Part shown: piece by piece, positions 1-55,664 of the stretch
Position numbering within the stretch: the first letter of the stretch is position 1
Layout: every line of letters begins with the position of its first letter
Origin: Alicyclobacillaceae bacterium
GTDB taxonomy: Bacteria; Bacillota; Bacilli; Alicyclobacillales; Alicyclobacillaceae
Assembly: GCA_019683615.1 (NCBI GenBank)
Contig: JADGIC010000001.1
Location: 1-55,664 of the forward strand
Direction of reading: 5' to 3'
DNA: 55,664 nucleotides
Notes under the pieces: generated by a model
Told to the model about the DNA's origin: nothing
What the model saw: only the letters and a program-made list of their open reading frames with translations
Databases searched by the model: none
Program-made: the position numbers and the translations under genes

Positions 1-103
1 ACCGCTTCCTGAAATCACCAGGAATCCGCCTCAGGGCAGAGACGGGAACTTCTTTTGTGCCATTTTCACGGTAGACTCCGCCCATGCCGGGCGTACAACA
101 AGC

Positions 104-127
104 ACAGGCCAGGATCTCCTGGCCTGT
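104..127 (-). terminator. Hairpin terminator downstream of ftsZ
   Basis: A perfect inverted repeat with 10-11 bp arms (ACAGGCCAGG / CCTGGCCTGT) and a very short loop begins 13 nt after the ftsZ stop codon. The strand that would be transcribed has only a weak T-rich stretch after the stem, so it is a probable terminator for the dcw cluster but not a strong intrinsic one. Confidence 0.55.
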
Positions 128-139
128 GGCGAACGCTTC

Positions 140-1249
140 TCACCGATCCCGCATGAACCGCCCCTCCCGGCGGCGAAAGACGGTCGGTACATCCCACGAA
201 TTGGATGACGCGGCAGGTATGTCCTCGTACGCCGGCGTGCGAGGTGCCCGTGTGGCAGCCACCTGCTGCGCGGCGCTGTGGGACGAATGCTGAGGCTGAT
301 TGTCAAAGCCGGTGGCGATCACGGTCACGACGATTTCATCCTGCAAATCTGGGTTGATGACAGCCCCCACAATCAGGTTCACGTCCGGGTCGGCAGCGGC
401 AGACACGATGTCACCCGCCTCGTTGACCTCCCACAGGCTGAGGTTGGTGCCACCTGCCACCTGCATCAACACGCCGCGCGCCCCGTCGATGGAGGTTTCC
501 AACAGCGGACTGCAGATGGCCTTCTTCGCCGCCTCGGCGGCGCGGTTTTCGCCGCTGGCGACACCGATGCCCATCAGAGCCGACCCCCGTTCCGTCATGA
601 TCGCCTTCACATCCGCGAAATCCACGTTGATGAGGCCGGGTGTGGCAATCAGGTCGGAAATCCCCGACACGCCCTGGCGCAAGACGTTGTCCGCCTCCCG
701 GAACGCCTCCAGGACCGGCGTGTTGCGGTCGACAATCTCTAACAGGCGGTCGTTCGGGATGACGATGAGCGTGTCCACCTTTTCCTTCAGGTTCGCCACG
801 CCAATTTCCGCCTGTTGCATCCGGCGTTTTTGTTCGAACCGGAACGGCTTCGTGACGACGCCGACCGTGAGGGCGCCCAGTTCTTTCGCAATCTCGGCCA
901 CAATCGGTGCCGCCCCTGTGCCCGTGCCGCCGCCCATGCCGGCCGTCACAAACACCATGTCCGCCCCGCGCAACGCCTCCGCCAGCATCTCGCGGCTCTC
1001 TTCGGCTGCCTTCTTGCCAATCTCCGGATTGGCGCCGGCGCCCAACCCCCGCGTCAGCTTTTCGCCAATCTGCAGTTTCGTGGGCGCCTTCGACAACTGC
1101 AGCGCTTGCGCGTCTGTGTTGACCACGATGAACTCCACGCCCTGCACACCCGACTCAATCATCCGGTTGACGGCGTTGCACCCGCCTCCGCCGACCCCAA
1201 TCACCTTGATCCGTGCCAACGGCTCCGTTTCCATGTCAAACTCCAGCAT
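140..1249 (-). CDS. ftsZ: Cell division GTPase FtsZ
   Basis: Tubulin-like GTPase that polymerises into the cytoplasmic Z-ring and recruits the divisome. The 369-residue protein has the N-terminal GGGGCN loop (residues 20-25), the tubulin signature GGGTGTG (106-112) and the synergy (T7) loop NVDFADVK (208-215) that completes the GTPase site of the next subunit. A short variable linker leads to a C-terminal peptide containing DVPTVFRRR, the conserved tail that binds FtsA and other anchors. The ATG start gives the family N-terminus MLEF and follows a GGGGAGGAGC ribosome site. It is the last gene of the cluster, 85 nt after ftsA. Length and all key motifs are normal. Confidence 0.98.
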
Positions 1250-1334
1250 GGTTGCTCCTCCCCACCGCTATCGGGATGACGCCTCCGCAGACCCGGCGGT
1301 CCACTTGCACAGCGACTGCTTGGCGCTGCAACTG

Positions 1335-2564
1335 TCAGATGAAATCGCGGAACCAGTCTTTCAGGCGGGCGAACACCCCGCCACCCGTCTTTACCGGCCG
1401 CATGTGGTTCACCGACTCGGCGTGCGACATGCGCTGCGCGGAACGCAGCGCGTACGTGATCATCCCCACGCCGTTCACAAAGGACGGATCGCGCACGCCG
1501 AGGAACTCCGGCACCGCGATGCGGACGGGCCCACCCAGTTCGGCCGCGGCGAGTTCTCCCGCGCCTTGCATCGACACCAGGCCTCCGTGCAACACGAAAC
1601 CGCTCGGCAGGTCGTTGCTGTAGCCCATCTTTTCTATTTCCTTTCGCACCAACGAGAAAATCTCCTGCATGCGCGGCTCGATGATGGTGGCCAAGTCGTA
1701 CTGAGTGTACTCGACCTCTTGATTGCTGCCGATGCGCGGCACTTTGAAACGCTCGTTGTCCGAAGCCGCTTCCACCAGCGCACATCCGTGGCGGACTTTG
1801 ATCTGCTCGGCGGCAGCCGTGTTGGTACGCAGACAGATGGCAATGTCGTGGGTAACGTAGTCCCCGCCCATGGGGATGATGCTTGTCCCAACCAAAGCCC
1901 CTCGTTCGAACAGGGACACCGACGTCGCCCCGGCTCCCACGTCTACGAGAGCGACTCCCAGGTTCCGTTCGTCCGAGGACAGCGCCACCGTGCTGGCAGC
2001 CAGCGGCAACAGCACGAGGTTGGCCACTTCAATCCCCGCTTTCTCCACGCACCGGACGACGTTGTGGATGGCCGTTCGGCTGCCGGTGATGAGATACGCC
2101 TCGACCTCCAGCCTCACACCGAGCATGCCGCGCGGGTCGGTGATGCCGCGCAGGCCATCGACGACAAATTCCTTCGCCACAACGTCGATGATCTCCCGTT
2201 CCGGCGGCAGGGCGACAACGCGTGCCTGCTGCAGCACTCGTTCAACATCCTCGTCCCCAATCTCGCGGTCCGGCGACGACACCGCCACCACGCCGTGGCT
2301 GTTCTGAAGGTGAATATGATTCCCCGACACGCCCACGTACGCGGAGTGAATCTGGATGCCGACCATCCGCTCCGCGTGATCCACCGCCTCGCGAATGGAC
2401 TCCACTGTCAAATCTATGTCCACGATGGAACCGTGCCGGATGCCTTCACCTGAGGCGGATCCGACGCCGATCACGTTGATTCCGTTGCCGGCCGGTTCGC
2501 CAATGATGGCGCGCACCTTTGAAGTGCCAATATCCAAACTGACGATGTAATCTCCTTTGGCCAA
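1335..2564 (-). CDS. ftsA: Cell division actin-like ATPase FtsA
   Basis: Actin-family protein that tethers FtsZ to the membrane. The TTG start at 2564 is preferred over an upstream in-frame start because AGGAGG lies 10 nt upstream and the protein then begins MAKGDYIVSLDIGTSK, as in the family; this gives 409 residues. The phosphate-1 motif DIGTSKV is near residues 10-16, and a later VDVGAGATS motif matches phosphate-2. The protein ends in an amphipathic helix (FARLKDWFRDFI), the membrane-targeting sequence. Next to ftsZ in the canonical order. No defects seen. Confidence 0.96.
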   Translation of the reverse strand: MAKGDYIVSLDIGTSKVRAIIGEPAGNGINVIGVGSASGEGIRHGSIVDIDLTVESIREAVDHAERMVGIQIHSAYVGVSGNHIHLQNSHGVVAVSSPDREIGDEDVERVLQQARVVALPPEREIIDVVAKEFVVDGLRGITDPRGMLGVRLEVEAYLITGSRTAIHNVVRCVEKAGIEVANLVLLPLAASTVALSSDERNLGVALVDVGAGATSVSLFERGALVGTSIIPMGGDYVTHDIAICLRTNTAAAEQIKVRHGCALVEAASDNERFKVPRIGSNQEVEYTQYDLATIIEPRMQEIFSLVRKEIEKMGYSNDLPSGFVLHGGLVSMQGAGELAAAELGGPVRIAVPEFLGVRDPSFVNGVGMITYALRSAQRMSHAESVNHMRPVKTGGGVFARLKDWFRDFI

Positions 2565-2782
2565 ACGCGTGGCACCTCCTGTGGCCGCAGGCGTATAGCC
2601 TCCGCACCGAACCGCTGCGACGGCTCCGGCCGGGACCGCCGCAACATCCGGCCGGACGACGTCCCTCCGATCTGCGGACACAAATATTTCGCACTCTATT
2701 TCCACATGGCCGCGACACAATCCTCTTTGTCCAACCCGTTTTTCGCAAAGAAATTATGAGATCAGATCAGATCTGCTCCGCG

Positions 2783-3157
2783 TCACATCTGCTTCACGCC
2801 CGCCTGGGAACCCCGGCGTTTGCCCACCTTGCCCCACGCGATGCGCCGGATCACCGCGATATTTTGAAACAGCCTCACGCCAAACGCAACCACAGCGGCC
2901 AGGTACAGGTCAACCCCCAGCTGCACGCCGATGTACGCCAGCAGAGCGGCGACCAACGTGTTAAAGAAAAAGCCGGACAAAAACACGGCGTCGTCAAACG
3001 CCTTTTCGAGACTGGCCCGGATGCCGCCGAACACGGTGTCGAGGGCGGCGAGTATGGCGATCGACAGGTAACTTGAATACGCCAACGGTATCTGCACGTT
3101 CGACACAAAGCCGACCGCGACACCGACCAACAACCCCAACACGGGTAACCAGATCAC
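2783..3157 (-). CDS. sbp: Small basic protein Sbp (DUF1290 family)
   Basis: A 124-residue integral membrane protein of the DUF1290 family, always found near ftsA-ftsZ in Firmicutes; its exact function is unknown. Three to four hydrophobic segments are visible: one at the N-terminus (LPVLGLLVGVAVGF), one around SYLSIAILAAL and one around LVAALLAYIGV. The tail is basic (GKVGKRRGSQ). The GTG start at 3157 follows AAGGAGGT and forms a GTGA overlap with the stop of the upstream DUF881 gene, which implies translational coupling. A longer frame upstream exists but would overlap the DUF881 gene and lacks support. Confidence 0.85.
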   Translation of the reverse strand: MIWLPVLGLLVGVAVGFVSNVQIPLAYSSYLSIAILAALDTVFGGIRASLEKAFDDAVFLSGFFFNTLVAALLAYIGVQLGVDLYLAAVVAFGVRLFQNIAVIRRIAWGKVGKRRGSQAGVKQM

Positions 3158-3915
3158 GGGTGGCTGACCTCCTTCGCCCATTGCCCGGGCAACGATCCCC
3201 GATAAGCCGGCACCGTTACGCCGCGGGGACCTGGGTGCACCCGGATGACGCAATCCTCTTGCATCAGCTGCAACAGCGGAACGACATCATCAACCGTCAA
3301 AGCCGCGCGCATATGGTCCACGTCCCCGACCGCGGCAATGACGTACGGCGGCGTCACCGGGTAGGTGTTCACCTGGAGGGTGGTGGTACCGCTGAGATTG
3401 GTCACCAACCGGATTGAGGAAGTCGTCACCAACCGTTGCCCGTTGATGCTGATGGCCTCAGCGCCGTTCGCAAACAGGTCGTTCACAATCTGCGACAAGA
3501 TCTGGTCCGACTCTTGCTGAAATTGGCCGGCGTATTCCTGATTAAAGGGCAACTTGGGGTCGTCCCGAATCTCCACGGTGATGCCCGGGCCACTGACCGG
3601 AGTCAGCCCGGCCTGCGCCGCCACACTGCGGGCGTCGCGCTCCAACGCCCGGCGCATGTCGGCGTCGCTGCCCTCGGCCGCTTTGAACTGGGCGAGCGCC
3701 GCACTTTGGCGGGCGATGTCGGACATGATGGTCTTGTGTTCTGCGGACAACTCCACGAGTTCCGACCGCAGGTCGAGATAGCTGGCCAACCCCGATTCTG
3801 TTGTGTTGTTCGGACGGTTGGTGATCTGCACCGTCAACATGAAACCCAAGATGGCGGCGATACCGGTGAGGTACCAGACCAGCCGAGGGTTGCGGCGTTT
3901 GGCCTCGCCGTCCAT
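3154..3915 (-). CDS. DUF881 family protein (second copy, YlxX/YlxW-like)
   Basis: Single-pass membrane protein of the DUF881 family, which sits between divIB and ftsA in Bacillus (ylxW/ylxX); biochemical role not established. It has one N-terminal membrane helix (LVWYLTGIAAILGFMLTV), a coiled-coil-like stretch, then the DUF881 domain with the recognisable SGPGITVEIRDD and NDLFANGAEAISINGQR blocks. The ATG at 3915 was chosen because GGGGGAGG sits 5 nt upstream; an alternative ATG at 3933 would overlap the preceding stop as ATGA but has no spaced ribosome site. Coupled by overlap to the downstream sbp. About 31% of the residues align by eye with the adjacent DUF881 copy, suggesting tandem duplication. 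Confidence 0.85.
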   Translation of the reverse strand: MDGEAKRRNPRLVWYLTGIAAILGFMLTVQITNRPNNTTESGLASYLDLRSELVELSAEHKTIMSDIARQSAALAQFKAAEGSDADMRRALERDARSVAAQAGLTPVSGPGITVEIRDDPKLPFNQEYAGQFQQESDQILSQIVNDLFANGAEAISINGQRLVTTSSIRLVTNLSGTTTLQVNTYPVTPPYVIAAVGDVDHMRAALTVDDVVPLLQLMQEDCVIRVHPGPRGVTVPAYRGSLPGQWAKEVSHP

Positions 3916-3929
3916 GACGTCCTCCCCCC

Positions 3930-4649
3930 TCATCCCCCTGCGGGCGGCCCCGCGGAAGTCGGCACGCTGGTGAACGCCGGCATCGTGATGGAGGTTTCGA
4001 CCTGTGGATCGGATACGTTCAAGCCGCGGGCGCGCAGGGCGTCGAGGATACCGCCCTGCGTCTCAAGGGCGGACCGCAAGGCCTGTGGGTCACCAATTGC
4101 CTCAATCAAGAACGGCGCGCCAATCCGGTGGTCGTTGATGCGCACCACCGGCCCGGTGCAGTAAATCCCCGACGTTGCCACCACCCGGTAGCCGTTGATG
4201 GAGACCGCCTCGGCACCAGCGGTGAACAGTTCGTTGATCACCTGCCGTACATCCCAGTCGTGCGTCAGCACTTTCTCTGTGTCGGCACCTTGCCCGTCCA
4301 TCAGCGTGACGGCGATACCAGGGCCGGTTACCGGCGTCGCCCCGGACAAGATGCGCTCCGCCTGCAGCCGCCGCTGCAGCGCCTGCAGCTGGGCATTGCG
4401 TCCAGCCGACCTGCGTTCGTACGCCGACAATTCGGCGGTGATTTGGGCCAACCGATGCTCTGCTTTGGCATTGGCCTCCTTGAGCGCAGTGACTTGCGAG
4501 GACAGCCGGCGCACATCCGGATCCGCGTCAGACCAGGCCGCGCTGGTTCGATTCTCGGCGGTGCCGCGGTACTGCAGGGCAATCATGAAGCCCAGCACCA
4601 TCGACACAACGGTCAGCGACAGGGACAGTTTCACACGTGTCCGCGTCAT
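3930..4649 (-). CDS. DUF881 family protein (first copy, YlxW/YlxX-like)
   Basis: 239-residue membrane-anchored DUF881 protein. There is an N-terminal transmembrane helix (LSLTVVSMVLGFMIAL), a charged coiled-coil region (about residues 47-95, rich in Q, E and R) and the domain blocks VTGPGIAVTLMDG and NELFTAGAEAVSINGYR, matching the copy downstream. The start overlaps the divIB stop as ATGA at 4646-4649, with GAAGGAGGGG inside divIB as ribosome site, so the two genes are probably translationally coupled. The position inside the dcw cluster links it to division or wall synthesis; the family function is otherwise unknown. Confidence 0.87.
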   Translation of the reverse strand: MTRTRVKLSLSLTVVSMVLGFMIALQYRGTAENRTSAAWSDADPDVRRLSSQVTALKEANAKAEHRLAQITAELSAYERRSAGRNAQLQALQRRLQAERILSGATPVTGPGIAVTLMDGQGADTEKVLTHDWDVRQVINELFTAGAEAVSINGYRVVATSGIYCTGPVVRINDHRIGAPFLIEAIGDPQALRSALETQGGILDALRARGLNVSDPQVETSITMPAFTSVPTSAGPPAGG

Positions 4650-5551
4650 CGTGTCCCCTCCTTCGGCGGGGCCGGCCCGGCCGCCGAGTTTCCCAATGGA
4701 GCGTACCGGTAGGGTGGCACCCCGGTCATGTCGATGACACCTGGCGGATAGCCTCTGCCCGAGAAGTATTGAATGGCAGACTGGGCGTCACGGATGCGAT
4801 TCGACAGGTCCTCCACGCGACACTGCACCACGAAGTGGTTCCCCAAGTAAAGTGAGGCAATCCCGAAGCGATCCAGGTGAATTTCCGACACGTCCTGCAG
4901 TATGGACATAGGTATTTCTTGCAGCTGCCGGCAGACGGCCGGTACGTACGGATTCGCCGGCGGCTTTCCGGATTGTACCCGGTCCATCGCGCCTGCGCCC
5001 ACTTCTGGCGACGCCACCGGGTCCGCACTGACCACCGGCCAGCGAAACCCTTCAGCCGCGTCCAACTCCCCATACACGACACCGTCTGCCAACAGGCGGT
5101 AAAACCGGCCGCCACTCTCGTACACCGCGACCACCGGCCGCTCCCGTACGGCGAGGGCGACTTTGCCGTGCCAATAGTCGACGTCCACCTGCACGGTGTC
5201 AACGACAGGCTCCTTCGCCACCACCGCGCGCCGGATCCGGGCGGGGCTGACTTGCCACAGGCTGAGCCCCTTGCCAATACCCGCGTCACTGAGGATGCGC
5301 TGCGACGGCACAGTGGCATTGCCAGACACGACAATCGTACGCACGCGCGCCAGCGGGGATTCCATGAAGCCGACAAAGCCGAGGAAAACAAAAAACAGCA
5401 CCACGCAGATTCGCGCCGTTTGTGAGCCAGGGTCTGCGCCGGGCCGCGTCTGGACATGCAACCGCTTGTCCCCCCAAGGATCATCCGTGGCCTCGGACGC
5501 AAACGAAGGCGGTGGAATGTACCGCACCGCCTTCTGGCGTCGAGGACGCAC
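4646..5551 (-). CDS. divIB: Cell division protein DivIB/FtsQ
   Basis: Bitopic divisome protein that forms a complex with FtsL and DivIC and regulates septal peptidoglycan synthesis. The 301-residue protein has a cytoplasmic N-terminus of about 45 residues, one membrane helix (ICVVLFFVFLGFVGF), then an extracellular POTRA domain starting around VRTIVVSGNATVP and a beta domain with YWHGKVALAVRERPVVAVYE. The tail is proline/alanine rich. The GTG start at 5551 has only a weak ribosome site (GGAGC is about 30 nt upstream), so the precise start is uncertain; another GTG lies seven codons downstream. It begins 33 nt after murA and overlaps the DUF881 gene by 4 bp. Confidence 0.9.
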   Translation of the reverse strand: MRPRRQKAVRYIPPPSFASEATDDPWGDKRLHVQTRPGADPGSQTARICVVLFFVFLGFVGFMESPLARVRTIVVSGNATVPSQRILSDAGIGKGLSLWQVSPARIRRAVVAKEPVVDTVQVDVDYWHGKVALAVRERPVVAVYESGGRFYRLLADGVVYGELDAAEGFRWPVVSADPVASPEVGAGAMDRVQSGKPPANPYVPAVCRQLQEIPMSILQDVSEIHLDRFGIASLYLGNHFVVQCRVEDLSNRIRDAQSAIQYFSGRGYPPGVIDMTGVPPYRYAPLGNSAAGPAPPKEGTR

Positions 5552-5584
5552 ACAAGTGTTGGTCGCCCGGTCCCGCGCTCCGCA

Positions 5585-6850
5585 TCAGGCGGACGGCCCG
5601 CCGCGCAAGCGGACAATGTCGGCTCCCAGGTCGCGCAGGTACACATCGACCTGTTGATAGCCGCGGTCGATGTGGTGCAGCCCCTCAACCCGGGTCACCC
5701 CTTCAGCCATCAGCCCCGCAATCACAAGCGCAGCACCGCCGCGCAAGTCCGTGCACTCCACCGCAGCGCCCGATAACCGCGGTACCCCGCGCACCACGGC
5801 CGCCCGCAGGTCGACGGTGATGTCGGCGCCCATCCGCAACAGTTCGTTCACGTGCTTGAAGCGGGCTTCAAACACGTTTTCGCGGATCACGCTGGTGCCC
5901 TCGGCCGTGGTCATCATCGCCATCAAAGGTGCCTGCAGGTCCGTGGGGAACCCCGGGTACGGCGCGGTGCGCACGTCCACGGCGCGGTAGCCGTCCGGAC
6001 ATTCAACACTGATTATATCACGCTCGCTCTCCACCCGCACACCGGCGTCGCGCAGCTTACCCAACAGCGCGTTCAAGTGGTCAGGGCGCACGCCGCTCAC
6101 GGTAACTCCGCCGCGGGTGGCCGCCGCGGCAATCAGAATGGTGCCGGCCACAATGCGGTCCGGGATAATTCGGTACACACACCCGTGCAGGTGGTGCACG
6201 CCGCGAATGACGATGCGGCTCTCGCCCGCTCCTTCAATCTCTGCGCCGCAGCGGCTGAGAAAATTGGCGAGATCGACAATCTCCGGCTCGCGCGCCGCGT
6301 TCTCCAGAACGGTGACACCGTCCGCGAGAGCCGCGGCCATAATCAGGTTCTCCGTGGCCCCGACGCTGGGAAAATCCAGCGTGATGGACGCGCCGTACAG
6401 CCGGCCCGACAGGCACCGAATGAACCCGTGCCTTTCCTCAATAGCCGCCCCCAGCAGGCGCATCCCACGCAGATGGTAGTCGATGGGGCGCTGACCGATG
6501 ACGCACCCGCCCGGTTTTGACACGCACACCTCCCCGAAGCGAGCCAACAGCGGTCCCATTAAAAAGATGGAACTGCGCATCTTCTTCATCAAATCGGACG
6601 GCACGTTTGTATGGGCAATCGCCCTCGGGTCCACTGTGATCCGGTCCCCGTCGCGCTCCACGCGCGCGCCCAAGCTGCGCAGAATATCCGTCATGACGCG
6701 GACATCCTCGAGCTCTGGCACACCTTCGATAACGCACGTCTCCTCTGCCATCACAGTCGCCGCGAGAATCGGCAAAGCCGCGTTCTTCGCCCCGTACACG
6801 CGTGTTTCGCCGCGAAGCGGACGCCCGCCGCGAATCTCAAACGCGTCCAC
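5585..6850 (-). CDS. murA: UDP-N-acetylglucosamine 1-carboxyvinyltransferase MurA
   Basis: Cytoplasmic enzyme of the first committed step of peptidoglycan synthesis: it transfers enolpyruvate from PEP to UDP-GlcNAc. The 421-residue EPSP-synthase-fold protein has the substrate residues K22-N23 in GAKNAAL and the catalytic cysteine C116 in PGGCVIGQRPID (C115 of E. coli), the residue modified by fosfomycin. The GTG start at 6850 follows GGGAGGTGA; a longer frame is not supported. It lies 4 nt after the murB stop and 33 nt before divIB. In B. subtilis the equivalent slot between murB and divIB is empty and murA copies are elsewhere. No sequence defects. Confidence 0.97.
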   Translation of the reverse strand: MDAFEIRGGRPLRGETRVYGAKNAALPILAATVMAEETCVIEGVPELEDVRVMTDILRSLGARVERDGDRITVDPRAIAHTNVPSDLMKKMRSSIFLMGPLLARFGEVCVSKPGGCVIGQRPIDYHLRGMRLLGAAIEERHGFIRCLSGRLYGASITLDFPSVGATENLIMAAALADGVTVLENAAREPEIVDLANFLSRCGAEIEGAGESRIVIRGVHHLHGCVYRIIPDRIVAGTILIAAAATRGGVTVSGVRPDHLNALLGKLRDAGVRVESERDIISVECPDGYRAVDVRTAPYPGFPTDLQAPLMAMMTTAEGTSVIRENVFEARFKHVNELLRMGADITVDLRAAVVRGVPRLSGAAVECTDLRGGAALVIAGLMAEGVTRVEGLHHIDRGYQQVDVYLRDLGADIVRLRGGPSA

Positions 6851-6854
6851 ACCC

Positions 6855-7778
6855 TCACCTCCCTGAGGCCGGTTCCCCCACAATCCGGACCTCAGTTTCG
6901 AGTTCGACGCCGAACTCTCGTCGTACGGTTTCCTGGGCGTGACGCATGAGCCACAGCACGTCGGAAGCGGTCGCCCGGCCGAGGTTCACAATGAAATTGG
7001 CGTGCTTTTCACTGATCTGCGCATCGCCGCGGCGCAACCCTTTCAACCCGACCTGCTCGATGAGGAATCCGGCGTGGGTGCCGGCCGGGTTCCGGAACAC
7101 CGACCCACAGTTGGGGAGAGACAGCGGTTGCGTGCCTGCACGGCGGAGCGACCACGCCCTGACCTTCTTCAGCATCTCGGCCTTGTCTCCCGGTTCCAGC
7201 CGGAAGCTGGCAGCCACCACAATCATCGGGTGATCCTTCAGCACGCTGTAGCGATAACCAAATTTCAGGTCCGCGTTGCTGAGACGGTGGATGGAGCCGT
7301 ATTCATCCATGACCTCCGCCCATTCCAAGACGTCTTTCGTCTCCCCGCCGTGAGCGCCGGCGTTCATCATCACGGCCCCACCCACGGTGCCCGGGATGCC
7401 GGTGGCAAACTCCATCCCCCGGAGGTGGTGGCGAATCGCAATGTGCGCGGCGGACACGTACGAACGGCCGGAGAGGGCCACCAACCGGCGTCCCTGCACA
7501 ACGGCGTGCGAAAAGTTGTCCCCCAGCTTGATGACCACGCCGCGAAACCCGCCGTCCAAGACCAGCAGGTTCGAGCCGCGGCCAATCGCCATCCAGGGCA
7601 TGCCGAGTTCACGCGCAGCCGCAACTGCACCCCGCAGCTCGTCGACGCTCTGCGGACACACCAACACGTCCGCCGGGCCTCCAATCCGCCAGGTGGTGTG
7701 CAGGGCCAATGGCTCGTTCAACTTCACTTGGGCGACACCGTGGTCGCGAAAAACGTCCAGGATGGTGGCAGATGGCAT
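6855..7778 (-). CDS. murB: UDP-N-acetylenolpyruvoylglucosamine reductase MurB
   Basis: FAD-dependent cytoplasmic reductase that uses NADPH to turn the MurA product into UDP-MurNAc. The 307-residue protein shows the FAD-binding blocks GRGSNLLV and GIPGTVGGAVMMNAGA, the substrate YRYS motif and the GSVFRNP motif carrying the serine proton donor, followed by SEKHANFIVN, a type II MurB arrangement. The ATG at 7778 follows CGGAGGGACACC. Located between murG (116 nt upstream) and murA, so two consecutive steps are encoded side by side. Confidence 0.97.
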   Translation of the reverse strand: MPSATILDVFRDHGVAQVKLNEPLALHTTWRIGGPADVLVCPQSVDELRGAVAAARELGMPWMAIGRGSNLLVLDGGFRGVVIKLGDNFSHAVVQGRRLVALSGRSYVSAAHIAIRHHLRGMEFATGIPGTVGGAVMMNAGAHGGETKDVLEWAEVMDEYGSIHRLSNADLKFGYRYSVLKDHPMIVVAASFRLEPGDKAEMLKKVRAWSLRRAGTQPLSLPNCGSVFRNPAGTHAGFLIEQVGLKGLRRGDAQISEKHANFIVNLGRATASDVLWLMRHAQETVRREFGVELETEVRIVGEPASGR

Positions 7779-7895
7779 GGTGTCCCTCCGACGTCCGCCT
7801 GTGCTGCTGACCACTGCCCGCGCCCAGGTCCGTACGGCATCTTATGGTGCGGGTGTGGGGATGGTGATTGCCCCGGGTCACAGTCAATCTGCCGG

Positions 7896-9005
7896 TTAGG
7901 GGACGGTACGGCGCATCGCAGCCATCACCACCTCGTACAGCCGGTCGACGGCGTCAGGGGTTGCCAGCGCTCGCGCGGCGTGCCGCATCGGAGCCGCGCT
8001 GCCGCCGTCCAGCAAATCGCTGAGTTCGTCCCACAACCGCTGAGGCGTCAAGTCGCTTTCCCGGATCATCCGCGCCGCCCCTCTCTCCGCCAGCCGGCGA
8101 GCGTTTTCTTCCTGGTGGTTGTCCGTGACGAACGGCGACGGAATCAACACCGCCGCCACGCCCAAGGCACAGATTTCGGCCAGCGTGGCACCGCCCGCCC
8201 GCGTGATGACCACGTCGGCGGCCGACATCACCTGCGGCATGTCGTACAGAAACGGAACGACCCGCACGTTGTCCGGGCGAGTTGACAAACGGGAGGCAAT
8301 GCGCTCGTGGTGAGCTTCACCGGTGACATACAGAAATTGCCATTTAGGCCGCGTCCGAAAGCGCGGAATCAGTTCGACGACCACTTCGTTGACCGTCTCC
8401 GCACCGCGGCTGCCTGCAAAGCAGAGGATCAGTTTCTTCGCGGGGTCAATGCGGTGACGGGCTAAGGCCTCCGCAACTTCCTCCCGGGTCACCCGCGCCG
8501 CCTCACTGGCCCGCGGATTCCCGGTCACGACCACGCGCTTGGCAGCCGCGAAGTACGGTTCGCTTCCCGGAAACGAGACGGCTACGGCTGCCACCCACCG
8601 CGCACACAGGCGGTTGGTCAACCCGGGCCGCGCATTCGCCTCCCAAACCACCGCAGGAATGCCGAGTCGGTGGGCGGCGAACACGACAGGCAGGGTCACA
8701 TAACCACCCGTGCCGACAACCACGTCGGGATCAAAGCGCCGCAGCAAGCCCAGTGCACGCCGGTACCCGCGGTAAGTCGTCACCGCCGTGCGCAGCGCCG
8801 ACCAACTGAGCTGGCGCTTCAGCCCGGCCGCCGGGATCTGTTCCATGGGCAGACCTGACCGCTCCACCAACGTCCGCTCCAACCCGCGCTCACCGCCGAT
8901 GTACAACACCTGGGCGTCCGGATGGAGGCGCTGCACGTGTGCCCAAAGCGTCAACGCCGGATAAATGTGTCCGCCCGTTCCGCCTCCGGTCAGGAGGATC
9001 CGCAT
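7896..9005 (-). CDS. murG: UDP-GlcNAc transferase MurG (lipid II synthase)
   Basis: Membrane-associated GT-B glycosyltransferase that adds GlcNAc to lipid I to give lipid II on the inner face of the membrane. The 369-residue protein starts MRILLTGGGTGGHIYPAL, with the donor/acceptor glycine-rich loop GTGGH, a second Rossmann domain opening with ILCFAGSRGAE, and the UDP-GlcNAc binding block TRAGGATLAEICALG. The ATG at 9005 follows GAGGTGGTGGC; upstream extensions would overlap the spoVE/ftsW gene without support. Gap of 44 nt to the upstream gene and 117 nt to murB. Confidence 0.97.
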   Translation of the reverse strand: MRILLTGGGTGGHIYPALTLWAHVQRLHPDAQVLYIGGERGLERTLVERSGLPMEQIPAAGLKRQLSWSALRTAVTTYRGYRRALGLLRRFDPDVVVGTGGYVTLPVVFAAHRLGIPAVVWEANARPGLTNRLCARWVAAVAVSFPGSEPYFAAAKRVVVTGNPRASEAARVTREEVAEALARHRIDPAKKLILCFAGSRGAETVNEVVVELIPRFRTRPKWQFLYVTGEAHHERIASRLSTRPDNVRVVPFLYDMPQVMSAADVVITRAGGATLAEICALGVAAVLIPSPFVTDNHQEENARRLAERGAARMIRESDLTPQRLWDELSDLLDGGSAAPMRHAARALATPDAVDRLYEVVMAAMRRTVP

Positions 9006-9049
9006 GCCACCACCTCGTGTGTTCGGCCGGCGCGGAGCGCGCCGCACCG

Positions 9050-10159
9050 TCACCGTGCGGCGGCTCCGGTCTGCTTCGAGATGTTCAACAAGATCCCGAC
9101 GCCGGTGAGCATCAACGTCAGGGAAGAACCGCCGTAGCTGATGAAAGGCAAGGTCACGCCGGTCGCCGGGATGGATCCGGTGACCACGCCGACGTTGATC
9201 ACCATCTGCACCGCAATCATACCTGTGATCCCGGCGGCAAGCAACGCTCCAAACTCGTCCGGCGCGAAAATCGCCGTGCGAAACCCGCGCCACACCAGCA
9301 CGGCAAACAACGCCAGCACTGTGGCTGCACCCAGAAAGCCCAGTTCCTCGCTGAGGATGGAGTAGATGAAGTCCGTTTGCGGCTCAGGCAAGTAGAGGTA
9401 CTTTTGGCGGCTGTTGCCAAGACCCAGCCCGAGCATGCCGCCCGATCCGATGGCGTAGAGGGACTGGATGATCTGATATCCCGACCCGCGGGGGTCGCTC
9501 CACGGGTCGAGGAATGAGGTGATGCGACTGATGCGCTCCGGGTCTTCCGCAACGAGCGCGGCAAAGCCGGCAAGACCCAGGCCGCCCAGTGCGCTGAGGT
9601 GGCCCAGGCGCGCCCCTGCCGCGAACAACATCACCACCGTCGTCCCCATGATGACCACGCTCTGACCCAGGTCAGGCTCCAGCATGATCAGCCCGACCGC
9701 GCCTAGGGCGAGCAACAAGGGCGGCAAGAACCCGCGCGCGAACGAGTGCATCCGCTCGCCGGCGTCCGCCAAGTAATGCGCCAGGAACAGGACGAGCGCG
9801 AGCTTGGCCAGCTCGGACGGCTGCACCCCGAACGAACCGATTCCCAACCACGCTTGCGAGCCGTTGCGGTTGACGCCGACGCCCGGGATGAGCACGACGA
9901 CCAGCAGGGCAAAGCTGAACACCGCCAAGCGGGGAGCCCAGCGGCGCAGGTTGTGGTAATCGTAGTTCGACATCGCCCACATCGCCGCGACACCCAGACC
10001 GGCCCACAGCAACTGCCGTTTCAGGTAGTAGTACGGGTCGTGGAACTTCTGCATGGACAGCACGGAACTGGCACTGTGGACCATCACCACGCCGAACGTG
10101 AGCAGCAGCAACGTGACGGCCAAAATCACCAAATCCATCGCGTGGCGGCCGCGCACCAC
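9050..10159 (-). CDS. spoVE: SEDS glycosyltransferase SpoVE/FtsW
   Basis: Polytopic SEDS peptidoglycan polymerase that works with a class B PBP. The 369-residue protein has about ten hydrophobic segments, the block GVGVNRNGSQAWL, the PSELAKLALV motif and the catalytic-loop region EPDLGQSVVIM, with TDFIYSILSEELGF and GGSSLTLMLTGVGIL near the C-terminus. The sequence and gene position (between murD and murG) match B. subtilis SpoVE, needed for spore cortex, but FtsW is the close alternative. The GTG at 10159 follows GGGGAGG with 9-nt spacing. No defects. Confidence 0.92.
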   Translation of the reverse strand: MVRGRHAMDLVILAVTLLLLTFGVVMVHSASSVLSMQKFHDPYYYLKRQLLWAGLGVAAMWAMSNYDYHNLRRWAPRLAVFSFALLVVVLIPGVGVNRNGSQAWLGIGSFGVQPSELAKLALVLFLAHYLADAGERMHSFARGFLPPLLLALGAVGLIMLEPDLGQSVVIMGTTVVMLFAAGARLGHLSALGGLGLAGFAALVAEDPERISRITSFLDPWSDPRGSGYQIIQSLYAIGSGGMLGLGLGNSRQKYLYLPEPQTDFIYSILSEELGFLGAATVLALFAVLVWRGFRTAIFAPDEFGALLAAGITGMIAVQMVINVGVVTGSIPATGVTLPFISYGGSSLTLMLTGVGILLNISKQTGAAAR

Positions 10160-10208
10160 AGCCTACCGCCTCCCCTCCGCGGATCGAGGTCTGTCCACGT
10201 GCAGGACG

Positions 10209-11567
10209 CTACAGTGTATGCACCAGTTCCTTGAACATGCGGCCGCGCTCCTCAAACGAGGTGAACATGTCCCAGCTCGCGCAGGCCGGCGACAACAGCA
10301 CCACGTCGCCCGGCCCGGCCAGTTGGGAGGCTGTTCGCACCGCTTCCTCCAGCGATCCCGCCAGTTCCACCCGCGGCACACCCGCCGCTTGGCACACCGC
10401 AGCCAGCCGCGGCGCAGACTGCCCCAACAGGACGGCGGCGCGCACGTGGCGGGCGAGATCGGCCTGCAGGACCGTGAAATCGTCACCCCGGTCGAGGCCG
10501 CCGGCAATCCACACCACCCGGTTGTCGAACGAACGCAGCGCGCGCAGCGCGGCCTGCGGGTTGGTGGCCTTGGAGTCGTTGTAGTAATCGACGCCGCCGA
10601 CTGCGCGTACGTACTCAATGCGGTGTTCCACGCCGCGGAAGCGTCTCAGCACGTCCCGCACGGCCTCTGCCGGGGCGCCTGCCCAGATGGCAATGGCCGC
10701 GGCCGCCAGGATGTTTTCCAGATTGTGCTCGCCGCGCAGCGCCACCTCCGCCACCCGTATCACCGGCTGTTCGCGGTTACCGCGGCGGGCACGGATCGCC
10801 CCATCGCGGACGTACAGCCCCTCGGTGACCAGCTCTCGGCGGCTGAACCACACCACCTGCGCTGATACCCTTGCAGCCCCTTCACGCACCTGTGGATGGT
10901 CCCAGTTCAAAACCGCCACGTCCAAAGCAGACATGTTTGAAAATATCTTCCACTTGGCCGCCATGTAGGCCTCGAACGTCTCGTGGTAATCCAGGTGGGC
11001 CGGGTACAGGTTGAGAAGGGCGGCAATGCGTGGATGAAACCGCTCGGTGCCGAGCAGTTGAAAGCTGGAGACCTCCAGCACCAGCGGCCGCTGCGAGCCG
11101 GCCTGCTCAACCACGTCACACAGCGCGCGGCCAATGTTGCCAGCCACCACCGGGTCCTGGCCGGCCGCCGTCAACATCTCCCCAACCAGCGTGGTCGTCG
11201 TGGTCTTCCCGTTTGAACCGGTGATGGCGTAAATCGGCGCGTCCGTCAGCCAGCTCGCCACTTCCAGCTCGGTGTACACCGGGATGCCGCGGCTGACCGC
11301 GGCTGCGACGAGCGGGACGTGGTAGGGGATGCCGGGATTTTTCACGATAAAATCCGGCCGCGGTTCCAACAGCGTCAGCGGGTGGCCGCCAAACACCGTC
11401 TGCGCGCCGAGTCGCTCCAATTCCAGGGCGTCTGCCTCGAGCGCAGCGCGCTCCCGCCGGTCGTTGACAACCACCTGCAGGCCGCGGCGGATCAACAGCC
11501 GCGCCGCCGCCGCACCGCTTTTCGCCAAACCGAGCACCAGCACGCGCTGGCCGGGATACAGTCGCAT
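10209..11567 (-). CDS. murD: UDP-MurNAc-L-Ala:D-Glu ligase MurD
   Basis: ATP-dependent cytoplasmic ligase that adds D-glutamate to UDP-MurNAc-L-Ala. The 452-residue protein has an N-terminal nucleotide-sugar domain (RVLVLGLAKSGAAAARLL), the ATPase loop ITGSNGKTTTT, the LNLYPAHLDYHETFEAYMAAK region containing the catalytic His and the carbamylated-Lys neighbourhood, and the C-terminal domain motif YNDSKATNPQAALRAL. The ATG at 11567 follows GGGAGGATGACAAC. It lies 37 nt after mraY and 49 nt before spoVE/ftsW. Confidence 0.97.
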   Translation of the reverse strand: MRLYPGQRVLVLGLAKSGAAAARLLIRRGLQVVVNDRRERAALEADALELERLGAQTVFGGHPLTLLEPRPDFIVKNPGIPYHVPLVAAAVSRGIPVYTELEVASWLTDAPIYAITGSNGKTTTTTLVGEMLTAAGQDPVVAGNIGRALCDVVEQAGSQRPLVLEVSSFQLLGTERFHPRIAALLNLYPAHLDYHETFEAYMAAKWKIFSNMSALDVAVLNWDHPQVREGAARVSAQVVWFSRRELVTEGLYVRDGAIRARRGNREQPVIRVAEVALRGEHNLENILAAAAIAIWAGAPAEAVRDVLRRFRGVEHRIEYVRAVGGVDYYNDSKATNPQAALRALRSFDNRVVWIAGGLDRGDDFTVLQADLARHVRAAVLLGQSAPRLAAVCQAAGVPRVELAGSLEEAVRTASQLAGPGDVVLLSPACASWDMFTSFEERGRMFKELVHTL

Positions 11568-11604
11568 GTTGTCATCCTCCCTGTCAGCAGGCCCGCCCTG
11601 ACGG

Positions 11605-12576
11605 TCAACGCGAGAGCAGCGCCAAGGCGCCGAACGAGGTGATGAAAGCGGCCAGCCAGAAGCCGATCACCACCTCCCACTCCGACCATCCGGCCAATTC
11701 AAAGTGGTGGTGTAGCGGACTCATGCGAAACACGCGGCGGCCGAACACCTGGAACGAAAACACCTGAATCATCACCGACAACGCCTCGACGACGTAGACG
11801 AATCCAAACAGGATGAGCCCGATTTCGCTGTGCGTCAGCACCGCCACCATCGCCAGCGCCCCGCCGATGGCGAGCGATCCGGTGTCACCCATGAACACTT
11901 TCGCCGGATGCCGGTTGAACACCAAAAAACCCAGCACAGCGCCGACCATGGCCGCGCAGAAGAGCGCGACGTCGTACTCGGTGTGCCAATAAGCATAAAA
12001 CCCGTAGGCGGTGAACACAATGGCGGACGTCCCCGACAACAGCCCGTCCAGCCCGTCTGTCAGGTTCACCGCGTTGGTCGTGCCGAGCAACACCAACAGC
12101 AAAAACAGAAGGTAAAACAGGCTGAGGTTGACCGCCAGGTGAGTGAGCGGGATGGACACGTCAAACGGTTGGTTCTCACCTCGCCAGTGGACCCGCAACA
12201 TCGCAAACAGGGCCACGGTGGCGACCATCTGCAAAAGCAGCTTCTGTTTCGCAGTCAACCCCAGGTTGCGCCGTTTCCGCACCTTGATGAAGTCGTCCAA
12301 AAACCCTATCAATCCAAACGAGAGCGCGGAAAACAGGAGAATGCCCATCTCCGCGCTATGCATGGAAAACCTTGCGGTGGTCAAAGCCAGCGCCAGAACA
12401 ATCATGACGCCGCCCATGGTTGGCGTCCCCGTCTTCGCTTGATGGTGTTTCGGTCCTTCCTCGCGAACCCGCTGACCGAACTTCAGCCGGTGCAAGACAG
12501 GGATCACGATGGGTCCGAGCAGCACACAAATGAGAAACGCTGCTCCGGCCGTGAGCGCGAGCGCCTGCAAATCCAT
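11605..12576 (-). CDS. mraY: Phospho-MurNAc-pentapeptide translocase MraY
   Basis: Polytopic membrane enzyme that moves phospho-MurNAc-pentapeptide onto undecaprenyl phosphate, making lipid I. The 323-residue protein has about ten membrane segments and the family blocks GTPTMGG, the aspartate pair in GFLDDFIKV, NAVNLTDGLDGL, the FMGDTGSLA motif with the Mg-binding aspartate, and the loop MSPLHHHFE. The start MDLQALALTAG is preceded by GGAGGAGACC on the coding strand. Gap of 45 nt from murE. All catalytic residues are visible. Confidence 0.97.
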   Translation of the reverse strand: MDLQALALTAGAAFLICVLLGPIVIPVLHRLKFGQRVREEGPKHHQAKTGTPTMGGVMIVLALALTTARFSMHSAEMGILLFSALSFGLIGFLDDFIKVRKRRNLGLTAKQKLLLQMVATVALFAMLRVHWRGENQPFDVSIPLTHLAVNLSLFYLLFLLLVLLGTTNAVNLTDGLDGLLSGTSAIVFTAYGFYAYWHTEYDVALFCAAMVGAVLGFLVFNRHPAKVFMGDTGSLAIGGALAMVAVLTHSEIGLILFGFVYVVEALSVMIQVFSFQVFGRRVFRMSPLHHHFELAGWSEWEVVIGFWLAAFITSFGALALLSR

Positions 12577-12621
12577 CGACCAGGTCTCCTCCCGTTTCTA
12601 CTCCGCACCCCGCGGGCACAG

Positions 12622-14130
12622 TCAGGCCGTCGGCAGTCCCAGCCGCCGCCGGATGGCGTCGCGGGCTACCTCCCGGTCGTCGAAGTGATGTTTGGTGCGG
12701 CCGACAATCTGGTACGTCTCGTGCCCTTTGCCGGCTATTAACAGCACATCCCCGGGGCGGGCGAGGTTGACCGCGCGTACAATCGCCTGCCGCCGGTCGG
12801 TGATTCGCTCCCAGCGCGAACCCTTATCCGCCCTGTTCAGGCCGGCCTCCATGTCGTCGAGGATCTGCTCCGGGTCTTCCGTGCGCGGGTTGTCGCTCGT
12901 GAAGATGACGACATCGCTCAGCCGCACCGCCACAGCGGCCATCAGAGGCCGCTTTGTCCGATCCCGGTCACCTCCGCACCCGACCACTGTCAACACGCGC
13001 CCCTCCGCAAACTCGCGGACGGTCTCCAACGCCTTTTCCAGGCTGTCCGGCGTGTGAGCGTAGTCGACCAGCACTGTGAACGGCTGCCCTGCGTCCACCC
13101 GCTCCAGCCGCCCCGGCACCCGCTCGACCTGCGCGAGCGCGTCCGCAATGACCGGCAGCGGAACCCCTTCAACCAGTCCGACCGCGATGGCGGCCAGCGC
13201 ATTCGACACGTTGAAGCGCCCGGTCAGCCGCATCGACACGTCCGCCTCGCCGGCAAACGTGACCGCCCGGAAGCGGGCGCCGTCCGCGTACAGCCGGACC
13301 TCGACAGCGCGCACGTCAGCCGTCTCGCCAAACCCGTAACCGATGCACTCGGCCGCCGTCTGCGCGCGAAAATACGCCGCATTAGGATCATCTGCGTTGA
13401 CGACGCCGCAAATGGTCGTACCTGGCCCGTCCCCGAACGCGTTGCCGAGGCGGGAAAACAACTTCCCCTTGGCCGCCCGGTAGTTGTCCATCGTGCCGTG
13501 AAAGTCAAGGTGGTCTTGGCTGAGGTTCGTGAACACCGCCACCTGGTAACGCGTTCCCGCCACGCGACCGCGCTCGATGGACTCGGACGACACCTCCATC
13601 ACACAGTGGGACATGCCTGCGTCCACCATTGCCCGCAGTGCGGCCTGCAGCTCGACCGCCTCCGGAGTCGTGGGTGTCGTCGTTGCCAGGTCGACAGGCT
13701 GCCCGTCTATCCGCATGCCGACCGTCCCGATCAGGCCGGTGCGGCGACGGCCGTGCAGGAGGATGCGCTCAATCAAGTGAGTCACCGTGGTCTTCCCGTT
13801 GGTACCTGTGACGCCAATCATCCGCAAGCGGTGGGAGGGGTGCCCGAAAAAGCGGTCCGCCACTATCGCCGCGGCCAGCCGCGTATCCGGCACAACCAAC
13901 TGCGGCACCGGGCAGTCCGGCAGCTCCCGCTCCACCAACAAGGCGACCGCGCCCCGCGCGACCGCCTCCCCGGCGAACTCGTGGCCGTCGTGCCTGTCGC
14001 CGCGTATCGCGATAAACAAGCTCCCCGGCCCGGTGCGCCGCGAGTCGGCCGTCACCGCGGTCACCTCGGCCTCACCCGGGTTGTATACGCGGCACCGCAC
14101 CAGCGACTGCCGCAAGTGCGAGAGTTGCAC
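12622..14130 (-). CDS. murE: UDP-MurNAc-tripeptide synthetase MurE
   Basis: ATP-dependent ligase that adds the third stem-peptide residue. The DNPRTEDP motif (about residues 403-410) is the signature of meso-diaminopimelate-adding enzymes. Other blocks are the P-loop GVTGTNGKTTV, TTTPTTPE, TNLSQDHLDFHG and the YRAAKGKLF lysine (carbamylation site). The GTG at 14130 was preferred because AAGGAGG is 8 nt upstream and the start then reads MQLSHL, like the B. subtilis MKLTKL; ATGs at 14136 and 14148 are alternatives, the latter overlapping the spoVD stop as ATGA. One oddity: the almost invariant SSHAL motif reads SSESI, so a glutamate (codon 13582-13584) replaces histidine. Confidence 0.95.
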   Translation of the reverse strand: MQLSHLRQSLVRCRVYNPGEAEVTAVTADSRRTGPGSLFIAIRGDRHDGHEFAGEAVARGAVALLVERELPDCPVPQLVVPDTRLAAAIVADRFFGHPSHRLRMIGVTGTNGKTTVTHLIERILLHGRRRTGLIGTVGMRIDGQPVDLATTTPTTPEAVELQAALRAMVDAGMSHCVMEVSSESIERGRVAGTRYQVAVFTNLSQDHLDFHGTMDNYRAAKGKLFSRLGNAFGDGPGTTICGVVNADDPNAAYFRAQTAAECIGYGFGETADVRAVEVRLYADGARFRAVTFAGEADVSMRLTGRFNVSNALAAIAVGLVEGVPLPVIADALAQVERVPGRLERVDAGQPFTVLVDYAHTPDSLEKALETVREFAEGRVLTVVGCGGDRDRTKRPLMAAVAVRLSDVVIFTSDNPRTEDPEQILDDMEAGLNRADKGSRWERITDRRQAIVRAVNLARPGDVLLIAGKGHETYQIVGRTKHHFDDREVARDAIRRRLGLPTA

Positions 14131-14144
14131 CCGCATGCCCTCCT

Positions 14145-16121
14145 TCATCCATCCAGTGTATCACGAGCAGGCGGTTGGTTGCCCAGGTACAGGCGAACCG
14201 TGGAGGACTCGTCGACGAGGCTGCCCGCCTGCGGTGCCTGCCACACGACGTACTTCCCAGTGCCTGTCACCTGCGTCCGCAACGGGGCACCGCTTTCGAC
14301 CGCCTCCCGCTGGGCATCGCCGATGGTCAGGCCAACGAAGTTCGGTACCTCGACCTGCGCAGGTTCGTTCCAACTCCGCTTGCGGGGGATGCCGGTGTTG
14401 CTGGCCGGTACACCCAGGTAGTGCAAGCTGTCGCCGAGGATCCGCCCGACAATCGGCGCGGCAATCACGCCGCCAAATACAACGCCGCTCTTTGGCCTCG
14501 GGTGATCGATGGCGACGTAGGCGACCAGTTTCGGATCGTTGGCGGGAGCCATACCGATGAACGACACGATGTAATGCCCCGCTTCGTACCGCCCGTTTTT
14601 CGCGACCTGGGCGGTACCTGTCTTGCCTGCCACGCGGTAGCCGGGGAGGTACGCATTGCGCCCCGTCCCTCGTGCCACGACGCTTTCCAAAGCCTGCCGC
14701 ACCTGTGCGGCCGTCTGCGCCGACACCACGCGGCGGACGACGGTCGGCTGGCGGACGTAAGTGACCTGACCTGTATCGTGGTTGCGGAAGTCGGCCACCA
14801 CGTAGGGCTCCATGAGCAGGCCGCCATTGGCGATAGCTCCCATGGCCATCACCTGTTGAATGGGTGTCACCGACACGCCCTGTCCGAACGCGGTGGTCGC
14901 CAATTCCAGCGGTCCCACCTTGCTCAGGCGGAACAAAATGCCGTTGCCTTCGCCGGGCAGGTCGATGCCGGTTTTCGAACCAAACCCGAATTTCTTGATG
15001 TAGGAGAACAACGCCTCCTTGCCCAGTCGCTCGCCGAGGGCGATGAAACCCGGGTTGCACGAGTTCTCAACCACGTTCAGGAAGGACTGAGAGCCGTGAC
15101 CGCCAACCTTCCAGCACTTGATGCGGTGGCCGGCCACCTCGTAGTATCCGGGATCGTAAAACCTGTCGTCCAGTCTGACCTTGTTCTCTTCGAGGGCGGT
15201 GGAAAGCGTAACGATTTTGAACGTCGACCCGGGCTCAAACGTCTGCCAGATGGCCAGGTTGCGGTTGTACGTCTGTTGCGGGTAGTCCTGCCAATGGGCG
15301 GGATCGAAGCTGGGGTAGTTGGCCATCGCGAGGATCGCCCCCGTTTTCGGGTCTTCTACGATAGCTGTCACGTGATCCGGGTTGTACTCAGCCACCGCCC
15401 GCTCGATTTCCCGCTCTACAAACTGTTGGATCTGACCGTCGATGGTCAACTGAATGTCCTCGCCGTCTGTCGGTGGCACGAACTGCTCGCCGCTGCCAGG
15501 CATCCGTTCACCGCGGGCGTTGGCCATGAACTCAATGTAACCAGGCTGCCCCGAAAGCACGTTGTCGTACTCTTTCTCGACGCCGGTGATACCCTGGTTG
15601 TCCGACCCCGTGATGCCAAGCACCTGCGCCGCCAGTGCGCCAAACGGGTAGGCGCGCTTGCCTTCCTCGGTAATGTAGATGCCAGGCAGGTTTAGGGAGC
15701 GGATCGCGTTTACCTGTGCGTCGCTGATGCGCCGCCCGCCGGGGGCAATGTACACCATCAACGTGCGCTTGCGCAGCAGAGTCAAAACGCGGTCTTCAGG
15801 CATCTTGAGGATGCCTGCCAGCGCCTGCGCGGTCCCTTCCTTGTCCTTGACCTGAGCCGGGATGGCAATCACCGACGGCGCGCTGGCCGTGTACACGAGC
15901 GTGTCGCCCTCGCGATCGAATATCGTCCCGCGCACGCCTCGTACCGGAATGCTGCGGCGGTGCAGAGCAGCCGCTTGCTGCTGCAGCCACGGAGCTCGCC
16001 AAATCTGCAAGTACGCCAGGCGGACCACCAGCAGCGCGACGACCAATACGAGGCACAGCAACAGGAGCGCGAACCTGCGCCGCATGATACGCCTTGTGAC
16101 CCGCACGCTTGTCGCCCCCAC
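14145..16121 (-). CDS. spoVD: Class B penicillin-binding protein, SpoVD type
   Basis: Membrane-anchored D,D-transpeptidase. The 658-residue protein has one N-terminal membrane helix (about 15-38), a PBP dimerisation domain starting RGVRGTIFDR, and a transpeptidase domain with the catalytic tetrad S299-TFK302, S354-C-N356 and K500-TG. A single PASTA domain occupies about 590-650 (VEVPNFVGLTIGDAQ). The SCN motif, single PASTA and place right upstream of murE match SpoVD, the cortex-synthesis partner of SpoVE encoded further down the cluster. The GTG at 16121 has a modest G-rich ribosome site; a GTG five codons later is equally possible. The stop overlaps the longest murE frame. Confidence 0.92.
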   Translation of the reverse strand: MGATSVRVTRRIMRRRFALLLLCLVLVVALLVVRLAYLQIWRAPWLQQQAAALHRRSIPVRGVRGTIFDREGDTLVYTASAPSVIAIPAQVKDKEGTAQALAGILKMPEDRVLTLLRKRTLMVYIAPGGRRISDAQVNAIRSLNLPGIYITEEGKRAYPFGALAAQVLGITGSDNQGITGVEKEYDNVLSGQPGYIEFMANARGERMPGSGEQFVPPTDGEDIQLTIDGQIQQFVEREIERAVAEYNPDHVTAIVEDPKTGAILAMANYPSFDPAHWQDYPQQTYNRNLAIWQTFEPGSTFKIVTLSTALEENKVRLDDRFYDPGYYEVAGHRIKCWKVGGHGSQSFLNVVENSCNPGFIALGERLGKEALFSYIKKFGFGSKTGIDLPGEGNGILFRLSKVGPLELATTAFGQGVSVTPIQQVMAMGAIANGGLLMEPYVVADFRNHDTGQVTYVRQPTVVRRVVSAQTAAQVRQALESVVARGTGRNAYLPGYRVAGKTGTAQVAKNGRYEAGHYIVSFIGMAPANDPKLVAYVAIDHPRPKSGVVFGGVIAAPIVGRILGDSLHYLGVPASNTGIPRKRSWNEPAQVEVPNFVGLTIGDAQREAVESGAPLRTQVTGTGKYVVWQAPQAGSLVDESSTVRLYLGNQPPARDTLDG

Positions 16122-16197
16122 GCTTGTCTTCTACGACATCCTATGCGGACAATCTCTGCCGTAGACTTGTCGCGGGGGCGTTTTCCGAGCGGAAGGC

Positions 16198-18486
16198 CTA
16201 GGGGTGGCGGGGCTGGGCGGCGCTCGCCCGGAAAGTCACTGTGACCGCCGTGCCCGGGTCCACCAAGCGACCCGGCGGTACCGACTGGGTGACGGCGAAA
16301 CCCGCTCCTTGCACAATCATTTTCAGACCGAGCGCAGCCAAGATGTTTCCCGCTTGGCGGACACCGGTGCCGCGCAGGTCAGGCACGGCAACCCGCCCTT
16401 GCGCCACCGCTGGTGGCACCGACAGGTACACGACGGACCCGGTTGGCACCTGCACGCCCGGCTGTGGCCACTGCCGCACGACTTTGCCGCTGCCGCCGAG
16501 CACCTCGGGCGCCAGGCCAAGGCGGCGCAGGCGCTGTGCGGCAGTGGCCGCCGGCTCGCCGGTGAGGTCCGGCGTCTGCACGTACTTCGTGGCCGCCTGC
16601 GGGCCCTGTGCCGCCGCGTCCTGCGCGGTCATGTCTGCAAGACCGGCCGCAGCGCGGCTGGAGCCTGTCAATGCGTATGCCGGGTCGAACCGCGGCCGGA
16701 CGTGGTAGTAGTGCATACAGGCGTTCAGAATGTCGCGGGCAGCTGGCGTCGCAATGGTGCTCCCCCACTGGTTGCCGGCCGACGTCTTCGGCCAATACAG
16801 CGTCACGTACACCTCCACCTGAGGGTCCCAGCCAGGTGCGTAGCCGATAAATGACACAATGAAGCGATTGCTGTAATACTGTCCGGTCTGGGGATTGACC
16901 ACCTGCGCCGTCCCGGTCTTCCCGGCCACCGCATAGCCGGGGATGTACCCTTGCGTGTCGATACCCCGGGAGACATCCCAAATCATCACCTGGTTCACGG
17001 CATCCGCGACGCTCTTGGGAACCACCTGCGGATTGACCACCGTGGGTCCGACGGACCGGATCACCCGGTGAGTCGCCGGATCCAACACGGCCTTCAACAA
17101 GTGCGGTTGGAGCAGCGTACCACCGTTGGCGATTGCCGCAATCGCGGCCATTTGCTGGATGGGTGTGACCGCGATGCCCTGCCCGAATCCGGAGGTCGCC
17201 AACTGCAATTCGCCTCGTTCTGACGGGGGGAACACAATGGAATTTGCTTCCGCCGGCAGGTCCACGCCAGTCTTGTCCAGGTACCCAAATTTCTTCATGT
17301 ACTCCAGCAACTTTGACCAGCCCAGTTTCAATGCAATCGTCGCAAATCCAACGTTGCTGGACTCCTCCAGCGCCTGCCGAAACGTGATGCGGCCCCAACC
17401 GACGCCGTTCCAGTCGCGAATGGTATGGCCCGCCACGACTTTGTGACCGGATTCAAACGTTTCGTCGAGTGTGACGGTACCCGTCGCCAGTGCGGCTGCC
17501 AGCACCGGCACCTTAAACGTCGATCCCGGCTCAAACGCGTCGTTCACCGCCCAATTGTCCGACAACGCCGAGGCGGGAGCCGAGCCGTAATGGTTCGGGT
17601 CGAAGGTGGGACGGCTGGTCATGCCCAGGATGGCGCCCGTCTTCGGGTTCATCACAATGATCGCTGCATGCTCCGGGTGATACTTGGCAACCAGCTGATT
17701 CATCTCCTGCTCGACAAACCCTTGAATGGTCTGGTCAATCGTCAATTCAATGTCCTTGCCGGGCACAGCCTTCTGGATCACCCGCACACTGGATTGCACA
17801 GGAAAGCCGTCTCCTTCGCGCGTGTACTCGTACGACCCGTTTTGTCCGGTGAGCAGGTCGTCATACTGCAGCTCCAAACCAGCTTGGCCCTTTCCCTGCC
17901 CGTTAACGTAACCAATGACGTTGGAAGCGAACACGCCGTTCGGGTAATAACGGGCTTCCGTCGGCGCAAACGTGACGTAGTTGCCGACGTCTTTACCGGG
18001 AACCAGCTGCCGCACCGCCTTGAGGATCGCCTCTTTGTCTGTCTCCAGCACCGGATGCGGCCATTCAATCCACTGGTAATGCCCGGACGTCAGAAAGGCC
18101 AGCACGTCGGCGGCTGTCCGGTGTAAACCGGGTGCCAGCGCCGTCGCCAGTTGCTGCGGATTCGGGAACAGCGACAGGTGGATGTCCAGGGTGTACGCCT
18201 GCAGGTCGAAAGCCAGCGGGCGGCCATGGCTGTCGAGGATGGAACCGCGCGGGGCCAACAGCGGCGCTTGCACCTGTTCGACTTTGCTCGCCGCGTTCAA
18301 CAACCGGGGGCCAAACGCATGCTGCACGTACCCAACCCGTGCCGCCACCGCGCCGAGCGCCAACACCACGGCCACCTGCACGGCGACAATCCGGCCGCGC
18401 CGCCGCGGCGGCCGTGTGTGGCGAACGGCGCCGCCACCAGCGTTTCCTCGCAGACGGCCGGCTTGCGGAGTGGTTCTCTTCACCAA
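16198..18486 (-). CDS. pbpB: Class B penicillin-binding protein, PbpB (PBP2B) type
   Basis: Septal D,D-transpeptidase of the divisome. The 762-residue protein has a basic cytoplasmic N-terminus, a membrane helix around residues 33-52, the dimerisation domain with LAPRGSILDSHGRPLA, and the transpeptidase motifs S322-TFK325, S376-S-N378 and K523-TG. Two PASTA domains follow, near 646-700 and 708-755. Its place directly after ftsL and its SSN motif match PbpB; the second class B PBP gene downstream is the SpoVD type. The start is TTG or the adjacent GTG (18483); both lack a strong ribosome site, so the N-terminus is slightly uncertain. 16 nt from the ftsL stop. Confidence 0.93.
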   Translation of the reverse strand: MVKRTTPQAGRLRGNAGGGAVRHTRPPRRRGRIVAVQVAVVLALGAVAARVGYVQHAFGPRLLNAASKVEQVQAPLLAPRGSILDSHGRPLAFDLQAYTLDIHLSLFPNPQQLATALAPGLHRTAADVLAFLTSGHYQWIEWPHPVLETDKEAILKAVRQLVPGKDVGNYVTFAPTEARYYPNGVFASNVIGYVNGQGKGQAGLELQYDDLLTGQNGSYEYTREGDGFPVQSSVRVIQKAVPGKDIELTIDQTIQGFVEQEMNQLVAKYHPEHAAIIVMNPKTGAILGMTSRPTFDPNHYGSAPASALSDNWAVNDAFEPGSTFKVPVLAAALATGTVTLDETFESGHKVVAGHTIRDWNGVGWGRITFRQALEESSNVGFATIALKLGWSKLLEYMKKFGYLDKTGVDLPAEANSIVFPPSERGELQLATSGFGQGIAVTPIQQMAAIAAIANGGTLLQPHLLKAVLDPATHRVIRSVGPTVVNPQVVPKSVADAVNQVMIWDVSRGIDTQGYIPGYAVAGKTGTAQVVNPQTGQYYSNRFIVSFIGYAPGWDPQVEVYVTLYWPKTSAGNQWGSTIATPAARDILNACMHYYHVRPRFDPAYALTGSSRAAAGLADMTAQDAAAQGPQAATKYVQTPDLTGEPAATAAQRLRRLGLAPEVLGGSGKVVRQWPQPGVQVPTGSVVYLSVPPAVAQGRVAVPDLRGTGVRQAGNILAALGLKMIVQGAGFAVTQSVPPGRLVDPGTAVTVTFRASAAQPRHP

Positions 18487-18501
18487 CCCATCACCATCCG
18501 C

Positions 18502-18900
18502 TCACCGACCGCTGGACGAACCTGCGGGGATCTGCACCGGATTGGCGTACCGCATATGCAATCGCCCCATCGCGATCCCCAGGATGCGAGAGGGACGCGT
18601 CAGCTGGTCGACTTGCGCTGTCAAAGACGCATTGACCGCCTCGGTTTTTGCGATCTCGCTGCGCAGTTGGCCGATGTGGTCGTTGATGCGCTCAACCGCC
18701 GCGGCTTGTCCGGCCACCGCCCACATCACCGCCGTACCGAACGCAATGCACAAGACGGCGGACACCCGATTCCACCGAGCAGCCCGGGCGGACGGGCGCG
18801 GCGCTGTCCCTTGCCCGGGTGTACGCACCCCGGCGCCTTCGGTCACCACCGCCTGAGAGCGGTTGGTCGCGTGTGCCAAATCGGATGGAACTGCGTTCAT
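18502..18900 (-). CDS. ftsL: Cell division protein FtsL
   Basis: Small bitopic divisome protein that pairs with DivIC and DivIB through a leucine-rich coiled coil. The 132-residue product has a variable cytoplasmic N-terminus, one membrane helix (VSAVLCIAFGTAVMWAVAG) and a short extracellular coiled coil (INDHIGQLRSEIAKTEAVN), ending in a GRLHMRYANPVQ block. Sequence conservation in this family is low, so the call rests on length, topology and position between rsmH and pbpB. The ATG at 18900 follows GGGGGAGGAG and overlaps the rsmH stop as ATGA. Confidence 0.88.
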   Translation of the reverse strand: MNAVPSDLAHATNRSQAVVTEGAGVRTPGQGTAPRPSARAARWNRVSAVLCIAFGTAVMWAVAGQAAAVERINDHIGQLRSEIAKTEAVNASLTAQVDQLTRPSRILGIAMGRLHMRYANPVQIPAGSSSGR

Positions 18901-19877
18901 GTCGTCTCCTCCCCCGGTGGCGGACAGCCCGGCTGGCTGTCCAACTTTTCTAGCACGCGCAACTTCGCAGAGCGGGCGCGGTGGTTGCGCAGGATTTCCT
19001 GTTCGCTGGGCGTAATAGGTCGGCGGGTCAAGATGCGGGCCCCTGGCTTCCGGCCACAGCGGCAGACCGGAAATTCGGGCGGGCACACGCAACCCCGGCT
19101 CCAGTCGACAAACGCCCTTTTCACCATCCGGTCCTCCAGCGAATGAAAGGTGATCACCGCCATGCGGCCGCCAGGTGCCAGGATGTCGAACGCGCCCGGC
19201 AGCGCTTCGGCCAGCGCGTTCAACTCATCGTTGACCGCGATGCGCAGCGCCTGAAACACCCGGCGTGCCGGATGACCGCCACCGCGCCTCGCCGCGGCGG
19301 GTATCGCCTGCTTCACAATGTCTGCCAACTCGCCTGTCGTCTCAACCGGCGCACGCACGCGGTGCTTGACGATGGCTCGAGCGATGCGGCGGGCAAACCG
19401 CTCCTCGCCGTACTCGAAGAAGATACGGGCCAACTCGGACTCATCCGCCTCGTTGACCCACCAAGCGGCGGTCTTCCCGCGGGTGACATCCATCCGCATG
19501 TCCAACGGCGCGTCCCAGCGGTAGCTGAAGCCGCGCTGTGCTTCGTCAAACTGCGGCGACGACACACCCAGGTCGAACAAGACCCCGTCCGCCGGCGCAA
19601 ACCCGGTCTCCCGCGCGACATCCCGAATCTGCCGGAAGTTGGCGTGAACGACCGTGAGGCGAGAGCGGTATGCGGCGAGCGCGACGCCGGCGTGCCGGAT
19701 GGCCGCCAAATCTTGATCCAGCGCGAGCACCCGGCCGCTCGGTGCGCTGCGCTCCAGCAAGAGACGGGTGTGTCCGCCGCCCCCCAGTGTGCAATCGATG
19801 TATCGGCCTCCGTCCCGGGGACGGACAGCGTCGACCGCCTCCGTCAACAGAACCGTGGAGTGTTCAAATGTCTCCAA
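18897..19877 (-). CDS. rsmH: 16S rRNA (cytosine-1402-N4)-methyltransferase RsmH
   Basis: SAM-dependent methyltransferase that N4-methylates C1402 in 16S rRNA. The 326-residue protein shows TFEHSTVLLTEAVDAV at its start, the SAM site DCTLGGGGHT, LALDQDLAAI, DLGVSSPQFDEAQRGFSY, and the C-terminal block ITFHSLEDRMVKRAF followed by a Cys-rich stretch. The TTG at 19877 was chosen because GGGGTG sits 9-10 nt upstream and the N-terminus then matches the family; a GTG at 19889 or a TTG overlapping the mraZ stop (19925) are alternatives. Second gene of the cluster, 44 nt after mraZ. Confidence 0.95.
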   Translation of the reverse strand: METFEHSTVLLTEAVDAVRPRDGGRYIDCTLGGGGHTRLLLERSAPSGRVLALDQDLAAIRHAGVALAAYRSRLTVVHANFRQIRDVARETGFAPADGVLFDLGVSSPQFDEAQRGFSYRWDAPLDMRMDVTRGKTAAWWVNEADESELARIFFEYGEERFARRIARAIVKHRVRAPVETTGELADIVKQAIPAAARRGGGHPARRVFQALRIAVNDELNALAEALPGAFDILAPGGRMAVITFHSLEDRMVKRAFVDWSRGCVCPPEFPVCRCGRKPGARILTRRPITPSEQEILRNHRARSAKLRVLEKLDSQPGCPPPGEETT

Positions 19878-19921
19878 GATGTGCCACACCCCGCGTTCGG
19901 GACGTGCTGTCGTTCGCTCCG

Positions 19922-20353
19922 TCAAAGGTCCAAGTCCACCAGCTTTTCGGCGATCTCGGCGAATGACCCGGAAGCTGACTCTGCATACGCGCGCCACGAC
20001 GCCTCGTCCCAAATCTCGACCCGGTTCGACACACCGATGACAACACAATCTTTCGCCAGGCCCGCGTATTCGCGCAGCGCTCCGGGGATCAAAATTCGGC
20101 CCTGACGGTCCAGTTCGCACTCGGTCGCACCGGAAAAGAAGAACCGCACGAACGCGCGCGCGTCGGCCCGGGTCATGGGCAACGCTTTCAGTTTACTTTC
20201 CAGAGTCTCCCACTCTGAACGCGGGTATACGAACAGGCAGTGGTCAAGGCCACGTGTCAGGACGAACGACGACCCAAGCCCTTCACGGAACTTGACAGGG
20301 ATGGTGATACGCCCCTTGTCGTCGATGGTGTGCTGAAACTCGCCCATGAACAC
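19922..20353 (-). CDS. mraZ: Transcriptional regulator MraZ
   Basis: AbrB-like DNA-binding protein that heads the dcw cluster and regulates it by binding repeats in its own promoter. The 143-residue protein has two tandem MraZ domains: residues 1-55 with [20 protein letters not shown] and 80-125 with the second DRQGRILIP motif, separated by the [10 protein letters not shown] block. Length and sequence closely match the B. subtilis protein. The start reads MFMGEF (GTG at 20353, ATG two codons later), with GTGAGG as ribosome site. A 10-bp-spaced repeat array just upstream is annotated separately as its operator. Confidence 0.96.
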
Positions 20354-20359
20354 GGAGCC

Positions 20360-20409
20360 TCACCACCCGCACACCATTTCTCCCCACTTCACTCCACTTG
20401 CCACCACTA
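20360..20409 (-). promoter_or_regulatory. Candidate MraZ operator: five 10-bp-spaced repeats
   Basis: Read on the mraZ strand, five consecutive 10-mers occur with exact 10-bp phasing: TAGTGGTGGC, AAGTGGAGTG, AAGTGGGGAG, AAATGGTGTG and CGGGTGGTGA. The shared core is (A)AGTGG. Known MraZ proteins bind direct GTGG/TGGG-type repeats at 10-bp spacing next to mraZ, so this is the expected site. The array covers the predicted -10 box and the start of the transcript. Confidence 0.75.
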
Positions 20410-20434
20410 CACTACACATTCGACCCGCAATCAA
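20406..20434 (-). promoter_or_regulatory. Candidate SigA promoter of mraZ / dcw cluster
   Basis: On the minus strand TTGATT (-35, positions 20429-20434) is followed after exactly 17 bp by TGTAGT (-10, positions 20406-20411). Each hexamer matches consensus at four of six positions. Transcription would start near 20399, inside the repeat array, leaving a leader of about 46 nt. Overlap of the -10 with the first repeat fits direct autoregulation by MraZ. Confidence 0.5.
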
Positions 20435-20539
20435 ATTCTCCTGCCGCTCGCCGCGCAGCTGCTGAAATTTTGCAACGGGGAACGCAGCCTCTCGCTCTTC
20501 GGCGCTCGCCAGCGCTCAGCCGGGACCCGGCGAAGACCA

Positions 20540-20587
20540 GACAGGCCCGCCGGAGCCAGGTCGATGCCTGGTCCCGGCGGGCCTGTC
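20540..20587 (-). terminator. Large hairpin after bshC
   Basis: A 14-bp perfect stem (GACAGGCCCGCCGG / CCGGCGGGCCTGTC) enclosing a second small stem (CCAGG / CCTGG) lies 40 nt after the bshC stop and upstream of the mraZ promoter. There is no long T-run, but the stem strength and place between two transcription units suggest it ends bshC transcripts and insulates mraZ. Confidence 0.55.
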
Positions 20588-20627
20588 CGTATGCCTCACG
20601 CAACTGCCGACGGCGGGCCGAAGGCGC

Positions 20628-22262
20628 TCACATCCGCACGTGGTAGACCACTCCGGGCTGCTCGTACCCGTCCCAGCAAGGCAATTCAGGCAGCCATCCA
20701 ATGCCTTGCCGGGCCCAGGGAGACAGCAGGCACAGCCGCCGTTCCTGGGCATGGCCGTCGGTCCACAGCCAACGCTCCACCTGGCGCAACTGGGCCACCT
20801 GCGCGCGGTGACGGTCTGCCATCAGCCGCAGTGTCTTTCCGCGGATGCGCTCGATCGCCCCCAGTTCACGGCGGATTTGCGCGTCCGCCATCTCCCGTAC
20901 CTGTGGACCGACTTCGGCGAACCGCGACGCGAACGCGTTCCACCGGCGGCGGCTGTCTTCGGCAAGCTGCTCCAACTCCGCCTCCACTTGGGCACCGCCC
21001 AGTTGGCGCAGCACCGGGCTCACCAGGTCAACCGGCTGAGCGACCGACTCCAGCGACAAGTTCCAACGCCGCATGTGCCGGACCACGTGGGGCGGATACA
21101 ATGTGACGCGTTGGCGCAACAACAAGGGCGGAAGCATCCGCCCAAACGCGTGAAACACGCCTGCCGCCAACGGGTGGTAGGCAATTTCCGCCGCTCCTCC
21201 CACGTACACGAGGGTGGGCAACAAATGGTCCTGAACCACCGGCCTCAACAACACGTTGGCACTGAACTGCTCCGGATGGTCATGTGCCAACCGTAACCAC
21301 TCCGACGCGTCCCGTTCGACGCCCAGGCCCCTCGCCCGCAGCCGACCGCCATCTGTTCGCTCCAACACGTACCGCCGCCCGTTGTCCACAACAAACACAT
21401 TCGTGTGCGCCCGATCCCGTACCACAACGGGTACGAACCCCCGGTCCTGCAGGCGCCGGTAAGCATCGTCCAAACATCGCTCGACCTCGCTCAGCCGTTC
21501 CAGCGCAGCCGTCCACACCGGACGCGCGAGTTGGCGCAGCCCGGGCAGGCACGGGTCGAGCAGCACCAGCCCCCACGGAGCGGTCAACCGGGCCATCAGG
21601 CGGGCGAACCAATCGGCAAGGGACGCGTGGGGCCGGTATGTGGCCTGCAGCACTTCTGCCATCTCGAACTTTCCCGGCCCGTCTGGCAGCGCCTCGAAAG
21701 CATCCCGAATAGCGTGTTGGGCAGCGTCCGGAGACACCCTTGTGTGCCAAACCATCTGGTGAGCCGGCACGTCCTGGCGAAGTCGGATGCGCCGGATTTC
21801 ATCGTTTCGGTCGAGGAGATAGGCGTGATCGACCTCGGCCCAATCGTGGTCCTCGGACGCAATCCAAAACACCGGGACCACCGGCCGCTGCAACTCGCGC
21901 TGCAGACGCAGAGCGACGCCCACGGCGGTCATCGCCTTGTACAGGGTATACAACGGCCCCGTGAACAGCCCCGCCTGTTGCCCGGTGACGACCGCCACCG
22001 CCTGCGGCTCCCGCAGCCGCCGCGCGTTTGCCAACGCCTGTTCGGAAGCACCGATGTCGCGCAAGTAGCACTCCAGCGACTCCGCCAACGCCAACCGCTC
22101 GCGCACACCCACCTGTTGGTCCGTCCATTCGGCGCGCTTTCGGTAGGTGTCCAGCCGACGCGGGTCCTGTCCGTCGTACAGGTCCGCCACCGCCGCAAAG
22201 TCGGCGGCGTGGAGATCAGCCAGCCGGTTCCCCGTTGGTTCAAAGCGGACGGTCCACTCCAT
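20628..22262 (-). CDS. bshC: Bacillithiol synthase BshC (cysteine-adding enzyme)
   Basis: Putative cysteine-adding enzyme that completes bacillithiol from GlcN-malate. The 544-residue protein carries the family block GQQAGLFTGPLYTLYKA, the metal/active-site-like FWIASEDHDWAEVDH stretch, and a central Rossmann-like region followed by a coiled-coil segment (about 435-500, AELEQLAEDSRRRWNAF). The ATG at 22262 follows GGAGGAGGAGGG; an upstream in-frame extension has no support. bshC next to mraZ is a common arrangement in Bacilli. It implies that the organism uses bacillithiol as its low-molecular-weight thiol. Confidence 0.95.
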   Translation of the reverse strand: MEWTVRFEPTGNRLADLHAADFAAVADLYDGQDPRRLDTYRKRAEWTDQQVGVRERLALAESLECYLRDIGASEQALANARRLREPQAVAVVTGQQAGLFTGPLYTLYKAMTAVGVALRLQRELQRPVVPVFWIASEDHDWAEVDHAYLLDRNDEIRRIRLRQDVPAHQMVWHTRVSPDAAQHAIRDAFEALPDGPGKFEMAEVLQATYRPHASLADWFARLMARLTAPWGLVLLDPCLPGLRQLARPVWTAALERLSEVERCLDDAYRRLQDRGFVPVVVRDRAHTNVFVVDNGRRYVLERTDGGRLRARGLGVERDASEWLRLAHDHPEQFSANVLLRPVVQDHLLPTLVYVGGAAEIAYHPLAAGVFHAFGRMLPPLLLRQRVTLYPPHVVRHMRRWNLSLESVAQPVDLVSPVLRQLGGAQVEAELEQLAEDSRRRWNAFASRFAEVGPQVREMADAQIRRELGAIERIRGKTLRLMADRHRAQVAQLRQVERWLWTDGHAQERRLCLLSPWARQGIGWLPELPCWDGYEQPGVVYHVRM

Positions 22263-22479
22263 TGCGTTCCCTCCTCCTCCGCCCCTCAGTTGCGGGGCGG
22301 AACCGCGGGCAGCCGCGAACTTGTCGTCCGCCTGTGGCGCATCCGCATCTCCCATGCGCCCGTTGTCGGCACGCTTTCTATGATACCGACACACTTTTGA
22401 CAAGTAAATCTCGAAAAGTCAGGACGCCGATCCGCGTCAGCAACAGCAGCGCGCGGCCCGTTGTCCCGCCCTGGTGTGG

Positions 22480-22485
22480 TACAAT
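22480..22485 (+). promoter_or_regulatory. Extended -10 promoter candidate for the SDR gene
   Basis: TGGTACAAT forms an extended -10 (TG-n-TACAAT) 76 nt before the SDR start. No good -35 lies at the usual distance, which is tolerated by extended -10 promoters. This intergenic region separates the SDR gene from the divergent bshC. Confidence 0.4.
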
Positions 22486-22560
22486 ACAGGTCTGGTTGAC
22501 GGAACCGTTCGCATCTTCCAGGATCCCGCATCCCCGGCACCGACAGGAGGTCATACGACG

Positions 22561-23340
22561 GTGCACACACCGCTGCCCCATCACCCATCCACCCCCGCAC
22601 GCACACTGTCCGGCCAAGTGGCCATCGTCACCGGTGCGTCGCGCGGCATCGGACGCGCCATCGCCCTTGCGCTGGCTGAGGCCGGGGCCCAGGTTGTCGT
22701 CAATTACCGGCGCTCCCGCGCCGAAGCGCGGCAAGTCGTCGAGCGGTGCGAAGCGCTCGGAGTTCGCGCCTTGGCCGTCGCTGCCGACGTCAGCAACCCC
22801 GGCGAAGTGAAGGCGCTGGCGCAAGCCGCACGGACACTGGGCACGGTATCGATTCTGGTCAACAACGCGGGTGTAGCGGCCACCGGACTGCTGTTAGAGA
22901 CGCCGCTCGACACATGGCGCGAAGTGATAGACACCCATTTGACCGGAGCGTTTCTCTGTTGTCGAGCGGTGCTGCCCGGGATGATCCGGCAGGGATACGG
23001 TCGTATTGTCAACATCTCGTCTGTGTGGGGCATGGTGGGGGCAGCTAACGAAGTGGCGTACTCCGCAGCAAAGGGTGGCGTGATCGCCTTCACGAAAGCG
23101 TTGGCGAAAGAGGTCGCCCGCGCCGGGGTGACCGTCAACGCAGTCGCGCCGGGAGCTGTCGCAACCGACATGTTGTCGTCGTTGCAACCGGACGAGCAGG
23201 AAGCGATCGCGGCGGAGACGCCGGTCGGCCGCATCGGTAGGCCGGAAGACGTGGCCCACGCTGTCCTGTATCTCGTCTCACCGGGCAGTTCCTTCGTCAC
23301 CGGCCAGGTGCTAAGCCCCAACGGCGGTTGGGTGACTTGA
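22561..23340 (+). CDS. SDR family oxidoreductase, resembling EF-P 5-aminopentanone reductase YmfI
   Basis: Classical short-chain dehydrogenase/reductase of 259 residues. It has the NADP(H) motif TGASRGIG (24-31) with downstream NYRRSR basic residues, the NNAG motif, and the catalytic Ser-Tyr-Lys in NISSVWGMVG...VAYSAAKGG. It ends NGGWVT. The ISSxWG plus C-terminal NGGW combination is characteristic, as I recall it, of the YmfI group that reduces 5-aminopentanone on translation factor P; a FabG-type 3-oxoacyl reductase is the alternative. The GTG at 22561 follows AGGAGG with 10-nt spacing. It is a single-gene unit, convergent with the germination gene. Confidence 0.72.
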   Translation: MHTPLPHHPSTPARTLSGQVAIVTGASRGIGRAIALALAEAGAQVVVNYRRSRAEARQVVERCEALGVRALAVAADVSNPGEVKALAQAARTLGTVSILVNNAGVAATGLLLETPLDTWREVIDTHLTGAFLCCRAVLPGMIRQGYGRIVNISSVWGMVGAANEVAYSAAKGGVIAFTKALAKEVARAGVTVNAVAPGAVATDMLSSLQPDEQEAIAAETPVGRIGRPEDVAHAVLYLVSPGSSFVTGQVLSPNGGWVT

Positions 23341-23439
23341 GGAGGGCGGCCGCCGCTGCAATCGGCACCAGCCCCGCATTCCCTGTAACTGAGCACCTGC
23401 CGACTCCGTCGTCCCCGGTGGCGGCGGAACTCCACTCGC

Positions 23440-23468
23440 GCCGGCAGGCGCCCGCACCGCCTGCCGGC
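23440..23468. terminator. Bidirectional hairpin between SDR and gerC-like gene
   Basis: Perfect 11-bp arms GCCGGCAGGCG / CGCCTGCCGGC with a 7-nt loop lie between the two convergent stop codons (23340 and 23483). Neither side has a strong T-run, so termination strength is uncertain. Confidence 0.55.
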
Positions 23469-23482
23469 AATTCCTGGCACAT

Positions 23483-24757
23483 TCAAGTCGTGACGTTGAA
23501 CGGAACCATCTGCACACCGAACCGGCGCAGGTGGACGTCGGCGTGTACAGCCACTTGCGCCGTGCGCAGAGACTGTTCCCATGGGTATTGCACGAACGCC
23601 TGGTAGGTGGCAAACAAGCGGCGGGCGTGCCGCGACACCGGAATGCAGTCGGCGTCGTATTGGTGAAACAGCTTGAGCATCAAGGCTTGCATGTCGCGAT
23701 CCATCTCGCGCTCGACGCTCGCCTCCAGCTTGCGGCGCAGCTCGGGCTTGGTGTAATCCACCCCGCTCTCCGCGTTGATCAGGTCCACGTCGACCGGGAC
23801 GTCCACCGAGATCAACAGCGGGCGGCCGAGGCGGATGTGATAATGTGGCGAGCGTTCCTTACGCACCCACAGGCCGACCCGGTCGCCGGGTCGCAGCGGA
23901 TCGTGAAATTCCATCTTGGTGGCAGGCAATGAGCCGCGCAACAAGCGCAGATACGTGACCTCATCGCCGTCAAGGTAGCCAATCAGACGGTCGCCGCGGA
24001 ACACCCCGGCGCCGCTCCATTCCACCGGATTCCCGCCAGCCCGCGTGACTTGGCCCGCCTCGTACGAAATCGTGGTTCCCTGAGGACCTGCCTCCCCCTT
24101 CGGGTCTTTCTCCACCACTTGGTTGATGGCAATCAGCGGAACAACAGGCGCCTCGTGCGGATTTTCCATTTCGGTGACAAGGTCGTGCAAGTGCCCTTCA
24201 ACCGGAATCAGTCCGCTGCGCCGGCTGGCGCTGGCCACCGCATCGCCCATCCGATCCGTCGAGGGCTCCAACACCGGTTTGTCCTGCATGAGGATGTCGC
24301 GGGCGGGACCGCGGGAGACTTTCACGTACACTGTGCGGCGAAACTCCCGAAACCGAATCAGCGGTTCTATGTGCTTCGCCAGCCCCTCGCGCGCCAGATC
24401 TTCGCCAAACATCAGGTTTGACAGGTGGGACAGCGTGATTGTGCGCTCGATGCTGGAGTTCGCCAAACGAAACGCTTCGGTGATGGTGTGGGCCCGGAAA
24501 GTGAACGGCGCGGTGCCAGCCATCGGTGTCCGGCCACCGCCACCGCCGCCCTGTCCGCTGCCCGTGATCTGGTTCTTCGGGAGGGCAATCCGCATCGTAC
24601 AGTCAATGAGACCACTCGGCGCCTTGTCGATAGCGAGCGCCGTCACGAACGCCTGCTCCTCCAACTCCTGACGGTCATAACAACCTGTCGTGAACACACT
24701 CAAGCCAAACGCCAGCGCAACGGTAGTCCAACGCGAAAACCGGTCGAGTCTCGCCAT
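23483..24757 (-). CDS. Ger(x)C family spore germination lipoprotein
   Basis: Predicted membrane-anchored C subunit of a GerA-type nutrient germinant receptor. The 424-residue protein has an N-terminal signal with a lipobox-like VFTTGC (Cys at residue 26), then the family start YDRQELEEQAFVTALAIDK, a glycine-rich linker near 70-80, SNLMFGEDLAREGL and a C-terminal domain with LEASVEREM and DCIPVSRHARR. The lipobox has Thr rather than Leu at -3, slightly atypical. The ATG at 24757 follows GGCAGGTG. No gerA- or gerB-type partners lie beside it, so it is an orphan C subunit, probably read together with the RsfA-type gene 89 nt upstream. Confidence 0.88.
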   Translation of the reverse strand: MARLDRFSRWTTVALAFGLSVFTTGCYDRQELEEQAFVTALAIDKAPSGLIDCTMRIALPKNQITGSGQGGGGGGRTPMAGTAPFTFRAHTITEAFRLANSSIERTITLSHLSNLMFGEDLAREGLAKHIEPLIRFREFRRTVYVKVSRGPARDILMQDKPVLEPSTDRMGDAVASASRRSGLIPVEGHLHDLVTEMENPHEAPVVPLIAINQVVEKDPKGEAGPQGTTISYEAGQVTRAGGNPVEWSGAGVFRGDRLIGYLDGDEVTYLRLLRGSLPATKMEFHDPLRPGDRVGLWVRKERSPHYHIRLGRPLLISVDVPVDVDLINAESGVDYTKPELRRKLEASVEREMDRDMQALMLKLFHQYDADCIPVSRHARRLFATYQAFVQYPWEQSLRTAQVAVHADVHLRRFGVQMVPFNVTT

Positions 24758-24846
24758 GTCCGACAACACCTGCCGGACATAGATTACCTCGGCAAGCCTG
24801 CCGTTATGCCGTCGCCACTGTCTACCGTGCCTTCCGGCAACGTGAC

Positions 24847-25491
24847 TTATTCAGCCTGCTCAAACGCGGCGTCCGTGGCCACGCGCTCCAGGTTGCCAAA
24901 CTCGTCAATGCGGTACGTGAATCCCGCCATTGCGTCGACGTTGTCGAGAAACGCCGCCTTGCGGGCCCGCTCGACAATTTCCACCAGCGCCCGGTAATCG
25001 TCCAAGACGGTTTGGTAATCCCGTTGCAAGCGGTCATGCTCCTCGCGAATTTTCTGGTACTCTTTGTCGACCGTCTCAAACTTCTCTTTCCACTGGGCGG
25101 CCTGCCGCTCCGCCGCACGCCAGCGGGACGCCCACTGTTGAGCGGTGTTTTTCTCCTGGCGCAGAAAGCGAAGCACCTGCGCCCAGGTCATCAACGTGGC
25201 CGTCGGGTGGTCGACATCGCCGACTTCCATCTGTTCCTGCACCTTCTGCGACTTGCGCCGCTTCCGCTCCTCTTTGGCCAACTCGATGCCGGCGCGGTAC
25301 TGTTTACGCACACACGCGTTCCAGCGAAATCCGCAGGCCGCCGCGGTCCGGCCGAGTTTTCGGCTCGCCTCGTTGAATCCGGCCAACTGCGTGCTGCCAT
25401 CGCGAATGTGACGCAATACCACCTCCGCCAAAATCGAATCGTCCTCCGGCGTCCAGGCGTCCTGCCTTGTCGTCCGCATCGTCTGCCGCAT
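24847..25491 (-). CDS. RsfA family sporulation transcription factor
   Basis: Probable DNA-binding regulator of the RsfA/YlbO family, which in B. subtilis tunes sigma-F/sigma-G dependent gene expression in the forespore. The 214-residue protein has a Myb/SANT-like N-terminal domain ([18 protein letters not shown] ... [19 protein letters not shown], about 8-70), a basic stretch ([11 protein letters not shown]) and a long coiled coil (about 115-180). The ATG at 25491 follows AGGAGG with 11-nt spacing; longer frames are unsupported. Upstream of, and likely co-transcribed with, the Ger(x)C gene, which supports a sporulation/germination role for both. Confidence 0.88.
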
Positions 25492-25586
25492 CTGTCCTGC
25501 TGCCTCCTGAACTGTCGCACCGACCGGTCGCCCGCCCTCACACCGGCGGACGCCGAGTCCCCGCCACGTCATCACGCCGCGGCTGG

Positions 25587-25615
25587 GCTTATCCCGAAAC
25601 TATCATTTGTTATTC
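25587..25615 (-). promoter_or_regulatory. Candidate sigma-F/sigma-G-type promoter for the rsfA-like gene
   Basis: On the minus strand GAATA (25611-25615) is followed after 15 bp by GGGATAAGC (25587-25595), resembling the -35 GnATA and GG-rich -10 of forespore sigma factors. It lies 96 bp before the rsfA-like start. The match is partial, and no sigma-A promoter was seen here. Confidence 0.3.
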
Positions 25616-25696
25616 CCACGCAAGGAAGGATTTAAACGCGAACCGATGTGGAAACCAGTGACAATCTGCAGACACCCGCGCGAGCCCGAAGACGTC

Positions 25697-25746
25697 AAAA
25701 GCCTGACAGGTAAACGCGACAAGCATCGCGTACCGGTCAGGCTTTT
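25697..25746. terminator. Bidirectional intrinsic terminator after the thiI unit
   Basis: AAAAGCCTGAC and GTCAGGCTTTT form an 11-bp stem with an additional inner stem (ACGCGA / TCGCGT). The stem runs into a T-run on both strands. On the minus strand it starts about 34 nt after the small basic-protein gene, ending the cysteine desulfurase-thiI transcript. Confidence 0.8.
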
Positions 25747-25779
25747 TGGGAGGCACCTTTTGACCAGCCGGGTTACAGG

Positions 25780-26025
25780 TCAGGGAGCGTCCGCGCGGCT
25801 GCCTAATTTTCTCCATCCGCGGCGCCGGTAGATGGCCGGTTCGCCGGCCGTGACAACCCGAAATTGCGCAACCCGACCAGTGTCCCGCACGCGCCGGCGG
25901 CGAACCAACTCGTACAGGAACCCGGTCAGCGCCAACAGCCGGCTGCGGCGGACGGCCATCCACATCCCGTACACCGATGCCGCCATCCGCAGCAGACGAA
26001 ATGCCAACCGCAGCATCGACCCCAT
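25780..26025 (-). CDS. Small very basic hypothetical protein downstream of thiI
   Basis: An 81-residue, Arg-rich product that I do not recognise. It opens with a hydrophobic-amphipathic half (MLRLAFRLLRMAASVYGMWMAV) and ends with a basic tail. Support for a real gene: it starts 18 nt after the thiI stop, GGGGG lies 9 nt before the ATG at 26025, and a clear intrinsic terminator follows 34 nt after its stop. ATGs at 26031 and 26034 are alternatives with worse spacing. It could be membrane-associated or RNA-binding; nothing in the sequence decides this. Confidence 0.5.
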   Translation of the reverse strand: MGSMLRLAFRLLRMAASVYGMWMAVRRSRLLALTGFLYELVRRRRVRDTGRVAQFRVVTAGEPAIYRRRGWRKLGSRADAP

Positions 26026-26043
26026 GTACATCATCCCCCGGCG

Positions 26044-27255
26044 CTAGGATACCCCATTCAAGCCGGCGTCGACTCCCCGACGGGCATGAAATGTCTGCAT
26101 CTCTGTCCGATCCGCCGCCTGACGTACCAAATCCTCGACAGCCAAATCGCGTTCCGCCTTTTCCGCTTCTGCCAAACTCGGCCTGGTGCGCGGATTTTTG
26201 GGCACAAACAAGGTGCAGCAGTCTTCGTACGGCAAAATGGACGTCTCGTACGTGCCAATCTCCCGCGCCCGCCGCATGATGTCGACCTTGTCCTCGGCAA
26301 TCAGCGGGCGCAGGACAGGCAGGCGAATGACATCGTTAATCACCCGCAGGCTTTCCAAGGTTTGGCTTGCCACTTGGCCCAGGCTTTCGCCGGTCACCAG
26401 CGCCAACAACCCTCGCCGCTCAGCAATCACTGCGGCGATGCGGAACATCATCCGCCGCATCACGGTGATGCCGAGCGCCTCCGGACAGTGTTTGCGGATC
26501 GCGGTCTGCACGTCCGTAAAGTGGACGACGTGGAGGTGCACACGTCCTCCCCAATCGGCCAGGATCTGCGCGAGCACCTGCACCTTTTGCAAGGCTCTCT
26601 CGCTGGTGAACGGGTAACTGTGAAAATGGATGGCCTCGACCTCTGCCCCCCGCTTCATCGCCAACCAACCCGCCACAGGGCTGTCGATGCCTCCGGACAG
26701 CAGCAGGCCAACCCGACCGCTTGACCCCACCGGTAATCCGCCCGCACCGGGCCAGCGGGTGCCGTAGACAAACGCGCCGTCCTCCCGAACCTCCACGAAG
26801 ACGGTCACGGCCGGTTGATGGACGTCCACGCTCCAGTCTTTCAGCCGGCGCAGGACATAGGCGCCCACGCGGCGCGCGATGTCCGGCGACGGAAACGGAA
26901 AACGTTTGTCGGCACGCTTGGCCTCAACCTTAAACGTATGACCGCTACCAGGCGCCAACTCGGCCCCGTTCACCACGCGCACCGCAGCTTGTCCGATCGC
27001 CTCAAGGTCGGCCGGTACCCGTTCCACCGGACTTAAAGAGACAATGCCGAACACCCTCTCCAGGGCATCCCGCACCGGCTCTACGGGTGTTCCGTTGAGG
27101 TGAACCAACATGCGTCCTTCAATGCGACTCACCTTGACCCCCGGCCAAGGGGCCAGGCAGCGGCACATATTGGCGGCCAAGATCTTCTCAAATTCACTGC
27201 GGTTGTGACCCTTCAGGCCGATTTCTCCGTAGCGGGCGATGATATGATCAAACAT
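26044..27255 (-). CDS. thiI: tRNA 4-thiouridine synthase ThiI
   Basis: ATP-dependent sulfurtransferase that makes s4U8 in tRNA, a near-UV sensor, and in some organisms contributes sulfur to thiamine. The 403-residue protein has the N-terminal ferredoxin-like plus THUMP domain (to about 165; NRSEFEKIL, HTFKVEAKRADKRFPF) and a PP-loop ATPase domain with LLLSGGIDSPVAGW. As in most Firmicutes there is no C-terminal rhodanese domain, so it needs a dedicated cysteine desulfurase, which is the gene just upstream. The ATG at 27255 follows AAGGAGGG. Confidence 0.95.
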   Translation of the reverse strand: MFDHIIARYGEIGLKGHNRSEFEKILAANMCRCLAPWPGVKVSRIEGRMLVHLNGTPVEPVRDALERVFGIVSLSPVERVPADLEAIGQAAVRVVNGAELAPGSGHTFKVEAKRADKRFPFPSPDIARRVGAYVLRRLKDWSVDVHQPAVTVFVEVREDGAFVYGTRWPGAGGLPVGSSGRVGLLLSGGIDSPVAGWLAMKRGAEVEAIHFHSYPFTSERALQKVQVLAQILADWGGRVHLHVVHFTDVQTAIRKHCPEALGITVMRRMMFRIAAVIAERRGLLALVTGESLGQVASQTLESLRVINDVIRLPVLRPLIAEDKVDIMRRAREIGTYETSILPYEDCCTLFVPKNPRTRPSLAEAEKAERDLAVEDLVRQAADRTEMQTFHARRGVDAGLNGVS

Positions 27256-27301
27256 AGTTCCCTCCTTCCCGGACACCACCCGACTGCTCGGCCGTCCGCA
27301 A

Positions 27302-28534
27302 TCAACCCATCATGCGGCGGACCCAAGCGGTCTGTTCCGCCACCACAGCCACCGCCCGGTCCACCATTTCAGCAGTATGCCAGCGACCCAGGGAAAAGCG
27401 GATGGCGCCCGTGATCTCGGCCTGAGAACGCCCCATGGCCCGTAACACGTGGCTCGCCTCGACCTTCCCGCGGCGGGAAGAACACGCCGATCCGGTGGAC
27501 ACGTACAAGCCGGCCGCCTCAAACGCGTGTACCAAAACCTCCCCGCGCAGGCCGGGAAACGAGACGTTCACGATGTAGGGAGATGCCTCGGGCGGGCGGT
27601 TGACCACGCAACCCGGGATCCCGCTCAGACCCAGGCACAGCCGGTCGGCAAGCGCCTGCACGTGAGCCAAGCTGTCGGGAAACGCACGTTGCGCCGCGGC
27701 CGCAGCAGCGCCGAGGGCGACAATTCCCGGGACGTTTTCCGTACCCGAGCGCAGCCCGTATTGCTGCCCGCCCCCGTAGACAATCGGTTCGAGTTCCAAC
27801 CCATCCCTGACCCACAGCGCGGCGATGCCTTTGGGCGCGCCAATCTTGTGTCCGGACAGCGTGTACATGTCTGCCCGCAAGTCGCGCAGCGGCGACCCCA
27901 ACTTCCCGAACGCCTGCACGCCGTCCACGTGAAACAGGGTCCGGGGCCTCGCCCGCAGCGCTTCTCCGACGTGCAGCACTGGCAAGATGGCGCCCGTCTC
28001 GTTGTTCACGTGCATGACGCTGACCAGTACCGTGTCGTCCCGGACCGCCTCCAGGATGCGTCCGGCCGGCACCGCTCCGTCCCGGTCCGGGGGCACGAAC
28101 GTCACCTGCCAACCATCCCGCTCCAGCCTCCGGAACGGTTCCAGGACGGAAGGGTGTTCCACCATCGTCGTCACCAAGTGCCGGCCCCGCCCGGCAAACC
28201 GCCTGGCCACCCCCAGAATGGCCAGATTGTTCGCTTCCGTGCCTGAACCAGTGAACACCAGCCGCCCGCCGCGAACGCCGAGCAGCTGTTGCACCTGTGC
28301 CCGTGCCCGCTCCACCGCCTCCTCCGCTTCGATACCCTTACGGTGCAGCGACGACGGGTTTCCGAATACTTCGAAGGCACCGGTCAGAGCTTGCCGGACC
28401 TCGGGCAACAAGGGCGTGGTCGCGGCCGTGTCAAAATACAGCTCCTCGCCGCTCCCGTGTCCGCCCTCAGTCAGGTCCCGGCCTGGCGCGCCTGCACCCG
28501 GTGCCTTCCCCTTTTCTTCAAACACCACCATCAC
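27302..28534 (-). CDS. Cysteine desulfurase (NifZ/IscS type) paired with ThiI
   Basis: PLP-dependent class V aminotransferase-fold enzyme that removes sulfur from cysteine as a persulfide. Of about 410 residues, it has the PLP lysine in SGHKIGAPKG, the histidine in TTMVEHPSV, NNETGAI, and the catalytic cysteine in STGSACSSRRGK. The direct link to thiI (46-nt gap) matches the B. subtilis NifZ-ThiI pair that supplies sulfur for tRNA thiolation. An unusual 27-residue Gly-rich N-terminal extension precedes the family start ELYFDTAATTP; the start (GTG 28534 or ATG 28531) follows TTGGGGGC and a strong hairpin. Confidence 0.93.
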   Translation of the reverse strand: MMVVFEEKGKAPGAGAPGRDLTEGGHGSGEELYFDTAATTPLLPEVRQALTGAFEVFGNPSSLHRKGIEAEEAVERARAQVQQLLGVRGGRLVFTGSGTEANNLAILGVARRFAGRGRHLVTTMVEHPSVLEPFRRLERDGWQVTFVPPDRDGAVPAGRILEAVRDDTVLVSVMHVNNETGAILPVLHVGEALRARPRTLFHVDGVQAFGKLGSPLRDLRADMYTLSGHKIGAPKGIAALWVRDGLELEPIVYGGGQQYGLRSGTENVPGIVALGAAAAAAQRAFPDSLAHVQALADRLCLGLSGIPGCVVNRPPEASPYIVNVSFPGLRGEVLVHAFEAAGLYVSTGSACSSRRGKVEASHVLRAMGRSQAEITGAIRFSLGRWHTAEMVDRAVAVVAEQTAWVRRMMG

Positions 28535-28544
28535 GCCCCCAACA

Positions 28545-28578
28545 GACCGCGGCCGCCGTCACCCCGGCGGCCGCGGTC
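28545..28578 (-). terminator. 13-bp perfect hairpin between gapB and the cysteine desulfurase gene
   Basis: GACCGCGGCCGCC and GGCGGCCGCGGTC form a perfect stem with an 8-nt loop just upstream of the cysteine desulfurase ribosome site. No T-run follows (TGTTGGGGG). It may attenuate read-through from gapB or shape translation of the next gene. Confidence 0.5.
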
Positions 28579-28591
28579 CATCTTGCCTCCG

Positions 28592-28621
28592 ATATTACCG
28601 GATAGGAGCAGTGGTGTACAA
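28592..28621 (-). promoter_or_regulatory. Candidate SigA promoter for the cysteine desulfurase-thiI unit
   Basis: TTGTAC (28616-28621) and TAATAT (28592-28597) are separated by 18 bp on the minus strand. They overlap the last codons of gapB and would start a short transcript just before the strong hairpin. Confidence 0.35.
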
Positions 28622-29704
28622 GCTGTCTCCGACTGGCGGCCGGCCGCCTTCGCCGTGATTGCCAGCCTCCGTACCCGCACCCGTTCCGGGCCGTCGGAGG
28701 CCGCCCGCGAGCCGCACGAGATCGACAATCCGGCAAGCGTATCCCCATTCGTTGTCATACCACGCCAGCACTTTGACCATGCCGCCCGGCAACACCATCG
28801 TACTGATCAAGTCGACGGTGGCCGAGTGGGGATTGTGGTTGAAGTCGACCGATACCAACGGCTCGTCGCAGACGTCGAGAATACCTTGCAACTGCCCCCT
28901 GGCTGCAGCGACAAACGCTTCGTTGATGGTGTTCGCGTCTACCGGCTGTTGCAAACGCGCGACCAGGTCGACCAAGGACACGTTCGGCGTCGGCACCCGC
29001 ACAGCCAGGCCGCGCAGCCGTCCCGCCAGCTCCGGCACCACCAACCCGATGCTTTCCGCCGCACCGGTGCTTGTCGGCACAATCGACTGGCTGCTGGCAC
29101 GCGCCCGGCGCAGGTCGCGGTGCGGATTGTCGAGGCTTCGCTGATCGCTCGTGAACGCATGAACCGTGGTCACCATGCCTTCCTGAATCCCGAAGGCCTC
29201 GTGCAACACCTTCACAACCGGCGCCAGGCAATTGGTGGTACATGAAGACCCGGAAATGATCCGGTGCTGTTCCGGGTCGTACTGGTCGTCATTGACACCC
29301 ATCACAATGGTCACGTCCGCGTCTTGCGCACGTTTCGTCGGCGCGGTCAACACCACCCGGCTGGCGCCGTTTTGCAGATGGACGCTGGCCGTCTCCCGCG
29401 TGAGAAACTTTCCGGTCGCCTCGACCACCACATCGATGCCGAGTTCGTCCCACGGCAGTTGTTGCGGATCCCGGGTCGACCACACCTCCGTGCGCCGGTC
29501 CCCAAGCGTCCAGCCCCTCTCATCGACCTCCAGCCGTACAGGCCAAGTCCCGTGCACGGAGTCGTACCGCAGCAGATGCGCGAGCGCGGGCGCCGCCGCC
29601 GTACCGTTGACCGCCACGACGTGAATGTCGTGAAACTCCGCCGCCCGCCGGTACACCATCCGGCCGATGCGGCCAAACCCGTTGATCGCCACCCGAAGGG
29701 ACAT
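28595..29704 (-). CDS. gapB: Glyceraldehyde-3-phosphate dehydrogenase, NADP-type GapB
   Basis: Phosphorylating GAPDH of about 369 residues, probably the gluconeogenic NADP-preferring isoform. It has the Rossmann start VAINGFGRIGRM, catalytic Cys155 in SSCTTNC, and the C-terminal AWYDNEWGYACR. At the NAD-discriminating position the sequence reads AVNGTAAAPALAHLL, lacking the aspartate after VN that NAD-specific GapA enzymes carry, and STRDPQQLPW resembles GapB. Oddities are GS instead of NA before SCTTN and a 35-residue Gly/Pro-rich C-terminal tail. The ATG at 29704 follows GGGAGGAG. It stands alone, not in a glycolytic operon with cggR, pgk or tpiA, which favours gapB. Confidence 0.9.
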   Translation of the reverse strand: MSLRVAINGFGRIGRMVYRRAAEFHDIHVVAVNGTAAAPALAHLLRYDSVHGTWPVRLEVDERGWTLGDRRTEVWSTRDPQQLPWDELGIDVVVEATGKFLTRETASVHLQNGASRVVLTAPTKRAQDADVTIVMGVNDDQYDPEQHRIISGSSCTTNCLAPVVKVLHEAFGIQEGMVTTVHAFTSDQRSLDNPHRDLRRARASSQSIVPTSTGAAESIGLVVPELAGRLRGLAVRVPTPNVSLVDLVARLQQPVDANTINEAFVAAARGQLQGILDVCDEPLVSVDFNHNPHSATVDLISTMVLPGGMVKVLAWYDNEWGYACRIVDLVRLAGGLRRPGTGAGTEAGNHGEGGRPPVGDSLYTTAPIR

Positions 29705-29758
29705 GTTGACAGTCGCTCCTCCCGCCATTGTGAGTGCATACTTCCGCGTTGTCGAAAC

Positions 29759-29778
29759 TATAATACACCCTTATTATA
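29759..29778 (-). promoter_or_regulatory. gapB promoter region with AT-rich inverted repeat
   Basis: On the minus strand a consensus -10 TATAAT (29773-29778) precedes gapB, and a second -10-like TATTAT lies at 29760-29765. Together they form an inverted repeat TATAATA-N6-TATTATA. The -35 hexamers are poor. The repeat could be a repressor site or simply two overlapping -10 boxes in an otherwise GC-rich sequence. Confidence 0.5.
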
Positions 29779-29823
29779 CATTGTGCCATACTAATCGTAA
29801 CGGTCCGCGCGTTCGGTATCCGG

Positions 29824-29934
29824 TCAGTGCATCATGTACCGGATGCCCAACAGCAAGAACACCAACCCGGCAATCAAACAGCCGATAGCCAACCGTCTCA
29901 ACACGGGAACGGCACCCCCCGTTTCCGGCGCCAT
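29824..29934 (-). CDS. 36-residue single-pass membrane protein
   Basis: A short frame starting ATG at 29934 encodes a Pro/Gly-rich N-terminus, then RRLAIGCLIAGLVFLLLG, an evident membrane helix with positive-inside flank, and a short tail ending MMH. GAGG lies 12 nt upstream, a weak spacing. It follows the methyltransferase by 63 nt on the same strand and ends before the gapB promoter. No family recognised; many Firmicutes encode similar anonymous one-helix proteins. Too short for standard gene callers. Confidence 0.4.
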   Translation of the reverse strand: MAPETGGAVPVLRRLAIGCLIAGLVFLLLGIRYMMH

Positions 29935-29997
29935 AGGCAGGCAGAACCTCGTGCAGTACCCGCGTTCGCCCACCTCGTGCTTCTTCCCGCACGCATC

Positions 29998-31044
29998 TTA
30001 CACCTTAGCACGTTCACACTCCAGGACGGCAAACCGCTCCCCCATCTCGCCGGGCAACACCAACCGCTTCAGCTGCGCGGTCCATCGGGAGGCATGAAGT
30101 GCGTCAGTCTCCGCCCGCCACAGTTGCTGACATTGCTCGGCGATCCCGGCCGACAACAGAAACGGCCCTTGATCCACGATGCGAACCACTCGCCAACCCG
30201 CCTGCCGCGCACACGCGGCCGCAAAGTCCCAGTGCACGTCGGCGGTCATATCGCACTCGCCCGCGGCCACCAGAATGTCTTGAAGCGACAGCACCTGGTG
30301 GTTGCGGTAGCCGCGGACAGTTCCCCAAGGACGCACGCCACTCGCCCACTCTGCCGTGGTGATCCCATAGTCAAACCACAGTGCTCGCCCGCGAACCGCC
30401 GTTGCCGCGGCACGTCGAAACAGCCGCAGGTAGTGAAGGCACAACTCCGCCGTCGACCCGACGGGAACCGGCAGCCAACGGCGCGCCAAAGCGACCAGCC
30501 AATCAGGGGCTGGCCGCCACACCAGGCGGGGCCGACCCGAACTGGTCTGCACAAACCCCCGCAGCCATCCTGTTCGCTCCCTCCGGACCAGCTCCACCGG
30601 TTGCGCGTCCAACACTTCGTTGGCCAGGACCAACGTCACCGGTCCCGCGCGCGGCGAGCCCCAGCGGACGTGGCAACGCCCAGCCACCTGCGTCCGCCGG
30701 CCGGCCAGCCGCTCCCGCTGCACTTGACGGAGCCGGGCGGATCGTTCTATGATAACGTATTCCACCCGCAGCTCAGGGAGGCGTTCTGACAGACCCGCAC
30801 ACACCTGGCTGGCCAGTTCCCCCTGCCCGGCTCCAAACTCGACAACCTGCAGCACCTCGGGCCGTCCGAACTCTTCCCAAGTGCGCTCGGCGTACCGCGC
30901 CAGCGTGGCCCCGAAAAGTGGCAGCCGGGCTGCCGTCGTGAAGTCGCCACCTTGGCTGCCCACGCGAACCCGCGTCTCGTAATACCCGGACGGTCCGTAC
31001 AGCGCATCCTCCATGAACCGGGAAAACGGCACTTCCGCACTCAC
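29998..31044 (-). CDS. SAM-dependent methyltransferase, MidA/NDUFAF7 (COG1565) family
   Basis: 348-residue class I methyltransferase of the family that includes mitochondrial NDUFAF7/MidA, an arginine methyltransferase of complex I; the bacterial substrate is not known. Diagnostic blocks are [13 protein letters not shown] near the N-terminus, [18 protein letters not shown], the SAM loop [12 protein letters not shown], and [11 protein letters not shown]. The GTG start at 31044 overlaps the clpP stop as GTGA, so expression is tied to clpP. This overlap is notable because MidA-type genes are not normally part of the proteolysis machinery. Confidence 0.85.
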
Positions 31045-31622
31045 GCGTGTTGGATGACCTCGTCAATCAATCCGTACGCCTTCGCCTCGTCAGCCGACAT
31101 GAAGCGATCCCGGTCGGTGTCCTCCTCGACCCGTTGCAAAGGCTGACCGGTGTGGCGGCTCAAAATCTCGTTCAACCGCTGGCGGGTGCGAATGATGTGC
31201 TCGGCGTGAATCTGGATGTCTGTGGCCTGCCCGCGCACGCCGCCCAACGGCTGGTGGATCATCACCTCTGAATTCGGCAGTGCGTAACGCTTCCCTTTGG
31301 CGCCGGCTGCCAGCAACACGGCAGCCATGCTGGCAGCCATGCCCACGCACATCGTCGAAACGTTTGGCTTGATGTGCTGCATGGTGTCGTAAATCGCCAA
31401 GCCCGCGGTCACTGAACCACCCGGGCTGTTGATGTACATCTGGATGTCCTTTTCGGGATCCTCGGCAGCCAGGAACAACAACTGGGCGACGACCAGGTTG
31501 GCGACCGTGTCGTCAATCGGCATGCCCAAAAAAATGATGCGGTCCTTGAGCAGGCGCGAATAAATGTCGTAACTGCGCTCCCCGCGACTGGTCTGTTCCA
31601 CGACATACGGAATCAACCCCAT
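31041..31622 (-). CDS. clpP: ATP-dependent Clp protease proteolytic subunit ClpP
   Basis: Self-compartmentalised serine protease that works with ClpX or ClpC ATPases. The 193-residue protein has the catalytic triad Ser98 (GMAASMAAV), His123 (MIHQPLGG) and Asp172 (DTDRDRF), the oxyanion-type INSPGGSV loop, and the N-terminal LIPYVVEQT, in place of the usual LIPTVIEQT. The start at 31622 follows a GGGGGTATGCGCTG stretch. A good promoter candidate lies upstream (31689-31717). Normal length, no defects; the next gene overlaps its stop codon. Confidence 0.97.
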
Positions 31623-31688
31623 CAGCGCATACCCCCTTCGACGGATATCCTGTTCAGTTCACGAACCTCACCCGAGATCCCGAGATTC

Positions 31689-31717
31689 AGTATGCGACAA
31701 CGCGTCTATTTAATCAA
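31689..31717 (-). promoter_or_regulatory. Candidate SigA promoter of clpP
   Basis: TTGATT (31712-31717) and CATACT (31689-31694) are separated by exactly 17 bp on the minus strand, placing the transcript start about 60 nt before clpP. Immediately upstream (31723-31734) the plus strand has GTCAAAGTCAAA, two adjacent copies of the half-site seen in CtsR operators, but without the 3-bp spacing CtsR normally needs. Confidence 0.5.
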
Positions 31718-31829
31718 GAATAGTCAAAGTCAAACTTTCGATCGACGAAACGTATCGGTGACAGTTACCGGTGCGTACGCACCTGCGGGATGGGGATACT
31801 ACCGGTATTCCACGGAAAGGAGGTACAGC

Positions 31830-32297
31830 ATGCAACGGAACATCAGCATGTTTGACCGTTACGTGCGGCTCCTGAGCGGGCTCTTGCTGTTTGGTTGCGC
31901 ATCCGGCATGAAGCGCCCGTCCTCACTGGCCCGCGGAGCACTCCTCACCCTCGGCGCCATGAAAATCGCCGAAGGGATCACGGGTTGGTGCCCGGTGACA
32001 CAATTGGCCAGCGGTGCACTCCCTGCTGGCACGGCGGAGGGCCGCCGGCATCCCGAATCCGCCCAACACGGCGGGGATGAACGGAAACCCTTTGAAGATC
32101 TTCACAGCGCCGCGAACCGAGGACTTCACCGCCCGGATGCCCGCGACAACCCCCGCGAGAACGAAGCGCACACCGGGCTTGAGCGGCACCACTCGGACGG
32201 CGGTTCAGCTTTGCACAGGGCGGAACGCCCCGCCGAACGCCGCCGCCCTGCCAAGCGCGAAGATCGAGAGCAAGAACCCAGCGCTACCCTGCAATAG
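31830..32297 (+). CDS. DUF2892 (YgaP-type) membrane-domain protein with long hydrophilic extension
   Basis: The first 60 residues form a DUF2892 domain: MQRNISMFDRYVRLLSG, two short membrane helices and the conserved GWCPVTQL turn. The ATG at 31830 follows AAAGGAGG. Stand-alone DUF2892 proteins usually end soon after the CP motif, but here the frame continues for another 95 residues of hydrophilic, low-complexity sequence (rich in R, H, E, P) to 32297. The GC bias at third codon positions drops in this extension, so the true 3' end may have been altered by a frameshift or the tail may be non-functional. Possible role in sulfur metabolism or membrane; unknown. Confidence 0.6.
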   Translation: MQRNISMFDRYVRLLSGLLLFGCASGMKRPSSLARGALLTLGAMKIAEGITGWCPVTQLASGALPAGTAEGRRHPESAQHGGDERKPFEDLHSAANRGLHRPDARDNPRENEAHTGLERHHSDGGSALHRAERPAERRRPAKREDREQEPSATLQ

Positions 32298-32337
32298 CCA
32301 GGCGTGCGGTCGGCGCCGCCCGGAAGGCCGTGGATGC

Positions 32338-32379
32338 AAACGCCAGGCGGGCTGCGGCCTCGCCTGGCGCTTGGCGTTT
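32338..32379. terminator. Hairpin between convergent small genes
   Basis: AAACGCCA and TGGCGTTT bracket an alternative stem CGCCAGGCG / CGCCTGGCG. It lies between the DUF2892 gene (plus) and the 58-residue gene (minus) and could serve either, with short T-runs on both sides. Confidence 0.5.
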
Positions 32380-32439
32380 CCTGCGGCGGGCGACGCCGCC
32401 GCCGGCTTCCCGGCAGCCTGCCCGTCGGCCGGTGGGAGG

Positions 32440-32616
32440 TCAGGCGTACAGGCGCCGGAACCGCACTCCGTATTTGCCGCGCCGCGTCTGGTACACCTGA
32501 ACCTCGTCGGGAGCGGCCGTACCACGGATTCGCTCGTCCGCCTCGACCCACATCACTGCGCAGTACGCTTCAAACTTGGAGTCGTACAATCCAGCGAAGT
32601 ACACCCAGCCGCCCAT
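32440..32616 (-). CDS. 58-residue hypothetical protein
   Basis: A small protein that I do not recognise. It begins MGGWVYFAGLYDSKFEAY and ends in a basic RRGKYGVRFRRLYA tail; the balance of aromatic and charged residues suggests a compact cytoplasmic domain. The ATG at 32616 follows AAGGGGGGCGGAG, a strong ribosome site, and codon third positions are GC-rich, both supporting a real gene. A longer frame to 32769 would overlap the next gene and is not supported. It starts 103 nt after the isochorismatase-fold gene on the same strand. Confidence 0.6.
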   Translation of the reverse strand: MGGWVYFAGLYDSKFEAYCAVMWVEADERIRGTAAPDEVQVYQTRRGKYGVRFRRLYA

Positions 32617-32719
32617 GGCTCCGCCCCCCTTGAGCGCTAGTATGCGCGGGGGAGCCTCGGGCTGTGCCGGCCAAACTCTGGCGCCGGTGGCATGCACACG
32701 CCCGACGAATACGGGCCGC

Positions 32720-33187
32720 CTACACCCAGACTCTTTCGCCACCGATGGGAAGCACGTTTTCCTCGCCAATCACGTGGCGGGCAATCATCATCGACTCCCA
32801 GTTTCGACCATGGAACGAACCAATCAGACGCTCCAAGATTTTGACGTGATATCCGGCGTCGACCAACGAGAACATGGTCGCCAAGACAGACATTTCAGCA
32901 TCGACCCCGGCCACGTGCACCTCTTCAATGTGGTGTTCCTCGAACAAGCGTTTAACCTCTTCCGTGTAACCCGAATACGTGCTCTTCTCGACCACATGCG
33001 CTTTCGGGTGGGACACCATCAGTGTGTTCCGGCCTTCCAATTCCGGGTAAACGAAGCGGGTCAAGACAATGACTTCGTAGTCATCCGCGTGCTCGTTCAA
33101 ATACCGCTGACACAGCGGCGCTATGTAATCCAGGATGTTAACCAAAAAGTCCTGCTGGACATCCAGTGCAATGAAGGCTTTTTTCAC
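32720..33187 (-). CDS. Isochorismatase-fold hydrolase lacking the catalytic cysteine
   Basis: A 155-residue Rossmann-like protein of the isochorismatase/nicotinamidase superfamily. Family members use an Asp-Lys-Cys triad. Here the Asp (ALDVQQDF) and Lys (VVEKSTYSGY) are visible, but the loop that should carry the nucleophile reads VAGVDAEMSVLATM, with Ser (codon 32888-32890) where cysteine is expected. It is also shorter than active family members. Activity by the standard mechanism is therefore doubtful. GTG at 33187 gives MKKAFIALD; a GTG at 33202 is an alternative start. An extended -10 promoter lies at 33307-33312, with a leader of about 115 nt. Confidence 0.75.
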   Translation of the reverse strand: MKKAFIALDVQQDFLVNILDYIAPLCQRYLNEHADDYEVIVLTRFVYPELEGRNTLMVSHPKAHVVEKSTYSGYTEEVKRLFEEHHIEEVHVAGVDAEMSVLATMFSLVDAGYHVKILERLIGSFHGRNWESMMIARHVIGEENVLPIGGERVWV

Positions 33188-33603
33188 GCCAATCTCACAC
33201 ACCTTTCCGACCGAATCCCGTCAACGACAAGCCCTGACAACAGGGTATCACTGAGCGGTGCCAGTGAGAAGGACACCCCGGGGCCTGTCACGAATTTATC
33301 ACACGAAGTATACCACAAACACCGAGCACGCAACCGAGGCCTGCTGGATCCCACGGCACCAGCGGGGGTTTGCCAACAAATAGCCGGCAACCGGCAGTCG
33401 GGTCGGCTTTTGCGCAGACACAGCATCTGTTAAAATATCGTATATATTAGAACTTTCCCCGTGCGGATCCCAGGAACGCCGGGGCGGCACGGATGTCGTT
33501 GAAGGATTCCATTTGGCGACATACGCTGAAGTTGAGTGCAGGGAATGCACCCCGTCACCCTCTCGCTTTCGAGCGGCGATGTTGGAGCAAGGAGGGACTC
33601 GCG
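33188..33603. other. 416-bp divergent intergenic region with promoters and leader hairpins
   Basis: No gene was found. On the minus strand TGGTATACT is an extended -10 (TATACT at 33307-33312) for the isochorismatase-fold gene, and its leader contains two small stem-loops in tandem (CCCTG/CAGGG at 33232-33245 and CACTG/CAGTG at 33249-33266). On the plus strand an AT-rich patch (GTTAAAATATCGTATATATTAG, about 33427-33448, quoted in part) likely holds the promoter of the IDEAL-domain gene, with a leader of about 150 nt. Confidence 0.45.
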
Positions 33604-34095
33604 ATGGTTGCCAAAGAGGACATACTGGTGCTGAAGACAAAAATCCTCCCGCCTGGTGCGGACATCATTCTGGACTTTCTTGCAGCCCGGCATCACCAGG
33701 TGGAGATGACACATATCGTGTTGGAAAACGTTCCGCTTGTCATCATTGGGCGTCACGGCATGATTGCCCGGATCCCCGTAGGCGGTGTGTTGCAAAAGGT
33801 CAGCCAAACCGGGGAGATTCTCGACCTGTTGCAAACCTTCCTGCAAAAGCCGGACAATAAATTGTATCTGTTCGTGAACCTTCCCGACTTGCCGTTACCG
33901 GTTGAAGTGACTCAGTTGCTCCAAGAGGTGCAGGCGCGTGCAGCCCGGAAGGAACAGCTTTACAACACAATTGACGAAGCGCTCGACCGGCGGGATCGGG
34001 AAGCGTTCATGCGGGCCACCGAGGAGCTGAAGCAGCTTTTGCAGACGGAGTGGAACGAAGACTCTAAAGATGGCAAGCACCGCCGAGTGACTTGA
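33604..34095 (+). CDS. IDEAL-domain protein, possible ReoY/YpiB relative
   Basis: A 163-residue protein whose C-terminal part contains NTIDEALDRRDREAFM (121-136), the IDEAL domain found in Firmicutes proteins such as YpiB/ReoY and ComK-associated factors. The N-terminal 100 residues (ILDFLAARHHQVEMTHIVLE, then KLYLFVNLPD) faintly follow the layout of YpiB/ReoY, which in Listeria and Bacillus helps ClpCP degrade MurA, but the similarity is too weak to assign by eye. The ATG at 33604 follows AAGGAGGG. It is likely co-transcribed with the DUF3055 gene 17 nt downstream. Confidence 0.7.
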   Translation: MVAKEDILVLKTKILPPGADIILDFLAARHHQVEMTHIVLENVPLVIIGRHGMIARIPVGGVLQKVSQTGEILDLLQTFLQKPDNKLYLFVNLPDLPLPVEVTQLLQEVQARAARKEQLYNTIDEALDRRDREAFMRATEELKQLLQTEWNEDSKDGKHRRVT

Positions 34096-34112
34096 CACAC
34101 GGGAGGGAATCC

Positions 34113-34379
34113 ATGGATCCGCACGTTTTATACGATGAAACCGAGCAAACAACCACGCGGTATGTGGGCATCACGGGCGATCACGCCCGCTTTGACCTGG
34201 CCATCACTACCACCGCCCACTTTTACGGCAAGCGTTTGGTGACCCTGATTCAGACCGGCCGCGCCGCCATCGTCAACGATGAGGATGCTGCGAATTTACC
34301 TTATGTGATGGAAGCGTTCAACGTACGAGATGAGAGGGAGGCACAGGAACTGTCTCAGTTCCTGGTGGCGAATCTGTAG
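34113..34379 (+). CDS. DUF3055 (SAV0927 family) protein
   Basis: An 88-residue conserved Bacilli protein of unknown function. Family features are LYDETEQTTTRYVGI near the start, RFDLAIT, GKRLVTLIQTGRAAIVN and the acidic C-terminal helix ending QELSQFLVANL. The ATG at 34113 follows GGGAGGGAATCC. It is the second gene of a two-gene unit with the IDEAL-domain gene, suggesting a shared role, possibly as a stress or proteolysis adaptor; this is inference only. Confidence 0.85.
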   Translation: MDPHVLYDETEQTTTRYVGITGDHARFDLAITTTAHFYGKRLVTLIQTGRAAIVNDEDAANLPYVMEAFNVRDEREAQELSQFLVANL

Positions 34380-34404
34380 GGGTAGCCGGTGAAACGGTCG
34401 AAAA

Positions 34405-34433
34405 GGCGGCAACCCGGGGACCGGCTTGCCGCC
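34405..34433 (-). terminator. Intrinsic terminator of the DUF1292-like unit
   Basis: Arms GGCGGCAA and TTGCCGCC form the stem; read on the minus strand it is followed by TTTT (GCCTTTTCG). It lies about 85 nt after the stop of the minus-strand gene and 26 nt after the convergent DUF3055 gene, and could serve both. Confidence 0.65.
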
Positions 34434-34518
34434 GCCGTGCTGACGGCCGCGTTGTGACCGCCGGCCGATGTCCGACACCCGCACCGGTGCGGGGTCGCGA
34501 CGTGAAAGGATACCCCGG

Positions 34519-35004
34519 TCATGCGTTCCCGCCGCCTTCCAAGCGGCGAATCGCCAAGAAATCCGCATGCTGTTCCTCGAACGCCCGGGCTGCCCGTTCG
34601 TACTCGTCGCCCTCCGGAACGGACAACCTGGCATCTGCACCCGCACCGTCGATGCGGAACAGCACCACCGTGAGATCCCGGGCATCCCTCGGGTAGTAAG
34701 CCCCGTACGGCTGACTGCCGACGACAAAGTAGCTGCCCAAGACATACCGGACCGGCTCCGCATCGTCATCCGTCTGCACCTGAACCAGAAAAATCTGTTC
34801 CACAGCGTCCATGACGCGTTCTGTGAAGGTCCGGCCGGGATAGTCCAGCACGACCTCGCCGTCCCGCTGTTCCCGGATCAAAAACAGGAACTTGGCTTGA
34901 TCCCGCTCAAAGCACAACAACAACAAGTGTGCATTTTCAAACAAAAACGCGTACGGCGCAGCCTTGGGAAACAGCATGCGCACGTCCGACACCGTATGAG
35001 TCAC
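34519..35004 (-). CDS. DUF1292/YrzB-like protein (divergent)
   Basis: A 161-residue cytoplasmic protein. The C-terminal 80 residues (YVLGSYFVVGSQPYGAYYP ... LFRIDGAG ... SVPEGDEYERAARAFEE) follow the pattern of DUF1292 proteins, an acidic Firmicutes family; the N-terminal half (FLFENAHLLLLCFERDQAKFLF) could be a degenerate second copy. The assignment is by pattern, not close similarity. The GTG at 35004 is the likely start (GGTGA upstream); the ribosome site is weak. It follows a 43-residue membrane protein gene by 40 nt on the same strand. Confidence 0.6.
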   Translation of the reverse strand: MTHTVSDVRMLFPKAAPYAFLFENAHLLLLCFERDQAKFLFLIREQRDGEVVLDYPGRTFTERVMDAVEQIFLVQVQTDDDAEPVRYVLGSYFVVGSQPYGAYYPRDARDLTVVLFRIDGAGADARLSVPEGDEYERAARAFEEQHADFLAIRRLEGGGNA

Positions 35005-35044
35005 GCTTTCACCGTCTCTACGAATTTCCGGACTTTGCCGCCGT

Positions 35045-35176
35045 TCAAGCGTCTCCGTCCTCGATTTCCTTGGCCAACGCGCGGTCAAAGTTCTCTTTTG
35101 TCTCCGACGCGCACGTCACCAACATCCACAGCACGCCCAGCGCGGCGACAATCATGCCAATCATCCCGTTTGACAT
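35045..35176 (-). CDS. 43-residue single-pass membrane protein
   Basis: Small protein with one membrane helix (MIGMIVAALGVLWMLVTCA) followed by an acidic amphipathic tail (ETKENFDRALAKEIEDGDA). The ATG at 35176 follows GAGGAGGCGTGCAG, a strong ribosome site that rules out the longer frame. A promoter candidate lies about 80 nt upstream. First gene of a two-gene unit with the DUF1292-like gene. No family name recognised. Confidence 0.65.
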   Translation of the reverse strand: MSNGMIGMIVAALGVLWMLVTCASETKENFDRALAKEIEDGDA

Positions 35177-35256
35177 CTGCACGCCTCCTCTGCCCGACAT
35201 CACCAGGACGGCAACCGTCCTGGCCATCCGTGTACATGAAAACAGACTTCCACTTT

Positions 35257-35285
35257 AGATTAAGAATCATCCGTCCGGCGGTCAA
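35257..35285 (-). promoter_or_regulatory. Candidate promoter of the 43-residue protein / DUF1292-like unit
   Basis: TTGACC (35280-35285) and TAATCT (35257-35262) are separated by 17 bp on the minus strand. The -35 matches at five of six positions; the -10 is weaker. Confidence 0.4.
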
Positions 35286-35375
35286 GTCCGCAAGGCGAGG
35301 CAACCGGGATGCCCGCCGCTTTGCCCAAAGTGCCGGTTTTTGCACCGATGCCTCGCGTCTACCACCCGTTTCACG

Positions 35376-35381
35376 TATAAT
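35376..35381 (+). promoter_or_regulatory. Consensus -10 box for the small membrane protein-ricA unit
   Basis: TATAAT in ACGTATAATGAG lies 76 nt before the GTG at 35457. The -35 region is poor. The predicted leader contains a stem-loop (CAAGACG / CGTCTTG with inner GGCA / TGCC, about 35390-35427). Confidence 0.5.
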
Positions 35382-35456
35382 GAGGGCATCAAGACGGGCA
35401 TCTCACGGCAAAATTGCCTCGTCTTGGAAGGGGTCTGGGAAGAAGGGGGACTGCCC

Positions 35457-35660
35457 GTGCACAGGATCCGCTGGCTCTCATTCGCGTCGTGCCTGTGCAT
35501 CCTCGGCCTTTCCGTCGTTGGCCTGTGGCTGGCTTCGCCGCCTTGGCTGGCGGCAGCCGCCGTGTTGGCAGTGTGGACGGCCGCCGTCGCCAGGAAGGCT
35601 GGGATTTCCCGAAGGAACTGTGGCGGCGAAGAACAAACGGGCGTATCAGACAGGAGGTAA
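35457..35660 (+). CDS. 67-residue hypothetical membrane protein
   Basis: A short protein with two likely membrane helices (WLSFASCLCILGLSVVGLWL and PPWLAAAAVLAVWTAAVA) and a basic, polar tail. The GTG at 35457 follows GAAGAAGGGGG with suitable spacing. It sits 19 nt upstream of the ricA-type gene and probably shares its transcript. No homologue recognised. Confidence 0.5.
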   Translation: MHRIRWLSFASCLCILGLSVVGLWLASPPWLAAAAVLAVWTAAVARKAGISRRNCGGEEQTGVSDRR

Positions 35661-35679
35661 CAGGCAGGAGGTCTACAGT

Positions 35680-36063
35680 TTGAACAGGAACGAACTGTTG
35701 GCGCGAGCGGCCGAATTGGCTGATCTACTCGTGCAAGCACCCGAGATTGCCCGCTACAGGCAAGCCGAGGCGGCAATGAACCGCAACCCTGCAGCAGTGA
35801 GCAAGATCCGCCGGCTTCGGGAACTTCAGGAGCAAGTGGGTGAGTTCATGGCCAGGGGCGTGCCGGAAGTTCACTACCGTCACTTGGGACAGGAGATTGA
35901 ATCTCTGTTTGCGGAACTGGAAAAGATACCAGAGGTGCGCGAATTCATGGACGCGCAATCCGCCGTGAACGACCTCCTTCAGGACGTTACCGGGTGTTTG
36001 GCCAAAGCTGTCACGGAGCCTCCGGATCTCACGGACTCGCCACGGACACGGACCGACGATTGA
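35680..36063 (+). CDS. ricA: YlbF/YmcA family protein, RicA-like
   Basis: All-helical protein of the RicA/RicF (YmcA/YlbF) family. In B. subtilis RicA, RicF and RicT form a complex that directs RNase Y to specific transcripts and supports biofilm, competence and sporulation pathways. The 127-residue product matches YmcA best: LLARAAELADLLVQAPEI at the start and IPEVREFMDAQSAVNDLLQ near the end. It lacks the C-terminal cysteine cluster that provides Fe-S ligands in the B. subtilis protein; only one Cys (VTGCL) is present. The TTG at 35680 follows AGGAGG with 7-nt spacing; an ATG-initiated form is not available in frame nearby. Confidence 0.8.
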   Translation: MNRNELLARAAELADLLVQAPEIARYRQAEAAMNRNPAAVSKIRRLRELQEQVGEFMARGVPEVHYRHLGQEIESLFAELEKIPEVREFMDAQSAVNDLLQDVTGCLAKAVTEPPDLTDSPRTRTDD

Positions 36064-36088
36064 CGGCAGCGTATGCACGTGATACGAT
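36060..36088 (+). promoter_or_regulatory. Strong SigA promoter candidate for the DUF1292 gene
   Basis: TTGACG (36060-36065) and TACGAT (36083-36088) are separated by exactly 17 bp, and the predicted start lies about 35 nt before the GTG of the DUF1292 gene. The -35 begins inside the ricA stop codon region. Confidence 0.65.
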
Positions 36089-36129
36089 GAGTGGGTTATT
36101 TTTCCCCATCGCGGAAAGGATGGTTAAAC

Positions 36130-36441
36130 GTGGCCCAACATTCCGATTCAAACCATGAGTGGAACCAAGACGTGGACGACGACGTCATTGTTCTCGAAGA
36201 TGAGGACGGCAAGGAACACCGCTTCATCCTCGGCGAGGTTCTCACCGTCGACGAACGGGATTATGCCGTCCTGCTGCCAATTGACGAAGACTTGGAAGAG
36301 GGTGTAATTTTCCGCATTGACGGCGAAGAGGGCGACCAGATGTTGCTGTCCGAGATCGACAGTGACGAAGAGTGGGAGAAGGTCGTTCGAGTGTACAACG
36401 AAATGGAAGACGAGTTCGACGAGGACTCGGCGGAAGACTGA
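36130..36441 (+). CDS. DUF1292 family protein (YrzB type)
   Basis: A 103-residue, very acidic protein of the DUF1292/YrzB family. It has the typical IVLEDEDGKEHRFIL opening, a central YAVLLPIDEDLEEGVIFRID strand region and the C-terminal EWEKVVRVYNEMEDEF block. Function unknown in the family; in Bacilli such genes lie near yrrK/ruvX or similar housekeeping genes. The GTG at 36130 follows AAGGA. It has its own promoter and is followed by a hairpin terminator. Confidence 0.88.
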   Translation: MAQHSDSNHEWNQDVDDDVIVLEDEDGKEHRFILGEVLTVDERDYAVLLPIDEDLEEGVIFRIDGEEGDQMLLSEIDSDEEWEKVVRVYNEMEDEFDEDSAED

Positions 36442-36491
36442 GGCGAATCGAGCCTGGGTGCATAAGCGCCGACTCGCCGAGGCGCCGAAGT

Positions 36492-36545
36492 CTTGCAGGG
36501 GTGTGTTGCCGCGCCGGCGTCCGCACCCCTGCAAGCCTGCGGACA
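36492..36545. terminator. Hairpin between DUF1292 gene and cimA
   Basis: Perfect 12-bp arms CTTGCAGGGGTG / CACCCCTGCAAG around a 30-nt loop, lying between the convergent stop codons at 36441 and 36565. No T-run on either side. Confidence 0.5.
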
Positions 36546-36564
36546 CAGACCGCACTGGCCTTCC

Positions 36565-38166
36565 TCAAACCGTAGCCGGCGTCGGCTTCACCCCGGTTTT
36601 GGCCACGCACAACAAGAAATAACGAATGCTGTCCAACAAAGCTTCCCAACTCGCTTCAATCACGTTTTCAGACACGCCCACGGTCCGCCATACCTGGTCG
36701 CCGTTGGTGGATTCAATCAACACCCGCACCTTGGCCGCAGTGCCGTCGGTTTCGTCCAATACCCGCACCTTGTAGTCGGTCAGGTGCATCGTGTGAATCA
36801 CCGGGTAAGCCGGCTCTAACGCCTTTCGCAAGGCATTGTCCAACGCGTTAACCGGGCCGTTGCCCTCCGCCACCGTGTGCACAACCTGGCCATTGACCGA
36901 CAGCTTCACAATTGCTTCGGACGTGACAGCTGTCCCGCCACGGGCAGCAGCCTCCACACGCATGGACTCCACTTCGAACATTTCGTGGTACCCGCCGAAC
37001 GCGCGCATCATCATCAGCTCTTGGGTCGCCTCGGCACCCTCGAACTGATATCCCTCGTGTTCGAGCTTCTTGATGTCGTTGAGGAGCTCGCGCATCTGTT
37101 CGGTCCGGCCCTCCACGTTCAAGCCCAACTCTTGCGCGCGGTGCAACAGGTTCGAAACACCCGACAGCTCGGACACCAGGACGCGCCGCGTGTTCCCCAC
37201 CAGCTCCGGCTGAATGTGCTCGTATGTCTCCGGATTGCGCGTGATGGCGCTCACGTGGATGCCGCCCTTGTGGGCAAACGCACTGTGACCCACAAATGGC
37301 TGATAACTGTGCGAGACCAGATTGGCGATCTCACTGACGTACCGCGACGTCTCGGTCAAATGGCGGAGGTGTTCCGGCGTCGGCAAGCAGGGCCGGCCCA
37401 GTTTCAATTCAAGGTTAGGAATGATCGACGTCAAGTTGGCATTGCCGCAACGTTCGCCAATCCCGTTAATGGTTCCGTGCACCATGCTCGCCCCGGCCAA
37501 GACTGCCGCCAACGTGTTCGCCACCGCCAACTCGCAATCGTTGTGCGTGTGGATGCCGACGCGCACAGGCACTTTCTCGCAGACAACGCGAACGATGTCG
37601 GCAATTTGGTCGGGTAGGCTGCCGCCATTGGTGTCACACAACGTCACCCAGTCCGCACCGGCTTCGGCCGCTCTCCGTACTGTCGCCAGCGCATACTCGG
37701 CGTTGTGGCGATACCCGTCAAAAAAGTGCTCCGCGTCAAAAATGACCTCACGCCCCTGCCGTTTCAGGTAAGCCACGGTTTCTGAAATCATCGCCAAGTT
37801 CTCTTCCAGCGACACGCGCAGCGCCTCGTGGACGTGAAAATCCCACGCCTTTCCCACAATCGTGATCACCGGCGTACCGGCATCCAGCAACGCCTGCACG
37901 CCCTCATCGTGCTCCACCGCTACGTTTGGGCGCCGGGTGCTGCCAAATGCTGCGAGTTTGGCATTGCGCAGCGACAACTCCGTGCGGGATCGCCGGAAAA
38001 ATTCCTGGTCTTTCGGATTGGCCGCCGGGAAACCGCCCTCAATGTAAGCGATGCCCAAATAGTCTAATTTTTGAGCGATCCGCAACTTGTCGGCAACCGT
38101 GAGACTGACGCCTTCCGCCTGCGTTCCGTCGCGAAGCGTGGTATCCAACAGCAGTACCCTGTCCAT
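36565..38166 (-). CDS. cimA: Citramalate synthase CimA
   Basis: Condenses pyruvate with acetyl-CoA to (R)-citramalate, the entry to the threonine-independent route to isoleucine. The 533-residue protein belongs to the DRE-TIM HMGL-like family: LLDTTLRDGTQAEGVSL near the start, THNDCELAVANTLAAV with the metal ligands, and NGIGERCGNANL. It has a C-terminal regulatory domain (about 410-533) like LeuA, suggesting feedback control by isoleucine. Its CimA-type opening (long barrel, DAEHFFDGY) separates it from LeuA and homocitrate synthase. The ATG at 38166 follows GAGGAGCCGAT. A single gene, away from ilv/leu operons. Confidence 0.93.
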   Translation of the reverse strand: MDRVLLLDTTLRDGTQAEGVSLTVADKLRIAQKLDYLGIAYIEGGFPAANPKDQEFFRRSRTELSLRNAKLAAFGSTRRPNVAVEHDEGVQALLDAGTPVITIVGKAWDFHVHEALRVSLEENLAMISETVAYLKRQGREVIFDAEHFFDGYRHNAEYALATVRRAAEAGADWVTLCDTNGGSLPDQIADIVRVVCEKVPVRVGIHTHNDCELAVANTLAAVLAGASMVHGTINGIGERCGNANLTSIIPNLELKLGRPCLPTPEHLRHLTETSRYVSEIANLVSHSYQPFVGHSAFAHKGGIHVSAITRNPETYEHIQPELVGNTRRVLVSELSGVSNLLHRAQELGLNVEGRTEQMRELLNDIKKLEHEGYQFEGAEATQELMMMRAFGGYHEMFEVESMRVEAAARGGTAVTSEAIVKLSVNGQVVHTVAEGNGPVNALDNALRKALEPAYPVIHTMHLTDYKVRVLDETDGTAAKVRVLIESTNGDQVWRTVGVSENVIEASWEALLDSIRYFLLCVAKTGVKPTPATV

Positions 38167-38413
38167 ATCGGCTCCTCGTTCCCTCATTCTGCACCCGCTC
38201 ACCGGCCTTTTCGATACGGTGAAGTCGGACCTTGCCTTGGTCCGCCGGTCGAGTGGAACGGAATTCCCTCGTCCGGCAGCATGCCCAACCGGATGGCCCT
38301 CGCGGATCTTCCTATTACATTACCAGAACCGCGCAGATTTGACCATTCCCAGTGTCCCGCACAAGCGCCCGAGGAGACAGGCAAGGCCCGCGTCCCAGAC
38401 CCAAGACCGGTCA

Positions 38414-38971
38414 TCAGCAACTACGATACCGCTCCAAAAAGGCCAAAAACTCCTCCCGCGTGCGTCCGCTGTGGCGAAAGACCCCGCGCATCACTGATGT
38501 CGTGACCAACGCCGGCATACGCACACCGCGCATCATCATGCACAGGTGCTGTCCCTGGGCCACCACGGCTACATCATCCGTACCCACCGTACGCGAGACC
38601 TTGTCGGCCACCTGCTGCACAAGCCGCTCCTGCACCTGCAACCGGTGAGCGCATTCCTGAGCGATGCGACCGAACTTGGAAAGACCGAGGATGCGTTGCG
38701 CGCTGACGTACCCGATGGTCAACTCCGACCAAAACGGTAACAAATGGTGTTCGCACAGGCTCCACACCTTCAATCCGCTGACAACGACCATTTGATCGGC
38801 CTCCACGGATTCAAAGGTGGTCTCCAGCGACCCGGGGTCGTGCTCGATGAACTCCTTCCACCAATTCGCCCAGCGACGCGGCGTCTCCTGCAATCCCTCA
38901 CGATCCGGGTTCTCACCGATGGCCACCAGCAATTCCCGGCCTATCTGCTCCAACCTCCCGACATCAACCAT
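38414..38971 (-). CDS. folE: GTP cyclohydrolase I FolE
   Basis: Zinc enzyme that converts GTP to 7,8-dihydroneopterin triphosphate, the start of folate and related pathways. The 185-residue protein has the zinc ligands Cys73, His76 (SLCEHHLLPF) and Cys144 (QHLCMMMRGV), plus GLSKFGRIAQECAHRLQVQERL. The normal ARHxC context reads AQGQHLC, a small variation. The ATG at 38971 follows AAGGGGATG. Upstream in-frame extension to 39355 is unsupported. It shares the strand with cimA but a 247-bp gap with a separate promoter-like -10 (38314-38319) separates them. Confidence 0.95.
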   Translation of the reverse strand: MVDVGRLEQIGRELLVAIGENPDREGLQETPRRWANWWKEFIEHDPGSLETTFESVEADQMVVVSGLKVWSLCEHHLLPFWSELTIGYVSAQRILGLSKFGRIAQECAHRLQVQERLVQQVADKVSRTVGTDDVAVVAQGQHLCMMMRGVRMPALVTTSVMRGVFRHSGRTREEFLAFLERYRSC

Positions 38972-39288
38972 CAGGTCATCCCCTTCCGAACAGCCATGTC
39001 CGGGTTCGTCCTTGGCCGAAGCGGTCACGCATGGCGGCGGACACCGCCCCGTACAGCCGCTGGCGGGGCCTGGGTGCAAAAGCCCGCCGGAAAGCTTTTT
39101 GAAATCACGTCCAGTATAACCAGGCCTGCAGCCCCAATGCACAAAGCGGTTGCGGCGCCACCGCCCGCAAACGCTTGGGAGGACGTTGCACATGCAGGCT
39201 TGGGCCCAACGCCGGACGTTTGGTATATTGTGTAGACGATCTGGCTTATGCTTGGCCACGCCAAGGCGAGACGGAGAGGTGACCACAC
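38972..39288. other. 317-bp divergent intergenic region of folE and the aldo/keto reductase
   Basis: No gene seen. On the minus strand a TATACT -10 candidate (39113-39118) would give folE a leader of about 135 nt containing GC-rich stems (GGCGGG / CCCGCC around 39060-39090). On the plus strand TTGGGC-N18-TATATT serves the aldo/keto reductase. No tetrahydrofolate riboswitch could be recognised. Confidence 0.4.
39200..39229 (+). promoter_or_regulatory. Candidate promoter of the aldo/keto reductase
   Basis: TTGGGC (39200-39205) and TATATT (39224-39229) with 18-bp spacing, about 60 nt before the start codon. Confidence 0.45.
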
Positions 39289-40263
39289 GTGGAATATCGC
39301 TTTCTGGGCCGCAGCGGTTTACAGGTGTCCGCGCTGGGGCTGGGTACGAACGCATTTGGCGGCCGTACCGACCGGTGGACGTCCATCCGCATCATCCATC
39401 AGGCGCTCGATGCGGGGATCACACTGTTGGACACGGCGAACATTTATACTGGCGGACAATCCGAGGAGATCATCGGCGAAGCGGTGGCAGGACGGCGCCA
39501 CCAGGTCGTTCTGGCCACCAAGGCCGGGGCCCGGAAGGGAACCGGCCCGATGCAAGGCGGATCGTCAAGAACCCACCTTTACCAAGAACTCGAGGGCAGT
39601 TTGCGGCGGCTGCGCACTGATTACATTGACCTGTACCAAATTCACATGTTTGACCCGCACACACCCTTGGAAGAAACGCTGCGCACGTTGGACGATTTCG
39701 TCCGCTCCGGCAAGGTGCGTTACATCGGTGCATCCAATTACGCAGCCTGGGAACTGATGAAAGCGCTTGGGATTAGCGACCGGATGGGACTCGCCCGCTA
39801 CGTGTCTGTCCAGCCGTCGTACTCCCTGGCCGACCGCACGGTGGAACGAGAATTGGTACCGCTGTGTCTCGACCAAGGGGTGGGCATCATCCCGTACTTC
39901 CCGCTGGCCGGCGGCCTGTTGACCGGGAAGTACACGTCCACTGAGCACGCCCCTGCCGGATCGCGGCTGGAAAAAGAGCGCAGGTTCGCGCATTGGTTGA
40001 CGCCTGAAAACGTCGCGCTGGGGCAAGAGGTGGCACGGATCGCTGCCGAGGCCGGCGTCAGCCCCGGCGCCTTGGCCATCGCCTGGCTGTTGCGGCGACC
40101 GGCGGTATCCACTGTCATCGCCGGCGCGTCAAAACCGGAGCAGCTCTCGGAAAACCTGAGCGCACTGGATATCCGGGTGGACGACAGCGTCTTCGCGGAA
40201 CTGGACCGCATCAGCGCGTCCCGCGTCTACGGTCCTCCGTTTGAGACGTTTCGCTTGTCTTGA
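39289..40263 (+). CDS. Aldo/keto reductase
   Basis: NADPH-dependent TIM-barrel oxidoreductase of 324 residues. The catalytic tetrad can be placed: Asp in LLDTANIY, Tyr in the same NIYTGG block, Lys in VLATKAG, and His in YQIHMFD. C-terminal coenzyme motifs VIAGASKPEQLSENL match the AKR superfamily (PdxI/YdbC/Tas-like subgroup). Substrate cannot be told from sequence; it may reduce aldehydes or act on sugars. The GTG at 39289 follows GGAGAGGTGACC. Single gene with own promoter, followed by a hairpin shared with the convergent rarD gene. Confidence 0.9.
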   Translation: MEYRFLGRSGLQVSALGLGTNAFGGRTDRWTSIRIIHQALDAGITLLDTANIYTGGQSEEIIGEAVAGRRHQVVLATKAGARKGTGPMQGGSSRTHLYQELEGSLRRLRTDYIDLYQIHMFDPHTPLEETLRTLDDFVRSGKVRYIGASNYAAWELMKALGISDRMGLARYVSVQPSYSLADRTVERELVPLCLDQGVGIIPYFPLAGGLLTGKYTSTEHAPAGSRLEKERRFAHWLTPENVALGQEVARIAAEAGVSPGALAIAWLLRRPAVSTVIAGASKPEQLSENLSALDIRVDDSVFAELDRISASRVYGPPFETFRLS

Positions 40264-40286
40264 CCTTCCCGGGATCAGGAGCAATA

Positions 40287-40319
40287 ACGGGCCGTCCCAC
40301 TCCGCCGGGACCGGCCCGT
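40287..40319. terminator. Hairpin between aldo/keto reductase and rarD
   Basis: ACGGGCC-G-TCCC pairs with GGGACCGGCCCGT with one bulge, 23 nt after the reductase stop and before the convergent rarD stop. Confidence 0.55.
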
Positions 40320-40381
40320 CCCGTCGTCCACGGGCATCCCCTGCGGCTCTCGCCATGCCCTCGGCAGAACGGTCGTTTCCC

Positions 40382-41308
40382 TCAGCCCGCAGCCGCCGGC
40401 CCTGACTCCGCCGACAGACGCGGTTTCTGCGTGCCGGAGCGGTGGCGGAACAGACCGAACGAGAACAGCGCGCACGCCAGCCAAATACAGGCAAACGCCA
40501 TCATATCCGCCCGGCCAAATCGTTCGTGGTCAACGAGTACGCCAATCAACAGTGAAATGGTCGGCGACAGATACTGCACGAACCCCAGTGTGGCCAAGTC
40601 CAATCCTGCAGCGCCCATGCCGAACCACAGCAGCGGCGTAGCCGTGGCCACACCAGCCAAAAGCAACAGCACCAGTTGCAGGGGCGGCAACGCGGCCGCA
40701 TGGTCCGCCCCGGCTGCGTGCAGGAACAGCAAGTAGGCGAGCGAGGCAGGGAACACAAACGTGGTCTCCCACGTCAAACTGACCATCGCCTCGGCAGGCG
40801 CTTTTTTCTTAATCAAGCCGTACAACCCGAACGACATCGCAAGCACGCCGGCAAGCCAAGGCGGTTGCCCGTACGCCCACACCGAAATCCCCACGCCGAC
40901 CGCTGCCACTCCCAACGCCGACCAGCGCCACAGGTCCAGCCGCTCGCGCAGGACGATGACGCCCAGCAGTGCGTTCACCAAAGGGTTGACGTAGTAACCA
41001 AGACTCGCCTCCACCACCTGGCCGGTATTGACGGTCTCTATGAATGTCAGCCAATTCACGCTGATCAGCGCGGCGCCGATTCCCATCCACAGCAGTTGCT
41101 TCCGCCGGCCCCGCTGCACCATCGCCCAAGCGTCGTTCACCCGTCCGGACAGTGCCAACAGGATCCAGACAAAGACCGCTGACCATACCATCCGGTGAGC
41201 CAATACCTCAAGGGCCGGCAATGATTTAAACACCTGCCAATAGAGAGGGAGAAACCCCCAACCCCCGTAAGCCAAGAGCGCGTAGACGAGTCCCTTGCGC
41301 GTAAACAT
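40382..41308 (-). CDS. rarD: EamA-family transporter RarD
   Basis: Drug/metabolite transporter superfamily protein of 308 residues with ten hydrophobic segments arranged as two EamA repeats. The start FTRKGLVYALLAYGGWGFLPLYWQ and the block VNWLTFIETVNTGQVVEASLGYYVNPL are typical of RarD, a protein often annotated as chloramphenicol-sensitive or as a small-molecule exporter; substrate unknown. The ATG at 41308 follows GGAGGCACAAC. Its leader carries a 12-bp tandem repeat. Confidence 0.88.
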   Translation of the reverse strand: MFTRKGLVYALLAYGGWGFLPLYWQVFKSLPALEVLAHRMVWSAVFVWILLALSGRVNDAWAMVQRGRRKQLLWMGIGAALISVNWLTFIETVNTGQVVEASLGYYVNPLVNALLGVIVLRERLDLWRWSALGVAAVGVGISVWAYGQPPWLAGVLAMSFGLYGLIKKKAPAEAMVSLTWETTFVFPASLAYLLFLHAAGADHAAALPPLQLVLLLLAGVATATPLLWFGMGAAGLDLATLGFVQYLSPTISLLIGVLVDHERFGRADMMAFACIWLACALFSFGLFRHRSGTQKPRLSAESGPAAAG

Positions 41309-41655
41309 GTTGTGCCTCCGTCCATCTGAAATGAACAGCCCTCCAGGCTTGGGATGTCCGCCGCCCAAACAAGCCCGGTACCTGAGACCCTACCTGAACC
41401 ATTTCCTGAACCATTTTCTGATTGTAACGCAATCCGGCCCCGTCGGTACCCCGTGTGGACCGATTTCCTGGTTTTGCAAGGCGACGTGACCTCCGGGGGA
41501 CATACGGTATACGGTACCTGCCCGGATGGATCTCACGGGCGGAGCGCAGCGAATCAACCATACGAGGGCGGGAGCGTGTACAGAGGGTTCGTCGCTGCAG
41601 GAGTTGGAGCTGACTGCAATGGGGACGACCTGAAGGGATGACCGGACGTGTGCAA
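41309..41655. other. 347-bp upstream region of rarD with tandem repeats
   Basis: No gene. On the minus strand TACAAT (41421-41426) is a plausible -10 for rarD. Two exact 12-bp copies (CCTGAACCATTT on the plus strand, 41393-41416) sit right at the predicted transcript start. Further up, TACGGTA occurs twice in tandem near 41507-41520. The rest appears featureless GC-rich sequence. Confidence 0.5.
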
Positions 41656-42441
41656 TCAAGGGTCCGCGAGGACAACCGCGATCCCCTGCAGTTCCGGACT
41701 TGCCGCCGGGAACTTCGTCATGACCAGCGGGTCGTGCCCGGGGACAACCCGCTGCTCATCACCGGCCAGAGCACGCAGCTGGTCGAACGCGCCATACATG
41801 TCTGCCAGGTTGTGAACAATGGAAAATGGCCGATCCTCCAAGAAGTTCCTGTAGAAGTGGGCAGCGTCCGAAGCCAATACCAAGGGACCAGTTGCCGTCT
41901 GCACGCGAACGACCTGCAGGCCCGCGGAGTGTCCGCCGACGCGGTGAACGCTGATGCCTGGCAGGATTTCTTCAGCTCCGTCGACGAAGCGCAGGCGCCC
42001 TTCGAAATTCATCTGCACACAGGAGACCACGTCATTCACCTCGACGAGACCGCGAAACGCCCCTCGCGACGCATAACGGCCTGTCCAGAATGCCATTTCG
42101 GCGTCCTGAACGTAAAACCGGGCGCCCGGCAGTTTGTCGATGTTGCCGGCGTGATCGTAGTGGAAATGAGTGAGGACGACATGGTTGACCATTTCTGGCC
42201 GAATGCCTAGGAGTGAGAGGGCGGCAATCGGGCAACGAAGGTGCTGTCGCCCCCGTTTCGCGGCAACCTCCGCGGTGAAGCCCGTGTCGATGAGCACCGT
42301 GTGCGAGTCCGACCGGGCGACCCAGACATAGTAACTGAGCGGCATCGGGTTGGTCTCGTGCGGATCCGCATGTCCGTAGAAGTTTTCGTGGCTCACGGCA
42401 TGCTTCCTCGCGTATTCCACGGCATACACCTGGTAGTGCAC
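41656..42441 (-). CDS. Metallo-beta-lactamase-fold hydrolase, N-acyl-homoserine-lactonase-like
   Basis: 261-residue MBL-fold enzyme with a complete dinuclear metal site: THFHYDH (residues 91-97), GGHSAG, LASDAAH and PGHDPL. The N-terminal region (HYQVYAVEYARKHAVSHENFYG) and the length match the lactonase group that includes quorum-quenching AHL lactonases and other lactone or ester hydrolases. In this neighbourhood (P450, dehydrogenases) a catabolic lactonase is an attractive alternative to quorum quenching. The GTG at 42441 follows GGGGAGGG. It is the last gene of a three-gene minus-strand group after the HIBADH-type gene. Confidence 0.85.
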   Translation of the reverse strand: MHYQVYAVEYARKHAVSHENFYGHADPHETNPMPLSYYVWVARSDSHTVLIDTGFTAEVAAKRGRQHLRCPIAALSLLGIRPEMVNHVVLTHFHYDHAGNIDKLPGARFYVQDAEMAFWTGRYASRGAFRGLVEVNDVVSCVQMNFEGRLRFVDGAEEILPGISVHRVGGHSAGLQVVRVQTATGPLVLASDAAHFYRNFLEDRPFSIVHNLADMYGAFDQLRALAGDEQRVVPGHDPLVMTKFPAASPELQGIAVVLADP

Positions 42442-42509
42442 ACCTCTTCCCTCCCCGGACAACGCGTGCCTCGACCAACAGTTACTCGTCACCAATGTAG
42501 TTGAACGCC

Positions 42510-43439
42510 CTACGGCTGACGCTTCACTTCTGCACTGGCCCATTCCTCAAACAACCGGACAATCTCGGTCGTGTCTGACGCAAACCCGAGCTTCTCCTGC
42601 GCCAGTTTGAAGATTTCGCGCACGTTGCTGCCCAGCCACATCGACACGCCCAGCCGGTCTGCCTCCGCCAAGCAGAGGCTCAAGTCTTTGTACATCAACC
42701 CGGTCTTAAAGCCGTAATCAAAGGTACGGTCCAGCACAGCCGCCGGAAATTTGTCCAACGTGGCACTGTTGCGACCGCTGCTGACATTGAGGATCTCGAG
42801 CATCGTCTGCGGCGACAAGCCTGCCTTGACGCCGAGCACCATGGCTTCCGAGGTGGCCACCAAGGCGACGGCTGACAAATAATTGTTTGCCAGCTTCAGC
42901 ACCTGCGCTTGCCCGACCTTCGGTCCCACGTAAAACACTTTGTTCCCGATGACCTGAAGGACTGGCAACAGCGCCTCATACTCCTGGCGGCTGCCGGAGA
43001 CCATCACGCTGAGCTTGCCGTCTCTTGCGCCCGGGACGCCGCCGCTGACCGGTGCATCCAACACGGTGATGCCGCGCCCGCTCAACGCCTCCCCAATCTC
43101 TTCGGACACCAGCGGCCCCGTGGTGGACAGATCCACGTATGTCCGCATCCGCTTGGCGGTGTACAGGCCGCCCTCACCGACGGCGACCGCCCTCGCCGCG
43201 GCCGGGCTGGGCAAGCTCACCAACACCGTGTCCGCTTGGTCGCCCACCTCTGCGACCGACCGGGCCACCACCGCCTGCGGAAAACGGCGGAACGGCTCCC
43301 GCGCCTCTTCACGGACGTCGTACACGACGACGTTGTAGCCGTGCTCCAGCAACCGCCTGGCCATGTGTTCACCCATGTTGCCTAAACCGATAAACCCCAA
43401 CACAGGCGCCAAAGCGTCCACCCCGTTCGGGCCGGTCAA
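42510..43439 (-). CDS. NAD(P)-dependent dehydrogenase of the 3-hydroxyisobutyrate dehydrogenase family
   Basis: About 309 residues: Rossmann motif GFIGLGNMGEHMA, the substrate block DAPVSGG and the catalytic lysine in VLKLANNYLSA. Such beta-hydroxyacid dehydrogenases oxidise 3-hydroxyisobutyrate, tartronate semialdehyde, 2-hydroxyglutarate or similar; the specific substrate is not visible. The start is uncertain: TTG at 43439 would overlap the stop of the upstream gene as TTGA with GAGGG close by, GTG at 43421 begins closer to the Rossmann strand. Located in a unit with the carboxymuconolactone-decarboxylase-type and MBL genes. The neighbouring glycolate oxidase genes make a tartronate-type substrate conceivable. 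Confidence 0.85.
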   Translation of the reverse strand: MTGPNGVDALAPVLGFIGLGNMGEHMARRLLEHGYNVVVYDVREEAREPFRRFPQAVVARSVAEVGDQADTVLVSLPSPAAARAVAVGEGGLYTAKRMRTYVDLSTTGPLVSEEIGEALSGRGITVLDAPVSGGVPGARDGKLSVMVSGSRQEYEALLPVLQVIGNKVFYVGPKVGQAQVLKLANNYLSAVALVATSEAMVLGVKAGLSPQTMLEILNVSSGRNSATLDKFPAAVLDRTFDYGFKTGLMYKDLSLCLAEADRLGVSMWLGSNVREIFKLAQEKLGFASDTTEIVRLFEEWASAEVKRQP

Positions 43440-43822
43440 CGACCCTCGTTTTGTAACTCCGCAAGCACCCGCTTGCCAACCTTGAAACTCTCCATGCCAG
43501 CCGGAATCCCGCAGTACACCGCCACCTGCAGGAATACCTCGCAAATCTCCTCCGGCGTGCAACCGTTGGCCACGGCACCGCGGATGTGCAACGCCAACTC
43601 CTCCGGCCGGTTGAGCGCACTGAGCATCGCGAGGTTGATCAGGCTGCGCTCTTTGCGGGTCAAACCCGGGCGCGTCCACACGGTGCCCCAACAAAACTCT
43701 GTCGTCAGTTCCTGCATGGGTCGATCAAAGTCCGTCACATTTTGCAAAGACCTCTCCACATGGGCTTCGCCAAGCACCGCCTTGCGCACCGCGAGACCTT
43801 GTTGAAACCGTTCACTGGTCAT
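43436..43822 (-). CDS. Carboxymuconolactone decarboxylase family protein
   Basis: 128-residue all-helical AhpD/PcaC-like protein. The PcaC-type block TTEFCWGTVWTRPGLTRKERSL, followed by ELALHIRGAVANGCTPEEI and AVYCGIPAGMESF, identifies 4-carboxymuconolactone decarboxylase relatives; it lacks the AhpD CxxC redox pair. In aromatic degradation PcaC decarboxylates a muconolactone, but many family members act on other substrates. The ATG at 43822 follows GGAGGTTAAC. First gene of the minus-strand unit, with a stop codon overlapping the next gene. Confidence 0.88.
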   Translation of the reverse strand: MTSERFQQGLAVRKAVLGEAHVERSLQNVTDFDRPMQELTTEFCWGTVWTRPGLTRKERSLINLAMLSALNRPEELALHIRGAVANGCTPEEICEVFLQVAVYCGIPAGMESFKVGKRVLAELQNEGR

Positions 43823-43913
43823 CCCGTTAACCTCCGCTGAGTTTCTTGAACGTGCCAACAACTCCCATGGACGCCGCCCCGCAACACTCCAACCGTTCGC
43901 GAACGTCCTAATC

Positions 43914-43937
43914 TATGATATTCTATGGCTTATCATA
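43914..43937. promoter_or_regulatory. Inverted repeat between divergent genes
   Basis: TATGATA and TATCATA lie 10 bp apart in an AT-rich island between the divergent carboxymuconolactone-decarboxylase-type and split-barrel genes. Each arm can serve as a -10 (TATGAT) for one direction, so the repeat may be a pair of divergent promoters, a regulator site, or both. -35 matches are weak. Confidence 0.4.
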
Positions 43938-43992
43938 AATCTAGACATGATCACACCGAGCCTCTCGCAGGGCTCAAGGAGGGGGTCTGCAC

Positions 43993-44358
43993 GTGGATCT
44001 GCAGCAACTCACAGCCGTTAAAGAGTGGCTGGAGCGCACGGAGCACCGCGCCATCGTCATTTGCAGCGGAGAACACCAGTACCCAAACGCCTCCGCCCGA
44101 ACCACTCAGGTATCGGACGACGGGTACTTGCTGTTCACCGAGGACCTGTCCAGCCGTTCCGGCATCTTGTTGTACAACAGCCCTCATGTCCTGATTCTCG
44201 TCACGGACGGCGTGGAAGGGTTGAAGATCAAAGGGACGGCCGCGTTTCCTGACGTACCCGGCGGCGCGGGCGAGAGTCCGTCACCGGCTTCGCCGCCGCC
44301 AGTCAAGACACAAGTGCGCGTCGCCGTCGAGGAAGTATTCCCGTTCCGCTTGCGGTAG
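43993..44358 (+). CDS. Putative FMN-binding split-barrel (pyridoxamine 5'-phosphate oxidase-like) protein
   Basis: A 121-residue protein whose beta pattern fits the split-barrel flavin family: RAIVICSGEH, YLLFTEDLSSRSG, NSPHVLILVTDGVEGLKIKGTAAF and a C-terminal VRVAVEEVFPFRL strand. A short Ser/Pro linker interrupts it near residues 90-100. The match is by pattern only; cofactor (FMN, heme or F420) and reaction cannot be told. The GTG at 43993 follows AAGGAGGGGG. Divergent from the three-gene dehydrogenase unit. Confidence 0.6.
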   Translation: MDLQQLTAVKEWLERTEHRAIVICSGEHQYPNASARTTQVSDDGYLLFTEDLSSRSGILLYNSPHVLILVTDGVEGLKIKGTAAFPDVPGGAGESPSPASPPPVKTQVRVAVEEVFPFRLR

Positions 44359-44382
44359 TTCCGCAGGCCGGCCCAACAGGCC

Positions 44383-44396
44383 CCGGCTCGAGCCGG
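44383..44396. terminator. Short palindromic stem after the split-barrel gene
   Basis: CCGGCTCGAGCCGG is a perfect 14-bp palindrome located 24 nt after the stop codon; it could fold into a small stem. No T-run follows, so a terminator role is tentative. Confidence 0.3.
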
Positions 44397-44487
44397 ACCC
44401 GGCGATCACGTCACCGGCGCGCCGCCTCACTTGTGCGCCTCAGGGACCTCCCTGGACGCAACGCAACCTTTTTGTCTTTTCGGCCAA

Positions 44488-44516
44488 TTGCAAAAAATCG
44501 GTCATATCGATATGAT
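44488..44516 (+). promoter_or_regulatory. Promoter of the aldehyde dehydrogenase gene with overlapping palindrome
   Basis: TTGCAA (44488-44493) and TATGAT (44511-44516) have exact 17-bp spacing. The perfect palindrome TCATATCGATATGA (44502-44515) covers the spacer end and the -10, as expected for a repressor operator. The leader would be about 15 nt. Confidence 0.65.
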
Positions 44517-44537
44517 CGGGGTGGGAGGATGAGGCCC

Positions 44538-46004
44538 ATGGTAACCGAATCCGTCACAGTCAACGCCGTGATCAACGGCGAGGAAGTGCCTGCAGCGCAG
44601 CGCTATCCACGAGAAAACCCGGCAAACATCAAGGAAGTTGTCGGATACGGTCCAGTGACCACCCGTGATCAAGCGGTGCAAGCCATCGAGGCCGCCGCCG
44701 CCGCATTCGACAGCTGGGCTCGAGTTCCACTCGCAGAACGGGTGGCGCACCTGCGCCGGGCGGCCGACAAGGCCGAGGCTGCTGCCGAGGAGTTGGCGCA
44801 CCTGCTTGCCCGAGAACACGGCAAGCCGTTGAACGACGCTCGCGGCGAAGTCAGGGGCGCGGTCGTGTGGCTGCGTTACGCCTCGGATCTGGCTTTGGAA
44901 CACCTGAAGGAACAGGTGCACAGGACGGAGCGTGGACGCACTATCATCACCCACGACCCGGTTGGCGTCGTGACCGCCATCACGCCGTGGAATTTCCCGC
45001 TGGTTCTCTCCATGAACAAGGTGGCGCCAGCCTTGGTGGCCGGCAACACGGTGATCCTCAAGCCGAGTCCCTTTGCGCCGCTGGCGGTCAGCCGCTTGAT
45101 CAAAATGGTGGCCGAAGAGTTCCCGCCCGGTGTGCTGAACTTGGTTCACGGGGACGCCGACGTCGGCGTGGAACTGACGTCCCATCCGAAGGTCGCAAAA
45201 ATCGCCTTCACCGGCAGTACCAAGACCGCCCGCGCGATTTTGCGCTCTGCCGCAGACACCATTAAGAATGTGACCTTGGAACTGGGTGGCAACGACGCAG
45301 CCATCGTGCTTCCGGACTTCCGGTGTGACGACGCCGAAGCGTTCCAGCGGTTCGTGATGGCCAACTTCCTGAACGCAGGCCAGATCTGCATGGCCGCCAA
45401 GCGCGTCTACATTCATCGCAGTATTTGGAAACGGTTTATCGACAATTACGTGTCCGCCGCCAACCAATGGATCGTCGTCGGTGACCCGTTTGAGGAAGGC
45501 GTGACTGTGGGACCGGTCAACAATCGCAACCAGCTTGAATTTGTGCGTTCCCTTGTCGATGGTGCGCGCCAGCGCGGAGCGGAGGTCGTCCCCTTGGGAC
45601 GCATCACGGACAGCGAACACTTGGAACGCGGCTACTTCATGCAGCCAGCCCTGGTGCTCGGTGCGCAACCGGACGACCCCATCGTCACCGAAGAACAGTT
45701 CGGTCCGGCAGTTCCGTTCCTGCCGTACGATGACGAAGAAGAGGTCATCCGCCAGGTCAACGACAGCATCTATGGCCTGACAGGTTCCGTGTGGGGCGAT
45801 GAGGAGCACGCACTGCAGGTTTCACGCCGCATCCAAGCCGGCACGACGATGGTCAACACCGCATCCGTGCTGGGCACGGACCTGCGCTTTCCGTTCGGCG
45901 GCGTGAAACAGTCGGGCATCGGCCGCGAGCATGGTCCGGACGGTTTGTTGTCGTACACCGAGATTCACGTGTGCCAAATCCCCGACCTGCCGCCATCCCG
46001 ATGA
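44538..46004 (+). CDS. NAD(P)-dependent aldehyde dehydrogenase
   Basis: 488-residue ALDH superfamily enzyme. Visible catalytic residues are Asn152 (TPWNFP), Lys175 in the coenzyme strand (ILKPSP), Glu248 (LELGGND) and the nucleophile Cys284 (GQICMAAKR). The family also shows FTGSTKTAR and the C-terminal FPFGGVKQSGIGREHG. It is closest in style to benzaldehyde/succinate-semialdehyde type dehydrogenases; exact substrate unknown. The ATG at 44538 follows GGAGG with 9-nt spacing, chosen over an ATG 9 nt upstream that is too close. Stands alone between split-barrel and MFS genes, with an operator-like promoter. Confidence 0.93.
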   Translation: MVTESVTVNAVINGEEVPAAQRYPRENPANIKEVVGYGPVTTRDQAVQAIEAAAAAFDSWARVPLAERVAHLRRAADKAEAAAEELAHLLAREHGKPLNDARGEVRGAVVWLRYASDLALEHLKEQVHRTERGRTIITHDPVGVVTAITPWNFPLVLSMNKVAPALVAGNTVILKPSPFAPLAVSRLIKMVAEEFPPGVLNLVHGDADVGVELTSHPKVAKIAFTGSTKTARAILRSAADTIKNVTLELGGNDAAIVLPDFRCDDAEAFQRFVMANFLNAGQICMAAKRVYIHRSIWKRFIDNYVSAANQWIVVGDPFEEGVTVGPVNNRNQLEFVRSLVDGARQRGAEVVPLGRITDSEHLERGYFMQPALVLGAQPDDPIVTEEQFGPAVPFLPYDDEEEVIRQVNDSIYGLTGSVWGDEEHALQVSRRIQAGTTMVNTASVLGTDLRFPFGGVKQSGIGREHGPDGLLSYTEIHVCQIPDLPPSR

Positions 46005-46034
46005 CGATGGAAATTAGACCCGTTCTGTTGAACA

Positions 46035-46076
46035 CAGCCGGACGCTGGGCGGGTTCCCCCGCTCAGCATCCGGCTG
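46035..46076. terminator. Intrinsic terminator between ALDH and MFS genes
   Basis: A 19-bp stem with two G-T pairs (CAGCCGGACGCTGGGCGGG / CCCGCTCAGCATCCGGCTG) and a 4-nt loop, followed by TTTG on the plus strand and preceded by the convergent MFS stop codon at 46100. Confidence 0.75.
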
Positions 46077-46099
46077 TTTGACTGCGCCCGAAGCTTTGT

Positions 46100-47449
46100 T
46101 TACGCGCGGGGCGCGCGGGTCGTGGCGTGAACCGCCGGCCGAGGCGCCGGGCTTTCCAACCGCATCAATATCATCGCGCACATCGCGATGAGAGCCGGAA
46201 CCGCAGCGACGAAGAACACCCCGCTCATGCCCATTTTCATCGAAACCAGCCACGCCCCCATCAGCGGACCGGCGATGCCGCCCAAGCGCCCCACGCCGAG
46301 CGCCCAACTCACGCCCGTCGAGCGCACGGCCGTCGGGTACACGGTGGCCGCCAACGCGTTCAAGCCGAACTGCGCTCCCACAATCCCCAACCCGTGCATG
46401 AACAAAGCGATCATCACCGGCCAAAACCCGCGGACGTTCCCCATCAGCACGAGACCGACGATACCCAGCAGGAACCCGCCAACCAGGACCCACTTCGGGT
46501 TGCGATGGTCCGCCCCAATCCCCAGCAACAGGCCGCCGATGGTTGCGGCGCCTTCCACCACAATCAACCCCCAGATGGCCTGGCCCAAGGAGAAGCCCGC
46601 GTTGGTCAAAATCACCGTCAGCCAACCATTGACAAGGTATTGGGTGAGCAGGTTGCAGGCAAACATCACCCACAACAGAATCGTGTTGCGGGCCTGGCCT
46701 TCGTCAAACAAGTGACGGACGGGAAATCCCTTGGGATTTCTCTCGTCGACGTAAAACGATTCGTCACCCGTAAACCCTGCCGACGCGTCAATCTTGCGGA
46801 GAATGGCCGCCACGCGCCGGGAGGACCTCCCGCGGACCACGAGAAACCGAATGGACTCCGGCAGAAGGCCCATGGACAACAACCCGAGCACAATCGCCGG
46901 AACTCCGGCCACACCAAAAAACATCGCGCGCCACCCGTACGACGGGATGATCCATTGCGCAAGCAACGACACCACCACGCCGCCAATCGTCACCCCCATG
47001 AACGCGATGCTCACCATCGTCTTCCGGATGCGGCGCGGCGAGTACTCATCGGCCAGCGGGATGACGTTGGGCAACGAGCCCCCCACGCCGATGCCGACGA
47101 TAAATCGCAAGAGCAGCAACTGCTCGACGTTGGATACGTACGCCGTCAGCAACGAGACGATGCCGTACAAAAAAGTGGACACAACGACAATCAGCTTCCG
47201 CCCAATCCGGTCCGCCAGCGGTCCGGAAATGAACGCGCCCACCATGATGCCGAGGAGAAATAAGGACGACAGACTGCCGAGCTGCAAGGGTGAGATATGC
47301 CATTGTTTGGCAATAACCGGAGAGACGCCGCCCGTGATCACAATCTCGATGCCGTCAAACGTCACAATCAGTCCGGCGAGGATGACAACCCAAATCTGCC
47401 GAAGACTCACAGGCCGGGAGTCGATCCACTGCGACACGTTCACCTGCAC
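46100..47449 (-). CDS. MFS transporter, aromatic acid:H+ symporter (AAHS)-like
   Basis: Major facilitator protein of 449 residues with twelve hydrophobic segments. The first helix carries FDGIEIVITGGVSP, the position of the charged/aromatic signature of AAHS symporters such as PcaK and BenK, and the cytoplasmic loop has GPLADRIGRK, the MFS loop 2-3 motif. A long central loop follows helix 6. Likely importer of an organic (aromatic or terpenoid) acid for the pathway encoded around it. The GTG at 47449 follows GGAGG with 7-nt spacing. Divergent to the P450 gene with a shared regulatory region. Confidence 0.85.
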   Translation of the reverse strand: MQVNVSQWIDSRPVSLRQIWVVILAGLIVTFDGIEIVITGGVSPVIAKQWHISPLQLGSLSSLFLLGIMVGAFISGPLADRIGRKLIVVVSTFLYGIVSLLTAYVSNVEQLLLLRFIVGIGVGGSLPNVIPLADEYSPRRIRKTMVSIAFMGVTIGGVVVSLLAQWIIPSYGWRAMFFGVAGVPAIVLGLLSMGLLPESIRFLVVRGRSSRRVAAILRKIDASAGFTGDESFYVDERNPKGFPVRHLFDEGQARNTILLWVMFACNLLTQYLVNGWLTVILTNAGFSLGQAIWGLIVVEGAATIGGLLLGIGADHRNPKWVLVGGFLLGIVGLVLMGNVRGFWPVMIALFMHGLGIVGAQFGLNALAATVYPTAVRSTGVSWALGVGRLGGIAGPLMGAWLVSMKMGMSGVFFVAAVPALIAMCAMILMRLESPAPRPAVHATTRAPRA

Positions 47450-47486
47450 GTGAAACCCTCCCTTGCTCCAAACGGTTTGTTGATTT

Positions 47487-47514
47487 ATCATAAAATTCAA
47501 TATCCAAAGGACAA
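47487..47514 (-). promoter_or_regulatory. Promoter candidate of the MFS gene
   Basis: TTGTCC (47509-47514) and TATGAT (47487-47492), 16-bp spacing, on the minus strand. The -10 is embedded in TTTATGATAAA, a near-palindrome resembling the -10 region of the carboxymuconolactone-decarboxylase-type unit. Confidence 0.45.
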
Positions 47515-47580
47515 GGGGTCAATGACACACAAATCGAAATAGAAGCTATAGACGTTGTCGATACCGGAACCAAATTTCTC

Positions 47581-47609
47581 TTGACCGTACTTTTCGCAAG
47601 CATCAAAAT
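47581..47609 (+). promoter_or_regulatory. Promoter candidate of the P450 gene
   Basis: TTGACC (47581-47586) and CAAAAT (47604-47609) at 17-bp spacing, about 55 nt before the P450 start. Confidence 0.45.
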
Positions 47610-47671
47610 TAAGAGAAGGAACCGATGAGCATAAGGAATCGATTGAACCCCAAAGGAAGCCAGGAGGATGG

Positions 47672-48901
47672 TTGTCATTGTCACCGGTTGAGGTGTTCCC
47701 GCCATCCATTCCCCCGCATGTACCGCCCGAGTTGGTCGTGGATTTCGACTTCGTCCACCCCAAAGGAGCCGAACGCGACCTGTTCCTCGCTCTCAAACGC
47801 CTTCACGAGGGCCCGGACATCTTTTGGACGCCCCGCTACGGCGGCCACTGGGTGGTCACGCGAGGGGACGATATTCGCCGCATCCTGTCCGACTACGAGA
47901 CGTTTTCATCCGAAGCGGTGTTCATCCCCCGGCGGGAACGCCCGCGCATCGTACCCCTGGAGGTCGATCCGCCGGAACACATGGCGTACCGCAAGCTGAT
48001 TGCACCGGCGTTCACGCCCAAAGCCATCGCCCAATGGACAGACCTGGCCCGGACCTTGGCCATTGAACTGATTGACGGATTTTACGCGCGGGGAGAATGC
48101 GAGTTCATGTCGGAATTCGCATTTCAACTCCCCATCATCATCTTCATGAAAATGTGTGACCTGCCCTTGGAGGACCGCCCGCAGCTGCTGCGTTGGGTCG
48201 GCATGAACATCCGCCCCGAGAAGCCCGGCGACGAACAGGAATCTTTCCGGCACATGAACGAATACATCCGCAATCTGATGGCGCAGCGTCGGTCGCAACC
48301 GGGTGATGACCTGGTCAGCCAGATCTTGCACAGCGAAGTGTTTGGCCGGCCTCTCAACGACGATGAGGCGTTCGGATTGATTAACGGCCTGTTGGGCGGA
48401 GGATTGGATACTGTTGCCTCCACGATGGGCTGGATCGCCCGCTTCCTCGCTCAAAGTCCGCAACACCGGCGACAGTTGATTGAGGAGCCGGACCTGTTGT
48501 GGAACGCGATTGAAGAACTGCTGCGTCGTTTCAGCGTGCCCAACATCGCTCGGGTCGTCGCCAAGGACACCGTCTACAAAGGCGTGTTCATGAAGAAAGG
48601 CGAACAGGTTCTGCTGTCAGCGTGTCTGCACGCCATGGACGAAGCGTGTTTCGAACGTCCGCTGGACGTCGATTTCCGGCGCCGGAACGCCCGGAACCAC
48701 TCGACCTTCTCGCAGGGACCGCACCGCTGCCCTGGCGCCACCTTGGCGGTGGCAGAACTCAAGATCTTTCTCGAAGAATGGCTTCGCCGGATCCCCGATT
48801 TCTGGATTCGACCGGGTGAGTGCGTCGAAACGGCCACAGGCATCGTGCACGGGGTGAAGTACCTCCCGTTAGTCTGGGACCCGCAGGCGTCAACATCATG
48901 A
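47672..48901 (+). CDS. Cytochrome P450, P450cam (CYP101)-like
   Basis: 409-residue soluble bacterial P450. The heme-ligating cysteine is Cys353 (FSQGPHRCPGA), the I-helix acid-alcohol pair is Asp246-Thr247 (GLLGGGLDTVAS), and the K-helix ExxR is at 282-285 (EELLRR). The whole chain aligns by eye with Pseudomonas P450cam: PPHVPPELVVDFD at the start, GGHWVVTRG, FSSEAVFIPR, GGLDTV, KKGEQVLL, RIPDFWI and PLVWDP at the end. P450cam hydroxylates camphor, so a monoterpenoid or similar cyclic substrate is possible, but no redox partner genes are adjacent. TTG at 47672 follows AGGAGG with 10-nt spacing. Co-transcribed with the VOC gene. Confidence 0.95.
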   Translation: MSLSPVEVFPPSIPPHVPPELVVDFDFVHPKGAERDLFLALKRLHEGPDIFWTPRYGGHWVVTRGDDIRRILSDYETFSSEAVFIPRRERPRIVPLEVDPPEHMAYRKLIAPAFTPKAIAQWTDLARTLAIELIDGFYARGECEFMSEFAFQLPIIIFMKMCDLPLEDRPQLLRWVGMNIRPEKPGDEQESFRHMNEYIRNLMAQRRSQPGDDLVSQILHSEVFGRPLNDDEAFGLINGLLGGGLDTVASTMGWIARFLAQSPQHRRQLIEEPDLLWNAIEELLRRFSVPNIARVVAKDTVYKGVFMKKGEQVLLSACLHAMDEACFERPLDVDFRRRNARNHSTFSQGPHRCPGATLAVAELKIFLEEWLRRIPDFWIRPGECVETATGIVHGVKYLPLVWDPQASTS

Positions 48902-48967
48902 GGGGGCGTTCCGGTTCGGCAGCCGGTGGTTCGAATCGGCCAAATCGGCGAAAGGAGGATCAGGGGG

Positions 48968-49462
48968 TTGGAAAAACCGGTGTTTCCACAATTGCTCCAA
49001 ATCTGTGTGGTCGTCCCCGACCTGGATGAGGCCATGCGGACGTACAACGATGTGTACGGCATCGGACCTTGGCATGTGTTCGAGTTCAACCCGGACACCG
49101 TCAGCGACATGTACATTCGGGGTGAGCGGGTGGACTATTCCATGAAACTGGCCATCTGCGACTTCTACCACGTCCAACTGGAACTTATTGAACCGACCGA
49201 TAACCACAGCATCTACGCGGAATTTCTGCGCACTCACGGGCCTGGTTTGCACCATATGGCGTTTGCCACAGACAACTTTCACGAGACGATTGAACGCATG
49301 GCCGCCCGCGGCAACCAAGTGGTGCAAAGCGGCAATTTCCAGGGAAACGGATACGCATACATCGACACGTTGAAGGATCTTGGTTTTTTGTCGGAGATTT
49401 ACAAAACCCCCCCAGGATTCGAGCACCCTGCTCCGGTTCGCGTGTATCCGGCCGGGCGGTAA
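48968..49462 (+). CDS. VOC family (glyoxalase/dioxygenase fold) protein
   Basis: 164-residue protein with two beta-alpha-beta-beta-beta units. The metal site usually has His/Glu in each half: here Glu in QLELIEP, His in LHHMAFA and Glu in SEIYKTP are visible, but the first-strand residue is Gln (LLQICVVV) where His is usual. Could be an epimerase, lyase or glyoxalase-type enzyme, or a substrate-binding protein. The TTG at 48968 follows AAAGGAGG with 8-nt spacing. It is 66 nt after the P450 gene on the same strand, suggesting it acts on the P450 product or a related metabolite. Confidence 0.85.
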   Translation: MEKPVFPQLLQICVVVPDLDEAMRTYNDVYGIGPWHVFEFNPDTVSDMYIRGERVDYSMKLAICDFYHVQLELIEPTDNHSIYAEFLRTHGPGLHHMAFATDNFHETIERMAARGNQVVQSGNFQGNGYAYIDTLKDLGFLSEIYKTPPGFEHPAPVRVYPAGR

Positions 49463-49503
49463 CCGCCGGCCGGTCACGGTCGAACCTCCACGTCACGCCA
49501 TCC

Positions 49504-49539
49504 GCCGGCCGGTCGCTGACACCCGAGAGACCGGCCGGC
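49504..49539. terminator. Hairpin after the VOC gene
   Basis: GCCGGCCGGTC and GACCGGCCGGC (11-bp arms, 14-nt loop) lie just beyond the VOC stop; a third copy of the left arm at 49465-49475 offers an alternative pairing. Located between convergent genes. Confidence 0.55.
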
Positions 49540-49550
49540 CTGGCCCGCGT

Positions 49551-50468
49551 TCATCCCCGTCCTTTTGCGTGCGGGTGCAACACCGCGAACACCGCTCTCA
49601 ATCCGGGAGTGTCGATGCCGTGCGATTCCGCCAGCCGCAGCAGCACCCCCTGCAGGCTGTCCAGCTCGAGCGGCAACCCTTTGTCGAGATCCCGGTGCAT
49701 GCTGGACGTCATCCCCGGCGGAAGCGAGTGGATCCAGTCTGTTACAGTCTGCGCAGGGTTGCCGGGCAAGCCGGGGTAGCACGCGTGGACGATTTTGGCC
49801 ACCTCCCCGGTCACTTGCTCCAACAGGACAGACGCCGCTTCGTCGGCCAAAACATCGCCTATCGGGCGGCGAACGGCCGCCGTCAGACCGCTCAGCACAG
49901 CCAGACAGGCGTACTTCGTCCACATGTCGGACAGAATCGCTTCACTCAACTTGACGCGAAAGGCTCCCTGCCGCAGGGTATCCTCCACTTCAGCCAAGCG
50001 AGAGCGGTCCGTCTCGGCCAACGGCCCGAAGACGATGTGGTGTAGACGGCTGGTGTGCACCACATCGCCGTGTGCATCGAGCGTGGCTTCAATGTGGCAG
50101 GTACCTCCCAGCAGTTGGCTGCCAGCCACTACACTGCGCAGACGTTCCAAGTGCTCAATGCCGTTGAGCAGCGGCAATACGAGTGCACCCCGTTCGGCGA
50201 AGCTGCGGATAGCGGGAAGGCAGCCTTCGATATGATAATTTTTCACACATAACAGGACCAGGTCTGGCCGTTCCACGTCATCAGCCGACACAGCCAGGGT
50301 TGGAGCCAGTGCAAAGTCGCCATAGACGCTTCGCACGCGCAAGCCGCGCTCCTGCAGCCGGCGATAGCGCTCCGGCCGAACCACAAAAGTCACCGGGACA
50401 CCGTGTTGCGCAAGGCGACCGCCAAAGTACCCTCCGACCGCTCCCGCTCCAACGACAACCACATGCAT
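49551..50468 (-). CDS. Ketopantoate reductase family protein (PanE/ApbA)
   Basis: NADPH-dependent reductase of 305 residues with the Rossmann motif VVGAGAVGGYFGGRL, the substrate region LLNGIEHLERL, the conserved lysine in SDMWTKYACLAVLSGLTA and the Glu-containing C-terminal RPIGDV and PLELDSLQG blocks. PanE makes D-pantoate for coenzyme A, but this superfamily also includes other 2-keto-acid and amine reductases. Here the neighbours are catabolic rather than panBC, so the true substrate is open. The ATG at 50468 follows GAGGTTGGCG. Single gene divergent from pckA. Confidence 0.85.
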   Translation of the reverse strand: MHVVVVGAGAVGGYFGGRLAQHGVPVTFVVRPERYRRLQERGLRVRSVYGDFALAPTLAVSADDVERPDLVLLCVKNYHIEGCLPAIRSFAERGALVLPLLNGIEHLERLRSVVAGSQLLGGTCHIEATLDAHGDVVHTSRLHHIVFGPLAETDRSRLAEVEDTLRQGAFRVKLSEAILSDMWTKYACLAVLSGLTAAVRRPIGDVLADEAASVLLEQVTGEVAKIVHACYPGLPGNPAQTVTDWIHSLPPGMTSSMHRDLDKGLPLELDSLQGVLLRLAESHGIDTPGLRAVFAVLHPHAKGRG

Positions 50469-50593
50469 CGCCAACCTCTCCTCTCCCGCTCCCTAACCGC
50501 CAGCCGGCGCTGCACACCGCGAGCAACCCGCCGGACATGACAGGCGCTGCTCAAAAACCCACACTCATTTCGCGAAATGATGTAACTTATATG

Positions 50594-50623
50594 GTGACAC
50601 ACAGCTATATTGTATGTCATAAT
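50594..50623 (+). promoter_or_regulatory. pckA promoter with CcpN-like sequence over the -10
   Basis: GTGACA (50594-50599) and CATAAT (50618-50623) are separated by 18 bp; both match the sigma-A consensus at five positions. TATGTCATAAT (50613-50623) differs at one position from the CcpN consensus TRTGHYATAYW known from B. subtilis, where CcpN represses gapB and pckA. The site covers the -10. Confidence 0.45.
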
Positions 50624-50707
50624 TGAGACAGACAGGAGATTCATTTCACATACGAATCCTTCCGTCACCGATTCCACGGCCTCAGCAGTCGAAAAGGAGT
50701 GAGCTTT

Positions 50708-52222
50708 GTGTCGTTGAACGCCCGCGCCCTGTCTCCCATCGAGCTGGTGGAGGCCGCGATCCAACGCCAGGAAGCGGTTCTTCTCGCCAATGGCGCACTG
50801 TGCGCCAACACGGGAAAATACACAGGACGCTCTCCCAAAGACAAATTTTTTGTCGCCTATCCCGGATGTCCGCTGCCCCGGGAACAGCACCAGTGGTTGA
50901 GCGAGGAACAATTCCAGGCCCTGTTTTCAAAAGTTCAGGCTCATCTGCAGAAGACGGGCGCTTTTGTGTTTGACGGCGCCGTCAACCACCACCCTGAGTA
51001 CCGGGTGCCCGTGCGCTTCTACACCGAATTCGCCTGGCATAACCTGTTCGTCCAACAGCTGTTTCTCCCGGGCAATCCTGCACAGGCTCCGCGGTTCACG
51101 GTGTACGCGACGCCCACTCTGCACGCCGACCCGGCGACCGACGGCACGCGCTCGGAGACTTTCATTGTACTGCATTTGGGGCGCGGAATCGTACTCATCG
51201 GCGGGACGGAGTACGCCGGCGAATTGAAAAAGTCCATTTTTACTTTGATGCACCACACCCTTGCGGAGCAAGACGTCATGCCGATGCACTGTTCCGCCAC
51301 CGTCGGCGAGGCGGGTGATGTGGCCCTGTTCTTCGGACTGTCCGGTACCGGAAAGACGACATTGTCGGCTGATCCGCTGCGCCGTCTCATCGGCGACGAC
51401 GAGCACGGATGGGGCAAAGACGGCGTGTTCAATATGGAAAACGGCTGCTATGCCAAATGCATCGACTTGTCTCGCGAACGGGAACCGGACATTTGGGATG
51501 CCATCCGGTTTGGCGCGGTGTTGGAGAACGTCGTGTACGACGAGCGGCGCAATCCCCTCTACCACGACCGTTCCCTGACCGAAAACACCCGTGCGGCATA
51601 CCCGCTCTCGTTCATTCGCAACGCGGAACCCAGCGGGCGCGCCGGACACCCGAACGTTATCGTGTTTCTTTCCGCAGACGCGTCCGGCGTTCTCCCGGCC
51701 ATCGCCCGGTTGAGCCCGGAAGACGCACAAAAACACTTCCTGTTGGGATACACGAGTAAACTGGCCGGCACGGAGCGGGGGATTGCACGCCCTGAACCGA
51801 CGTTTTCCGCTTGCTTCGGCGCTCCCTTTTTGACCGACCGGCCGACCCGCTACGCGAACATGCTGATGGAACGCATTCGCCGGCACCAGGTCGCCGTCTA
51901 CTTGGTGAACACAGGCTGGGTCGGCGGCGGCATCGGGTCTGCGCCGCGCGTGCCTCTCGCTGTCACGCGCGAGTTGGTGCGGAAAGCCATCGCGGGCGAA
52001 TTTGAAGGCGTGGCCACGGTCCGCGACGACGAGTTGTTCCTGAACGTGCCAGTGACCATTCCCGGAGTGCCGGCAGAATACGTGCAGCCCGCCAAAGGAT
52101 TCGCGGACGCGAGCGCCTACCGTGCGGCACGCGAGGAACTGGTCAGATCCTTCCATGAGACGTTGGCCCGGTACATGCCAAACACGTCCGTGGCGGCAGC
52201 CGACATTGGCGTCTCTTCGTGA
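50708..52222 (+). CDS. pckA: Phosphoenolpyruvate carboxykinase (ATP) PckA
   Basis: Converts oxaloacetate plus ATP to PEP, the first step of gluconeogenesis. The 504-residue protein has the ATP-dependent PEPCK kinase-1a motif GLSGTGKTTLS, the kinase-2 motif IGDDEHGW, the substrate residues around MPMHCSATVG, and TGRSPKDKF near the N-terminus. The GTG at 50708 follows AAGGAG with 8-nt spacing. As in B. subtilis it is a single gene, here next to catabolic genes; the same window holds gapB, the other gluconeogenic NADP-dependent step. A large hairpin follows. Confidence 0.97.
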   Translation: MSLNARALSPIELVEAAIQRQEAVLLANGALCANTGKYTGRSPKDKFFVAYPGCPLPREQHQWLSEEQFQALFSKVQAHLQKTGAFVFDGAVNHHPEYRVPVRFYTEFAWHNLFVQQLFLPGNPAQAPRFTVYATPTLHADPATDGTRSETFIVLHLGRGIVLIGGTEYAGELKKSIFTLMHHTLAEQDVMPMHCSATVGEAGDVALFFGLSGTGKTTLSADPLRRLIGDDEHGWGKDGVFNMENGCYAKCIDLSREREPDIWDAIRFGAVLENVVYDERRNPLYHDRSLTENTRAAYPLSFIRNAEPSGRAGHPNVIVFLSADASGVLPAIARLSPEDAQKHFLLGYTSKLAGTERGIARPEPTFSACFGAPFLTDRPTRYANMLMERIRRHQVAVYLVNTGWVGGGIGSAPRVPLAVTRELVRKAIAGEFEGVATVRDDELFLNVPVTIPGVPAEYVQPAKGFADASAYRAAREELVRSFHETLARYMPNTSVAAADIGVSS

Positions 52223-52242
52223 AAGCGACCCTCTCGGCAAAC

Positions 52243-52282
52243 GAGCCGCCAGGCCGACCGTGCAAGGGTCGGCTGGCGGCTC
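52243..52282 (+). terminator. Terminator of pckA (shared with glcD)
   Basis: A 16-17 bp stem (GAGCCGCCAGGCCGACC / GGTCGGCTGGCGGCTC) with one bulge and a short loop, between the convergent pckA and glcD stop codons. It overlaps the last 2 nt of the glcD coding sequence. Confidence 0.7.
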
Positions 52283-53825
52283 ACCCGCCGGCATCGGACA
52301 TCCGCTCCCAGTGTGAGGATGCCTCTGCGGGAGCCGTGAGCACCGTGTGTTCGGCGAGTCCGGCGAACACCTCACCGTGAGCCTCCACCCTTCTCCGCAG
52401 CGCATCGTCCGTGTACCTGACCTCGGCACACCGGGACGGTGTGGGGATCAGCTTTCCGGCATTGCACAATTCTTGTGGGTCAAATCCGGTGCGCACGGCG
52501 CGCTGCACGGCGAGTTCGGCCTCGGTGAACTGATACCGCATCTCCTCCAATTTTTCGATGCCGACGCCGTGTTCGCCGGTGATGCTCCCGCCCACGTCGA
52601 CACACACCCGCAGGATTTCAGACCCGGCCGCGATGGCGCGTTCGGGCTCACCCGGCCTACGCCCGTCGTACAAAATCAGAGGGTGCAAGTTGCCGTCGCC
52701 GGCGTGAAACACGTTGGCGATACGCAGCCCGGACGCCTGACTGATGTCCCTGATCCGCCGGAGCACCTCGGTCAACCGCGTCCTTGGGATCACACCGTCC
52801 TGCACGATGTAGTCCGGCGAGATCCGCCCCATCGCGCCAAACGCCATCTTGCGGCTGCTCCACCACAGCGCACGCTCCTCCGTGTCCTTTGCGACCTGGA
52901 CGGTACGGACGCCGTGCTGCCGGCAGATTTCGACAATGCGCCGCATATCCGCTTCCACGCCCGCCTCCAGCCCGTCCACTTCGATGAGCAGCACCGCTTC
53001 AATGTCGGGCGGGTAACCGACGTGGTAGTGGCTTTTGTCGACCGCCTGCATCGCCAACTGATCCATCATCTCGAGGGCTGCCGGCACGATGCCCGCGGCA
53101 ATAATGGCGCTGACGGTGCTCGAAGCATCCTCCACGCGATCAAAGAAGGCCAGCGCTGTCCTGACCGCCTGTGGCTTTTTCAGGATGCGCACCGTCATCT
53201 CCGTCGCAATGCCGAGCGTCCCTTCCGATCCCACGATGAGCCCGAGGAGATCGTAACCCACCGGATCGCCATACGGCGACCCCACGTTAACCACCTGGCC
53301 GTCCGGCAGAACCAACTTCGCTGCAACCACGTGGTTGGTTGTCACGCCGTACTTCAGGCAGTGCGATCCGCCCGCGTTCTCCGCGACGTTCCCGCCAATC
53401 GTGCACACCGACTGGCTGGACGGGTCCGGCGCATAGTAGTAGCCTTGGTCGGCAATGCGCTTTGTGAGCGTCAGGTTGACGAGTCCGGGTTGGACCACCG
53501 CGCGCTGGTTTTCGAAATCGACCGACAGCAGGCGGTTCATCCGCACCAGGCTGATAATCACCTCGCCTCGCAGCGGAATCGCGCCGCCACTCAAACCCGT
53601 CCCGGCGCCCCGCGGCAAGAAGGGCACCTGGTGGTCGTACAACCAACGGACGACCGCCGCCACCTCGTCCGTGTTTTCCGGAAACACCACCGCCCTGGGC
53701 AGGGCTTGCCGGGCCACGTAACCGTCGCAGCTGTACACGCGCAACCGGTGCGGTTCGTGGATCACGCGACTGGGCCCGAGGATGTCGACCATCGCACGAA
53801 TCAACGACGCCCGGTGCTCAGACAT
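52281..53825 (-). CDS. glcD: Glycolate oxidase subunit GlcD (FAD-linked)
   Basis: FAD-dependent 2-hydroxyacid dehydrogenase, membrane-associated with GlcF and GlcE, that oxidises glycolate to glyoxylate; D-lactate is an alternative substrate. The 514-residue protein has the FAD-binding block PRGAGTGLSGGAIP, SVCTIGGNVAENAGGSHCLKYG, GSEGTLGIATE, and the C-terminal NVFHAGDGNLHPL and GGSITGEHGVG motifs. The ATG at 53825 follows GGAGGAG and overlaps the glcF stop. Last gene of the unit. No defects. Confidence 0.92.
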   Translation of the reverse strand: MSEHRASLIRAMVDILGPSRVIHEPHRLRVYSCDGYVARQALPRAVVFPENTDEVAAVVRWLYDHQVPFLPRGAGTGLSGGAIPLRGEVIISLVRMNRLLSVDFENQRAVVQPGLVNLTLTKRIADQGYYYAPDPSSQSVCTIGGNVAENAGGSHCLKYGVTTNHVVAAKLVLPDGQVVNVGSPYGDPVGYDLLGLIVGSEGTLGIATEMTVRILKKPQAVRTALAFFDRVEDASSTVSAIIAAGIVPAALEMMDQLAMQAVDKSHYHVGYPPDIEAVLLIEVDGLEAGVEADMRRIVEICRQHGVRTVQVAKDTEERALWWSSRKMAFGAMGRISPDYIVQDGVIPRTRLTEVLRRIRDISQASGLRIANVFHAGDGNLHPLILYDGRRPGEPERAIAAGSEILRVCVDVGGSITGEHGVGIEKLEEMRYQFTEAELAVQRAVRTGFDPQELCNAGKLIPTPSRCAEVRYTDDALRRRVEAHGEVFAGLAEHTVLTAPAEASSHWERMSDAGG

Positions 53826-55179
53826 CGTCGCTCTCCTCCTTCCGGTAGGCCGCGTCCAACAGCTCGACGGTGTGCACGACGTCCAACCGCCGCCGGCGGC
53901 GCCGGACGCCCAGCCGGATCTGCATGATGCAGCCCGGATTGCCCGTGACCAGGGCTTCAGCTTCATCCGGAATGTCGTCCATCTTCCGCTCCAACAGGGC
54001 TGACGCCATCTCCGGGTGGGTCAAGTTGTAAATCCCCGCACTGCCGCAACAGCGCTCTGACTCCGGCAGATCGACCAGGCGAAGACCGGGAATCTGGCGT
54101 AACAGCTCCCGCGGCTGCGACCGGATGTGCTGTGCGTGGCAGAGGTGACAGGCGTCGTGGTACGTGACCGTCCGCTCGATGCGCCCGTTGGGCGCGCGAA
54201 ATCCAACCTCCGCCAGCAGTTCGGAGATGTCCCGAACCCGCTTCGAAAGCGCCGCCGCCCGCTCCCTCCAGGCTCCGTCGTCCCGGAACAGCTCCGGATA
54301 CTCCTTGAGCGCCGCACCGCAGCCGGCGGCGTTGACGACCACATAATCGGCTTCCGACGCCAAGAACACCTCGATGTTCCGACGGGCGAGGCGCCGGGCT
54401 TCGTCCCGGTGGCCGGCGTGGACGTGCAGCGCCCCGCAGCAGACCTGCTGCCTTGGCACCACCACGTCCAAGCCATTGCGAATCACCACCCGGGCCGTGG
54501 CCCGGTTCACGTCTGCAAACAACACGTCCATCACACAGCCCGTGAACAAGGCTGCCGTCCCCTTCTTCGGAGGACGGGCCGACATCCGCGCCGGCAGTCC
54601 GGTTAATGCAAAGGGCGGGGAGACGACAGGCAACGCCGCCTCCATCTCCCGCAGCGCAGCCGGCAGTGCGCGCAGCAGTCCGAATCGCCGTGCCAACCGC
54701 TGTAACCCCGACCGCTGGTACAGCCACAACAGCCGTCCCAACGCGCGCAGACGCCGGGGGTACGGGAACACACCGCGCAGGAACAGACGTTCCAAGAAAC
54801 CTGCCCGTCCGGTCGGCGGCCGCTGCAGAAACACCTGCCCGCGCGCCTCTTCTATCAGTGCGCCCACCTGTACCCCTGACGGACAGACCGTCTCACAAGC
54901 CCGGCAGTCCAGGCAGGTGAACACCGGATCGACAACAGATTCGTCAAGCGGCAGCCGGCCTTCCGCCGCCTCCTTAATGAGCCATACTCGTCCGCGCGGC
55001 GAGTGGTTTTCGTCGCCGAGCTGTTGATAGGTGGGGCATACCTCCAGACAAAACCCGCAGTGCACGCAGGCAGAGTACTTGTCCGGTTCAGGGGCATCCG
55101 GCCCGGAAAAGGCAACGGACCCAAAGGGACGAGCCTCGTAAGCCAGTGGCGATGCAGGCGGCGCGAACCCTGCACGCAT
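53818..55179 (-). CDS. glcF: Glycolate oxidase iron-sulfur subunit GlcF
   Basis: 453-residue electron-transfer subunit with two N-terminal 4Fe-4S motifs (CVHCGFCLEVCP near residues 37-48 and CLDCRACETVCPSGV) and two CCG-type cysteine domains (CCGALHVHAG and CCGSAGIYN) in the C-terminal half. The fold and gene neighbourhood fit GlcF; LutA/LldE-type lactate oxidase subunits share the motifs. The ATG at 55179 follows GGGAGGG and begins one nucleotide after the glcE stop, and the gene overlaps glcD by 8 bp, showing coupled translation. Complete. Confidence 0.92.
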   Translation of the reverse strand: MRAGFAPPASPLAYEARPFGSVAFSGPDAPEPDKYSACVHCGFCLEVCPTYQQLGDENHSPRGRVWLIKEAAEGRLPLDESVVDPVFTCLDCRACETVCPSGVQVGALIEEARGQVFLQRPPTGRAGFLERLFLRGVFPYPRRLRALGRLLWLYQRSGLQRLARRFGLLRALPAALREMEAALPVVSPPFALTGLPARMSARPPKKGTAALFTGCVMDVLFADVNRATARVVIRNGLDVVVPRQQVCCGALHVHAGHRDEARRLARRNIEVFLASEADYVVVNAAGCGAALKEYPELFRDDGAWRERAAALSKRVRDISELLAEVGFRAPNGRIERTVTYHDACHLCHAQHIRSQPRELLRQIPGLRLVDLPESERCCGSAGIYNLTHPEMASALLERKMDDIPDEAEALVTGNPGCIMQIRLGVRRRRRRLDVVHTVELLDAAYRKEESDDV

Positions 55180-55180
55180 G

Positions 55181-55664
55181 TCAGATCCCTCCCGCAAACG
55201 TACCTGGGCACATCACCCCGGTCGGATCGATCTGCCGTTTCAGGCGTTCAAACAAAGCAACCACGCCACCTTCGGCCCCGAATGGGTCTACCGCCCGCCG
55301 GACCGCCATGCTGGCCCGCTCCACGACCACGCTTCCGCCTGCCGCTTCCCACGCTCTCCTCAACCCCAGCGTCCACCGGACCGTTACCTCGTCCGGCAAA
55401 CCAGCGGCAAACACGCGGCCCACGCCGACGGTCGTGCTCCACGCCACGTAAACGGGGTGGCCGCTCGATCTGGATTGACCGGCGATCACTTGCGCCAGAC
55501 GCGCCCACTCGGACGGCGGACCTTGGCATCGCACCACCCAATCGCACGCCTGCACCTCGGCCCGCCGACCCTCCCACCAGCCGTCGGCCGCCGGCCCCTG
55601 CAGGACGTCGGCCTGCACGCCCTGCGCCGGGGTCTTATAAAAAAAAACGAGCCCACCACGCCCA
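55181..55664 (-). CDS. glcE: Glycolate oxidase subunit GlcE (C-terminal fragment at window edge)
   Basis: The last about 160 residues of a GlcE-type FAD-binding subunit: RRAWEAAGGSVVVERASMAV, a DPFGAEGG block and the family ending MCPGTFAGGI. The frame stays open to the window edge, so the N-terminal FAD-binding part is outside. A run of nine T residues near 55640-55650 in the coding strand (LVFFYK) is a possible sequencing-error spot, although the frame is consistent across it. The order glcE-glcF-glcD on the minus strand and near-zero spacing indicate one operon. Confidence 0.85.
   Translation of the reverse strand, partial: GRGGLVFFYKTPAQGVQADVLQGPAADGWWEGRRAEVQACDWVVRCQGPPSEWARLAQVIAGQSRSSGHPVYVAWSTTVGVGRVFAAGLPDEVTVRWTLGLRRAWEAAGGSVVVERASMAVRRAVDPFGAEGGVVALFERLKRQIDPTGVMCPGTFAGGI

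Follow-up and report, generated by a model that had tools for sequence, protein, structure and literature searches.

Relatives of the cytochrome P450 P450cam (CYP101A1) serve as tools for selective C–H oxidation. In the P450cam system the redox partners are encoded next to the P450, and Tyr96 of the enzyme hydrogen-bonds the camphor carbonyl. The active-site residues of CYP101A1 include Tyr96, Phe87, Leu244 and Val247 (PMC6158249), and membership in a CYP family is assigned at more than 40% identity to a member (PMC7438502). On the side of lactone degradation, the functional analogue is blcABC (attKLM) of Agrobacterium, which combines an MBL lactonase, a hydroxy-acid dehydrogenase and a semialdehyde dehydrogenase, and in which BlcC opens gamma-butyrolactone (PMC5924552). 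The literature searched contained nothing relevant on a named pathway that joins a carboxymuconolactone-decarboxylase-family protein (CMD), a HIBADH-type dehydrogenase and a lactonase. Here we analysed a stretch of 55,664 nucleotides from an Alicyclobacillaceae bacterium (contig JADGIC010000001.1, the window), in which a 9-kb locus consists of ordinary members of such families in an unusual combination. We consider the chances about even that this locus is a mosaic catabolic island adjoining the native pckA locus, with a P450 and probably a VOC protein in its upper part and a lactone/hydroxy-acid module in its lower part.

Genes, promoter-like sites and borders of the locus

From left to right, the genes encode an MBL-fold hydrolase, a HIBADH-type dehydrogenase, a CMD, a PNPOx-like protein, an aldehyde dehydrogenase (ALDH), an MFS importer, the P450, the VOC protein and an ApbA-like reductase. 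In profile searches, every gene named in the sequence-only reading was found intact and in its stated family; start codons were refined by eye with the help of ribosome-binding sites and related proteins, and for the P450 and VOC genes they are uncertain by a few codons. The first three genes lie co-directionally on the minus strand with operon-like spacing, in agreement with the unit proposed earlier. The MBL-fold lactonase-like hydrolase (41,656–42,441; Pfam Lactamase_B, 1.6e-17; 261 amino acids from a GTG start) keeps the metal motif HxHxDH (HFHYDH at residue 92) and is 61–63% identical to proteins from two genomes of the same family, but it reaches only 58–67 bits against the equivalogs of AHL and gamma-butyrolactone lactonases (AiiA, AttM and AidB), whose cut-offs are 360–390. 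The beta-hydroxyacid dehydrogenase (42,510–43,439; NAD_binding_2 and NAD_binding_11; 309 amino acids) has the SGG and K..N motifs and falls below the cut-off of every named equivalog, including 3-hydroxyisobutyrate dehydrogenase TIGR01692 (200.9 versus 291.6 bits), which makes it a member of the HIBADH/tartronate-semialdehyde reductase superfamily only. The CMD (43,436–43,822; 128 amino acids) is of the PcaC type, scoring 160.1 bits against a cut-off of 155.7 for TIGR02425 (decarb_PcaC). Its gene overlaps that of the dehydrogenase by 4 nt (TTGA), where the TTG start of the latter runs over the stop codon of the former.

A small PNPOx-like protein (43,993–44,358, plus strand; Pfam PNPOx_N, 1.4e-4, below the gathering score) stands between the CMD and ALDH units. 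The ALDH superfamily protein (44,529–46,004, plus strand; Aldedh, 1e-145) is below the cut-off for all named equivalogs and about 32–36% identical to the ALDHs at related loci; it was evidently exchanged or separately recruited, given that the identity to the ALDHs of related modules is only about 35%. As had been noticed from the sequence, an MFS importer (46,100–47,449, minus strand) is divergent from the P450 gene; it resembles the aromatic acid/H+ symporters (AAHS), but with 320.8 bits against TIGR00895 (cut-off 418.55) it is AAHS-like only.

Before the ALDH gene there is a promoter-like site, TTGCAA-17-TATGAT (44,488–44,516, plus strand; a consensus match only), and its -10-like TATGAT is overlapped by the perfect palindrome CATATCGATATG (44,503–44,514). 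The palindrome behind the operator-like promoter described earlier is real, but it is not unusual for the window, since in 42 of 100 shuffles some 12-mer differs from it at no more than two positions. A box upstream of the CMD gene, ATTTATGATAA (43,930–43,940, minus strand), has a near-copy, TTTTATGATAA, upstream of the MFS gene (47,485–47,495, minus strand) and could be a shared operator or a -10 element. With one mismatch allowed, the window holds three matches, two of them overlapping, where 0.12 are expected, and none of 100 shuffles reaches three; since the pattern was picked after inspection and contains the -10-like TATGAT, we take it as a hint only. A shared GntR operator was rejected, the box not being found upstream of CMD in relatives. 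There is no regulator gene within the island.

The right flank is formed by an ApbA/PanE-like (ketopantoate-reductase-like) reductase (49,551–50,474, minus strand). In three relatives that have no island (G012, G009 and G021; 58–63% identity), pckA adjoins this ApbA-like gene, so the right border is placed between the VOC and ApbA-like genes. The reductase was dropped as a pathway enzyme because it travels with pckA, and pckA itself, cited earlier as part of the pathway context, is likewise ordinary host DNA, whose neighbour is conserved. The Bacilli background was upheld: the window carries Com_YlbF and DUF1292 genes, and its pckA is up to 80% identical to genes from genomes of the same family. 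In view of this pckA match and of an estimated genome contamination of 0.64%, contamination of the contig was rejected as unsupported. The base composition gives no clear signal of a break (GC 60.2% in the island versus 63.2 and 63.6% on its two sides; GC3 0.69–0.81).

A CYP101-related P450 with a VOC neighbour

The P450 (47,672–48,901, plus strand) was classified as CYP101-related by PDB match, pairwise alignment and tree. Its best PDB match is P450cam (E 1e-91; residues 12–406 against 13–410 of the chain), and the end-to-end alignment claimed from the sequence was confirmed, with Cys353, Asp246 and Thr247 opposite Cys357, Asp251 and Thr252. Its best solved relatives all belong to CYP101 (P450cam, CYP101D1 and D2, then J2, C1 and D5, at 280–311 bits), while P450cin scores 203 bits in the PDB search. 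The identity to P450cam (163 of 394 positions, 41.4%, in the pairwise and 41.1% in the multiple alignment) is a borderline case of the 40% rule, and in the tree the window P450 does not group with P450cam. It forms a clade (support 99/100) with enzymes from a Rhodospirillales MAG (L021) and Paenibacillus validus (L022), whereas P450cam falls with L096 and L097 among Sphingomonad CYP101 enzymes in a separate clade (support 100/99); the tree settles both clades but not the order of the deeper forks.

A pathway for camphor or a simple monoterpene, like that of the Pseudomonas CAM plasmid, would fit the 41.4% identity and the end-to-end alignment with P450cam, and the window P450 does keep the Asp-Thr acid-alcohol pair, the heme Cys loop, Arg112, Arg299, His355, Phe87, Ile395 and Val396. 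The pocket, however, is changed at Phe98 (to Ile), Thr101 (Leu), Leu244 (Gly), Val247 (Gly), Val295 (Pro) and Asp297 (Ile), and Tyr96 is missing, its position being a gap in the multiple alignment and Pro91 in the pairwise one, with a two-residue deletion in the loop. Because Tyr96 is lost and the enzyme lies outside the P450cam clade, a camphor-type substrate is unlikely from the sequence, and we regard the whole camphor pathway as very improbable and discarded it on these two grounds. The redox partners point the same way: in contrast to the P450cam system, neither putidaredoxin nor putidaredoxin reductase homologs adjoin the P450 of this Bacilli host, and the host genome (85.6% complete) contains no Reductase_C protein.

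The absence of ferredoxin and ferredoxin reductase within the 9 kb was confirmed, and the suggestion that the electron donor is encoded elsewhere is plausible: the host genome has two Fer2 (2Fe-2S) ferredoxins, both on contig C165, one Fer4_15 protein on contig C40 and several Pyr_redox_2 flavoproteins. On C165 (locus L035, 10,608–15,213) the two 2Fe-2S ferredoxins flank creatininase-like, PqqC/TenA-like, ALDH and GlcG-like genes (named by eye), and nearby GntR-type regulator and ChrA-like genes are found, possibly another uncharacterised catabolic unit.

The VOC-superfamily protein (48,926–49,462, plus strand; Glyoxalase_4, 9.7e-21) is encoded 24 bp downstream of the P450 gene, with which it is probably co-transcribed. 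Its likely metal ligands are Q25, E86, H110 and E157, the last three of which are invariant in five relatives; no consistent function emerged among its relatives in the PDB and on plasmids.

The rarity of a P450cam-like enzyme in Bacilli was borne out: the window's own genome gave the sole match at E 1e-60 among 400 genomes of the class and at E 1e-70 among 399 of the phylum, two samples that overlap. A smaller set comprised the genome of the window plus 60 relatives; 21 of these 61 encode at least one P450, and the top match in a relative shows 35% identity. The closest enzymes are those of Paenibacillus validus (65%) and the Rhodospirillales MAG (63%), and horizontal spread of the clade is likely. 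In P. validus (locus L022, 8–6,764) genes for an oligopeptide-type ABC transporter and an SDR form an operon-like series whose last member is the sister P450; in the Rhodospirillales MAG the neighbours are SDR, HIBADH-like, luciferase-like and Rieske oxygenase genes; and a Paraburkholderia relative sits among genes of acyl-CoA catabolism. Scattered neighbourhoods in relatives, named earlier as a refuting observation, were thus largely what was seen for the P450 and VOC genes. The occurrence of this CYP101-related clade in two Bacilli lineages means a wider host range for this enzyme type, because CYP101 is absent from the main text of a Firmicutes survey that grouped 712 P450s of 229 species into 14 families (PMC7438502).

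Recurrence of the CMD-HIBADH(-MBL) module

The pair of CMD and HIBADH genes recurs as a module in other Bacilli as well as in Proteobacteria, sometimes together with MBL, ALDH, transporter and GntR genes. A CMD at E 1e-35 or better was found in 18 of the 400 class genomes, counting that of the window; 19 CMD loci from 17 other Bacilli genomes were inspected, and at 12 of these a HIBADH-type gene is in the same fetched stretch. An MBL of 49–53% identity joins the pair at three loci (L052, L053 and L077), and there is one further MBL at 28%. The tightest relatives are the modules of the Bacilli genomes G217, G404 and G035, with CMD 72–76% and HIBADH 66–68% identical to those of the window and with MFS and ALDH genes alongside; MBL genes belong to the modules of G217 and G404, while G035 has its MBL gene on a separate contig. 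The CMD-HIBADH-MBL trio is also carried by Marinobacter and Variovorax plasmids, whose MBL proteins, like those of G217, G404 and G269, are 47–53% identical to that of the window. Unlike the window, neither these plasmid modules nor those of G217, G404, G035 and G269 contain a P450cam-like or VOC gene. At L052, L053, L076 and L077 the CMD-HIBADH pair is accompanied by ALDH, MFS or TRAP transporter, GntR, MBL, second CMD-like and SCP2-like/hydrolase genes. The GntR, second CMD-like and SCP2-like/hydrolase genes of the related modules are missing in the window.

The Rhodococcus plasmids pGD02.2.2 and pLP337 have a CMD of 62–65% identity whose gene overlaps HIBADH, together with P450s, a lactonase and an MFS gene, and pGD02.2.2 has in addition a succinate-semialdehyde-type ALDH. 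Their P450s and MBL are, however, only 25–28% and 28% identical to those of the window, and the clusters additionally encode a maleylacetate reductase, while their VOC protein is longer. Compared with blcABC, the window has the CMD in addition, its MBL scores 58 bits where the AttM cut-off is 390, and the dehydrogenase of blcABC belongs to a family other than the HIBADH type. The recurrent module offers a concrete target for substrate assignment.

Possible pathways and alternative readings

The catabolic role and the P450cam relationship put forward in the sequence-only reading are both supported, but its "full set" for one pathway is more than the evidence shows. A single conserved operon spanning all 9 kb was rejected, because relatives split the cluster into at least two pieces. 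A mosaic in which a rare P450-VOC pair adjoins a common lower module fits the evidence better than a single dedicated pathway. It may well be, though we would not bet on it, that the parts are chance neighbours, a horizontally acquired P450-VOC pair, possibly detoxifying, beside a separate lactone/hydroxy-acid module, perhaps with the ALDH and MFS genes. None of the relatives examined has a P450-VOC pair, and in none of them do the P450 and the CMD-HIBADH-MBL genes occur together as orthologues (the CMD and HIBADH of the Rhodospirillales MAG being only 35–37% identical); none of the 19 CMD loci in other Bacilli has a P450cam-like gene, and the CMD occurs in 18 class genomes where the P450 occurs in one. 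Against mere neighbourhood, the island genes are compactly arranged and all belong to one functional class, and P450s stand beside CMD-HIBADH in other genomes too.

It is improbable that the CMD is a true PcaC whose unit completes protocatechuate degradation by the beta-ketoadipate (pca) branch. Its match to TIGR02425 and an intradiol dioxygenase on host contig C166 would agree with this, but the island is without pcaB, pcaD and pcaGH, the partners of the CMD are HIBADH and MBL rather than pca genes, and the C166 dioxygenase adjoins an apparent HpaB-type hydroxylase.

For the mosaic island, support comes from the intact catalytic residues of the P450, MBL and HIBADH together with the CMD score above the PcaC cut-off, from the recurrence of the CMD-HIBADH(-MBL) module in Bacilli and on the Marinobacter and Variovorax plasmids, from the well-supported P450 clade with its changing neighbours, from CMD-HIBADH pairs near other oxygenases elsewhere (P450s in Rhodococcus; Rieske and luciferase-like genes in the Rhodospirillales MAG), and from the ferredoxins and other aromatic-degradation genes of the host. 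It is weakened in that proximity is the sole link between P450-VOC and CMD-HIBADH-MBL, that the ALDH and MFS genes have no clear orthologues in the related modules, and that the island lacks a regulator, the shared promoter box tying only CMD and MFS.

A catabolic reading of the island is reasonable, and the island probably serves growth on some cyclic or branched compound. We tentatively suggest, as one possibility, an uncharacterised aerobic Bacilli pathway in which the new-clade CYP101-related P450 and the VOC protein feed the widespread module, the compound being neither camphor nor an aromatic of the protocatechuate pathway. The MFS protein would take up an organic acid that is probably cyclic or branched, unless the substrate diffuses in; the P450, served by ferredoxins encoded elsewhere, would hydroxylate it, and the VOC protein might isomerise, hydrate or cleave the product. 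Judging from fold families and the recurrence of the module, the MBL hydrolase could then open a lactone, and the PcaC-type protein could act on a carboxylated lactone or a beta-keto acid by decarboxylation or rearrangement. Oxidation of the hydroxy acid by the HIBADH-type enzyme would give either a semialdehyde or a keto acid, and the ALDH would oxidise the aldehyde, with the resulting acid passing into central metabolism.

Aromatic degradation elsewhere in the genome is likely because of the stretch at the end of contig C166 (L075, 4,708–9,386), where the intradiol dioxygenase and the hydroxylase are accompanied by a V4R/XylR-like regulator, the names of the last two being given by eye.
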